Below are positions 1 to 64,000 of a DNA stretch of 64,000 nt, piece by piece. Each line of letters begins with the position of its first letter. The stretch's first letter is position 1. Under the pieces are notes generated by a model. The model was given only the letters and a program-made list of their open reading frames with translations, did not search any database and was not told where the DNA came from. Source of the stretch: Echinarachnius parma (taxonomy: Eukaryota > Echinodermata > Echinoidea > Clypeasteroida > Echinarachniidae); the NCBI GenBank assembly GCA_037951105.1, contig JBAMJV010004277.1:172092-236091 (forward strand), given 5' to 3'. A program made the position numbers and the translations under genes.

Positions 1-900
1 TATAGTTTATCGGTTTTCGGTATAAATAGGCAAATTATAGGCACAAACCATTTTATAGCTGCACTATTGCAACTTTTTTCGGATGGTGGTAAATAAAACA
101 TAAGTCTTTATAAAGGCGGAACTATTGTTGACTGGTACCGAGTGGAACCATAATATATAGAACTCCTAATAGATGAATAATAAAATAGCTCTAACTTGTA
201 TAAATTTGCATTCATTGAATTGAACCGACTGGAAAAGTCATATTCATGTATTCATGCAGCTATATCAATGATTATCTGTAAAATACCTCTGGGCTATATA
301 AGTTTACAACATCATCGTTTCAGTTTAACCAGGTTTAAACCAATCAATTTACTGACAAACGATATTCGGGAAATAAATCCGTTATCGAGCTTCCAGTTAA
401 AACTCCTATGGAGTATTCAAGATACCAAGTACATCCACCTTTCTGATTCAAAGTTTAAAGTATTTAGCGGGTAAAACAATTCATGAAAACAATATAACTA
501 TGTTGATGCACCACAGCACCATTCTGAATAATGAGCAATGCATGAGAGATCTTTAGACCAATCATGAACCTACTACAGGTTCATGGACCAATAAAGGCCG
601 GTGTTCGAATTTTCCTACTTTTCCTAAAATATTTAATGAAAATTAACATTCGTTTCTCGTGTGTTTCTATTGCTGACTAATGAAGAATGAAAACTGTTTT
701 CAGAATTTCAGAATTTTTATCAAGTTTATCATTATCATAATTAATAGACTCCATAGACTCTACCTAATTCAATACTGTATTGGAAGTTTGGGCTTGGCAT
801 TTCAGCCAGGGGATAAGTATGGTCGATAGCGTCAAATAAATCCACTATATATTACAGGCCTATATAATCGCGCCATACCATGCACAAACACAATCGTGAG
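1..900. other. Region with no recognisable gene
   Basis: AT-rich sequence upstream of the EPC promoter. The short open frames here (for example 196-474) show no recognisable domain, no codon bias and no credible splice sites. No transposon ends were recognised. Confidence 0.5.
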
Positions 901-904
901 AATC

Positions 905-1226
905 GTTCCCGCGAAATACTATTAGCCATGTGACGTGAATGAACAGGGCGAAACAGTCTGCGCGCGCATATTATCTAGGAGGGTCCCTCGCAAAGCATTG
1001 TGGGTTGGCTGCGAATTTTTTTGTCCGCCATGTTGTCAGAGGGAAAGGCGGTAATTTTAGCGACATTTTCGCTTATTTTGTGACTTTTAGTGCGTTTGTG
1101 CTAAGAAGAAACTGATGAGAGGACGGATGATATCGTCATATCTGACATTAGCTCGGTGATATTGGCCTTTTGGGCCGCTAGAGGCATTTTTCTGGCATTT
1201 TAAGGGGTCTCCGGCACTCCGCCATC
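905..1226 (+). promoter_or_regulatory. Putative promoter and 5' UTR of EPC
   Basis: This stretch is GC-richer than its surroundings and leads directly to the EPC start codon. It contains GTGACGTGAA near 933 (CREB/ATF-like half site), a GCGCGC run near 960, and CCGCCATGTT at 1025-1034, which fits the YY1/Pleiohomeotic consensus read on the - strand. No TATA box is apparent, as is usual for broadly expressed chromatin genes. The initiator context CGCCATCATGA at the start codon is acceptable. The transcription start is inferred to lie near 1020-1100. Confidence 0.5.
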
Positions 1227-4200
1227 ATGAGCAAGCTCAGTTTTCGGGCTCGGGCTCCGGATCCCTCGAAGCCCATGCCCATCTACACCACAGATGAGCT
1301 CCCAGATTTGCCAGATTTTTCAACGACAAATCGGGCAGTTCCTCAAATGCCCACAGGAATGGAAAAAGAAGAGGAATCGGTATGTATAATGTCACATAAA
1401 GGAGTCCTTCTAATTTTGCATACGTAATGAGCTTATTTTACCCGGATCTTGGCGGCCATGTTTTTTTTGATCCGCCGAAGGTGGCGGGCTCACAAATTTT
1501 TTAAGGGGTGCGCAGTTCAATTTAAATTTTAATTATTTAATATTGCAAGACTTTTGCTCTATATACCCTCTTATCCATGTGATATTTACACAGCCTGCAA
1601 GTTGTCTCTCAAAATATATGATAAATTGCTTTCAAAGTAAATTGATTTCAAGTTGTATTTTTCCCAAAATCTGAATCCACCCCTCCCATAAAATGGACTT
1701 ATCTTGAATGTGTCAATTATGAATTTTGTCAACACTAAAATTAATTGATTTTTTCTTTCAAATGGGCAATAATTTGTTCTTGATTATATGCTGATTTAAA
1801 TTTCATGATTAATAATCATAAACAAACCTTAATCCAATTTATTGTTCATTTTGTTCTAAAATTATTTTGTGTTTGAATAATTAATTTTAAAAATGATGAA
1901 TAATTCATGAGGTGACTGCACCATACAGTTTGTGTATAGTGTGTATAAACTGGGTGTGTAATGCAAATATGCATTGCAGTACTTATGCAGTGAATCATTG
2001 AATGAATGGCATGGCTATGTCATGGCACTTTGCACAATGTAAACAGTGTTGCCTCTTTATCTTATAATTTACATTTGGCTTCTATCATTTAGTTAGTTGC
2101 GATTTTGATCAGGAAATATATTGTTATAACTAAAAATGTAAAATCATTCTTTTTTTAAAAAGTAATTCTATTTATTTCATTTAATTTGATTTTTTTAAAT
2201 TGTGATAATCTGTTCTCAAAATTAAAAAAGCAAAATGTATTTCAATTATTTCCAGAATTTGTTCAGTATCTTATTAACATGTTTGTTTTTCTCCCACCTC
2301 AAACCCCAAAACGGCTGTTTTTTTAAAACCTTCCAAGGCCGTGGGGGTGGGGGGGGGGGGGGAGTCTCGAAAGCCCCCCCCCCCCCAAAAAAAAAAAAAA
2401 AAAGATAAATAAATAAATAAATTAAAAAAAAAAAAAAATTCAAACTAGCTTCTACAACTTGAACTTGACATCAAACACCATTTTGGGTGACCTGGTGTGC
2501 GATGACAGAAAGTTAAATCGGAGACAAAATTAAAATATCTTGTAGAGAAATTTCTAGATGAGTGCTCTGGGCAATTCCACGATAACACCGGGACACTTCA
2601 GAACACATTTTCACTTTCCAAATGTAAATAACAAACTAAGTGTAAAGAATGAGATCAATCTTTTATTGTATATCTTTGACTGTTATCACAAGCAACTATG
2701 AAAAAAAAAAATTAATACAAAATTTTCATTTATTAATGAGTTACGCATCATTAATTACTACTGTAACACCGGGACGCAAAAAGGACATGCTTTTTTTAAC
2801 ACTTTACATACTGGCAAAACTCTGAAGTTAATGAACCATTTGAAACTTGGCTATATTTATTTGGTTTAGTAGAGACTCAATAATAATAATTAGGTGTTAT
2901 TTGGAGAAAAAAATCTATCATGAAGATAATTATAAACTAGCATATAAAAAATTGTACCGTAACACCGTGACCGTAACACCGTGACCGTAACACCGGGACC
3001 TCTGAAAGGGCATGTACAAAGTCTATGGAAAATTAGGTTGTCTTACTATACTGGCAAAACTCTGTGAAGTTGGTGAATATTCTGAAAAGTGTCTATATTG
3101 ATTTGGTTTAGTAGAGACTCAATAATAATAATTGGGTGTTATTTGTAAAAAAAAACTATTATCAAGATAATTATGAACTAGAGTATACAAAATTGTACCG
3201 TAACACCGGGACTGTAATGTACAAAGTCTATTGACAATCAGGTTGTCTTACTTTACTGGCAAAACTCTGTGAAGTTAGTGAACATTTTGAAAAGTGGCTA
3301 TGTTGATTTGGTGTAGTAGAGACTCAATAATAATAATTGGGTGTTATTTGTAAAAAAAAACTATTATCAAGATAATTATGAACTAGAGTATACAAAATTG
3401 CACTGTAACACCGGGACTGTAATGTACAAAGTCTATGGAAAATTGGGTTGTCTTACTAAAAACTCAAAACATTTTAACTTTAGGTAGTAGATCAAGCAAC
3501 AATTTAGTATGTATACATCAAGCTACCACCCCAACATGACAGAAACTAGCTGGTCACTTTAGTATGCAGTGATTCTCTATGCTCCCTGTACTATTGCAAT
3601 GTAAGTCCCGGTGTTACAGTCCCGGTGTTACAGTGACCGTAACACCGGGACCACTATTCAACCATTTTTAATTAATTAATGAAATGTCCAATCATCATTT
3701 TGATACTTGTTTATGGTAGATATGTGTGGTCAAGATTTGGGCAATTTAAGTTTTTTTGTTTGTGTTCGTAATTTTCTTACAATGCTAAAAATATCAGTTT
3801 TTACCGTAACACCGGGACAATATTCTTTATCATAAATGAATTGTTCATTGAGCGTATCAAAATGAAAAAAATGAACTTCAATGATTTTTTAAATTACATT
3901 AAACCCTAAACCTCTGAGAAAATATAATAAGTTTTTACCTCCTGTCTTACTTGCTCTTGCTACATTGATTTATTTTCAACACGCTTTCCAGACATTGGGA
4001 GGAAAATTAATTACCGTATTTGTCGGTGTATTAACCGCTCCGGTGTATTAACCGCACCCCTAAAAAAAAAAAAATGGTGGTTAATACGGTCGTGTATTAA
4101 CCGCACCCCCCTTTTTTTTTTTTTTTTTTGAAAAAAAGTGCGGGTAATACACCGACAAATACGGTATTCATATTTTATGCGCATATTTTAATATGTTCCT

Positions 4201-7200
4201 GATGTATATTTCTATTTTAAAGGTCAGATTTTAAAAATTCAGTTCTTAAGCTTTATTTTGATACCAAAATTGAAACTATCTGACCATTTTGAAAATTTGG
4301 TGGTCATGTCCACTTTATCGTGGAATTGCCCCTCTACCTTTTCAAATTTTGCCACAACAGATAATTACTAATTACCAAATTTGATTCAACAAAATATTAA
4401 AGGGGACCACCAGGCAAACAACAACACATTATTATATGTTTTGGTACCGTTTTGTGATATCAAATAGATACCCAACATTTTGCAAAGGGTTGTGTAATTC
4501 ATAAACAAAGCAATTAATTTCCACCACTTACGGAACCACTACTATTTCCTGGTTCGTACGGGCCAAACATTTGCGAGTGCGTCAATGCGATTCACGCGTA
4601 CGTTTGTAGACAATAGAATCCCGGGCGATTCGTTCGCTCTGCACACAATAGTCTTCGCAATTCAGACCGCATGAACACATGCTTTAGAATGGTGAGGCGT
4701 TTTCCAATTATATATATTTTTTCTGGAAACATATTTTTGTAAACTTGTTGATGGAATGGAATACTAAAGATGTTACCTTTCTTTAGTAAGAACAGGGAAT
4801 AATTTTCCTCCTGCAATTTGATTAGCAATTTCAGCCAATGGATTTATTTTCAAATGAAATTCTGTACACTTCTATGGAAGAAAACTGCTACACAAAAGAT
4901 ATTTTGTATAGCAGTCATGCAAAAATGCATAGCAAATTGCGATGCGATACCAGGAAAATTATTCCCTGAAGAATATTTTGTTTGGGTGGTGGTACCCTTT
5001 AAGTGTTCATAATTGATTAGTAGGGTTGGCTGTTTCTTAGAAAATGTTGAGGCAAAAATGTCTGGATTTTCTGTCAGACACTTGGGGGACACTCATTGGT
5101 TGATTTGACAGATTGACCCACTTTTGAATAAGTCATAAGGCGGCGAAAGGCGCCCCCCCCCCCCCCCCCCAAAAAAAAAAAAAAAAAAAAAAGTAATATT
5201 ATACATTTAAAAAAAATAAGATAAATAAATGATGAATACAAATAGTTTTCTCATCCTGACTTTTTGTAAAAAAAGGATGAGGGATTTTAAAAATTTGTAT
5301 GGCCGCTGCAAGATGGCTGCCCGGGGGGGGGGGGGGGGGGGGGGGGGGGAGTACCACCTATACACCTGCACTATGGCCCCCCCCCTTAAGATCTCGGCCG
5401 CAGAGCGGCCGATCGCCATGAAAATTTGCACGCATGATAAGTGAAGTGTATAGAATACAATGTAATTTTTAATTTAAAAAAAAATTTAATTAATTTGCAT
5501 ATTTATGGTAATTTATGCAAATAAGGTCATAAAATTCATAATTTTACCCATAAATCATATATTCATAATTAAACATTGGTTTTCACCACATATATTCTTT
5601 AGAGCATTTGGAATAATACGGCAACAAAATTTGGAAGAGTCCGGTTCTTATGTTTTCTATTGTTTTTATAATTTCTTACTGTATACACTATTTCTTTGTT
5701 TTTTTACTTAAATGTATTTTATTGTTTTTGTTGTTTATTTTATTTCTAACTATAATTCAACTATTTTGAACCCCAAAACAAACATATAAAATGTAAACAA
5801 GACCAACTAACCAATGATATACCTCTTTTTACGAAAACTGATATTTCCATACATGTTTTGTACACAAATCACGAAATTGAGCGATTTTCGGGCTGACATG
5901 CATAGACAAAAGGTCACGTGACTTTGTAACGGTAGGTCCGATTTTCAAAGTTTTTGTTTTTTAAATACGCACAAGACCCACAAAAAAAAAGTCACCAAGC
6001 AGCGGCGCGTCATCTTACCGCGTTTTGGAGCAAATCACGAAATTGAGCGATTTTCGGGCTGACATGCATAGACAAAAGGTCACGTGACTTTGTAACGGTA
6101 GGTCCGATTTTCAAAGTTTTTGTTTTTTAAATACGCACAAGACCCACACAAAAAAAGTCACCAAGCAGCGGCGCGTCATCTTACCGCGTTTTGGAGCAAT
6201 ACAAAAAATCGCAGACGGGGGGGGGGGGGGGGGCCATTATGGCCCCCCCGCCGGCCTTATTAGGGTTAAAATATGACATTCATCATGATTGTGGGGGCTC
6301 AGGCAGATTTTGACCCCCCTAAAATTAAATAAGAGCACTGGTAAATTTGTGCTTGAGCAATTAACGCAAAACTAATTTTTCATGCAGACATGCTTTTAAA
6401 GTAGCCCACGACAAAATAAATCTTAATTTTTCCTACATTTACATTACAGGAGCATCATCTGCAGAGGGCCATCTCGGCTCAACAGGTGTATGGGTCTGCC
6501 AACCATCTAGTCATCCCAACTCCTGAAGTCATGTCAAATGTGGAGCTCTACGAAAACCTGTATGAGCAGAACTGCAAGCAGAACAGGCAGTACATTCATG
6601 TTCAGCGTAAGTGTTCATTAATATTATCCTAAGAACTGCTACTACTACATACATGTACAAAGTGGAAGTGCTACTTCTATACTGCAACATTTAACTAGTT
6701 AATTTATTTGTTTGGCTAAGAGAGAAGTGAATGTGAAAATTCACTGTATTATTAGATTTAAGAAATTGGATTAATGATTAGACTTCCACTTCAATGAATC
6801 TGCTTGATTCGGATTCACACTTATCTAAGCTAGAAATTAATTTTCTTGTTTTGTGGCACAGTTAAGCAAGTGCAAACATGATTTGGTTGCCCATTTGGGT
6901 CAGTCGAATTCAGCATCAAAGAATTTGGTTGCCCAAAGCTGGAGCACTTTGAAAAACAGCTTGTAGCTGACAAGGGCAATCCATCCCATGAGTGGAGAAT
7001 AGATAAATAAAACAAAAATAAATTAAAAATAACAACTTTTAGTGGCCCTGGACCATGTGGGCGGGCCAGTGTTAATTTTGACAATTGTTAAACACTGAGA
7101 TTTTATAATATTTTCTTTTTAATCCAACAGCCCTGAGTATGGAGCAGGACATTCCAGACTACGACATGGATTCAGGAGATGAGATGTGGCTGAGAGAGGA

Positions 7201-10200
7201 GGCCAAACTCTTCACTGACGTCACACCCCTCAAGTTTGAAATCATGATGGATCGGCTAGAAAAAGGGAGCGGACAGAGGGTATGTATTACGGACAAACCT
7301 GTCTTGGTGGCCACCTGTCTATAGCAGCCAACCTAGTGGCCAACCTAGTGGCCAACAACAGTGTTCCCCTGCAGTGAAAAACATGTATTATAATCAGTTA
7401 AATGGAGAATACATTGCATAAAGAAATTTGCAATCCTTGACATTGGAACTCGCTTTTAAAACTTATACTAGAATTACATACGACATGTTTATTGCCATTG
7501 CAATGGTGATGAGTTAGTTACAATGACAAAGTTGATATGTGCACGTTGTAACTTTTTTTATGACACATTTTATTCAAAATCTGATGAACTTGTAGAATAA
7601 TTAGCTTTCCCTTGAATGTAGACATAAAGAACAAATGTCAACAGTTGTTTTTTAACAAACTATTTCTACTTCTGCCTACAGGTGATGAACCTGAAGGATG
7701 CCAAAGCTCTGTTGAAAGAGGACGATGACCTCATCATTGCTGTGTATGATTACTGGCTCAACAAGAGAGTCAAAGAGGTATGTATGTTCTTCATTAACGT
7801 TTCACACCGAGAAGACCACTGAATTAATGTGTCTATAAATCTTTATTTGGTACCTATTCAAATTACAAGGGCATGGAACATGTATGTCATCTGTGATTTA
7901 TTGCTAATACTGATGTCTCGTGCTAAGTTTTAGGACATTTCACAATCAATAATATAATTTTTCTCTGATCACAAGTCTGTCGTTGTACCATCCCACAGGG
8001 TTACTGCATGATTCCAGAAGGGAAGCAAGAGGAGCGATACAGCTCCACGAGTAACAACCCCTACATGCAAAGCATGTTTCAGTGTTAGTTTTATGCAAGC
8101 CAGCTAACAAAAAGTAAAGTTGATTTTGTCTTTGATGATAAGTAGAAAATCAATCCAAAGTATAATCTTGATAACATTTCTCTCCTTCTGCCGTCCCACC
8201 AGGGTCACTGCCTCATTCCAGAAGTGAAGCAAGAGAAGCGGGACGGCTCCACGAGTAACAATCCCTACGTGGCTTTCAGGAGGAGGACAGAGAAGATGCA
8301 GACGAGGAAGAATCGTAAGAATGACGAGGTGTCGTACGAGAAGATGCTCAAGCTCAAGAGGGATCTCTCCAAGGCAGTGTGAGTCAAGATTATTCATATT
8401 ATGCAACGCAGGACCCCTCCACAAAAGGAGATACTGCCTGGTGATGGTGGAGATAATGATAATGATGATAATGACCATGACAACGGTAAACAGTTCAACA
8501 AAATATGACAAACAAATCTGTGAATAAGATTCACAAAGTGGAATTCACCAAGAGGTGTATTTATTAAACATAAAAGTTTACAGTTTGAGGCATTGAAAAT
8601 TGTTAGATATTACAATATTGTCTTTGTATTTTAAGCAATGATAGTGTGAGAGACAGTTGCCAGATTGTCAGAATAAGAGTTGATTATTTTCATTTCTTGA
8701 GTCTAATATTATCAATCGATCGATCCATTTGACATTGCAGTACGCTACTGGAGATGGTGAAGAGGAGAGAAAAGAGTAAGAGGGAAAATCTTCATCTAAC
8801 CATTGAGATCTTTGAAAAGAGGTGAGTACTTTTCACTAATTTGCGCTTCATGAGTTTTGATTTAATCCAATTTTTTGTTGTTGTTTAATTTATCCAATAA
8901 AGCTTTGGTCCTTCGGGCATATACCTAATTCCTTAGTTGATTAAGGCAATGCTCAAAATTAGTACTGTCCTGCCGGCCTGGGGCCACACAAAATTAGCTT
9001 TGAGCCATCATGAGTTTGTTGATGCCAAATTTTACTTGCCCAAATAAGCAACCAATTCGTACAGAATTTTCAATGATTTTCTTCATTCCTTCAGATTTAG
9101 ATTCAGGCCATTTGAACAATTTGTTTTGCATTGTCCAGAAGGAGAAAAGTTTAATTTATTTCATCAAATAAGGTGTTAGATCTCTGCTTCTAAACCTATA
9201 GTGCATACTGAATAGATATATGTGTTCATTTCAATTTTAGATTCCTCTGTTTTTCTCTCAAAATGCTCAATACCATACTCAATTGTCTCCTTTCTTCTAG
9301 GTATCAAATGGATGATTTCTCAGGAACCATTTTTGCAGAGTGTGAGGAACTGAGCAAAAAGCAACCGGCGTACACGATACCCATACCCAACGGCAATCAG
9401 TACAGTTCATGGGGCACTAAGGTATGCTATAGTACACAATCCGATCCGATTCAACAAATTATTAAGGATCTGAACCATTTGTTGTCTCCCCTCGGTTTAC
9501 CACCTATATTGCCACCCCATGCTCATTTTCCACTGATCCGATGTGATATGAGATCACAGAACAAAACCTTGAGTCGGATGTAAATCAAATGTATTGCAGA
9601 ATTAATGCTTCATATAAACTAAGACTTATTGGCCCGGATTCACAAATGAGGTTTGTACAAACCATGCTTTAAATCATGGTCTACATCTATGGAGTGCTGC
9701 TCATATACCAGTAGTTCAATGTATACTTTATAATGATATGACTGTTAGCGCTTGCTAACCAGCAAATTTCACCATCTGAGAAGACAAACATTTATTTGGT
9801 GCATTTAGTAAATGTGTACCATCAACATTGTTAACAAGTAAGGAGTTTACATCCTTTCTCCATCAGTTTACAAATCAGTTGTGATTCAAGGTTGTAGGCT
9901 CACTACTTGTAGATTGCTGATATTCATTTATTTATAATTTTGCAATTTTGAATGAAGGTAAGATTGAAAAGTAACTCCTGAAAATAAAAACATCTCTTTT
10001 TCTCCCACTAGGATGAGAACTTGGTGAAGAAGAAGCGTGAGTACAAGAAGAGGAAACACAAAACCTCGTCAGACAAGCCACGGCTTCAGTCCACGTCCAG
10101 CCCCAGGGACCACAGGCATGGAGAGCCAAGGATCTCCGACGAAGACTTCACCATCACACCAACCTCAAAAGTAAGCAAGCATTTCTACTCTTCTATTTAT

Positions 10201-13200
10201 GCCTCTGATAACTATTCTGTATGGATTGAAAGATTATCTGACAAAGACTTTACCATTTCACCAAACTTAAGTGGGCGAGCATGTCTACTATTTATTTTTG
10301 CCTCTGATGATAAAGATGAGCCGTTATCAGCCCAGCTTCCACCTCCCTATCCAATTGACAACAAATTTGGTTTAAAGTATTTATATTTTGTTCTGTAAAT
10401 GTTATCATAACTATATTGTCTTCTCATCAAGATTATGGTGATTGAAGTCATGGAATTTCACTTGAAAATAAAAGTATGATGTATGTTTGGCTTTTTCCTC
10501 TAAATGTTATCACAAGTTTGATGAGCATTGTATTTCCTTGTGTCTCCCAACAGGTGCAATCCATATCTGATCAGGAGGAGGAGAATGATCCTGATGGTAT
10601 CTATGCATTCAGGAGAAAGAAGGGCTGCAACTACCATGCAGTAAGTTATTCAGCTATGCCCCATTACCACATCTCCATCAAACTGTTCAAAGTTAAACAA
10701 GAACTGCTACCTCATTTCTTTGTACTCCTTGGCCCTGTTGCAGAAAGAGATATACAATCAATTGTAAGTTACAATTAATTGCAAGTTAAAAAATGTGCGC
10801 ATTTCAACCAATCAGATTTGCGCATTTAGTCACATGATCTGAGTTACAATTAATTGTAACTTACAATCGATTGTATCATTATCTGCAAGGGGGGGGGGGG
10901 GGCGGACCATTCCACTGTGGAAATCGATGCTGTCAAACATTAAAACAGCAACTGCTTCATTATTTCACCCTTATTGTGCCAGAACACTTTGGTAATCGGG
11001 GAAATTTATCAAGTCATTTCAGAATATATATCTCCATTAATCATATTGCAATAAGTTAATTATTGTTCCTTATTCCTCATTATTATTTAATTACAATGCT
11101 ATCTGCAAAGTTTTTGCTACATCTGTTCAAAATTGGCATCCAGTAATAAATCTATAAAACAATGTTCAAATTAATGTTTTTATAATAAGTTTATATGCAT
11201 TCATTAGTTTTCAAGTCCATGTGCAACCTTGATTGAGCATGTTGCCTACAAATATTTGAACAGCTACGGATTATATTGGAGTAGGGTTATAAGAAAGAAT
11301 TAGCTTGTAAATAGTGATGTACACATTTGAGTGAAATGTATCCTGCCAATTTATTATGACTTGCCAGCTTTGGAGTATATTCCAGGTGGGCTGCCAGAAA
11401 TTTTGTTTATAATTAAGAGATATTGTTAAACTGAACTGGACAGAAAGCAATTTATTGATTTGATTCGTCCTGGTTCCGTCTTACAGCCGAATCCGGAGCT
11501 GGTTTGTGGATGGCCATGGTCAGAAACACAGGGTCAGCACAAGGGTCTACAGGAGCGCAGGTATCGCTACTGCTTCACGTCTATACGCAGGCCCAGGAGG
11601 TGTGTGGGTTTCTCCAGGAGGAGAATCGGCAGAGGTGGCAGGTCAGTTGATGTTCTTCTTACACGTGTTATTAATCTTTTTCATATTGTGCTAGCTTGAG
11701 ACTAGAAGCACACCACTAAAAACAGAGAAAAGCAAGAACAACTCTTGAATTTTAGTATTTAACGTTGTGGCATGATCAGATGGGTGCTTGATTTCCAATC
11801 ATGGGGTTACGCGTTCAATAGTCGGCAAGTAAAATCTTAAATCAACAAATCTTGGTTGCTTTATAATTATTTTTTTGGGGGGGGGGGGGGGGGGAGGCCT
11901 CCGGACTAGTAGGCTAGTGCTAAGGTCAATCCCTGCATTTACATTGCATTATATTTTGTGCTCTTGCGAACACCTCCAGGGTTATCCTATCTAGACCTAA
12001 CGTGGACATGAATTAATTATAGTGGCCTTGAGCTCATACTTGGTTGCCCCGGGCCAGCAGACCAGTGCTAATTTGAGCCCTGCATTCACATTACTTTATA
12101 TTTAGAGCTCTCTATATGAATAACCTAATATCATTTTGTTTGTGAATATCTCCAGGGTAATACTAGACAGAGCGCGGACGCCGTGGGACGATGAGTTCAG
12201 GGACCTGGATCTGCACCTGCACCCCAGGAGCCCCTCACCACTCTCCTCCGATGACGAAATGGAGGAGGATGAACGTCATTCCGTCTCCCCCATCGACCCC
12301 AGACCCCTTCAAACCAGTCTTCCAATTAGTCAGATTCTTCAAGATATCAAGTCTAAGAGAGTGTAAGTACAGCGTGAAGCTTCAAGGAGATGATTTTATT
12401 TTATTGCAGGAATACATAAGAAGTAGTTTATTGTTCTTTAGTTATATCCATTCAAGACCCTTTGTTTTGGTAACACCCAGGTACAAGTATTTAGGGGATC
12501 ACTTTATATGAAAATCACCCTGAATTGATATATAAATTGCTTTTTGCTGGCAGGTCGCAATTCTTGTTAGTACCAGCAAACTGACTCTAAAGCAATACTT
12601 TACTCTTAAATACTTTGTATCCTTGTTCCATTTTTACTTGCAGATCCCACTTCAGACCAAAGACACCCCCGCCCAGCAGTAGAGACTTTGATTCTTTCCC
12701 CTCCACGTCATCATTATCATCCTTCCAGCAGTCGCTCTACCCTCCCCTACTGTCAGAGTCCATCTGCATGAGCTTCCCCGAGCGAACGGGTCTTGGGCAC
12801 ACAACGTCGTTCTACACACCAACGCTAGATCCCGACATGGCGTCCACTTCTGCGGCTGCTTTCATCGCTGGAGATTCTACGGAGGAGGAGATCATAGTGG
12901 ACGTGTCATCAGACACGCCGGGAATAGAACTGAGCGGAGCCTCTGAGGCCATGGAAGGAGTAACGGACTCCCTGGACATACAGTCCCTCGAAGTGGACGT
13001 GGTAGGGTCGGATTCGACCCCGCCTGACCTTAACCTCTCTTTCACCTCGCTCCCGAGGTCAAAGTTCAACTTGGAGCCGAGTGTTGTGAAGGTCGCCTCC
13101 TCATCTTCATCTTCTCAGGAAAAGTCTGGTTTCCTGCCTATGTCAAAGGGATGCTTGGTCCCCAACCATGTAAAGGCAGAAGACGCGAACAATGCAGAGA

Positions 13201-14703
13201 CTAGCACAAATGCAAAAGGTGAATGCCAACACCGTAGAAATTTCATATGCAGGAGCCATTAGCTATTCTTTGTCCTCTAATTTGTGGTTTTATTTTTGAG
13301 GTGGAGAGTTTTAGGCCAATTAATTATTTTGGAATTCTAAAGCTATAATGGAACAGTATTTATATGCCTCCACAACAAAGTTACCGGAGGCATAATTCTA
13401 CTTTCCAGTTTTGTTAGAGCCATAGAGGCGATAAAGCTTCTGCTTCTGCTTTAGAAATCATTTTGAAGGAATTGTTTTGCCCTGTAAAAAATATTGTTAC
13501 TCCTAAGCAAAAAACCTGTGGCTGTGAATTAAAACAAACTAAAAATGGAAAGTAAAAAAAAACCCTGTGATTCTCCTGCTAAACTTAAGATCTTTTTCTT
13601 ATTTATGATAACTTACAATGCCACACTGCTGGAAAATAGGTCCGTTCTAATCTGTGTTAACCTATTGCTCAGTCGAACTGAATGTGTGTGACATTTAGTC
13701 TGTAGAAACTAATGTTATCTTTGTGGCAATGATTCAGTACTATTGCTTATTTCTGCGGGGAACTGGGTGTGTCATGCATTACATATCTTTGAGAGGCAAA
13801 GAGTTAATGTTCTTGCCACCTCTTTCCCTCCCCTCCGCAGCTCCCCAAGGCCATTCCACTGCCCCCGCCGATACAGTACTACAGCTAAACTTCCCCTTGC
13901 CACCCCCCTCGGCCAACAACAAGGCGTCGTCCCTGCTCCATTCCCTGTCCCAGTCCTCGAGGCGCGCCGGCGGCAACGGCAACACCAATAGCGAGGACAA
14001 GTCCCTGGCCAAATCGCTCTCCGACTCCACCAACACTCTATCGTCCAGTACTACTAGTAAGTTAGGAGAAGCGGGGGAGAAGGAGAGCACACTGGGCAGG
14101 GAAGGCAGCCAGACCAGTGGGGTAGTCACCACTCCGACCAGCCTGCTCAACGTAGCTGTCAAGAGAAAGGTTCCGGGCAACAACGTGGATGCCGTCGGAA
14201 TGTAAGTTATATCTTTTAACAGCTGGTGAATGTTATGTGATAGGGATGTAAAATTCCTCACATAAAAAGTAATATCACGATTGGTAATGTTTGGCACCAA
14301 CACATTTGGATCAATGTCGTTCAATGGATAACGAATTATAGGATCTACGCCTTATTGATAACAACCAAAGCAAGCGAGGGTGAGGATGTAGCCTGCGAGA
14401 CGATGGCATGAAAAGGAGAGCCAGACGCAGAGAGAGATGCTGCAGAAGGGACAGCAGCATAGACGTCCATCCTTAGCTAGCTCAGTTATGAATGTTTGCT
14501 TACTTCCTTTGAAGATGGCCTAATCAACAATAGAACAATAGAATTCTTAGTAACATGTCTGTAATCATTTTTGGTAAATATTGACTATAAGATATCTTAT
14601 TAAGTTATGTTTGCTTACTTTCTTTTGCAGGGAAAACCATGATGACAGCCCAACCATCAATAGAATTCCTAATAACAAGTCGGTACCGATGGAGGTCACG
14701 TGA
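1227..14703 (+). CDS. EPC1/EPC2-like: Enhancer of polycomb homolog (EPC1/EPC2 type), complete, 14 exons
   Basis: Scaffold subunit of the NuA4/TIP60 histone acetyltransferase complex, acting in the nucleus; by family knowledge its N-terminus organises the catalytic core. Exons: 1227-1379, 6450-6606, 7131-7279, 7682-7777, 8203-8378, 8741-8821, 9301-9421, 10012-10170, 10554-10640, 11487-11641, 12156-12362, 12644-13218, 13841-14201, 14631-14703. Every boundary has AG/GT and the phases chain without a break, giving 849 residues, close to human EPC1. The N-terminus MSKLSFRARAPDPSKPMPIY, the EKEEESEHHLQRAIS junction of exons 1 and 2, and the C-terminal MEVT all match the family. The middle, residues about 515-825, is Ser/Pro-rich and poorly conserved. 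Exons 5 and 14 each have a partial ghost copy in the preceding intron. EPC1 and EPC2 are vertebrate duplicates, so this is best read as the single pre-duplication gene. Confidence 0.95.
1451..1462 (+). promoter_or_regulatory. Second YY1-like site in the start of EPC intron 1
   Basis: GGCGGCCATGTT fits the YY1 consensus, about 70 bases past the exon 1 donor. With the site at 1025-1034 it brackets the first coding exon. Occupancy is inference. Confidence 0.35.
1463..2568. other. AT-rich part of EPC intron 1 with homopolymer runs
   Basis: AT-rich intronic sequence without recognisable genes. At about 2343-2400 a G run, a short spacer, a C run and an A run follow each other, a potential hairpin or quadruplex site and a likely place for assembly error. 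Confidence 0.5.
2569..4331. mobile_element. Non-autonomous DNA transposon, 17-base TIRs, CTCT target duplication
   Basis: The left end reads GGGCAATTCCACGATAA from 2569 and the right end at 4331 is its exact inverse. Both sides are flanked by CTCT (2565-2568 and 4332-4335), a 4-base target-site duplication. No transposase frame is visible. The interior has about three tandem units of roughly 205 bases (around 2790-3430) and many copies of the short motif CCGTAACACCGGGAC, in both orientations near 3600-3652. The family was not identified. Confidence 0.8.
4012..4166. mobile_element. Short MITE nested in the 2569-4331 element
   Basis: Inverted ends TACCGTATTTGTCGGTGTAT on the left and its inverse on the right (ACACCGACAAATACGGTA) enclose about 155 bases with A and T runs. 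It lies inside the larger element and is therefore the younger insertion. No coding capacity. Confidence 0.75.
4336..5148. other. EPC intron 1 segment without recognised features
   Basis: No exon, repeat end or RNA gene was recognised. Short frames at 4592-4828, 4818-5012 and 4850-5092 have no recognisable similarity. Confidence 0.4.
5149..6272 (+). repeat. piggyBac-like MITE copy with internal 166-base duplication
   Basis: From about 5390 to 6272 this matches, in inverse orientation, the complete element at 30162-30892. It shares AAGATCTCGGCCGC near the left, GTCACCAAGCAGCGGCGCGT near the right, and the right end GGCCTTATTAGGGTTAA. A 166-base segment is repeated in tandem (5865-6030 and 6031-6196). 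Long C, A and G runs at 5149-5350 and 6217-6235 obscure the left end. Confidence 0.65.
7293..7375. repeat. Degenerate copy of the ACAGTCAAACCTGT MITE family
   Basis: CCTGTCTTGGTGGCCACCTG, then TATAGCAGCCAACC and GTGTTCCCCTGCAG, match the interior of the complete copy at 47428-47615. The fragment starts about 14 bases past the donor of EPC exon 3. Confidence 0.6.
7999..8088 (+). pseudogene. Partial duplicate of EPC exon 5 ending in a stop (poison-exon-like)
   Basis: This copy follows a CAG acceptor with a pyrimidine-containing tract, as true exon 5 (8203-8378) does. It matches about the first 66 bases of exon 5: GYCMIPEGKQEERYSSTSNN against GHCLIPEVKQEKRDGSTSNN in the real exon. The copy then diverges and reaches TAG at 8086-8088. 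It is in the correct phase with exon 4, so splicing into it would end the protein after 214 residues, inside the EPcA domain. No clear donor is seen, so it would be a terminal exon or lead to decay of the transcript. Confidence 0.75.
9631..9885. repeat. Copy of the GGCCCGGATTCACAAA MITE in EPC intron 7
   Basis: It starts with GGCCCGGATTCACAAA and runs parallel to the complete copy at 46030-46253, sharing GTTTGTACAAACCATG, CTACATCTATGGAGTGCTGC and CATCAACATTGTTAACAAG. The right terminal repeat has decayed. Confidence 0.7.
10735..10893. mobile_element. Palindromic MITE in EPC intron 9
   Basis: Left arm TTGCAGAAAGAGATATACAA and, further in, ATTGTAAGTTACAATTAATT; the right arm carries the inverse (AATTGTAACTTACAAT ... 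TCTGCAAG). Length about 160 bases, no coding capacity. A G run follows directly at about 10890. Confidence 0.7.
14485..14570 (+). pseudogene. Partial ghost copy of EPC exon 14 and its acceptor region
   Basis: GTTTGCTTACTTCCTTTGAA, GATGGCC and ATAGAATTCTTAGTAACA parallel the true acceptor and exon at 14600-14680 (GTTTGCTTACTTTC ... GATGACAGCC ... ATAGAATTCCTAATAACA). The AG acceptor is lost, so it is probably not used. Confidence 0.6.
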
Positions 14704-17452
14704 AACTAGTACAGCCAAGTTTGACCAGTTACTGGTGGAAGAAATTCTGCGAGCTCGTGCCTCGATATATAGCCCACAGAGGATGAATATAGATATATAG
14801 AGAGTGAGTTCACTGAGCTGTTGGTGGTTTTGGTTCGATTCTAGAGATGACTGAGATGGTTAGAATTGGTCGGCTCACGGCCAAGCTGCAAGTATGTGTG
14901 CATGGGAATTAAGGGGCGTTATGCAGCCAGAACTATGATAGAATGACCATCCTTTTGAATTGTTGCACTCAAAATATGGTTTTAGGGAAGAGGGTTTGAG
15001 GTTAAGAGGCAACTGTCTTGGGAAATTTGAATCGAATGAATTTCGAATTTTATTGAGATATTAAATAATTGATTAGGTTTATCCCAAATTGTCGGTAGTT
15101 GCCCCTTTTAAGCACAATTTCATATGTAGATACCTACTGGTTCTTTCCATGTACAGAAAGAAAACCAGTGTTGAGAAAATTTGTTAGTTTCATGAAACTC
15201 TGCTAGCTTAGTTTCATGCTCTTTTTCAGATGATGGGCACAAAAGCAATGGGTTGTCTTCATAGCTACCAACTAGGGTAGGCTTGGTTTATAGCCTTTGT
15301 TACTTACTAATTGAACCCTAGTTGGCAACTAAAAAGCCAACATAGTGCTTACTTAGCCATGTCATCCAATGTAGACTTAACATGAAACTACACTAGCAGG
15401 GCTGTGAATATGAGGTCTGGTATTTAAAGGGACTTAGTAACATTGTCTAAATCTTCAAAATAAATTTTTAATTCTAGCGGTTCCATCATACCTTGTTGTA
15501 TTCGTATTAACAATAAAATCATGGGACTGGTTTTGGTTTTTCAAATTTCCCTTTCGTTACAAAGATATGTACGATTGAAGTATTCAGATAAGAAAAACTC
15601 CCCCTGAGTTTTTCTTACCATGTACAAAGTGAGTTAGTGAATATCACTTTGCATTTTCGCTCATTACTTGGCCATGCAATGTCCATTTGACTTGAAATTT
15701 TCACACAATACCCTGTGGACATATGAGATAACAACAATATGCATTGCATCAACCCTTCATCACTTTTTGCACATGTCAACAAAGTTACTAGATCCCTTTA
15801 ACAAAGGCTAAACACCGCTTATAATCGCCCATGGTGTTTGACACAACTTCATATGATACATGTCCTTTTCCTAGCAAGAGATTAAAAAAAATATATGTAT
15901 ACAACAGTGATCATTTAAAAGTAGTTGGAAAAATTAAGTGTTAGCAGACAGTGAACAAAAGCAATCAATAGCACTCTTAACCTAGCAGAACTTTTGCTAC
16001 TTAATCTATCAAACTAAAAAAAGGAAAATACATGTGCTAAATTTTTTGTAGGGAGGGTGGTACATGTTATTTAAAAAGGGAATGTAACTTTTGTATGTAA
16101 GTGATATGAAATGTTATGTCTGTTGGGTATTCTTATTGGCCAAATTAGTAAAAGATCTTCATTATAATCCCTTCCATTGGTATCCTAACTCGCTAATCGT
16201 ATAGGTGTATTTTTCTGTTTCTTGCAGGCATATGCTAGTCAACAACAAAAATTGATATTTCAAGTTTAAGCTTAATTTTATTTTCAATTTCTTCCATGGT
16301 TATAGTAAATGAATTTAACTTTACAAAGTTGTTATTTGTAACTTTTGTATTACTATTATATCAATATATATATAGTAAAGTCTATATTTTGCCACCTATG
16401 TAAAAGTTGGTTCGACATATTCATAACAAGGCTCAGGTATATATAAAGACTAATTGGTGAATGTAATAAGCCTGTATGTGCCTAGCTGGTACAGTTATGT
16501 GACTTGTGTCTCGTATCCCGTTTGCTTCTATATACATTCCATACTAAACTGCTTCGGCCTTCGGGACTGATATACATGTGTACTTGTAGTGTTCAGTGTT
16601 CCTTGCAAAAGCACTGCAAATAGAACATAAAAAAGGAAAACCCTGGAAAAAAAATTATTGAATAGAGAAGTTCCTTAATGTATTGAAATGTATGGACGTT
16701 TATCTGGACAATTCATGTAACCAGCTATCTGTGAAACTGTCTCGTTATTGTAGTTGTTTTGTCAAAATCCATCCCGATGTTTCGCTATCAAAGGTAAGCT
16801 TATGAACAAGCTTTCTAGTCTTGTTGTTAGAGTGACCTTTTTGTCAATATGGTTGGCATAGAATTTGAAGACATTATAAAAACTTACAAATAGATTGGTT
16901 CACTATATCGTGTGGTGAGAGTAAGACGGACGTTAAGTTGATTTTGGGCTTCTCTTTGTCATGCCAAATTTTAAAATGAGGGAATATTGATCGAAAATCA
17001 AGAGATCTATTTAGAGTTTCTGCAAGTCTCCCAAACTTTGTAAACAAGATTTAATCAGACTACAAAAAGTGACCTGATGCCATTCTCTTTCTCACTCGAT
17101 ATTGAAATACAGTGGAACCTTGTTATAAAGAGCTCTGACACTACAAAACCCTCTGATAACGAGTGGTTTTCAGTATATGCTATTTCAATTAGATATAACC
17201 CGATAGTGATTGGTTGTGGTACAAGTAACACACATTTTCCCCCAAACTGAAGTCTTTATATAGCAGGCTTGGTCCTCATCAATTATGCCGTATTGTGCAA
17301 TGCATCATCACAGTGCTTTATGTTGTTACATTTCCCCACTTCCAACTTTTCTTCTTGATTTGCGTTGCAGATTTACAGTGGCAAGTCTCCTTTAGTAACT
17401 TAATGTGAATAATTCAAAAGACCAGTGTGTTTGTGTGTGCTGTTATTTGTAT

Positions 17453-17635
17453 TTATATGAATGAAACTGAGCAAAGACTATTTGGCTTCGCTGGGAATCG
17501 AGCCCACTGGGAAGGACCACCATTAGTATAATAGGGCCTTTTAGCTTAATGGTTAGAGAACCAAGCACCAATCCTGAGGTCTCGATTCCCGGCAAAGACA
17601 AATATTTTTAGCTCATTTTCATTCATATTATATAT
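17453..17635. mobile_element. Head-to-head inverted pair of tRNA-derived SINEs
   Basis: The right half (+) has an A-box-like TTAGCTTAATGGTTAGAG, a B-box-like GGTCTCGATTCCCGGC and the tail TAGCTCATTTTCATTCAT. The left half (-) carries the inverse of the same parts (TGAATGAAACTGAGCAAA ... GCTGGGAATCGAGCCCA). Related single copies lie at 45237-45322 and 52853-52968. Confidence 0.75.
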
Positions 17636-18769
17636 TTCTGGTCAGTTTCCATTGTTTGAATTTGTATTTATCAGAAGATGCATTGTTACAGTCTTGTATT
17701 TGGCCAAACTGATTCAGCTATATACTCCTACTTATGACATTAATAAATTATATTGTAAATGTACCATTGAAAAATCAGAAAATTGTTTAACATATAATGA
17801 ATTTTGTGGACCAAAGGTCAGAAAAAATTCACGTTTTACCTAATGTGTTTGTTCTAGAGCACAAAGATTGTCCATGTTTGGGTCTAGGCTGAATTTTAAG
17901 TAAAATAAGAGTGTATCATGGATTTTTAAAATGTATAAACTGTGATTGCATATTAATTGTGGCAAGGATGAAGAAAAAATACAGCAAATTAGAAAGTGTA
18001 ACGATCAAAGATGTTCTGTTTAGAATATAGTTGAAATGTTGTGCGTCAATTATTGAATACACATTTGTATGAAGAGCAAGTCGGGTTTAGAGGTATGGTC
18101 TCATTACTACTATATTCAGTCCCTTAGTCCAAAACGATATATTGGAAAAGAAATTTAAATGTGCCAACTTTCCATGCCCCCTCCCCTACTGTGTTATTAT
18201 GTGTAGTCTTTAACTGTTAATGCCAATGCATAGTATGTAAGTTCATTGCTCCAATAACAGTATTTGACTTTATTGTGTAGTCCTGATAGCATATATTTGT
18301 ATTATTGGATATTAGCTTTATGACTGGCCGTCTACACCAGTCCACTGTACTAAATGTCTGCTGTCAACTTGTAACCAATCCCTTTTCAACGTAGTCGTTT
18401 AAATATGGCAACGTCTAGGAATCCTGGTGTATGTGTAGAGAAGTGAATCTGTGGAAAGTTGCATCGTAAGCGATGCACAGGTTTCAGTTTTGTTTTTAAA
18501 AATTGTCAGATTTTGATTGTAAGATCCCCTTGCACTGCACTAGACTTGGCCCTAAATAGTGATTGTATATGTTTCATATAGTTTGTATTCTTTTAATATT
18601 ATGTTGAATCTTCTGCATTGCAAGGGGGTCATATTTTTTGTACTGAAAGGGCGGGGAAATTTGAGATTTGAGAATATATATTGCACTTGGTTTTGTCCCG
18701 TTCAAGAGTGCGCATGTAGTGTTTGGTGAACCTTGTTTTATTTGGTTCACTTAAAAACTAATAGAGTGA

Positions 18770-18775
18770 AATAAA
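18770..18775 (+). terminator. Candidate EPC polyadenylation signal
   Basis: AATAAA at 18770-18775 is followed about 35-50 bases later by the GT-rich TGTGTGGTGTTGG. Cleavage would fall near 18790-18800. Inferred from motif only. Confidence 0.5.
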
Positions 18776-18984
18776 ATGCATTATTTAGAAAGGCGTTGAT
18801 TGCTTTTCCCTGTGTGGTGTTGGAACCACAAAGAAAATAATAAATCTAATGAATTTCAAAAGAGAAGTGATGAAATGGGCTCTTAATGAAACTAAGTTGT
18901 CTGTGTCATTTTGTTCTAATTGTATTCAAGAAAGTTGGATGTGAGTTTTTAACCAACAGCAAATGAATGAACACAAAGTGGTAT

Positions 18985-21834
18985 GCATTTGTAAACAATT
19001 TTTTACATTTATTTTCAGAAATTGCAAGTGCACATATGAACAAGTTTTACTTAATACACATTAAATGGACCTATATGTACGATTTTACTTCAAAAGCATT
19101 GATCAGAATAAAAGGAATGAAGGTGATAATGAAACAAAAATAAGGGAGGTTGTGGGGGCAGCCAAAGCTAAACAAATGCTAATTTCAATAATCAAAGATT
19201 CTTACATCATCACGTTTGATAATTTTGTATAATATTGTAGTTGTAAAAAGTCCAATTTACATGCTAATTGGCTGTAATTACAATAATTGGTAATTTACAA
19301 AGAGTTGGATTAGTTTTATCCCATCTGCTAGTTATTAACAATTATGGGTTACCTACTTATTGTTTCAACACTTGGGGGCCCCTAAATATATCTACTTCAT
19401 TCATGTAAAATATTACACAAACTACGCACTTACACCTACATGTATACACTTAATAGTTCTACACACAAGACAAAATCAATAAAATATTCACCATCACCTT
19501 AAAAATATTGCAAATCTGAAAGAAACTAACTTATTGCTAATGAAGAAGGGGCAAATACTGAGACATCCCCTCACCTCATAAATGACAAATTGCCTACTTA
19601 TTTTTGGGAGGGGATAATCAAAGAACTATGCAGTAAAATCTACATGAATTTGAAGTCCATTCACGGCTGTATATTATGTTATGCTGAAACATCAAATTGA
19701 GTTTCTCCCCCTTCATCTTTATCACATAATGCACAAAATAAGCTAGAAAACTATATATCCACTGGCATATTATTTAACTCGTCTTGCTATTGCTAATTAA
19801 ATGTAATTTTCTATTTGTAATGTAAGGACTGATTTGAAGTTGGGTGCTTTTACTTCTTTTAGAAGATGCTGTTCAATAGAAATCGGCAATACACATATTT
19901 TCATATCTTCTGGATATGAACCAATCAAATTGGTATAATTTACAAGATAACAAACCAGGAGTTGGTCCATCTCACACAAAAAATATCAAACAAATATTTC
20001 AGAGAAAAGTCAGACAAACTAACTACCAACAAAAGTATATATGAATCCTCCACAAGAGATGGTTTCAGAACCAAGCAAAATTAAAATAAATGGTTTAAGA
20101 ATAACATGGAGAGTAAAAAAGGGGGACATTATGATCAGTAAATATGCAAGTACATATGTATTCAAAAGAAATATGAAGTAGACTAAAATGTCCTTATTGT
20201 ATGAACAAAATATGTCTGGATAGTAAATTCATGTACAAACAAAATGTTTAACTAGAGATACAGCTAATTTGATACATTCTATTCCATTCTATATTAAAGT
20301 CATCCTCTAAGGTGACTGTTGTACAATATCAATCCATGATGTAGCTACACATAAAGAGCATTACAAATTCACATTCATCAATGTTACATTATAAAAAGAG
20401 CAACTTGATGAAACCCATCTTCAAATAGCAGAGAGAAATAGTTGAAAAGTACTTATTTTCTTAATATGTACACTTCATCGATGATGTTATCTTTCATAAC
20501 AATCAACAGAAAAATAGAAGTTAACTTTTCTTTTTAAAAATGTACTGTATATAAATGTACATGTAACCAACATCTATATAAGCAACAGTTTACACTCCTA
20601 ATGCATGCAATTGCATGTACATTTAAAATAAAAAAGTTATGTTTATATTATTTTGTAGTAGTAAATGAAGTACACACAATACCTTTATGAAAATAGTACT
20701 GTTTATGTAACATAAAAACTCAGCCTTCGTATTAAGAAAAAATCAAAGTTAAAAAAAACCCACTGATTTAATTATTTAGCAGCATTTTTCTTGCACGTTT
20801 CAGCTGAAAGTCTGATTTTCATCAACCTAGTGCTAATATCCTGTAGTAAAGGTACTTACAGTCAAACCTGTGTATAATAAATGGAAACAAGAAAAGCAGG
20901 CACTGTTGACCTCCGTCCACAGATTTCAGAACAGTTTTGTTTCTCTGCATGGGCCTATTACAACTTTACATCTCCCTTGCAGGAAGATTTTAAAACAGAG
21001 TTTCACATTATCTGACAAACCTTGAATCTTCTACAAAATGAAGTACGTTTCTCTTTGGAAGAATCTTTGGAAAAAAAGAAAGGAATTTCTGACGCAAGTA
21101 ATTCGAGACAAACATTTTACTCTGCTTCTAATTCTATGGAATATAAATAATCAGTGGACAAAAATAACACTGCCTTTGATTGTTTTCTTTCAAAGAAAAT
21201 AATTAAAAAAACATTCTGATATCCCAATCATTGTACTTTGATTTCATCCACGTTTGACATGAATGGTACATAGATTTATCTTTAACAAATCTTTTGTATG
21301 GCACAAATTGTGGCAAGAATACTATTAGAAACTTTTACAAGAAACAGGAAATGCAGAATCCTGTAGGCAAGGAATAAACACCCTACTACAACTAACGAGC
21401 TTCGTTATTCTGTCAGGGCACTAATAAATTTTGTTTGTTTTTAATCCTGGATTAGATTATGATCTGACAGATTATAACACTTGTCAAACTTATAATTCCC
21501 TCAATAAAACAGCCTACTTTGTTTTCCTTACTGTAGCTACATACACCTTCTTTAATACAAAAGTACCTTGCATCCAAAACAAATTATCAAATATGTTCTA
21601 GTACTTACATGTACTTTTAACACCGCCCAAATTATACACATTCAGAACATAGTTTTGTTTTAGTATCTATTTGATAGGATGAAGATTCTGTCTTCTAGGC
21701 TCAAAAGCTTGTCTCTCATTTCATAATTGGCCTCTTAAACAAGACATTATTATATTGATATTAATAGTCTTCTACATGACAATCTCCTCTGTTATCTCTG
21801 AAGACACGCACACAGATGAAGTGGACTTTGTAGA
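18985..21834 (-). other. Probable 3' UTR of VPS13 gene
   Basis: No exon or repeat end recognised; AT-rich. It runs from the VPS13 stop codon to the candidate signal AATAAA read on the - strand at 19008-19013, which is followed by TTTGTGTTC and TTTGCTGTTGG as possible downstream elements. End position is inference. Confidence 0.45.
19008..19013 (-). terminator. Candidate VPS13 polyadenylation signal
   Basis: TTTATT on + is AATAAA on -. It faces the EPC signal at 18770 in convergent arrangement, about 230 bases apart. Confidence 0.45.
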
Positions 21835-24800
21835 TCAGACTACATTCGTTGCACTGGCCATGGCAAAGTGAACTTTAGACAAAAACACCTGCAGAAAACG
21901 GGATAAAAATGAGATACAAAAATAGGGGACTTTAATAAACAGTAGAGAAAAGTACCCTAGTTATATGTTACATCAAATAAACATTTCTTTGACCAATGCA
22001 AGATGTTGAATCTGGCTATAACTAACCCGTTCCCTTTGAGTTTCTGAAATCCCTATAGGCTTTGTACACAACCCACCCGGTTCCTGTAGTAAAGGGATTA
22101 ATGTATTGTCTTTCTATATACTGAACAACAGAAGTAATATGTATCACAGGAAAGTTTTTTTTTCTCAACAGTACTAGGCTAGCAAATATTTGTTCATATA
22201 TACTCCGCAAAAAAAGAAACAGGACACTTGTTTAAGTTGAAATATTTTATATTTATGTACAAAAAGTGTACATTATCAAAAATCAAATTAAAGGAAATTT
22301 AGTCCTCTACAGGCGGGGTATAATTTAAGGTGTAATCGTTCATGCATGAACTGCCATGGTCAATTAACAATAGCAAGGTCTGTTTTCAAAAATAGCAAAA
22401 ACAATGGAGGACCGCACCATTCAACTGATATGATAGTAAGTGTTTGCTTAAAACAAGATGTGCGGGGCAAGTAAACTATGACACTATTTAACCTTATGGT
22501 CATGAACAAACTCCAAAAATACACATTTGTCAATAAAACAGGGCCAGGTTATGAGAACATCTATATACTGGTCTGTCTTTGAGGCATAAAGCTTGTCTGT
22601 TTCATGTGTCCCCTGCAATTGTAACCATATTTACCTAGATAAATGATATGTTAGAGACTGCCAAAATGGTTAGCCATGGGTGACATCAGGTTTTGAAGAT
22701 CTTTGGACTACGGTAGAATTCTTGAGAAGACTTTATACCAAGTTTCATGCTGAAATAAGGGCACAAACTGTGGTTTCGACAAGTAAACCTTTGCCATGGA
22801 ATTCCCTATTTTGTTACACTTGGATGAAAATATAACCTTTAACGTTCACAAATTGTCTTCATTTATACTTTTTTATTGAGATCAAAATTTAGAAAAAACA
22901 TCACATTTGTAATAAAAGATTATGCTATGTCATGAATATAGCATTTTAGTTTGTGCTTATCAACATTTATTTGGTTGAATGGATGTTCTATTTTTGAAAA
23001 CGGACCTTGCGGTGGTTAATTGACCGTGACAAGTCATGCATGAATGATTTCATCTGGATCTTATTCCAATATTGAAGAAGGTCATTTTATCTTTAATTTG
23101 ATACACAATCACATATATTTTATCGTACATAAATATGAGATATTTTGTCTTAAATAAGTGTCCTGTTTCTTTTTTATGCGGAGTATATATGCTAACCGAC
23201 ATTCTCTATAACAAGTTATATGGTGAGGAAAATTATTAAGGAAATTTTGAATATTCTTTTTATACAATACAAGTCGCCAATATTATCATCATTATTATTA
23301 TTATATTTCTCTGCCAAGTCCTGAACAGGATAAAACAAGAAGGAAAGAAATCGATTACAAAATGAAACCTGATTAGATCGAATTGTAATCATAAACAACC
23401 CCAAAACATAATGCCTCTGGCCACTTCGTTGGCAGAGGCATAAAAACAAAGCTAGTTTCATACTAGGCAAGAAGAGAACCACCAGATATGCAAGTGAGAT
23501 TGGTCGATTGGGACTTAGTTACTAGATCCCTTTCAAAAGGTTTGATACTGTTTGATTATCTTCATACCTCAGCAGTCTTCTTGTCCAGAATATGAACGAT
23601 TCTTCCAGCACCGGGCTCCCTTCTGATCAGACTGCCGAGTCTCTTTCCAAATCCCTTGCCTAGCGGACCCTTCCCTTTAGGTGCTTCTTTTTCCTGTGCA
23701 ATATCAACAAAAGTACCAATAAGATATTTTAAAAACACCTCAATATTATTATATTCATCATCGCTATTCATCAACATCGACACCAGCAACATCACCATCA
23801 TCACCAACAAAACAAAACAAAAAATCACCACCATCATCATCATCATCACCACCACCATCACCACCACCACCACCACCACCACCACCACCATCAATACCAT
23901 CACCATCACCACCACTACCACCACCATCACCATCACAATCACCACCACCCCCACCACCACCACCATCACCACCACCACCAACACCTTCACCAGCGCCACC
24001 ACCATCCCCAATACCACCACAATAATCATCTGATCATCATCATCATCATCATCATCATCATCTTCATCCTCATCAACCGCCACCACCACCACATTTTTGA
24101 TGGCTAACCTTTGGTTCCATCCTGATGCCCTTCTCTGTTATCACAGGGGGGTCCTTTAGGTTGACATACATGAACTCAAAGTCCATGTCCCACTGCCCCA
24201 GCATTTCTCCCCTCGTTGTGTAGATGACACGCCTGCAGATGGTAATGTACATAATAATAGAAATAATAATAATAAAACAATTTAAAAAAATTAAATTAAA
24301 CGGTTCTTGCACAGCGCATACTACGACAAAATAGGGACTTTATGCCCATGTTAAGAAAGGAAAGTACATGCATAGAAGGAGGAAGTATGAATACAGAGAT
24401 GGATTAGAGACAGAGAAGAAAAATTAAAGGCTGACAAAAGTGACGATGAAAAAATTGCAATTATGGTTTTAATTTGGTCCTAAACTTTTCCATTTAATCG
24501 ACTCGCTTTACATACTCAGGAAGATTAAGCCACTGCTGCTGCTGCTACTGCAAATGATCGAGGCCCATAGAATCTTGTGTTAAATGTGGGGAGTACATCA
24601 GGAGTGAAATTATACTAAAGGTACTTCGAAGTTGTGAGCAACATAGTCATCTGTTGCCGCGAATTGTCTCTTCTTACTTGTGATACAAACGTGTTCCTCA
24701 TCAAGCTTTACATATCTTATTAACGTGTTCCTAATCATTCTCTGTGCACTATATATAAATATTTCTACGCACTTTAAACATAATAATCCGATTTGGGGGC

Positions 24801-27800
24801 TTAGCCTTCATTCCTAGCAGAATCTTTGTTAGAGGGGCTAAATGAAACATGTGATCACACTTACTGGTCCGTAGCTAGGAGGTAGCTCTTCTTATCCTCA
24901 GTGACTTGCAGATGAGCAATGTAGTCGTCCGTTTCCCTGAATCGTCCCTTCTCAATCTGCAACAGGAGCGTTCTGCCGAGAGCCATCGACCGGTTGTAGG
25001 CACGAATGATTCCATCTGCGCCGATGTATCGTGGCTCGCGCATCTTACGAGTCTCCACTTCCGATTCGACAACCCTAATCATAAGAACAAATGGACATGG
25101 ACGTGTAGGTGCATGTTATATGATCATTGCTCATCGTCAATACAAATTTCGACTTCAGATTCAATGATCCCATGCAAATTTGTTTTCTTTCTTTTTTCTC
25201 CTTTATAGGCTTGGCATGTTCACTGAATTGCAACAATCTTAACACTTATTAGTGGCCTGAAGTATTTGGTGGCCACATAACAAAAACAATGATAATCCAA
25301 AATTGTCTTGACTCTCTACTTGGAGCAAATAACAAATTACACTTGTCTGTAGCCCATTGTTAATTATTGGTGGCCCTACACAAAAGCTATTATGGCAAGA
25401 CCTTCTCTGTCTCCCTACGGTGGTCTTTATAGACAGGTTTGACAGTACATACCTGCGTATTCCTTCAAAGGTGCCACTAGCGAAGTCAATGATGCCCCCG
25501 TGGGTTTGGCCACCACCCCTGCTAGCCCCTTGCTGATGCCCTTGAAGAACCCCTTAGTTCCCTCCTTCTTGACAAACCCTGTAACCCCTTGCCTAGAAGA
25601 TGATAAATAGTTCACCAGGTTCTATGGTGGATGGGTTAATATAGCTCCCTTCCCTATTGGCAGGACTCTCTTACCTGCGTATTCCTTCAAAGGTGCCACT
25701 GGCGAAGTCAATGATGCCCCCCGTGGGTTTAGCCACCACCCCTGCCAGCCCCTTGCCGATGCCCTTGAAGAACCCCTTGGCTCCCTCCTTCTTGGCCCCC
25801 TCAAATGGGTTCTTCACGACCCCGCTCACACCCTCATAGAAGCCCTGTAGGAAAATAAACATTATAATAGATTTTATATGAATAGCACCTAATATGACAA
25901 AATATCATATAAGCGTTTTACACTCATTATCCCAATCATAGGATACAATGCCGTCCCGCACACATTGTGTGCACCATCTCCACTCCCTGGGGAGAGGCTC
26001 ATGGGCATTGAGATCATTCACATAGCAGAGGGAGATTTATGTCTACATCACTTTAAAGGAGATAATGATGATACTCATCAATAGATATGACCTGTCTACA
26101 GTGGCCAATTTTCTTGTTCACATTGGTGGTCACCATACACAGTTTGAGTACATAAAAAACTTTAAAAACTGTGTACACTTTGTTCTGCTAGCATACACAT
26201 TTGTTTGTATCATACATTGTTTTTTAATAATGAATATCAAAATCGTTGAATCTCCTTTTTACCATCATATCTATGTTTGAATGTAAGAATGTAAATATTT
26301 GTTTGATTGTGTTGCATGTGCAATTCAGTATTCTTTATACTGCTTGATATGCAAAATAAAACCCTTTCAATTGAATACAATTTAAATCACTTCAAGCGTA
26401 TAAGGTATCTTTGACCTACCATGACGAGTCCCTTGCCTCCCCTGGCCAGTCCCTCCTGGAATGTGGCCGGTCTCTGGTTGATAGCTTGCTGTCTCTTGCG
26501 TTTGTACTCCTCATCCATAGTGAGGGCTGCCAGCCCCTTGCCCAGGGTGCCTGTGATGCGGGACACAGCACCTGCTGCTCCTCCTGGTGGTCAGAGAGTT
26601 ATAATAATACTAATTATAAACATCGTCCAGCATTTATATTGTGCCATTAATCTTGAAAATCTTTTCCTAGACGGAATATCATTAACATGGCTGTTGCTTG
26701 CACTTTCACTTCTCATCTGACCGCCCATTGCTGACCGGCCATTGCCCGGGGTGCATGTGATGCAAGACACCGCACCCGCTGCACTTCTGGGTGATTAGAG
26801 AGTTAATAGAGATTAAAGTGATCCATTGACTTCATAAGACTTTTTAAAAAGTGTACTGTTTTTTCACTCACACTATGAAAATACTTAAACAAAAGTTAGC
26901 TTACAATAAGAACAGTAAAATAATCTAAATTACAATGAGAAAATACAAGGACTCTTCTTTAATACAAATGAAATGTGTGAATAGTTCTGAACATATTGAC
27001 TCACCCACAGCATGTCCAAACAAGCTCCTCATCCCCAGAGCAACACCCTCTGCAAACTCCTCTGGGCCTTGCACAATGCCCTGCACACAAAGAAGCAAAG
27101 TGAAATAAAAAGTAATAAGTATGGAGGTGTTGATGATGGTGATGATGGCTTCTTTTCATTTGTAGCCGACAATTAAAAATCTCACTCCCTTTATTGATCA
27201 AAACTGAAAAATTAATGATGCTTGACATGGTAGAATGCAAGATTGTGTCATTCTCATCAATTTAGTTGCCCAATCAGGCCACTAACACTCCTCATCCCTA
27301 GGGCAACACCCTCTGCAAACTCCTCTGGGCCTTGCACAATGCCCAAGGCACAAGCGAGGAGAAACAGCAAAGTTAGTAGGATAATGATGATAATGGTAAT
27401 GGAGATGGAGAGATGATGATAATGATGGTGAAGAGGATGATGATGAGTAGGGGGGAGGGGGGAGGGGGAAGAGGAGGAACAGGATGATGGTGATGATAGT
27501 AATAATAGTTGCTCAAAATCTAAGGTTCACTTACAAATACATTTCTACATAATCAATAAAAGATGCAGACAATTTACCTTGAGTAAGACTTTTGTTTGTT
27601 GCATGTATTTTCTGCAAACTTTGTAGAAAACCTTGCTCGAAAGTAATTTGTCTTGACTGAAAAATTATTAAATGAAAGATTTTGCTTCACCTGATAGGGC
27701 TCATAGAAGAGGTCCTTGACACCTGTTCCCACACCTCTGACGAAGCCGAAGGGGTTCCCGATGACATCCAGGCCTAGGACCAAGACATAGAGCTGTTTGA

Positions 27801-30800
27801 TGGCCTGGTTAGAGTAGTGCCGGACCACCTCAGACTGCAGCTGCTCTGGGCTGTAGAACTGGTACTCACGCTCAAAGAAACCAAGTCTGGAAAGAAAGAA
27901 AGGTAGAACAAAACCTTGAGAGACTCTGGGGAAAATCTTATTATACTGCTACAAGAAACCTACTTAGGTCTGGAAAGAATGCTGGGAATAAACTTGTACA
28001 AGAAACCAAATCTGGAACAAATTTAAGAAATGTAGAACAAAACCTTGAGAGACTCTGAGAAGAAACTTGGTATTGTCCTGTAAGAAGAAACTAACTTTAC
28101 ATATAGGTCTGGAAAAAAGGCTGGTAATAAACTTGTTAAAAGAAACCAAGTCTGGAATGAAAGAAGCAGGAAGCAAATTTAACCTTGAGAGACTGTTAGG
28201 ATAACTTGCTGGAAGAAACCTGCCCTGTAGTTCTGGAAATGAAGAAGGGAATGGACTTGGACATTTTGACTAAATACTGCCCGAAGTTGACCGCGAGTGA
28301 ACAGCTAGAACAGTGCGAAGACGGGGAGAAGTCATCTTTTCGCCTCAAATCGGCTTTGATCTCCTGGATTGGCAGAATCAGACCGCGGCTAAGATGGATG
28401 CACCGTACAAGTCATGTTTCCGGGGTCTAAACAAGAGAAAATCTTGCATAAAACCAACAGAGAGGGATGCTCATTCAAACTGAATGATGATTAATAGAGG
28501 CCCCAAGGCCCCGCCCAAGTGTGGCCCTGATTTTACAGCTCCAATACGCAAACAGAGGCAACACTTGGGAGGCATCTGACACTCTTCCATAACAAGTGGG
28601 AGACAATCACTCAGGACAAATTAGTACTGAAAATTGTTCTGCAGGGTTACCATCCCATAGCAACATCACAACCCCCAAACAAGGGACTGAATTTCAAGAC
28701 CCCTATTCCGAAAGACAGTGTACAGAGGGAGGCATATATTTACAAGATTTCTACACTAATTCAAAAGTGAGTAATAATTCAAACCACAGATCATGCCCAG
28801 CTCATTGTTTTACAGGGGATAGCGCATTGTCCTGATGTCAAGAGAATGAACAGACATTGAGAAATCAAGAAATCATTCAAGATGGAAACACTCTCATCAG
28901 TTCTTCCGCTCATCCTCAAGACGAGTGGACAGCATATATTGATTTAAAAGATGCATATTTCCATATTCCGATCAGCCCGACAGCTCTCTATCTTCTTGGT
29001 TTTGCGGTCGAAGACAATTTTTACCAGTTCTTTGCGCTACCATTCGGGTCAAGTCGGCTCCATGAATATTTTCCTGCATAGTCAAGTTTCGGGAGTGTGA
29101 AATTTGCCGGCAAGTGTGGAAAAGTGACCTCCTCTCTACACATAAATGTTTTGAAACTGAGGGCAGTCTTGCATTGCTTCATCATTGAATGCAAGACCAA
29201 CACATTCTCGTCATGTTTGACAATCTAACTCACTTGAAGATAACGTCGTCCACGTTGGTGAGCGTGACACCGACGCTCTGTAGCAGCAAGTTGAGGGCGT
29301 TCTGTCCCGCGTTGGCCCTCGCGCTCAGCAGCGACTTGTCCTCCTTCCCCGTCTCAGACAGTGAGAAACTCACATGGATCTGGAAATTCAAAATAGAAAT
29401 GATAACAATACAAGATAACATTTATAGCCTGCTTAACTAGGCCATCAATTAGTAAAGGTCCAGATTTAACTTATCCGAATGTGCCAATTGGAAAAAAAAG
29501 TAAATTTGGCTTTGAGCCATACAGCAAGGCTAGAAATTTATCTTTTTTGTTTACCTTATAGCAAAGTTGGGCGAGGAAAAAACAAGAATTAGTGGCCCAT
29601 AACCTAAATCTGGTGGCTCCAAAGAAAGACAAACATTAACAATTCTGTTATATTTAGTTGCTCAGAAGGGCCAGTGGAATTTAGCATCAACAAAATTTGG
29701 TGGCCGGACGCTACATTTTAGTGCCTCTGGCCAAGAGGCCTGTGCTTTCAATCAATGCTTACCAGAATGAAATGAAGACATCGATCTTTGGCTTACCTTG
29801 AGGGGAGATAGATGGAAGGAGTCGTAGAAGTTGAAGTCTTTGGCCAGGGCTACTTTGACGTACTCAGCATCCCTCAGCTCGGACCTGACTGTCTGCTTGT
29901 CAGCCTCGAGCAAGGCAACCTGGAGAATAATAGAGGGTACATTCATGAAATAATTTGACCCATTTTTTTTCTAACTAGCAAGTCATTCAAGAGAGAATAT
30001 GAAAATACATTACATTTCATTTACTATCAAGTCAACTGTAAACCTTACTTACTAACTTGCTTACTTGTAATACTTGTTCAGCACTTCTAATGCACCATCT
30101 ACAGTATATATTAAAACTATTCCAAGGTGCCCTTGAATGGGAAATTAAGCTTTTCATTTAACCCTAATAAGGCCGGGCCATTATGGCCCCCCCCTCCACG
30201 ATTTTTTGTATTGCTCCAAAACGCTGTAAGATTAGATGACGCGCCGCTGCTTGGTGACTTTTTTCTTTCGGGTCTTGCGCACATTTTAAAATTAAAATTT
30301 CGAAAATCTGACCTACCGTTATAAAGTCATGTGACCTTTTGTCAATGCATGTCAGCCCGAAAATCGCTCAATTTCGTGATTTGTGTACAAAACATATGGA
30401 AATATAAATTTTCGTAAAATGAGGTATATCATTGGTTTTGGGGTTCAAAATAAATTAATTATAGTTAGAAATAAAATAAACAACAAAAACAATAAAATAC
30501 ATAAGTTAAAAAAAACAAAGAAATACATAAGAAATTATCAAAACAATAGAAAACATAAGGAAGAACCTGGCTATTCCACATTTTTTTGTCGTATTATTAT
30601 TCCACATGCTCTGAAGAATATATGTAGTGAAAACCAGAGTTTAATTATGAAGAATATATGATTTATGGGTAAAAATATGAATTTCATGACTTATTTGCAT
30701 AAATTACCATAAATATGCAAATTAATGAGTTTTTCAAAAGAATTAAAAATTACCATTGTATTCTATACACTTCACTTATCATGCGTGCACATTTTCACGG

Positions 30801-33800
30801 TGATTGGCCGCTCCGCGGCCGAGATCTTAGGGGGGGGCCATAATGCCCCCCCCGGCCTGCTGAAGACCTCAAATAGCCCGGCCCTTTTAGGGTTAAACCT
30901 ACCCTGCTGATTATAAATGATTTTACAGGAAACAAATCTTCTAACAAACTCACCCGGTCGATCACCACCTCCTCATCAGGCTGGAAGATGGCCACGACGT
31001 TGGCCAGGAAGCCCATGTCCAGTTTGACCGCCATCTCCTGCACTAGCAGCTTCAGGTATTTGATCTGTTTGACCGTGCTGTGCTCTGAGAAACGCACCAT
31101 CAGACTGAACTCTAGCAACTGCTTGGGAGCTGGAGATAAAAGTAGAAATACAGATAGATTATATGGAGATATAAATTAATTGATCAACAAATAAATAGAT
31201 ATACAGATGGACGGACAGACAGACAGACAAACAGATAGATAAGGGGCCATCTACAAAGTACGTACGCAATTTTTGGTCCGAAATTGACCACCCCTCCCCC
31301 CTGTACGCACTTTTTATACACATGGTTCAATAGAGCGTACGCATCAGATTTAACCCCCCCCCCCCTCCCCCTTGTGCGTACGTACTTTGTAGATGGCCCC
31401 GAAATATGTAGACAGACAGATACATGGATGGATGGATGGATGGACAGGCAGACAGATAAACAGACAGACAGACAGAAACAATTTAGAAAGAACACTTAGG
31501 ACAAATCATGACTAAGGAAGAATTTTGGAAAAAACCACCCTTGTCCCCTAATACTTTCAACGTTTCAGGCATTCCCAAAAGGAACATTATAAGACGCATA
31601 ACAAGAAAGGTCCGTTACCCTATAACTATTGCAGCCTGGCAAGCGAACCATTCTGAACAAATTACCAATTGTCACTTATTTACCTAGTTAAAGGGATTTA
31701 GGTAGGTCCGAAAGCTCGGCTTTATTTGACTAACATTTCATTACATTAGCCTGTTACACCGGATAAGCAGTATTCAGGAGTTTGTTTGCTTTTACTTACC
31801 ATTCTCAGCAGCCACCGTCTTGGGGAGGGGTACAGGAGCGACGGGGGTGGGGAAGATGGCAGCAGGCATCTGGTTGTCCACCTGCAGCCTGTTGACCGTC
31901 AGGTGGATCTGCAGCTGATGGCTGGAGGTGCGTAGCTGCACCCATACACCGGGGTGGTAGGTACGCCTCAGGTGCTGCTTCTTGGGGTTGAGCATCAACA
32001 TCCGCCCATAGTCCACCTGTAATGGAATTCATTTTTTACATTTCTTCATTATAATGATAGAAATACTAATGATTATTTGATATAGGGCTATTCATGCAGC
32101 AAGTATCATAGTTCTTTACATTATTTGTATTAGCCCGGTCAAGGGATAATTGCAAGCATTCCTACATACAGAGTTCACTTTTTCCACTTCACTTTCAAAT
32201 TCAAACAATTCAATCATAAATGTCTTTATAACGAAAGAGAATGCAGAAAACCAAAACTTGTTTTATGCTTCTACTTGTAATATGAATAAGAGGTATATAA
32301 GTACTGCTAGAGTTCTAAGTGAAAAGTTGTGGATTTGACAACGTCACTAGATCCCTTTAACTTTGGCATTACAATTAAGCTGGCACTAGGGGATTATTTA
32401 CTTGGCAGCTTCAGGGTTAACAACTGACCTCCATTCCATGCTCTAGCTTGTAGACCCTGGGCGGTAAATCCTTCTGGTCACTGGCATCCATACCGGCCTT
32501 CACAAACCCATCCTCCAGAGACTTCATCTCCTTCACACATAGGTCCTTGTAGCGCTGACGCACCTTGTTCTGCCAGATGATACCAGAACTGGCAAGAAAA
32601 ATGAGTTAAGTAACATTTGTATCAGTTACAATGGTCTAGGCAATGACAAAATTAAAGAAGTATAGTCAAGACAAAGTTTATTTCCTACTTAAGGATCTTC
32701 GTTTTATTGATGCAAAGGTCCTTGTAGCACTGATGCACCTTGTTCTGCCAGATGATACCAGAACTGAGGACAAAAAGAAATTAAGTAGCATGATAGTTAT
32801 TGTAAATTTGTCTTAGTTAAAATAAAAAACTAAAGTAATATTTATGAATAAGGTTTATTTCATCCTTCAGTATCATCTTTTTGATGCAAAGGTGCTTGTA
32901 GCACAGATGTAACTTCTTCTACCAGATGATACCAACTGAGGACAACAGGGAGTTCAGTAACTTTATCAAAGTTATAATGTCTTAGATAACAAAAGTAAAG
33001 TAGTACTTATGATTAGATTTATATCATCCTACAGATTCTTCTTTGATTAATATAATGTTATATAAATGCCTTTTGCCATATGCTCACTACAAACTGAAAA
33101 TTATATTTTTTATTCAAAAATATACATGTACAATGTATTTGTTATTTCATGATTCTCTTCTCAGTCTCTATAGCCATTGTCACACACAATTATCTAGATA
33201 ATAGTTATCTAGATAATTCACCTATTATGTGACAGACAGGTGAGACATGCTACAAATTATCTAGATAATTCAATTATCTAGATAATTGGCTCCTGTGTGA
33301 CACCACCTTATATCTCTCTATCTTTGTCTCTGCATTCTGACACTGCCCTGAATTCCAATGAGTGTTTATTTCAACAAGAAGGCAGTAACTCCTTCCTGAA
33401 ATGTACAAGATGTACATTTCACCCTCTGCATTCCAATGTGTTTACAAAATGAAACTTACAAGGTCCCAAATATGTCTGGATGTTACATCAAGAAGAATGT
33501 GCTAACACCTGTTTCTTGTACATTTCACTCCTCCAAATTCCTTTCTGTTCACACATTTCTCAATTATCTTTGCAAATTGTCATTTACAAGGTAGTACATT
33601 TATGTCAGTTCCCTTCCTGAGCAATGCACCAACAACTTGTACCAGCCTGTCAATGACAGTCACACTCTCATTGAAACACTGAAATTAATACCATTCGTTT
33701 TTTTACTATCATTTCTTTTTGAAAAAAATTTACTGATAATCTGCTGTATATTCTTTCTCCAATATACTGATTATGCATGATATAAGAATAAAGGGCATTT

Positions 33801-36800
33801 GCATTGCCTTTGTTATTATCAACGTTGTCCATGTCATTGCCAAAGTCATTGTCAATGTCGTTGTCAATGTTGTTGTAATCATCATTACCATTACCTGATA
33901 AGCCCAATGTATGCGACCTCTGTCCTTGAGATGTCATTGACCAGAGACAGACCAACCCCAGACATGGAGACTATCAGCTCCAGGTCAGGTTGTTCCAACT
34001 CCGCAGCCTGTCGAAAAGGAAATATGAAAAAGAAATCAACATTAAATTCATGTTTTGTACAAATATTTGTCATTTATGCTTATCTTTGGCTTATCATGTT
34101 TATTTGTATAGATCTTTTTTATTGATTAATTTAATTGAAGATTTGATTCTGATTAATACAAATTGAAAGATGATATAAAAATTTAAGTAATAAAAGAGCT
34201 GAAAAATCACAGCAAATGGAAATGACAAGAAGTAATACATGTATATATTTTGTTATGATCAAGTTTGTTCTAATCAACTAAGGAATTACATATTATTCAG
34301 ATATTTAGAATAAACAATCCTTCAAATATCGTAGAAAATTAAATATCCATTTTAATGCCTCAAGGATAAATATCACATTTGTTGTCTAATTAATTATGTG
34401 GTAGCTAATTTAATGATTGGAAAATGTAACAGTGGTTTCTAAAGACAGGTTTCACTGTGATAAATTGATCATACCTGTGTAGCCTTGGTGGCTAAGGCCA
34501 GGTCCTCTGTGAATAGTATGATGCGACTGGTCCCCTCCAGGAAGGATACCCAGTACAGGATCTTACCGCTACCTTGCTTGATCTCACCGATACCATCCTA
34601 AAAACATCACAAGTTGTATTGAAATGGTAAGAAAAATTGGTTCAATTTTCCTCTAGGATAGATTCTGCTAGGATTGAAAACTTAGGCCCTTCATATCATC
34701 TTTCAAAAATAATAATATAAGAACAAAATTACAATATAATAATACATAAGGGATTTATCAAATCAACTATAGTAGTTTTACTAATTTCATTGATGATAAG
34801 TAGTAATACACAACAAACCTTTTTATTAACTTAATTTTTTACATCCTACCACCACAACTGCTCATTGCAGTAATTTTAATTATTTTGAATATACATATAG
34901 AAAACAAAAAATATCACAGATCTGCATAAATATGCCCAAGAATAAAGTAAATGATCAATTATCAATAAGTTCATAAATACAAGTATAATGGATGCAATAT
35001 ACAAATGATGCGCAGGTATGAGTGGGTCGGTAGGAATTGTTTGCACAAGGTAACTATGGAACTGTTAAACCCACGAGGCGAAGCCGAGTGGGTTTAGACT
35101 AGTTTCCATAGTTACCGCGTGCAAACAATTCCACCGACCCACGAAATAAACTTGCGCATCATCTGTTTTATAGAATGGGCATTGTTACGCCCCCCAAAAA
35201 GTCAAAAAATTAAAAATTAGAAAAATTACCGGATGCATGAAATAATTTTACCGGACGCATGAAATTTTTTACCGGACGCATGAAATTTTTTACCGGACGC
35301 ATGATTTTTTTACCGGACGCATGAAATTTTTTACCGGACGCATGAAATTTTTACCGGACGCATGAAATTTTTACCGGACGCATGATTTTTTTACCGGACG
35401 CATGACTTTTCATGCATCCAGTACAATTAATTGTCTGCACAAATTTTGCTCTCAACCAATCAGATTGCAGGGATTTATCAACCCATTCTATAATACTTGT
35501 TATCCGTATGGATAGTTTGTTAAATAATTATTTTGTTCTTTCGTCCATTCGTACATTTATTCATTCATGCATAGCATGACTTTCCCTCTTCTAGTCCAAA
35601 GAATAATATCATGCACAATGTGACCCAAATTATATACTAACTTTGATGCCCTAACACCAATCCAGACATTCATTGGACTGTAATATTTACACATTAATAG
35701 ACTATTGTACACCTAGTATTCTGCAGAAAAAAATAGATGGATCTTCGACATTGCGCGATGTATATATCGAGCCCAAATTAACATGCACTGAATTAATTTG
35801 TAAACTCAATGTTGATATTATTAAACTGTCTACCAGATCTGATACATGTATATCACAATTATGCGCCTTTTTTGCATATGTATGAGCCATGACCTTGACC
35901 TTTGACCTAATGACCTGAAAATCTTATTAGTTTATTATCTCCACAAGATACAAACAGGTACCAAGTTTGATGGTTATTTGTCAACTGGTTCTTGAGATAT
36001 TATTACAAGCTATTTTGGCATATAAGTCCTGTGACCTTGACTTAGGGTTAGGTATGGGGTTAGCCCATACAGTGATTGACTTTGAATGATGCTCCTCCTT
36101 TGCTTAGAGGGCAAACGTTGGACATACTTGCAATGTGTAGAGAACATAATCAAAAGTAAATTGTAGGTGGGGAAACTTCTCCTTTAAATTAGGTAATTGT
36201 GGCATTTACACTTCCTGCCACTTCAAACCAGACATTTGTGACAAAGAGTTTAGAACTATACTTTTTGAATAAAATTTTACAATATTAATATTCAGAAAAG
36301 CATAAAGTAAAACAAAACTAGATGGATCTTCGACTGCGCGCAGTCGAAAAATTATGCCTCCGCTATCACGCAATTTCAATATCAAGCCCAAATTAACGTG
36401 CACTGAATTAATTTGAGTCCTGTGACCTTGACCATATGACCCCAAACTTTGATGGCTACATTGGCTCCCTAAGAAACATTCAGGTACCAAGTTTGATTGA
36501 AATCTGACATTCAGTGATTGAAATGTTGCCATTACAAGCCATTTTTGCATATATTGAGTCCTGTGACCTTGACCTTTGACCTCATGACCCCCAAAATATA
36601 ATCTGATCATTGCTACCCCGATGTGTACACTCAAACCAAGTTTGAAATTGATCCGTCAACCGGTTCTTGAGATATCACGAGAACGAGGCATTTTTGCACA
36701 TATATTGAGTCCTGTGACCTTGACCTTTGACCTCATGAACCCAAAATCTAACCAGATCATTGCCACCCCAATATGTACACTCATACCAAGTTTTAAATTG

Positions 36801-39800
36801 ATCTGTTAACCAGTTCTTGAGATATCGCGAGAACAAGGCATTTTTGCACATATGTTGAGTCTTGTGACCTTGACCTTTGATCTCATGAACACCAAAATCT
36901 AATCAGATCATTGTCACCCCAATATGTACACTCAAGCCAAGTTTGAAGTTGATCCGTCAACCGGTTCTTGAGATATCGCGAGAACGAGAGATTTTTGCAT
37001 ATATATTGAGTCCTGTGACCTTGACCTTTGACCTCATGACCCCTAAAATCTATTCAGATCATTGTCACCCCAATATGTACCCTCATACCAAGTTTGAAAT
37101 TGATCAGTCAACCGGTTCTTGAGATATCGTGAGAACGAAAACGGGACGTACGTACGGACGTACGGACGTACGTACGGACGGACGGACAACCCGAAAACAT
37201 AATGCCTCCGGCCACTTCGTTGGCGGAGGCATAAAAATAATAACTACAATTAAAAATACACCAACATGTTGATACCTGCCACATCAAATTACGTCTTTGT
37301 GACCAACCAATTAGAACTGAAAATGATTTGTATTCAGAAAACAATAATTAAATCAAATCAAAATGTAAATGCACCATAATATTGACCCCCAGCTGCCACA
37401 TCAAATCAGACGTTTGTAACTAAGCACAGCAAAACCAGACATAGTCTGTAAAAAAGAACGCATCTTTTTCATTTTTATTTCAAACTTTAAACTTTAAACT
37501 GTAATTTCATTTATGGTTACTTCAATTTTTGCTAAATATTATAAATATTTTTTTTGTAAATCATCTTTAAAATGTTTTTATTTTATTTTTTATATAGAGC
37601 TGCCAATTATTGATGTGCCCATTCACATTTAATGGCACTGGTGTTGAGACCTGTGGAAAGTTCTTTTGTCTGGAGGATGAATCAATAGATCATCCCCCTG
37701 AACAAACGATATCACTTAAAGATCTACACCAGTGATTATCCACAATGTATTTGAATGAGGGTTGGAGGGATCAAAACTCTTTCAAAATCAAAATTTCCTT
37801 TATATCCATCGGTGCCGATTCGCCCACAGTACCGAGTATACCAGGAAACATCATTTGTAACTTACTTTTGCAATGGTGAATTTTTTCTGCAAAAATGCAA
37901 CCAACAATTCAAGTACAACTTGTTAAAAAAATAGAATTGATAATAAAACACAGAACAATATGGAAGGATAATTTTAAAAAAGACATATACATGTACTAGG
38001 TGTTAAACAAACAAAACTTGAGTTACTTTTCATTGTAGATAATAAACAAAAAAAAGTACTGCATGGATTCTAGTCACATTGAAGCAGAAATACAGTTTTG
38101 TAGGGTGCAGTTAAATTGTATATTTCTCCTGCATTGTTGGTACTATATCAAAATATATTTTAAAAAGTAGATTGCAAAATTTGGTTCAATAACCCTGCCT
38201 TACAAATTTCAGAAGCTGTCTACTAGTCAATGAGTGTGTGTCAGTGTGTTTCACACAGAAGCTGTCTACTAGTCAATGAGTGTGTGTCAGTGTTTCACAC
38301 AGAAGCTGTCTACTAGTCAATGAGTGTGTGTCAGTGTGTTTCACACAGAAGCTGTCTACTAGTCAATGAGTGTGTGTCAGTGTGTTTCACACAGTGGCTA
38401 TAAAGTTGGTCCATGCCACAATAAGTTCCATTTGGAAATATTTTCTAAAAAGAGAATAATCGTTACCTCCTTCAAATCATTCTTGTTGTCTTTTCCGTCG
38501 ACGTTCCAGATGAGCTGACGTTTGCCCGTGGGGTTCTGCCATGTGTATAACACCTTCTCCCCTGGCCCTAGGAACATCTTGTCTTCAACGCCGCTATGGT
38601 GGTCATAAGGATGCAAACAAGAAATACAATAAGAAATAAAAGTCAAAATGGCAATTACCAGCATCGCATGAAATTGTCATCAAATTAATTTTAAAAAATT
38701 GATAGAATCATCTAACTTCTATTCTTATATGGTATCTGTATAATGATATTATACCAAGCAATAAAATGCATACTAATTAAAGACAAATTTTCACAAATGT
38801 ATACCGTAGATGTATTTTCTTTCATCTTGTAAAGAGTCGAAGATAAATGCATTAGTTTTGTATTCACAAACATTAAAATTAAACAAAATCTATTTTAAAG
38901 AGAATATATTTGACATCAGAAAACTGAAAGAATGTTTCAGTTGATAGCCACATCGTTGGTATTATCTGTAAGACTGTTTTATAAATGACTTTTGATCAAA
39001 TGTACCACAACTGACCTCTGACTGAATGTGATAGCCACATCGTTGGTATTATCTGTAAGACTGTTTTATAAATGACTTTTGATCAAATGTACCACAACTG
39101 ACCTCTGACTGAATGTGATAGGCACTTCTTTGGTGTCGTTGACCAGCTGGGTGGTGAAGTGACCGACAGCAAATGACCGGAAGGCAACCACAGTTGACGT
39201 TTCAGTAACCTGACTCTCCACAATGATTCCACCAACCTGGAACACAAACACAAAATAATCAATGTCAAAGTACTTTCCCTTAACTTTCCAAAAGAGATAT
39301 GTGAAACTTCAGTCATATACCAAATGACTGCTAGATTCTGTATGATGTGAGAGTTTCATAAAAAGAACACTGTTTACGTAAGTGAATATTGAACATTTCA
39401 CAAACCTGGAACACACAAGCACCCAAGGTTTAACCTTACAGAGAACCAGTTTGTTTTAGGTGTCATTTAATGATTAATTTATTGTTTTAAACTTTGCATT
39501 GTTGTGTTTCATGCTGTATGACACTTTTCTGTGATTATGTTGTCTGATTTTATTTAATTTAAAAGTATCTTTGATTGTTCTTATGTCACTTATTGTACTG
39601 GATATTGTATTCCCTTGTAAAATGTATTTATTAATGTTACAGGGCTTTCTGGTAAAGCAGGTCCACTTATATAGGTGTAACTGAATAGAATTTCCCTAGC
39701 AAAATATATCTTGAATAATAAACCAACACCTCAATAAACTTCATTTATAGTGTTGAATTTAATTTTCATTTTTATTGGTATATTTGCAAATAAACAAATT

Positions 39801-42800
39801 GTACAGGTATACTAATAGGGTGATCAATTCTGGCTATATTTGTTTCCCTTTTTCTTTTCTTTTTTGCAAGTGCTAAATAACATTAAATACTATTACTTAT
39901 ATTTGCGCAAGAAAGATAATGCAGTCTTCATTCTTTAACAAATATTGAAATCATACCTCTGGTAGTCTAAGCACAGTTGTCTGAGGTTCAGCGAAGTTGA
40001 AGGGTAAAGATGTTTCTGCTCCTCCTTTCTTCATCACGACTATCTTGCTGTTTGCGTTCTTATCAATTGGCCAGAAAGGAACACACTATGGGAATCAAAC
40101 AATAGAGAACAAAAATAGTAAATTTAGACTGAATTTGTTACATTTTGACGATTTTGAAGGGCTGAAAGATTTCTGTGCCTCCCTTCTTAATCACGACTAT
40201 CTTGCTGTTTGTATTCTTATCAATCGGCCAGAAAGGAACACACTATGGGAGACAAAGCCAGAGAAACATTTGTAGCATAATTTTATAGATATGATAGGTA
40301 TGCACTTCAATTTGCCAGAAATGGATGTAATATGGGAGAAAAATTGATCAGAAAACACCATCTTGGTGAAGCCGATTGTAATACTATGCTGTACTTGAAC
40401 AGATACAAATGTATAATGAATATATTGAATGCAAACAAATACAAGTTGTTAATTCTCACCTCACCCACAGCCACATCCATTGGGGTTCCCTGTGGCTCCG
40501 CACAGCTGATATCATACGAGGTTTGGTTGACCAACAGATAACGTGGGGTGAACATCACCATCTTGGTGAAGCCCAAGTTACTCAGTTGAATCTGAACGCT
40601 GATCTACAAACAGGAAATGGTTGGAAATAACAGCAACAACAAGAGTGAATATACATTAGTTCATAATAGAAGAGAAAAGCGGAGGTAGAGTTTGGAGCGA
40701 CATAAAAAAAAAAAGAGTTTGGACAAACAGCAAGAAAGACATTTGTATTCTTTGAAACAAGATCCTCCATGTAAACTGCTATGTGTGATTTTAATATTTA
40801 CATAGTTCAGCTTCTTTTATCTATAAACATGAATCTGTATAGTGATATTTTGTTCAGTAAACAGAACAGTTTCCCATGAGATTGAAATCATTAACATTGG
40901 ATCAAAGATTTGATAATTAAGATTGGTATTCTGATGAATAACATAACATATATATACTTTCATCTTTACACCATGTAGTTATTGAATGTTAAATTTAATT
41001 TGTGTTAAGAATTTAATACAAATTAAAACTTGTTAATTATCAACTTTAATTATAGACACTTTGTATAATGTACTTTGTATAAATGGAATGCGATAAATTT
41101 AATTTGGGTTAGGAATATAACAAAAATTAAAATTCGTTTAATTACTCAATCTTTTTAAAGATACTTTGTATTGCCTCCTTTTATATCATATTACATAAGA
41201 ACGTTTTTAATCAAGTCTCATTTTTAATTGAAAATACTTTGTATTTTTACTTTGTATGATCTGTTATTGAAAACAATCATAATAAAATTATTCAATTTCT
41301 CAATTACATATGAAGATACTCTGTATTATTATACCTTGTATTTGTTATTGAATATGATAAAATTAATTTATGTTCAGGATATATTGTACATGTAATATAA
41401 AATTAAGTTAATTATTCAATTTTAATTGATGACACTTTGGATTTGCTATTGAATGTTAAATTTAATTTCTGTTAAGAATATAATACAAGTTAAACAATTT
41501 GAATTACTCAATTTTAATTAAACATGGTTTGTAATAATGTACTTTGTATAAATGGAATACGATAAATTTAATTTGTGTTAGGATTATAATATGAATTAAG
41601 ACTTGTTTTATTACTCAATCTTTATACCCTGTATTGCTTCCCTTTTGATATTACATTTGATTGTTAGATCTACTCGTTATTGAGTATGATAAACTTAATT
41701 TATGTTAGGAATATGATATAAAATAGATAGTGGGATTTGATATCCTTTAATTAAATAATTTCCATGCTCTTATTTTTGCTTTTTTGTGATGCTTATTATT
41801 GTAATTTTTCAAAAGATATACATGTACTGTATTAATTTACATCTTGTTAGATTCAATATTTAGTTAGTATTACATATATATTTAAAAGTAAGTAACGAAT
41901 TAGTAAATTGGTTCTTTGTTATTGTTGTATTAAAATTAAAATTAAATGAGAATATGCATATTATAATAATCACATTTTTAATGTTAGTGCCTTTCTTGCC
42001 AAATGCATTCATAAATATGTATCATTTTGTTGTATTTTGATGTTAAATTATATTTTTATTGTGTTGTAATTTATTTATTCATGTATGTTCATATGTTCAT
42101 GTACGCAAGGCATTTTAGTCTTCGGACTACAGTCTTGTTAATTTTGTTCAATAAATACCGATATATCTATCTATCTATCTACCATAAAACATACCATTTA
42201 TTGTTAATATCGCTAATGATATTCGTTTGTCTCGCAATGTATGGTCAACAAGGAATCTAAAGATCACAACGTTTCGTGAATAACCTTGCTTACAGTATAT
42301 TTGTATCACCTGACGAAGTGTTGCAGCGGCGCACGAAACGTCGTGATCTTTAGATTCCTTGTTGACCATACATTGCGAGACAAACAAATATCATTAGCGA
42401 TATTATTAATGATACTATTTTCGCAATGAGTAACCTATTTAGCATATCATTTATTGTTGTTGTTTTTGTTAAGATTATCCATACAACATTTGATCTTTGA
42501 TATCATGAGTTCTTGACTAAAGAAGCGAATCACGTCATCTACAATTAATGCAGAAGTTTAACAAGTGTAACACTACACTCTCAGATGTTCAATACTACGT
42601 GTACATGTATGTTACATTGTTATTTTTTGTTTGTGCATTAGCATTTGAATATAGTATAATTGCTGCTTTTTAAAAATTCAATTAAAATAATTTCAAATCC
42701 AATGAAAAATAGGTCAAATTTTATTTATTTGAATTTATACTGAGTTGAAATCAAATTATATTGAAATAGAAATTAAATTCAAATCATATTTAATTAAAAT

Positions 42801-45800
42801 TAAACAGAGTAGAAATCAAACTTTGAATAAAAAATTAAAATAATAATGAATCAAAATCATTTTCAAGTACTATCAAACTGAAATAAAATCAAATAGAATT
42901 AAAATCATTAAATAAATTTGTTTTGTTTTTTCATCAACACACCGGGTACAAAAGCTTTGCATGGGGGCGGGGTTGGGGAGAAGGATAAGGCACGCATTCT
43001 GGAAAATCTTTGCTTAAAAAGAAAGTAAAATATTAATATTTTTTCTTGTTAGTAGCAAAATAAGTTGAACTACATGTACAATAGACCTATGTTATTACGA
43101 GCAAAAGAGGGTTAGTATAATCACTGCATAATGTCTGTATTTAAAGAAGAAACAAAAAACAGTTAATCGTGCAAGTAGAATTTTGCTTTCTAGGGATGCA
43201 AGCTATTTTTTCTTTATAAACAGGTGGTTGTTGCAGCAGGTTAGAAGATACATGTATGAATCCAAAGGTGAATATGCATAGTTTACTTCACTTCGAATAT
43301 AAACATTGTAGCCAGTGAAAAAAAAAAAGGGGGGGCAAAAATGCAGAAAATTGCCCCAGAAAATCATAAAAGAGCCCTCGCAAATTTGCATATATTACGT
43401 TTCAATGAAGAACAAATTCAATAGATTTTCATGCAGGCGAGCTGAAGAAGTAGCCCCCAAAATATAAATTATATTTCCCCCCCGATTGTAGCATAAACAG
43501 AAAGCTGGTAAATGCATGCAAAGTATGTCTAAAATAAAAGAAACAGGTAAACCACAAGCAGCGCACCTACATGCATACAGAGAAACAAACAGATACCCTA
43601 CACAGATACCCTCCACATGCAGTGATGCTCCCTGGACAACTTTTGTTACAAAATAGTAATGGTTCTTTCAATACAACTTGTCCTATTATTCGGGTACTAG
43701 TATTTGCTAGTGGGTTGGAGCTGGACAATTGCCTTTTTAGCAACTGCTAGGTCAGAAATTTCTGGCTTGCCTGACATTGTTTAGAACCATTTTCCCATGG
43801 CAATGAATAGCTGAGTGTGATGTCACTCTGGTTTTCTTTACTCACAATATTGTAAAAACAATCATATACAATTATATATGAAAGTGAATGTAAAGAGATG
43901 AAAAATACTGCATAAAATTGCATATTAATATTCAAAGGGGTTCTTCTTTTATTAACCCCTTGACTACGGGAACTGGGTGGGTTGTGTACAAAGTCTATGG
44001 GGATTTCAGATACTTGAAGGGAACGGGTTAAAAAGGTCTCCACTAACTGGTACTCCTGTAAAATGGGGAAAATTGTGCTGCAAAAGCCTACACAATAAAT
44101 CTGTTCCCTACTAGAGTTTACAATCCCCATAGAGTTAATACAGGGCCCTGCATGTTTCCATGGGCAATGGGTTAAGTGGTAACTACTGTAGCAGTACATT
44201 ACACCATAAAATAAATTCCTATCAACCTATTCCTAAGCTTTGATTTAATCTGCTGCTGAGTTAAGGCCAGTTATATAATAAAGTTTAGAAACAAAACAAA
44301 CAAAAAAGAACTCTTCAAAATGAATATGAACATATAATTTCTTAATTTGTATCAAATGAAGAACTTATAATTATATAAGCAATGATGGCTACCAAATATG
44401 ACTTTCCCCTTTGAGAACAAACTACAGCTATTTTACTATTTAGATGCAATTTTATGCCCAAAAGAGAGGAAAAAAGAAGGCCCAGCTTATAATCCATTTT
44501 TTCACATTCAATTGATTAGAAGAAATGAAAAATATGAAGAGATTATCTGTGTATCATGTTTGAAAATGAATTTTCTAAAGCCATTGTAGCCATTAATACA
44601 TTGTACCTCATATTAATTAGCAAGCATACATGTATATCCTTTAAACCTAAATGTATATGTACATTTTATATACAACTTTGCATTCTCTATTAAAGAATAA
44701 TAACTTTTATATATGATTTTGCGACCATTTCCAACCAAAAAGAAAACACTGTAATTCAAATGAATGTTACCTTCCATGACTGTGAACCCTGTAAATAGGA
44801 TACAAAGTCATATGACATTTTATATCATTTGTACACGCATGTACAAAAGAGGGCAGAAATTTTTAGACTAGGATAGCAGTTTTGTTTTTTAAAAGACATG
44901 GTATTGAAATAATTGAATTACATTATGACATCATTATTATCATACTTGTGGGCAATAGTACAAACTAAATAATGTACTTGTTGTGACTTGTAAATAACCC
45001 AAAGAACTTTTTGTTGTAAGCTGACATTTAAAAATAATTGATAAGCAAGATAGGACTCTATTTATACACTGACAGATTGTACAGTCATGAAAGCACAAAG
45101 CAAACACATACAGAAACATCTTTTGAACTGCAAAGCAACTCTGCTCATCAAAAGGTGCCACAATAACACTAATCACAGCAAATATAGAACAGTCAAACCT
45201 GTCATAACCTTACCCATTATGTTAGCCCCACAACCAATAAGGCCTTGTGGCTCAATGATATAGAACACTTTCTAACAATCCGGTGGTCCCAATTTTCTTT
45301 CTTTGCTCGTTTTCATTTATAAAGATACCCAGTGGCATGTAATCTTCAGACACAAGTGGTCTTTATATACAAGTTAATTTTTAATCAAACTTGCTTTACA
45401 GGGATACAGAATAACTGACACGAATATAGACAGTTGGTCTTTGTGAACTGTAAGTTGCTTAACAGGTTTGATTGTACTACTATTGTAGATGTATTACGTA
45501 ACTATGGCTTCCACTGTTGTTCAATAATTAACAAAGGGTCAAAGTGAATATTTGAAAGAGAACAATTAATCTTAATTTCAGGGTGTGGACAAGGTGTAAT
45601 TGTCATGCTAATGATGCTAGAATATGAAACAGTGAAAGTCATATCTAGAGTTAAATCAAGTACATGACTTCATGTTAAATCATGCATATCAATTCATGTT
45701 AAATCATGTATCTAAGATTTAAATCACACATTATCACTTCACATTAAATAATGCAGATTAATTCATGTAACACAGGGGTCAGTTCAAGGCAAAAAGCGGG

Positions 45801-48800
45801 GATAAACTACAGCATGCAAATACAATACACACTGAAAACACACAAATGAAAAACAAAGCTTGAATCTTTACATTGAACTTTTTTGGTCGTTGAATGCCGC
45901 TTCCGTGCGCCTGCTCCAAACAAGTGGGATGAAATCATGGAGTGAATGAATGAAAAGCAGATGAATATGGAATGGAGACAAATAAAATATAATTTCAATA
46001 CCCATTATAAACAATCTGACAAACATACAGGCCCGGATTCACAAAGGTTTGTACAAACCATGGTTTAAACCATAGTCTACATCTATGGAGTGCTGCTTGT
46101 AATACAAGTAAAACAATTTCTAATTTCTAATGATATGCTAAATGTGTAGCATCAACATTGTTAACAAGAAAGGAGTTTACATTCTTTCTCCATCAGTTTA
46201 CAAATGGCACTCCATGGATGTAAACCATGGGACCTCCTTTGTGAATCCGGGCCAAAATGAATAGGATGGAACAGCGACCAAAATATCCTATGACAATATA
46301 ATACTCAAAGTCAAAAGATATAAGAAGTCAACGATATGTGCATTTAAAAGCGGTCTCCCACCATAAGACTAGGTGCCACAAGGTGCAACTGAAGATTGCA
46401 TGTGCACTCGTCAAAAATGTTGAACCTGTGTCAAACTATGAAACTGCCCCAAAATCCCTGAAATGTGTACTGTGAACACGGTGCAAATGATAACAAGCAA
46501 AATATAAAATAAACATATTTAAACCAAAGCTTTCCTGAAACAGACAACAGTTTTCATAATGAAATTCATGATTAATCAAGGATGGAAAATATAAAGGTCA
46601 TGAAAGTTTTTATATACACTATTGAGCATCTACCATTTTGCTGATAAGTATTACAAACAGGTGCTACATATATAATGCATATTATGGCAACAGACAAACA
46701 TTTGAATTGATAATGGATTTGAATACATGTAATATCAATAAACAGTTCATAGTTAGACATTGAATAAGTTCAACATGTTTTAAGTAGAAATGCAAGAACA
46801 ATTCAGTGGTAACCTTTTAGGAAGAAAAACAGTTATGGACAAATTTCATGTCAGAATTAAAGAAATTTTCTAAACAGAACACTGACGATAGTCTTTAACA
46901 AATACAAGTACCTACATGTAGTTGAAGGGAAAAGGGGAAGAAAAGACTGTGTGTCAACAAATATTTCAAAAGATTGCCTGTACTTAAGTTTTGGAGCAAA
47001 AATAAACAAATTAACAAATTGGTACAAGAGCAACTATAACTTTAGTAAAAAATACAATTTGTTAGACTGCTAGAAATATGTTTTGAATAAAACTACAGAA
47101 AATATATAAAAAGAAAATAACAACATGTCGCCTAGAGCAAGGTCATTTTGCCCAAAACACAATTCTAGTTTCTCAAACGACACCTACACCAGTCAAATGA
47201 ACGTATATTAGTTGAGTTTAGTTGAATATTGCCAAGAAAATTGAAATAAATACCAAGTCAACAAGTATAAATAAACCAGATTTTAGTTGAATATTGCCAA
47301 GAAAATTGAAATAAATACCAAGTCAACACTATAAATAAACCAGATTTTAGTTGAATATTGCCAAGAAATCAAAATACAAATTCAACAAGTACAAATATCA
47401 ATATTGCCAAGAAAATAAAGAAACAAATACAGTCAAACCTGTCATAGCGGCCACCTGTTTATAGCACTAGCAGCCAACCAGCCTATAGTGGCCACCAAAA
47501 GTGTTCCCCTGCAAAGGAAAACAGTGCTGTGGAACCTGCCTATAGAGGTCACCTTTTTACAATGGCCACTTTTCTTGTATCCCTTGGATGGTCACTATAC
47601 ACAGGTTTGACTGTACATATTCAACTAGTACAAAATATTGATGTACATGTACATAACTCTATGTTGAGTACAGTTAGCTGTCATTTGTATGCTTGAATGA
47701 GAATCTGCCAGATTCGATAGCTCGCGGCTTCATTGATTTACATTTTTATCAAACATGCCTTTATAGTGAACAAGCAGTTTTCAGCAGTTTTTACATTTAT
47801 TAAGTACAGATATTGCTAACTTTCAATAGATCAGGAAAAGGAAATATAATCAACACATAACACCATCAGAGAGGTTTTTAGATCTATCAGTATGCACTAT
47901 ACATTTTGGTAATTCATCAATAACAGAAAACAAATGCTCAAAATGAAAACAAATTCAACCTACAAGAAACTGTGTAGTAAACAGTTTGTGAATAACTTGC
48001 CTGCATGCCTCATTTTTAGTTTCAAAATCAAATTAAATCTGATGGTACTTACAAATAAAAATCTTATTGCCTGTAAATTCTGGCAATTCATCAATAAAGG
48101 AAAGAAATGCATAACATACGTACAAAACTCTAACAAGAAAATGCATTGATAGCAAACAGCCCTTGAATTACTCGCGTGCGTGCTTCATTTCAAACGTCAA
48201 AATAAAATTAAACCTGAAGGTACTTACGATGAAATATCTCATTGTCTGTTATATACATGGTAAAAAAGAAAACAATAAATGAACCCATCCTTAAATATTA
48301 TGGCAGGCTTAATAATCTTTTCCTTACCTGATTAGACAAATTCAATAATTTTCATATTTAAATTTAACTTGTTGACTTTTATGCTGCTACTATTACATAC
48401 TTTGTGCATAGAACCCTTTAACTTTTAAGCATGTCATGCAGATCCAAATATCAAAATAAGAATGCATGAAAATAAAATGTGAGCAAGAACATTGGTCATA
48501 ACAAATAAAATACATGGTTATTGATGATGCTCAAATAGACATTCCAGCTCATTTTATGTGGAAGGGAAAAATGACAAAAATAATAGATACAGTCAAAACA
48601 ATCTCAAGAAGACATCAAGCAAAATATATAAGAAAGTACTGATGGGTGATAATCGGTGATACAGTTCTTTGTAATGGTACATTTAAGTTTTCTAAAAATC
48701 ATATATCACTTTAAAACATGGAAATTTGTTTGGTTGTACTGATACAATGATGTGTCCTGATAAAGAAAAAATATGAGAAGAGAACATATTTATGGATAAA

Positions 48801-51800
48801 ACAAGATTTGAGCCCCAAAACTTTTCCTGGACAGCCCCCATGGAGCAGCAGACAGAGCTAGATGGAGATCCCTCCTGTCGCCTCAAGCGCCTCATGCTAC
48901 AGACGAGGATTGAGCGAGTCTGGCTTTGGTACGTCCAAACAACATGACCAAAATATGTTACCAAAGTGTTATTACAAGTGTATGAAAAGCTCTAAAAATT
49001 TAAGTCGATGGAAAGAAAAGGGTATATGTTTCATTACAATGTTTGCGGACGTGAGAGTAAAAGGACTTTCCTTCAACACAGCCCCCATACAGCAGCAGAT
49101 AGAGCTAGGTGGAGATCCATCCTGTCACCTCAAGCGCCTGATGCTCCAGACAAAGATTATGTGAGTGAGTGAAAACAAATCCTTGACCACATAAAATAAC
49201 AAGTTAGTTAATAATAGGTTTGATATATATAGCGCATAATATGAAACAATATAATCTCTAAGCGCTTTACACTATTGTTACCCTAGTTGTGGGATACAAC
49301 GCAATCTTGCACACATTTGATGCACCATCTTCACTTCCTGGGTAGCATTCCTTCCAAGTGGCTCCTGAAGATCTTTCACATACAGGCTTTCACCTACTAT
49401 CGGGTCCCCATTCATACAACTGGGTAGAGAGCAGCAGTAGTGGATTAATTGTCTTGCTGATATGCCAGGACCAGTTCTAGATAGAACCAGGACCAGTTCT
49501 AAAGTTGTTGGTTCTTACCTCAAAGTCTTTGCTGGACGTCTTGCAGGAGATGAAGCCAGAACTACCCACAGTGTCCAGAGAGAACTTGTCAGACCAACTG
49601 GACTCTCCAACCTTGACCTGGATCTGTGTGTTGTATGATTGTAAAAGATAAACTAACATTAAATTTACATTCCATAACTGGGTTTTGATGTTCACTGATC
49701 ATTCTTCGAAAAAATATGTATATGCTAATATTGGATTATGAAATATGATTATGATTGATTTGGTTTGGTATTACTAGTAGTTGAATAGAAAAATAATATT
49801 TTACAAGTTACACTTGCCATTATAAATTGCATCAGTTAGATTATGGTTATGTGACAGTGATTACATGTTTTCTATGTATGATTTATCAGTGTATTTCTCT
49901 TGCTAATAACATAGTAGAGATCAAAATACATAATGCACAAATAAAATGAAATTAAAAAGCCTTGTTCTGTTACCTTGTTCTTGCCGGGGCTGAATGTCTT
50001 GGTTGGATAAGAGAAGAAGATGGCTTGGATGGGTAGATAGATTAATGAATGAATGAATAAATGATAAAAGATGTGTTACCTTGTTCTTGCCGGGGCTGAA
50101 GGTCTTGGATGGGTAGGAGAAGAAGATGGGCTGATCCTGATCAGCTGGATGCTCTATCTGCTCCTCTCCACCACCCTGACAAAACAACAAACAATTTTAA
50201 TATTAACACTTTGTGTGCTGTGCAGTAGATCCCCCGTCGCCAGATTATTTTAGGCGCGCCGTACGCATCGTATATTGTATGCGCGCGCGCACCGCACGCA
50301 TCGTTGTCTGTGAAGTCGAACGAAGCGCGCCGCTGTTTGTGACTAAAGTCGAACGAAGCGCACAAAGTGTTAAAGTGATCTGTGACTAAAGTCGAACGAA
50401 GCGATCTATAACTTTTGTAAGATTTTTCCAAAAATTATATTTGAGATTTCGATCATATACAAATATCATTATAAGACTCTTTTGAATAATGTGTGATTGT
50501 TTATATAAAAAGAACACTGTTTACCTAATATAGGTTTTCCCGCTCAATTTCGCGATTGTGTCAATCGAATTGATAATAGGAGCAAACGAATTCGCGCGAT
50601 TTGCGATCGCCGTACCAAAGCAGCATTCGAATTCGTAAATAGTCGTTCAAAATCACGTAGGAGCAAGTGAATTTGCACAAAGTGCATACCTTTTCATCAA
50701 TGGTCATTCGAATTCGCGAAAGGCCGTTGACAGTTGGCTGCACATTCGCGAATTCGAATGCCCATAAATGAACTTCTGTGTCTATTCACGAAAGCGTGTG
50801 CGTATGCATGAATTCGCATGCACTTATTCGGAATTTGGAAGACCGATACCAACGATTACGCGGCAACGCGCGAATTCGAATGACCCTAAATGAATTTGAT
50901 TGAAAAAAGTGCAAAATTGAGCGGGAAAACCTATAAAAACAAAAAATTGATGTCAGATTTCATCATACATGGCCAGGTCTACATACCTTGGCTGAGATCA
51001 AATTAAATCAAATCAAATCATACCCCAGCAAAATTAATGCTTGAAAAGGGTACTAATTCCATTAATCAGATAATAACCAATATTGCATATGAAGTCTGAG
51101 AAGTTGTTTGTGTACCTTGTAAGCGATAGGCAGACCCGTCTTGTTGATGAGCATGTATGGTGCAAACATGGCCATGTCAACGAAGCCCTGGCTGAAGTCA
51201 TACCACACCCCGGCCTCGGTCCACTTGCCATTCGGCCCCCGGAAGCCTAGCTGGGAGTATTCTTGCAGAGTGGTGCGTAGTGTCATCTCACCCCGCCACT
51301 CCAGGCCATTGTAGCCGTCGATCTATGGAAAAGGAACAAGGAAATGGTGTTCATACCTCCAAGGACTGTCATGGTTGTGGACAATAAATGGAAATGTCAT
51401 CATCATTATCATCACAGTCATCATCTACTTCTTTAACATCATTGTATCATTATAATCATCTTAACCCTAAAAGACTGGGGGCTGATTAGGTCCCCTTCCT
51501 CCATTTTCATGATTTCCCATCACCATCCCATCATAATCATAATCATAATCATAATCATCACCATCACCATCTTCATCATCATTTTTACCATCACCAGTAC
51601 CATCATCATCATCATCTTCATTGTCATCACCATCCTCGTCCTCATTATCATCATCATCATCTTATATTGTATTGTTTTAACATTGTAACTATTGATTACG
51701 TTTTTACTATAAGGTTGAAATCTTCATCATCATCATAATCATAATTATCATCATAATTTATTGTTTTAACATTGAACATCATCATCATCCCCTGCTTACC

Positions 51801-54800
51801 CTGACAAACATCATGGTCTTTGCCAGCTCTACATTGTACATCTTGCTCTGTTCCATGGGTTCAATCTTGATCTCCTCAGCAGAACCCTGACAAACAAACA
51901 AACAAACATCAAACAAAGAAATATCAAGCAAAGAAATATCAAAGAAATAAACAAATATATATCAATTTGCTTGAAATTGATAATGAAATTGTACATTATG
52001 AGAATGAAATATTCTGAAATCAGTGACTCCATCATGAAGTCAGTCCATGTACATGTAGTATTCAATAGTAGAAAAGAGCAAGTGTGACAAACATAACCAG
52101 TTTATGAACCAGTAATAATCATTTAGTACATAGTGTTGGGCACCAGTAAATTATGATTTTTAGCATGTTAGATTGATTGATTAAATTGATTACTTGCTAT
52201 TACGATTTATATTTAATGATTAATGATTAAGTACATGTTAATACGTGTGGTTTGCGATTGCACCATGTAAGAGGGAAGGATTGGTGAGTCCTGAAAAGGA
52301 CTGATTTGTTATTCTTCCTAGGATAGTCCTAAAAAGGACTGTGGTAGTCCTAGAAAGGACTGTTGGTAGTCCTAGAAAGGACAGTTGGTATAGTCCTGAA
52401 AAGGACTGTTGGTATTCTTTCTAGGAGAGTCCTAAAAAGGACTATTGGTAGTCCTAGAAAGTACATGTTTGGTCACATTGTTAAAGGAAAGCCAATTCCC
52501 CATATTCATTCTCATTCGTATTTATATAAATTGAACCAATTATCAATATTAGCCTATACATTCTAATTACTGTTACTAACCTGCAGTGTATAGTAGAGAG
52601 GCAGTGGGAGTAGATTCCTCAGTGTGACCACAGGCTGGAGGTGGATGTCATACTTGGGGGCATGGAGTGACGTTCCATTTACATCCCGCAATACATCCTC
52701 TTGTATTTGAGCCTGAAAATAAAAAGGATACACACTTGAGTGAAGAGCATCAAAATCAGTGCAAGGTTGAAGTTACATTGAGACTTAGTACCTTCGGTAA
52801 AATAAAGAAATAATCATCATCATTATCATCATCATCATCACTGTCAATAGTATTTCATAAATGAAAATGAGCAAAGAAAAATGGGCATCACTAGGAGTCA
52901 AACCAAGACCTCCGAATTGCTTGACCGGTGCTCAACCATAGCCACAAAGCCCCTTGAATGAGGATACTTCCCAGACAACCCTTTTCATTGCTTGCACCCA
53001 ATTCAATGATCTTTGTGGCTTGAGCACCGTTCTGAAGAATGTGAAGATACATTACGTATTTCTAAACTCACGTTGAAAAAGAACGGGGTGTAGCCTTCAA
53101 CTTTAGCAGGGCAGCGGAATGTGGCCTGCTTCTTGCCAGTGCATTTCTCCTTCCACATACTCTCATACTGCAACGGTTGATCGCACATATGGTGGCTGTC
53201 AAACAAATGAAAGAAAACATCACAAGAATAAGATGGTGCACAAGATAATAAATAATAATAATGGTGGCTACTTATATAGCGCACATTCCGTCTGCCGATG
53301 CTCGCGGCGCATCACTATTATTACCCCGGTCATCAGATACATACTGCACTCAATCCAGCACACAGAGTGCACATTGTCCACTCCCTGGGGAGTATTCCAG
53401 CTAGGCAACCTCATAGGTGCACACAGTGCTAAGTAACTCTTTTCCATCCTTCCGGGTACCCATTTATACACCTGGGTCGAGAGCAGCAAATGTGGATAAT
53501 TTTCTTGCTGAAGGAAAATCGCGATGGGCATACCTTGGGTTCGAACTCGGGACCTCACGATTGGAAGCCACACCACGTCCATTGAGCAATAGAGCAATAT
53601 GACTGTGTAGCTACATGTATATCTAACTAACCACTGGAAGTTTGCAGGGTTCTGAAGTGGCGAAAAGAGCCACATCTGGGCACTTTTACACTTTTACACA
53701 GCAGGAATCAGAGAAGTCATTTCTATACCACCTCATTATTAGACTAGTAGAAAGAAAGAATGAAGCTTACCCGATTTCATCCATAGGTTTGACCAGTAGT
53801 TCCTGTGTGTGTGCAATTTGGACCGGCACCATGAATCTCTCGTTGGGCTTTAGCTCTCCTAGCTTGTCAACAAAGGTGGCTTCCCTCCGATAGATGTCCA
53901 CGGGTACATCAAAGTGGTTGAAGATCTGAAAGTGACCACAACAAAATGAACAGAGAATACATTTTAAATGTTATGAAAAGACCCTAATCAAGTCACAATA
54001 TTTGACATTTATGATTTGCGTACAACTACACTGTAAGGCCCAATCACAAAGATAATTAGAATCATTGGCATAACTCACTGATGTCAATATGCTAGAAAAA
54101 CACATATCACAAAAGAAAGTATGTGGGCACAGGTACCTTCCTCATGCATTCAACCAACAGGGTTTATCCAAGCATATATAGCTGGTCCAGCGTTATGGTC
54201 GACCTCTCACCCCCAGGTCTACATTCGTTTGGTGTATGTTTCATTTGGTATATCAAATTGTCTGTTTCCTCAACTCAAATCTTGACACAACCCTCAAACT
54301 AACCCTAATCATAATCCCCACTTGTGCACCCATTCAACTCGCTGGGGAGTAAATGTATATGTTTACCTGTAGTGGTGACCTGACGGTGACCTTCCTTGTG
54401 TCAAGGGTCGCCTCAATCTCCAGGGTGATGGAGAAGATGGTCTCTGACGTCTTCTTGACAGGTTTAAGGTTGTACAACACATGGCCGGCCTGCACTATGG
54501 GTAGGCACGACAGGTCCTCATATCCATCCAACTATAAATATCAGGAAGAAAAGTATAAATAGGGTGATAGGAGAGATACAGAGGAATTGGTCTTAGGTCT
54601 TCTTGACAGGCTTAAGGGTGTATAACACATGGCTGGCCTGGACTATGGGGAGGCATGATAGGTCCTCATAGCCACCCAACTGGAAAATGAACAATTGAAT
54701 TAATAATAATCTATTTTATTATGATTATTTGATAATGATTTAATCATTGTTAATAATAATATTAAAAAGAATACAAACATGACATGTGATCAAGTCGATA

Positions 54801-57800
54801 GCGGAGAGACAGTGAAGGTTGTTTGTGATATCTTCTTTACAGGTCGTAGGTTGTACATCAGATACTGTGAGCCCTCCAAATGAAAAATAAATGATAATGT
54901 AATTGATAATGATTTAATCATTGTTAAAATACGTTCATAGATTTGATATAGGAATGATTTTGTTAGTACTGTTCTTTAAGTTCTGTAGGTTGCACAGCAC
55001 ATGTGGGCCTGCACTATGGATAGGCACAACCGGTCATCATAACCCTCCAATTGAAAAATGTGAGTAGTTACAAGTACTGAAAAAGGAGTCATATTTTTAG
55101 TACATTTGGCAGTATTTTAACATGCAGAGTTACATGTACCAGAGGATAGCCCACTTCTGTAGCTTTCACTACTCAGGCATGTGACCTAGGGCTACAGAAT
55201 TACAGATAGGCACTGCCTTACGTGCAAAGTTTACACGAGGAGGCCTTCAACTTTAACTTTGATATGATAATGTGACTAACTATATAAAATACCTGAATAG
55301 AGAGCTCCATCTCTGATGGTGAGATTGGGGATTTGTTGACCAATACCTGAATAGAGAGCTCCATCTCTGATGGTGAGATTGGGGATTTGTTGACCAATAC
55401 CTGAATAGAGAGCTCCATCTCTGATGGTGAGATTGGGGATTTGTTGACCAATACCTGAATAGAGAGCTCCATCTCTGATGGTGAGATTGGGGATTTGTTG
55501 ACCAATACCTGAATAGAGAGCTCCATCTCTGATGGTGAGATTGGGGATTTGTTGACCAATACCTGAATAGAGAGCTCCATCTCTGATGGTGAGATTGGGG
55601 ATTTGTTGACCAATACCTGAATAGAGAGCTCCATCTCTGATGGTGAGATTGGGGATTTGTTGACCAATACCTGAATGGAGAGCTCCATCTCTGATGGTGA
55701 GATTGGGGATTTGTTGACCAAGACCTGAATAGAGAGCTCCATCTCTGATGGTGAGATTGGGGATTTGTTGACCAATACCTGAATGGAGAGCTCCATCTCT
55801 GATGGTGAGATTGGGGATTTGTTGACCAAGACCTGAATAGAGAGCTCCATCTCTGATGGTGAGATTGGGGATTTGTTGACCAATACCTGAATAGAGAGCT
55901 CCATCTCTGATGGTGAGATTGGGGATTTGTTGACCAATACCTGAATGGAGAGCTCCATCTCTGATGGTGAGATTGGGGATTTGTTGACCAATACCTGAAT
56001 AGAGAGCTCCATCTCTGATGGTCAGATTGGGGATTTGTTGACCAATACCTGAATAGAGAGCTCCATCTCTGATGGTGAGATTGGGGATTTGTTGACCAAT
56101 ACCTGAATAGAGAGCTCCATCTCTGATGGTGAGATTGGGGATTTGTTGACCAATACCTGAATAGAGAGCTCCATCTCTGAGGGTGAGATTGGGGATTTGT
56201 TGACCAATACCTGAATAGAGAGCTCCATCTCTGATGGTGAGATTGGGGATTTGTTGACCAATACCTGAATGGAGAGCTCCATCTCTGATGGTGAGATTGG
56301 GGATTTGTTGACCAATACCTGAATGGAGAGCTCCATCTCTGATGGTGAGATTGGGGATTTGTTGACCAATACCTGAATGGAGAGCTCCATCTCTGATGGT
56401 GAGATTGGGGATTTGTTGACCAATACCTGAATGGAGAGCTCCATCTCTGATGGTGAGATCGGGGATTTGTTGACCAAGACCATCTTCTTGGTGTTCTTGA
56501 CGGTCTGGGAGATGTCCAGATCAATGCGGCCCTCGTGTGCTATGGCCACTCTCTCTCCAGACTCGGGTCTCTGTAGAAAGGTTAATTCAATGAATAAATG
56601 AAAATAATTTATTCATCAAAGCAAATCAAAATATAACATAACAAAATATAACAATATATTTAGTAAAGAGAGAAAGCATATAACACTAATTGCTAGTCAA
56701 AGCTCTTTAAGACATGAAGATGTGATAATAATTTATTCTAATTGTAAGTATTTACAAATCTTCAGTCATACCAGCTCTAATGAACATATATAAATACACA
56801 AAAAGTTGCAACTGATCAGGACTCCATGTTTTATGTTACAGGCATCCGATACAGTTAAGATCTGTCTTAGCAGCCACCTGTCTATATCAGCAAACCTGCC
56901 TATAGTGGCCACCAAGAGTGTTCCTCTGCAGGGTAAAACAATGTCATGGAACCTGTCTATAGAGGTCACCTGTTTTGTTTTGGTTTCCCTTAGGCGGTCA
57001 CTATACACATGGTTGACTGTACTATGTTACAGTGGCCATCTGTTTTTGTTAGGTGGTGTTTGTAGACAGATTTGATTGTATTCACCTGATAGAATGTGCC
57101 TGGCCTGAGGGACACTGCTACACCCGTCTGGTTGATCACAGTGCATGCTGGGATACGATCTGTATCCTGGATGGACGTCCCGGGTTCCGCCATGGCCGCG
57201 CCAAATAACTGTCAGAGGGAGACAAATATTAAATTGGCATCATTTCATCTTCAGTATCATTGAATTATTTTCGACATTATTATCATTTTAATTATCATCA
57301 CTATCATCATCATAATCATTATTTTCATCACATCATCATTATTACCATTATAATGATCCTCCTCCTCAAAACCTACCTTCTCCTCATGATGTTCATCAAC
57401 AACAATGATATTTTCATTATTACCATCACCATCATCATGATTAACTATAATCCTCAGCAACTCCTGACATACCTTTCAAAGCTTGGTAAATAGAGCCAGC
57501 GATGTCTTGATAATTTTTATCTCATCATTATCACCATTATCATCACCATCAAAACCAATGTCAGTGTCATCATCATCACCCTCCTCACTTTTATCCTCAT
57601 CTCATTCTCCCTCAACCACCATAATATTTCATGGCTGTCCTCTGACATACCTTTCCCAGCTTGGTGAAGAGTGCCAGGGATGTCTTGGTGACGGTCATCT
57701 CCAGTGTCTCTGCTGCGGAGACGGTGACAGTCATGGCAGGAGGAGCCAGGTTCACGCTAGCATTCTCCGCATCCTCATCCTCCGAGGAGGCGACCGTTGA

Positions 57801-60800
57801 CCCTACGTCCATGAGGTCATCATTCTTCACAACCTGAGGACAAAAATCATGTTTAGATATTAAGAGCAATTACTCAATTTTTTATTTCACATCTTGCACT
57901 GGCGTAATCGCCGCATACTTTTTCCTTTAAAAAAAAACGCAAAGTATGCGGCGATAGTCAAATTTCAACTTATGACAGGCCCCAAAACAACACATTTCTG
58001 CATGTGTGGGACTAAAGTGTATACTGCACTGTATGTATTGCATGATTACTCTGGCCTAGAAAGGTTTCTCACCTTTTTTTGCTGATATTTGCTAAATCCA
58101 ATACATTTTTAACTTTGAAGTTACAATATTAATGAAACAAACTACCACTGCCAGCGCCGCGCTTGCCTGTCACTTACTGATATGATTTAAAGGTACACGC
58201 CGCCGACTAGCATTGTTGTTTTTGGTATGATGCAGTGCGTGATGATACTCGTATGTAAGGCATTGCACAGTAATTCGGGGTTCTCTAGCTCTGTAGTTTA
58301 TAGTACAGTACATTAGAGGTACGGTAGAGTTTGGTCATTTTGACTAAGTTCAATTCAGTACCACTTCAATGGTACATCATATGCAGCAATACTCGACTCG
58401 TAGCTTGCAGTGCTAGTGGACAGACGGAGGACAGACAGATGCAATTTGGATCCCTTAGTCTCCCTCCACCTTCGGTGGGCTCGACAAAAATAGAAGTTTA
58501 ACATCATCAAAAAATAAGTAAGTAACTATCAATAATGACCTCCACATTCACATCCACAATGTTGGAAAATCATACTCACAGTAACGGAGAGAGCCCAGGG
58601 TGAGTACTTGTCGTTGTGTTGTTCCAGACACTCAATCAGGGGTTCCCACGCAGCTACCTTCTCATTGTATGTAGACACCTCCATCTTCATGTGAGACTCC
58701 ACGGTCAACTGTTAAATAGAAAGTGAAAACATCACGTGATGAAATAGAGTGATTATTGCAGTGATATTTGCATTAGTAGATTGCATCAATATAAGGTTTT
58801 AAGGAAATTTAAAGGGATAGTAAAGTTCTGGCTGAGAGCGAGCTAATATGAGCATCGACAATCAACTGTCCAAACAAAAGTTGAGGTCGTGAGGTGAAAA
58901 GCCGAGGGCTTATCGCCATGTTATTGTTTTGGTAAAATTTAAAGGGATAGTCATTTGAAAATGTCAAGATCTTCCCATACAAGTTATTTGAAATAGAGAT
59001 TTACCCTAGAGGACCAGTTCTTGACGATGGCATGCATGCTGGACTCCAGGATCAGCATGGGCACGGTACGTTTACCGCTGACCGCCTCGATCTTGACCAC
59101 AATGGTCTTGATGGTGGCCACGAGCTCCTCAACTTGCTGGGGAGGCGGTGGTAGGAACACCTCGGGTAGAGCTAGGGCATCTACGTCAACATCTACAGAA
59201 ACAATGTAACAGATAGAGTTAGGGTTAGTAGTTAAATGGACAAAGTTTGAACATCTTCAAATAATAAGGTATGATTAACAGTTTAAAAGGCGTTACAATA
59301 GAAAGTCTAGACCATAATGGTCTTGATTGTATCCACAAGCTCCTCAACTTGCTGAGGAGGGGGTGGGAGGGACACCTCTGGTAGAGCCAAGGCATCTACA
59401 TGTACATCAAAACCTACAGAAACAGTGTATTTGACAACATTTAAAAAATGTTGGTATTTTGTAGCATAATGACAACAACGATACTGCTGGCTTGCCACAA
59501 TCAGTATAATTATGATGATGAAAAGGCTCACCTTCTTGTTCTTCTTCCAGGAACCAGAAGTCAGTTTGTCCGAGTTTCTGGATGTCCCACACGTCAGACA
59601 GCTCTCCAACCATCTTCTTCTTCTTCTCCTCCTCCTCGTGCTCAGTCTGCCAATAATATAATGACAATAATAGGTTAGACTTATATAGCACCAAATATGA
59701 ACAGTATCATCTTTAATCGCTTTTCACTATTTTCTCGAACATAGGATACAGGAATTTTGCCTTCAACAAATTACTGCATATACTTTCACTGCGAGGGAAC
59801 ATACAGAAGTTCATGTAGCTTTTGCAAACAAAATACATTTAAACATTTGTGCATGATCAAAGTATGTTTAAAAGCTTTGATCAACAGCATCACACATTTT
59901 CTGATCATTTTCTTTGCAATTCTGTAGAAAGCTTCAATTTCAAATATCTGAAATTGACAACAAATTGAGAAAACACCTTTTACAATAAAAACTATTCATA
60001 TATTTAGGTGCTATGGGTCAACAAACCTTTGGAGGTGCAAGTGCTTGAGCTACAGCTGACAGAATCTTGACTGTTTCAGGAGAGATGTTTAGGACCAGCT
60101 CCGGTAGATTGACTGAAATCTTCTGACCCTCATCCTTTGGAGCACTCAGAAGGAAATCAATAGCACAGGGCACTAGCACCTGATGATGAAAAGATAACAT
60201 ATCAATCAACTTGGAGTTTTATATAAATTATAAAATAAGAAGTGTTATAGAAATGCAATGGGAGACTGACAAAACATTATCAGGAGGAAATTGATGGAAC
60301 AGGGCACTAGAACCTGATGATAAAGGATAACATATCAATAAACATATAAATTATAAAATAAGAAGTGCTATAGAAATGCTCTGGGAGACTGACAAAACAT
60401 AATCAGGAGGAAATTGATGGAACAGGGCACTAGACCTGATGATAAAAGAGAACTATTAGACATTCTTTAACTTGTAAAGTTTGAGTTTTATGTAAAATAG
60501 GAAGTGCCATGGAAACTGACAGAAATCTTCTTGACCATCTCCTTTGCAGCACTTCAATTGATAAAACAGGACACCAACACCAAGTTTCATCAAAATTGCT
60601 TAAAATTGTGTAAATAGTTCTCTCCACAAGGTTTTGAAATTCAAATGGCATATGTTTTGGAAACATTTGTGGTTATCATGGCAATGCCTTGTCCGACATA
60701 AACAAAAATGTCTTGCACACCCTCACCCTAAAGAACATCATGCGTACCAAGTTTCATAAAAATCCCTCATAAAATGTGGAAGAAGTTTGCTGCACAAGGT

Positions 60801-63558
60801 TTTTGCAACGGACCGACCGGCTGACGATCACCTGCCTGACTGACTGCCCGACTGTTCACCAACTCCTACATACCCACTTTAAATTTTTTATTTTGGCAGG
60901 GGATATAATCATACTGTCAACCCTTACTAATCCTTACCTGAACCCTAGAATGAAGAAAACAACAACTGACCTTGCTTGTTCTTCCTTTCCTAAGCTCTTC
61001 TTTGAATGGGCAGGCATCAATCCTGAGTAGGGGCAGGCCTCCACTGATCTTCATTGTCCCTTCATTTTGGATTAGGTTGACTTCGCCACTTGTCTACAAG
61101 AGGATTAAGGTTCAAACATTGATATAATCATATCTTAATCACCACCACATCAGCAACATCATCCTCAGTATCATCATCTGTATTACCATAATAATCATCT
61201 TCTTCTTCATCAGTATTATTGTCAAATTTATCAACATCATGATAATCATCACCACAAACACCACCATCATCATCATCACTATTATAAGCCACCATGATTT
61301 ACCTTGAGCAAGAGTGCGTTGGTCTCTACAGTGCTGGAGTCAGCGACCAGGATTATCTCTGGGTTCTGGAGCACAGCCTTGATCCTCATATCACCCCCAG
61401 CAGCTGCCACCTCCTCCCCCTCCTTGGGAGGAGCAGCCTGGCCGGTGACAGACGTCGTGCTGGTGGTTGACCTTGCTGCCTGTACGGCAGGGCTCTCTGG
61501 CAGTCCTTTGATGAAGATGTCGGCACAAGTGACCAGGAACTCGGTGCAGATGCAGGCACGCAGGTTACGGAGGATCGCATTCACTGGGATTAGATGAAAA
61601 TTGGGATAATTTTGATTTGGTTTGTTAAGCATTCTTTGAATAACGATCTGTTTTTCGAGAAAATAAAACTAAAATAGCTCTGTGTGCTCAAGGGCTACAT
61701 GCATAGAGTCTATTTCTGATCCAGTTTGTTAAGCATTCTGTATTTCAAACAGTTTTGCCTTCTTGTTTGTTGAAAATTTGTTGTAAAATGTGGAAATAAA
61801 TTTTAAAATAAATGTATAACGGACACCACTGATAGTATAAATAGTAACTTACAATTGATGTCCTTCTTAGAAGACATGTTGAAGTCCACATCTACAATGT
61901 TTTCCTCAGCATCACCATAGCGATACACCATCCTGTAGTCATGACATTGAATTAGTAATGCAACAAAACATATTTTTTAAAGAAATAGATGATATAAAAA
62001 TTCAACAGTCAAATTTATCACATCACATATTATTTTTTCAAATAAAACCAATCATCAATAGTTCTATCTATGTATCATATATTTTTCAAATGTTTTAACA
62101 GTATACCTCAATCAATATCAATATCACAATTTGGCATCACTGATATACGTATATTGGTATCACTAAATATTTGATTCTGCGATGATGTTAATTGTTGTCA
62201 ATACTATTCTAACCAATGTAATATCATATTGATTTTACAGCAACTCTACATAAATCAAATAGTCTTCAACTGTTTAAAATCGCACCTGGTAATGGCGCTT
62301 GCATTGTCCCCCCTCACATCATCCAGCAGGATGTTGCCCAGCTGTGCCTTGGCAGAGACAGCCTGGTCAGACATCACCGTCGCCCCCACAACCAGACGAC
62401 AAACAGCAAAGTGCCCAAGGGCGTTCTTGGCCTGCCGCTGCTGACGGCCTGACAATGTTGTCTGCAGGGTGAAAAAGATAATACATTAGTTGCATAACAA
62501 ATGTCATGAAAACCAATATTGCTCTTTGGTTCTAGAAAACGTTTGATAAAATCTTCCTCAGGGATATAACAACCGAAATATGTCACAACTCAAGCTTGGT
62601 TCATTGTGTGCGCCCACTTGGCTGGAATGCTCCCCAGGGAGTGGAAAACATGCTCTTTGTGTGCTGGATCGATTGCAGAATGTATCCAATGACCTGGGTA
62701 ATAATATAATAGTAAAGCGCTTAGAGATGATTATCAATCGTGATAGACGCTATATAAATCGATGATATGATTATTATTATTATCCTACCTATATTTTAGA
62801 TGAGAGGGCTAAGTAAGCAACCAGAGATTAAATCTGTTGCCAACAAGGATTAGAAGGCAGTGTGACAAATATGGCCACTGATGTCAACATGTATATCTAC
62901 AAATGATTTGCACAATGCAGCGAGATGTGACATTACCAAGTCATGAGTTCCAGTGTAGAGTGAGGCACCAATCTTTTCCAGCTCAAAATCTGCCTTCACT
63001 TGTTTCCATGGCGATTCAACCTTCTCCTCTTTCTTCTCCTCAGTTGCTACATCTGAATAGCACAACAAAGTAAGAAAGTAACAGAAAACATGACAAAAAG
63101 AAACATTTAATTTTCTACAGACCTATTCTGGCAAACAAAGATAATGAACACGATGAGCAATTTCAATGGCTACGAAATGGATAGTCCTTTGTTATCCCAC
63201 AACAGGGGAAACAATCCTTAACTATACAGGCATCTTGGCTGCTATAGACAGGTGGCCACTAAGACAGGTTTGACTGTACATGCTCTAATCAGGCACATCT
63301 TCAGAATCAGATCATGTAGAGTGTGGTGGACTAAACAGTTCTAAACTCCTGATCTAGCCTACCTGCTTTGGTTGTGCTCTTGGCCTCAGCTGCCCCGCCC
63401 TCTTTTGTAGGGGAAGTCCCTCCTGCTGCTACGGGGGATTCCCCTCCTTCAGCTGCTGCTGTTGCTGCGATAGCCGGCTTGGTTTCAGACATCCCTTCTT
63501 GCAGATTCTCATTCAGGACCGACATCATGATGCCAAAGTCATCAGTGGCCATCGAGAA
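21835..63558 (-). CDS. VPS13: VPS13A/C-type lipid-transfer protein, C-terminal portion, 40 exons, 5' end outside window
   Basis: VPS13 proteins are long rods that move bulk phospholipid between membranes at contact sites. Exons from 5': 63363-63558, 62937-63052, 62286-62461, 61853-61932, 61303-61583, 60971-61093, 60027-60179, 59532-59646, 59005-59192, 58580-58708, 57651-57833, 57086-57208, 56427-56570, 54367-54531, 53771-53925, 53072-53195, 52581-52712, 51800-51886, 51116-51322, 50080-50175, 49519-49623, 40460-40603, 39957-40085, 39103-39236, 38467-38593, 34475-34597, 33895-34007, 32429-32588, 31800-32016, 30954-31129, 29797-29919, 29234-29379, 27691-27886, 27005-27080, 26420-26583, 25675-25844, 24865-25074, 24109-24232, 23568-23693, 21835-21888. 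Phases agree throughout: 1929 residues plus stop. Similarity to VPS13A/C is clear in the last 1350 residues. The N-terminal chorein half lies past 64000. A versus C cannot be decided and an unduplicated ancestor is likely. Confidence 0.93.
22021..22102. repeat. Short repeat related to 43948-44036
   Basis: TAACCCGTTCCCTTTGAG, CCCTATAGGCTTTGTACACA and CCCACCCGGTTCC are the inverse of the sequence at 43948-44036. About 80 bases, with inverted ends in the second copy. Confidence 0.55.
22195..23191. mobile_element. DNA transposon relic with about 200-base inverted repeats, in last VPS13 intron
   Basis: The left end is CATATATACTCCGCAAAAAA; the right end is the inverse, GGAGTATATATG ending at 23191. 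Further in, AGAAACAGGACACTT, CATGCATGA, GGTCAATTAAC, CAAGGTC and GTTTTCAAAAATAG recur inverted, so the arms are roughly 200 bases with indels. No transposase frame. Family not assigned; TA-rich flanks would suit a TA target. Confidence 0.75.
23398..23450. repeat. Solitary right end of the GACCTTGACCTTTGACC repeat family
   Basis: CATAATGCCTCTGGCCACTT followed by CGTTGGCAGAGGCATAA matches the right terminus of the copy at 36316-37233. Confidence 0.6.
23809..24090. repeat. (ACC/ATC)n simple repeat
   Basis: Long imperfect trinucleotide array in the intron before the penultimate VPS13 exon. It creates false open frames on both strands. Confidence 0.9.
25453..25592 (-). pseudogene. Partial, out-of-phase copy of VPS13 exon 25675-25844
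   Basis: It shares KEG.KGFFKGI.KGLAGVV with the true exon and keeps plausible acceptor and donor. It lacks the block encoding NPFEGAK, has one C fewer in the run near 25490, and enters in the wrong phase for the upstream exon. Inclusion would shift the frame, so it looks like a dead tandem copy or a decoy exon. It lies downstream of the intact exon. Confidence 0.75.
25870..26045 (-). mobile_element. 3' part of a tRNA-type SINE (TATATAGCGC family)
   Basis: CATATAAGCGTTTTACACTC, CACACATTGTGTGCACCATC and TCCACTCCCTGGGGAG match the full copy at 53236-53612. Confidence 0.55.
26735..26805 (-). pseudogene. Partial copy of the start of VPS13 exon 26420-26583
   Basis: GGGGTGCATGTGATGCAAGA and CACCGCACCCGCTGC followed by GATTAGAGAGTTA parallel the 5' end of the true exon and its acceptor (GGGTGCCTGTGATGCGGGAC ... 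GGTCAGAGAGTTA). It lies upstream of the intact exon in the sense direction. Confidence 0.55.
27284..27347 (-). pseudogene. Partial copy of VPS13 exon 27005-27080
   Basis: GCAACACCCTCTGCAAACTC followed by CTCTGGGCCTTGCACAATGCC is nearly identical to the true exon, which encodes [16 protein letters not shown]. The acceptor side is altered (CCAAGGCACAAG instead of CTGCACACAAAG). Confidence 0.7.
27890..28200. repeat. Minisatellite derived from an exon edge
   Basis: Three to four imperfect units of roughly 100 bases carry CAAAACCTTGAGAGACTCTG and AGAAACCAAGTCTGGAA. The latter resembles the acceptor edge of the exon ending at 27886. Confidence 0.65.
28200..29150 (+). mobile_element. Fossil fragment of a DIRS-like retroelement
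   Basis: A stretch near 28920-29080 resembles the reverse transcriptase palm region of DIRS-type elements ([12 protein letters not shown] and a later ALPFGS). The sequence upstream has further weak resemblance to the same polyprotein. It is broken many times, no terminal repeats or recombinase were recognised, and it looks old. It sits within a VPS13 intron, antisense to that gene. Confidence 0.6.
30162..30892 (-). mobile_element. Complete piggyBac-like MITE with TTAA target sites
   Basis: It is flanked by TTAA on both sides (30158-30161 and 30893-30896). Ends are CCCTAATAAGGCCGGGCC and the near-inverse GCCCGGCCCTTTTAGGG. The TTAA/CCCT...AGGG/TTAA layout fits piggyBac-type non-autonomous elements. 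Subterminal GGCCATTATGGCCCCCCC-type palindromes occur at both ends. It contains no transposase and is 731 bases long. A related copy lies at 5149-6272. Confidence 0.75.
31190..31490. repeat. GACA/GATA/GATG microsatellite split by a MITE
   Basis: GACAGACAGACAGACAAACA with GATA units on the left and GACAGACAGATACATGG with GATG units on the right surround the element at 31243-31400. Confidence 0.8.
31243..31400. mobile_element. 158-base MITE, ends GGGGCCATCTACAAAG
   Basis: GGGGCCATCTACAAAGTACG on the left and its inverse CGTACTTTGTAGATGGCCCC on the right are perfect. The interior has C runs only. Confidence 0.85.
32708..32940 (-). pseudogene. Two partial copies of VPS13 exon 32429-32588
   Basis: AGGTCCTTGTAGCACTGATG with CACCTTGTTCTGCCAGATGA (to 32766), and a more decayed second copy (AGGTGCTTGTAGCACAGATG ... 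ACCAGATGATACCA, about 32888-32935), repeat the 5' portion of the exon in the upstream intron. Confidence 0.75.
33179..33302. mobile_element. Small MITE built of ATTATCTAGATAAT palindromes
   Basis: GTCACACA on the left and TGTGTGAC on the right enclose four copies or near copies of ATTATCTAGATAAT. About 124 bases. Confidence 0.65.
35004..35163. repeat. 160-base palindrome
   Basis: Left arm ATGATGCGCAGG, GTGGGTCGGTAGGAATTG and TTTGCAC; the right arm has GTGCAAACAATTCCACCGAC and TTGCGCATCAT. The centre is a second hairpin, AAACCCAC...GTGGGTTT around GAGGCGAAGCC. Confidence 0.75.
35228..35410. repeat. Nine tandem units of TTTTACCGGACGCATGAAAT
   Basis: About 20-22-base units with core ACCGGACGCATGA. 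TATAGAATGGG at about 35171 and CCCATTCTATA at about 35483 form an inverted pair around the array, suggesting a small element carrying it. Confidence 0.85.
35728..36105 (+). repeat. Truncated copy of the GACCTTGACCTTTGACC repeat family
   Basis: It starts with AGATGGATCTTCGACATTGC and contains CATGACCTTGACCTTTGACC, then a single unit of the internal repeat and a decayed tail. Confidence 0.65.
36316..37233 (+). mobile_element. Full-length repeat with five internal units carrying DR1-type sites
   Basis: The left end is ACTAGATGGATCTTCGACTG with a TGCGCGCA hairpin; TTATGCCTCCGC near the left and GCGGAGGCATAA at the right form inverted ends. Inside are about five tandem units of 125-150 bases, each opening with GTGACCTTGACCTTTGACCT and ending near CGGTTCTTGAGATATC. 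A CGTACGGA tandem run precedes the right end. Other copies: 35728-36105, 63695-64000 (edge) and a solo end at 23398. Confidence 0.75.
38211..38397. repeat. Four tandem 46-base units
   Basis: AGAAGCTGTCTACTAGTCAA followed by TGAGTGTGTGTCAGTGTGTT repeated four times. The second unit is two bases short. Confidence 0.9.
38946..39030 (-). repeat. Tandem copy of the 3' edge of VPS13 exon 39103-39236
   Basis: GATAGCCACATCGTTGGTAT through GACCTCTGACTGAATGTGAT occurs at 38946-39030 and again at 39031-39115, where it overlaps the donor and end of the true exon. One full period is duplicated downstream in the sense direction. Confidence 0.7.
40140..40250 (-). pseudogene. Partial copy of VPS13 exon 39957-40085
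   Basis: TTCTGTGCCTCCCTTCTTAA followed by TCACGACTATCTTGCTGTTT and CGGCCAGAAAGGAACACACT repeats the 5' two thirds of the exon, including the acceptor side, in the upstream intron. It lacks the remainder and a donor. Confidence 0.75.
42206..42404. mobile_element. 200-base palindromic element with hammerhead-like core
   Basis: The arms (ATATCGCTAATGATATT..., TCGCAATGTATGGTCAACAA, GGAATCTAAAGATCAC) recur inverted. The + strand right arm contains CTGACGA at 42310-42316 and GAAAC at 42335-42339. A related CTGANGA...GAAAC layout is known in hammerhead ribozymes of Penelope-like retroelements. Family not established. Confidence 0.5.
43948..44036. repeat. Short TTAA-flanked inverted-end repeat
   Basis: TTAACCCCTTGACTACGGGA on the left and GAAGGGAACGGGTTAA on the right; the interior matches 22021-22102 in inverse orientation. 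Confidence 0.55.
45237..45322 (+). mobile_element. tRNA-derived SINE copy, decayed
   Basis: GGCCTTGTGGCTCAATGATA resembles an A box, a weak B-box region follows, and the tail TTTGCTCGTTTTCATTTAT matches the 17453-17635 family. Confidence 0.55.
46030..46253. mobile_element. Complete MITE with ends GGCCCGGATTCACAAAGG
   Basis: The right end CTTTGTGAATCCGGGCC is the inverse of the left. 224 bases, no coding capacity. A diverged copy lies in EPC intron 7 at 9631. Confidence 0.8.
47215..47427. repeat. Tandem repeat of TTGAATATTGCCAAGAAAAT
   Basis: Four imperfect units of about 60 bases containing TAGTTGAATATTGCCAAGAA and AATAAATACCAAGTCAACA. Confidence 0.75.
47428..47615. mobile_element. Complete 188-base MITE with ends TACAGTCAAACCTGT
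   Basis: The left TACAGTCAAACCTGT and right ACAGGTTTGACTGTA are exact inverses with TA at the tips, as in Tc1/mariner-type elements. Fragments or diverged copies: 7293, 25411, 45187-45470, 56847-57082 and 63226-63284. Confidence 0.8.
48835..48911 (+). pseudogene. First copy of an unidentified exon-like segment
   Basis: After TTTTCCTGGACAG it encodes [20 protein letters not shown] and then MLQTRIE. It is about 80% identical to the segment at 49082-49160. Its donor position has decayed. It is antisense to VPS13 and belongs to none of that gene's exons. I do not recognise the protein. Confidence 0.45.
49082..49160 (+). other. Second copy of the exon-like segment, with good splice sites
   Basis: The acceptor CTTTCCTTCAACACAG and donor AT|GTGAGT bracket 79 bases that encode [20 protein letters not shown] and then MLQTKI in one open frame. 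This could be one exon of a nested + strand gene or a captured exon that was duplicated. No partner exons were found. Confidence 0.4.
49205..49490 (-). mobile_element. tRNA-type SINE copy (TATATAGCGC family), head lost
   Basis: TATATATAGCGCATAATATG, CTCTAAGCGCTTTACACTAT, CACTTCCTGGGTAGCATTCC and AACTGGGTAGAGAGCAGCAG parallel the copy at 53236-53612. Confidence 0.65.
49974..50032 (-). pseudogene. Partial copy of the 3' end of VPS13 exon 50080-50175
   Basis: TTACCTTGTTCTTGCCGGGG followed by CTGAATGTCTTGG repeats the donor and last codons (TFSPGKNK) of the exon. It lies downstream in the sense direction and includes a copied donor. Confidence 0.7.
50295..50412. repeat. Three units of AAGTCGAACGAAGCG
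   Basis: GTGAAGTCGAACGAAGCG and two copies of TGTGACTAAAGTCGAACGAA-GCG in a CpG-rich island within an AT-rich intron. Confidence 0.75.
50530..50934. mobile_element. 405-base MITE, ends ATAGGTTTTCCCGCTCAA, filled with GAATTCG motifs
   Basis: The right end TTGAGCGGGAAAACCTAT is a perfect inverse of the left. The interior has repeated GAATTCGC/GCGAATTC-type hexamer palindromes roughly every 30-50 bases. Possible TA target site. Confidence 0.8.
51400..51795. repeat. (ATC)n/(ATCATA)n simple repeat
   Basis: Long imperfect trinucleotide array between two VPS13 exons. Confidence 0.85.
52285..52475. repeat. Minisatellite of AGTCCT...AGGACT palindromic units
   Basis: Units TAGTCCTAGAAAGGACTGTTGG, with AAAAAGG variants, repeat about eight times. 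Each unit is itself a short inverted repeat. Confidence 0.85.
52853..52968 (-). mobile_element. tRNA-derived SINE copy
   Basis: On the - strand GGGGCTTTGTGGCTATGGTT gives the A-box side, GGAGGTCTTGGTTTGACTCC the B-box side, and the tail is TTTGCTCATTTTCATTTAT. Same family as 17453-17635. Confidence 0.7.
53236..53612 (-). mobile_element. Full-length tRNA-derived SINE, TATATAGCGC family
   Basis: On the - strand the head near 53610-53530 has TCTATTGCTCAATGGACGT (A-box side) and GAGTTCGAACCC (canonical B box). The body carries CTCCCTGGGGAG-type and AATGGGTACCCGG-type blocks. The tail GCGCTATATAAG runs into an (ATT)n tract at 53236. Truncated copies: 25870, 49205, 59670 and 62580. Confidence 0.8.
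54590..55050 (-). pseudogene. Three decaying copies of VPS13 exon 54367-54531
   Basis: GTCTTCTTGACAGGCTTAAG with ATGGCTGGCCTGGACTATGG (54590-54681), then about 54826-54880, then 54970-55050, resemble the 5' half of the exon with decreasing similarity. They fill the intron directly after the 22-unit array. Confidence 0.7.
55293..56480 (-). repeat. VPS13: 22 tandem copies of a 54-base VPS13 exon end, each with a splice donor
   Basis: The exon that starts at 56570 encodes 30 unique residues and then the unit [18 protein letters not shown]. This 54-base unit is repeated 22 times without spacers, down to 55293. Each unit ends in CAG and the next begins GTATTG (19 junctions) or GTCTTG (2), so every boundary reads as a donor in phase 0. 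The last copy ends at CAG|GTATTTTATA, the presumed original intron start. Units differ by few substitutions (TCCATTCAG or TCTATTCAG; one synonymous-frame change in unit 6). Unit 9 has TGA in frame at 56022-56024. Using the first donor (56427) gives the minimal exon. The repeat lies between the first and second Asn motifs of the VAB domain. Copy number could be wrong in an assembly. Confidence 0.9.
56847..57082. repeat. Diverged copy of the ACAGTCAAACCTGT MITE family
   Basis: GATCTGTCTTAGCAGCCACC, AAGAGTGTTCCTCTGCAG and GTCACTATACACATGGTTGA match 47428-47615. It abuts the donor of exon 57086-57208. Confidence 0.65.
57459..57512 (-). pseudogene. Partial copy of the 3' end of VPS13 exon 57651-57833
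   Basis: CTGACATACCTTTCAAAGCT followed by TGGTAAATAGAGCCAGCGAT repeats the donor and last codons ([10 protein letters not shown]). It lies downstream in the sense direction, between (ATC)n tracts. Confidence 0.65.
57905..57955. repeat. Small perfect hairpin
   Basis: ATCGCCGCATACTTT and AAAGTATGCGGCGAT form a 15-base stem around an AT-rich loop. Confidence 0.7.
59307..59415 (-). pseudogene. Partial copy of VPS13 exon 59005-59192
   Basis: Behind an intact acceptor it encodes [20 protein letters not shown] and then [10 protein letters not shown] before a stop. It retains about 60% of the exon and lies upstream of the intact one. Use of this acceptor would truncate the protein. Confidence 0.75.
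59670..59775 (-). mobile_element. SINE tail fragment (TATATAGCGC family)
   Basis: ATAATAGGTTAGACTTATAT followed by AGCACCAAATATGAACAGTA parallels the tail of 49205-49490. Confidence 0.5.
60270..60440 (-). pseudogene. Two short copies of the start of VPS13 exon 60027-60179
   Basis: GGAGGAAATTGATGGAACAG followed by GGCACTAGAACCTGATGATA occurs twice (about 60281-60330 and 60408-60443) with shared flank. It resembles the exon start GGAAATCAATAGCACAGGGC and its acceptor. Confidence 0.65.
62580..62785 (+). mobile_element. SINE copy (TATATAGCGC family), + orientation
   Basis: GGCTGGAATGCTCCCCAGGG, GAATGTATCCAATGACCTGG and GTAAAGCGCTTAGAGATGAT lead to CGCTATATAAATCGATG and an (ATT)n tail. Confidence 0.65.
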
Positions 63559-63694
63559 CTGCCGGGCAATTCAACATAAAATAATGTTTTAAATATTAAT
63601 AATTTACATTCATAAAGTGTTCATAAATGTATGAATATTTCTAGCTGCTTAAAATGTTTAGTTAACCTCTCTTTCAACATTCATCAACATCAAA

Positions 63695-64000
63695 CCAGAA
63701 CTAGATGGATCTTCGATTGCGCGCAATCAAAAATTATGCCTCCGCTATCACGCAATTTGTATATCAAGCCAAAATCAACATGCACTGAATTAATACTGTA
63801 AATTCAATTTTGATGGTAATTCATCAACCACATCCTGAGATATCACAATTACGAGCTATTTTGGCAAATACATGTATAATGAGTCCGGTGACCTTGACCT
63901 TTGATCTCATGACCCCAAGATTGTATGGCAACATCAGTCCCCTAAGAAACATTCAGGTACCAAGTTTGATTGAAATCTGACATTCAGTTCTCGAGATTTT
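63695..64000 (+). repeat. Start of another GACCTTGACCTTTGACC element, cut by the window edge
   Basis: ACTAGATGGATCTTCGATTG, TTATGCCTCCGCTATCACGC and GTGACCTTGACCTTTGATCT match the left part of 36316-37233. It lies in the VPS13 intron upstream of the first visible exon. Confidence 0.75.

Follow-up and report, generated by a model that had tools for sequence, protein, structure and literature searches.

A VPS13 gene of Echinarachnius parma carries, at the end of one of its exons (exon m in our gene model), 22 head-to-tail copies of a 54-bp segment, each of them ending in CAG and followed by a GT donor dinucleotide. The array is real and unusual. We lean, with only a modest preference, towards the reading that exon m is closed within the first one to three units and that the remainder of the array is effectively intron, the whole having grown from a partial duplication that took in the exon end together with its donor.

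The array and the gene that harbors it

The DNA analysed here, referred to as the window, is a stretch of 64,000 nucleotides (contig JBAMJV010004277.1). We assembled a gene model of 21 exons (63558-49519), with GT/AG borders chosen by eye, which contains 1024 codons and no stop in the part examined when exon m is closed at unit 1; a few of its borders (the donor of exon b, the acceptor of exon u) score poorly and may be off. Human VPS13C aligns with residues 83-1022 of the 1024 (E=5.1e-100), human VPS13A aligns as well (E=1.6e-75), and the protein matches the Pfam families PF25033 VPS13_M (3.4e-36) and PF25036 VPS13_VAB (9.5e-38). Judged by homology over the middle region and the VAB domain, this is a VPS13 gene of the VPS13A/C type, in agreement with the original prediction for this DNA. 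A first Pfam scan, of 205 residues, had returned DUF5543, a match that we rejected as lying below the cut-off (13.5 vs 25 bits), the longer protein having given the VPS13 families. Across the whole window, neither Rfam (gathering thresholds) nor a tRNA search gave any match.

Both human alignments cross the array region with one unit, and so the ancestral state was likely a single copy. The unit corresponds to residues 652-669 of the gene model and lies at the start of the Pfam VPS13_VAB match (residues 663-1020). It had been placed between VAB modules 1 and 2; by our reading of the VPS13C alignment, it would instead fall inside the first module. The features of the locus are as follows.

56427..56570, minus strand: exon m, ended here with unit 1 (144 nt, phase 0; acceptor CTACAG/AGA, the slash marking the border; open frame; VPS13C alignment with one unit)
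56427..56480, minus strand: unit 1, of the GTC..CCG..C type, then CAG/GTATTG
56049..56426, minus strand: units 2-8, frame open, CAG/GTATTG after each, the use of which keeps the frame
55995..56048, minus strand: unit 9, with an in-frame TGA at 56024-56022
55293..55994, minus strand: units 10-22; donors here, or that of unit 9, give an mRNA with the unit-9 stop
55284..55295, minus strand: last donor, CAG/GTATTTTAT, probably the original intron start (local matrix and predicted accessibility)
54367..54531, minus strand: exon n, the next after m (phase 0, gene model)

The array has the top score (2297, with 98% matches) among the 42 tandem-repeat rows of the whole window. Its units follow one another without a gap from 56480 to 55293 on the minus strand, and exon m starts at 56570, all as originally predicted; with 22 units of 54 bp it falls within the size range of minisatellites, or VNTRs (units of about 10-100 bp). 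The 18-codon peptide described for every unit is found in 21 of the 22, the exception being unit 9, whose in-frame TGA had been overlooked. Some uniformity claimed for the borders was likewise lost on inspection: unit 1 starts with GTCTT and 19 of the 21 later units start with GTATTGG, as described, but units 13 and 15 start with GTCTTGG; the six bases after each unit are GTATTG (19 units) or GTCTTG (units 12 and 14), as described, but GTATTT after unit 22, and so the donors are not all alike. All 21 internal boundaries read CAG/GT, which makes each of them a donor and an acceptor by dinucleotide, and they provide the AGGT-bounded duplicated segment by which intron gain through AGGT tandem duplication is recognised.

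Five positions vary within the unit. In order, the unit types are A b b b c s c c stop b c c a c a c c c c c c c, in which a GTC start and C at base 48 mark a and A (the latter showing one further silent change), b combines a GTA start with C, c combines a GTA start with T, s is c with a silent change and stop is c with the stop codon; units 16-22 are identical to one another. This mixed order suggests repeated slippage or exchange, not a single amplification. The G+C content of the array (0.455) lies above that of the introns other than m-n (0.356) and below that of the exons (0.529).

A stop codon in unit 9 limits the productive donors

We joined exon m to the rest of the gene model at each of its 22 candidate ends in turn. 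With the donors after units 1-8 the frame stays open, over 1024 to 1150 codons, while those after units 9-22 (14/22) all lead to a premature stop after residue 803 of the modelled part. A length switch calls for at least two in-frame donors that leave the protein open, which eight of the 22 do. The isoforms in 18-residue steps that had been proposed thus keep their frame at donors 1-8 and lose it to the stop beyond, and the implied productivity of every unit donor fails at the other 14. With a TGA in unit 9, the sequence as given cannot encode a protein ladder of 22 steps (unless that base is wrong), and at most eight candidate protein lengths are left. Most of the array is therefore probably intron, with the first eight copies at most being able to yield protein-length variants.

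The openness of the frame tells little about whether the array is coding, since the other two frames contain no stops at all. Changes are synonymous at four of the five variable sites, a pattern with a probability of 0.012 under uniform substitution. This might point to coding constraint, but the states are unlikely to be independent; with two of the variable sites common to groups of units, we set this constraint aside as evidence for coding.

Which donor closes exon m

Donor strength was scored with a local matrix built from 20 local donors. The last donor of the array, CAG/GTATTT, scores 5.67, 19 donors score 3.38 and two score 0.79; among 840 background GTs, 17% reach 3.38 and 6.5% reach 5.67, and only those of exons b and j fall below 3.38 among the other 20 modelled donors. 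Complementarity to U1, counted against the consensus, does not separate the GTATTG donors from the last one (7/11 each; 5-9 among the 21 modelled donors). In folding of naked RNA, the predicted unpaired value of the 9-nt donor window is 0.231 for the last donor vs 0.001-0.012 for the other 21, a low accessibility that does not rule a donor out, since the modelled donors of other exons are also low (0.000-0.098). The free choice among many equivalent donors that had been envisaged is not supported by these scores, one donor being stronger and two weaker than the rest, and by the 14 donors that lead to a stop. Donors 1-8 are identical from -3 to +6.

Closing exon m at units 1-3 gives it 144, 198 or 252 nt, at unit 8 it reaches 522 nt and at unit 22 it reaches 1278 nt; the 21 modelled exons, with exon m taken as 144 nt, measure 80-281 nt. 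If donor 1 is used, the m-n intron spans 1895 nt, the longest of the 20 and twice the next (940). An early donor is favored by the stop past unit 8, set against a modelled part that is open over 1024 codons, by an exon size inside the modelled range, by the single unit of the two human proteins, by the GTATT common to the unit junction and the intron start after unit 22, and by the tie in U1 complementarity. It is opposed by the better matrix score and accessibility of the last donor, the long m-n intron, the synonymous sites and an array G+C above that of the introns. Moreover, where donors are duplicated the intron-proximal one is often favored, which also counts against an early donor. We nonetheless prefer the early donor, at the modest strength given above, because we weighed the unit-9 stop and the exon size above the score and accessibility of the last donor. 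The accessible part of PMC8724738 does not decide which donor prevails when many are equal.

Proposed origin of the array

The junction between units reads CAG/GTATTGG, and the intron after unit 22 starts with the same five bases, GTATT, which differ in one base from the GTCTT that starts unit 1, after AAGATG. These borders fit the earlier suggestion that the duplicated segment took in the exon end and the first bases of the intron, thereby carrying a donor in each copy. In the route that we infer, a short tandem duplication would have linked the GTATT that opens the intron after exon m with the similar GTCTT lying 54 bases upstream, so that the last 18 codons were copied along with the donor. 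A join at this five-base near-match would give exactly the observed junction; a simple C-to-A change would do equally. The duplicate may then have expanded to 22 units through ordinary minisatellite slippage or unequal exchange, while the exon would still be closed at a donor within units 1-3, mostly that of unit 1, with the remaining units serving as the start of an enlarged intron. Since the period is divisible by three, splicing now and then at donors 2-8 would leave the frame intact, and this may explain how the array was able to grow; splicing at donors 9-22 would yield an mRNA with a premature stop.

Alternative readings

Closure of exon m in the first units has to be weighed against readings in which more of the array is used. 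Several of donors 1-8 might be used together, so that VPS13 isoforms would carry between one and eight copies of the unit in the first VAB module, while mRNA from donors 9-22 would be lost to nonsense-mediated decay and the array would also set the output of the gene. That the eight donors share their bases and their frame speaks for this, as does an AlphaFold model, computed without an alignment for exon m with eight units, which shows a regular strand-and-turn ladder (mean pLDDT 65.4, pTM 0.67) with one strand, mostly of 10-11 residues, per ~18 residues, each strand spanning a unit border and SPISPSE forming the turn. Extra units could, on this prediction, form a plausible sheet, but the model comes from a single sequence and is of low confidence, and the unit lies in a conserved domain that has one copy in human VPS13A and VPS13C; we regard such isoforms as possible but unlikely. 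Improbable in our estimate is the fuller version of this scheme, a graded splice rheostat in which donors 1-8 would produce a VPS13 ladder with one to eight beta-strand repeats in the adaptor-binding domain, donors 9-22 would act as a poison sink and copy number, differing between individuals, would tune the amount of VPS13.

The last donor, best of the 22 in local score and predicted accessibility, might itself be used, in which case the 1278-nt exon would give a truncated or decayed product and the allele would be a damaged one; the protein would then end after residue 803 of the modelled part though the rest of the model is open, and we hold this to be quite improbable. Splicing within the array, with the unit boundaries serving as both donor and acceptor, is suggested by the dinucleotides at all 21 of the internal boundaries, but the acceptors at unit ends are weak (-0.93 to -1.6, the 21 modelled acceptors ranging from -6.84 to 13.11) and splicing at a better mid-unit AG (5.46 to 6.77) would take out 34+54n bases and shift the frame, making this the hardest reading of all to credit. 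An error of assembly or base calling, in the copy number or in the TGA, seems to us very improbable; the run of identical units 16-22 cannot be checked from sequence alone, but the units differ in an ordered pattern not expected of simple stutter.

Other duplications in the gene and the window

Closure of exon m at an early donor may have a parallel elsewhere in the gene, where diverged copies of exon edges were found in the introns next to exons k and t, and further ones in the m-n intron.

57464..57509, minus strand: 3' end and donor of exon k, repeated in diverged form within intron k-l (87% identity; the exon-k-aligned frame contains a TGA)
49968..50023, minus strand: 3' end and donor of exon t, repeated in diverged form within intron t-u (93% identity; period 106)
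54591..54681, minus strand: diverged copy of the start and acceptor of exon n, in the m-n intron (BLAST)
55050-54987: a second diverged exon n start, also within the m-n intron (BLAST)

Exons k and t have one copy each, at offsets of 178 and 106, neither of which is a multiple of three; given these offsets and the TGA in the k copy, it is the upstream donor that keeps the frame at both exons. By analogy, these would be events of the same kind as the array, in single copy, and a parallel for the early donor in exon m.

A third diverged exon n start, seen by eye only, lies in the m-n intron at about 54879-54800. The copy nearest to exon n has an acceptor (54679) that outscores the true one at 54531, with 10.5 vs 8.15, but it also has an early TAA. 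Upstream of exon g, 60453-60200 holds diverged copies of its acceptor and first bases (pairs 122 and 255 bp apart), and the acceptor and first part of exon i recur in diverged form 221 bp upstream, at 59429-59306 (81% identical). Beyond the modelled exons, 49166-49078 and 48919-48831 form an 89-bp local duplication (85% identical). A dispersed repeat links 53511-53453 with 49460-49401 (85% identical); just upstream of the former copy stands GTTCGAACC, which we take to recall a tRNA-derived SINE, and ARAGORN found no tRNA gene in a scan of the window that included this SINE-like repeat. Tandem arrays outside the modelled part of the gene lie at 5865-6199, 3012-3458, 36540-37138 and 38210-38394, with periods of 166, 205, 151 and 46 bp, respectively, and 89-99% matches.

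Tandem duplication is thus not rare in the window. Among 11 duplicate pairs (10 from self-BLAST with E up to 1e-5 and at most 1000 bp apart, intra-array pairs dropped, plus units 1-2 added by hand), eight touched an exon and six an exon edge, against circular-shift means of 5.3 and 3.5 (p = 0.085 and 0.096), a count in which exons g and n each entered twice and the array pair was scored as inside, unit 1 lying inside modelled exon m. In light of this control, we claim the copies and not an enrichment at exon edges.

Relation to known systems

The array belongs to a known class, that of splice sites moved by tandem duplication, and is set apart within it by the 22-fold repetition of an exon 3' end with its donor. 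No report of a VPS13 exon-end array was found in the open-licence literature, among the titles and opening lines of abstracts of the matches listed, which is weak evidence of absence. The closest printed case found among these matches, as far as the accessible text of PMC3629103 goes, is that of the fission yeast genes SPOG_01682 and SOCG_00815, in which the gained introns are built from tandem 24-nt repeats bearing proto-splice sites. There too a coding segment that includes a proto-splice site recurs in tandem, with some of the repeats being intronic; unlike those gained introns, with their 24-nt units and AGGC sites, the array described here repeats an existing exon end and donor 22 times beside an existing intron.

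Tandem genomic duplication is also described, in the available portions of PMC4974935 and PMC3443670, as a source of intron gain or boundary change, with potato RdRp and ATP2A1 (as told in PMC4974935) as examples. Splice sites are supplied by tandem duplication in these cases as well, and the potato duplication crosses an exon edge, but on the acceptor side, whereas here the donor side is copied and no new intron is shown. Human tandem donors, in the excerpt of PMC2423196 at hand, resemble the array in offering more than one donor per exon and in giving some products with premature stops; they are mostly pairs a few bases apart, in contrast to 22 donors at a 54-base spacing. The intronic VNTR of ABCA7, which affects splicing, is likewise a tandem repeat in a gene; in the accessible part of PMC5954066 it is not described as made of exon ends and donors, as the present array is.

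To conclude, the locus resembles an exon border, donor included, in the course of tandem expansion within a large gene that is otherwise open, and two other exons of this VPS13 gene seem to be accompanied by single-copy instances of such an event. As such, it would be a natural system in which to examine how the spliceosome selects one of many near-identical donors and how introns come to absorb partial exon duplications.
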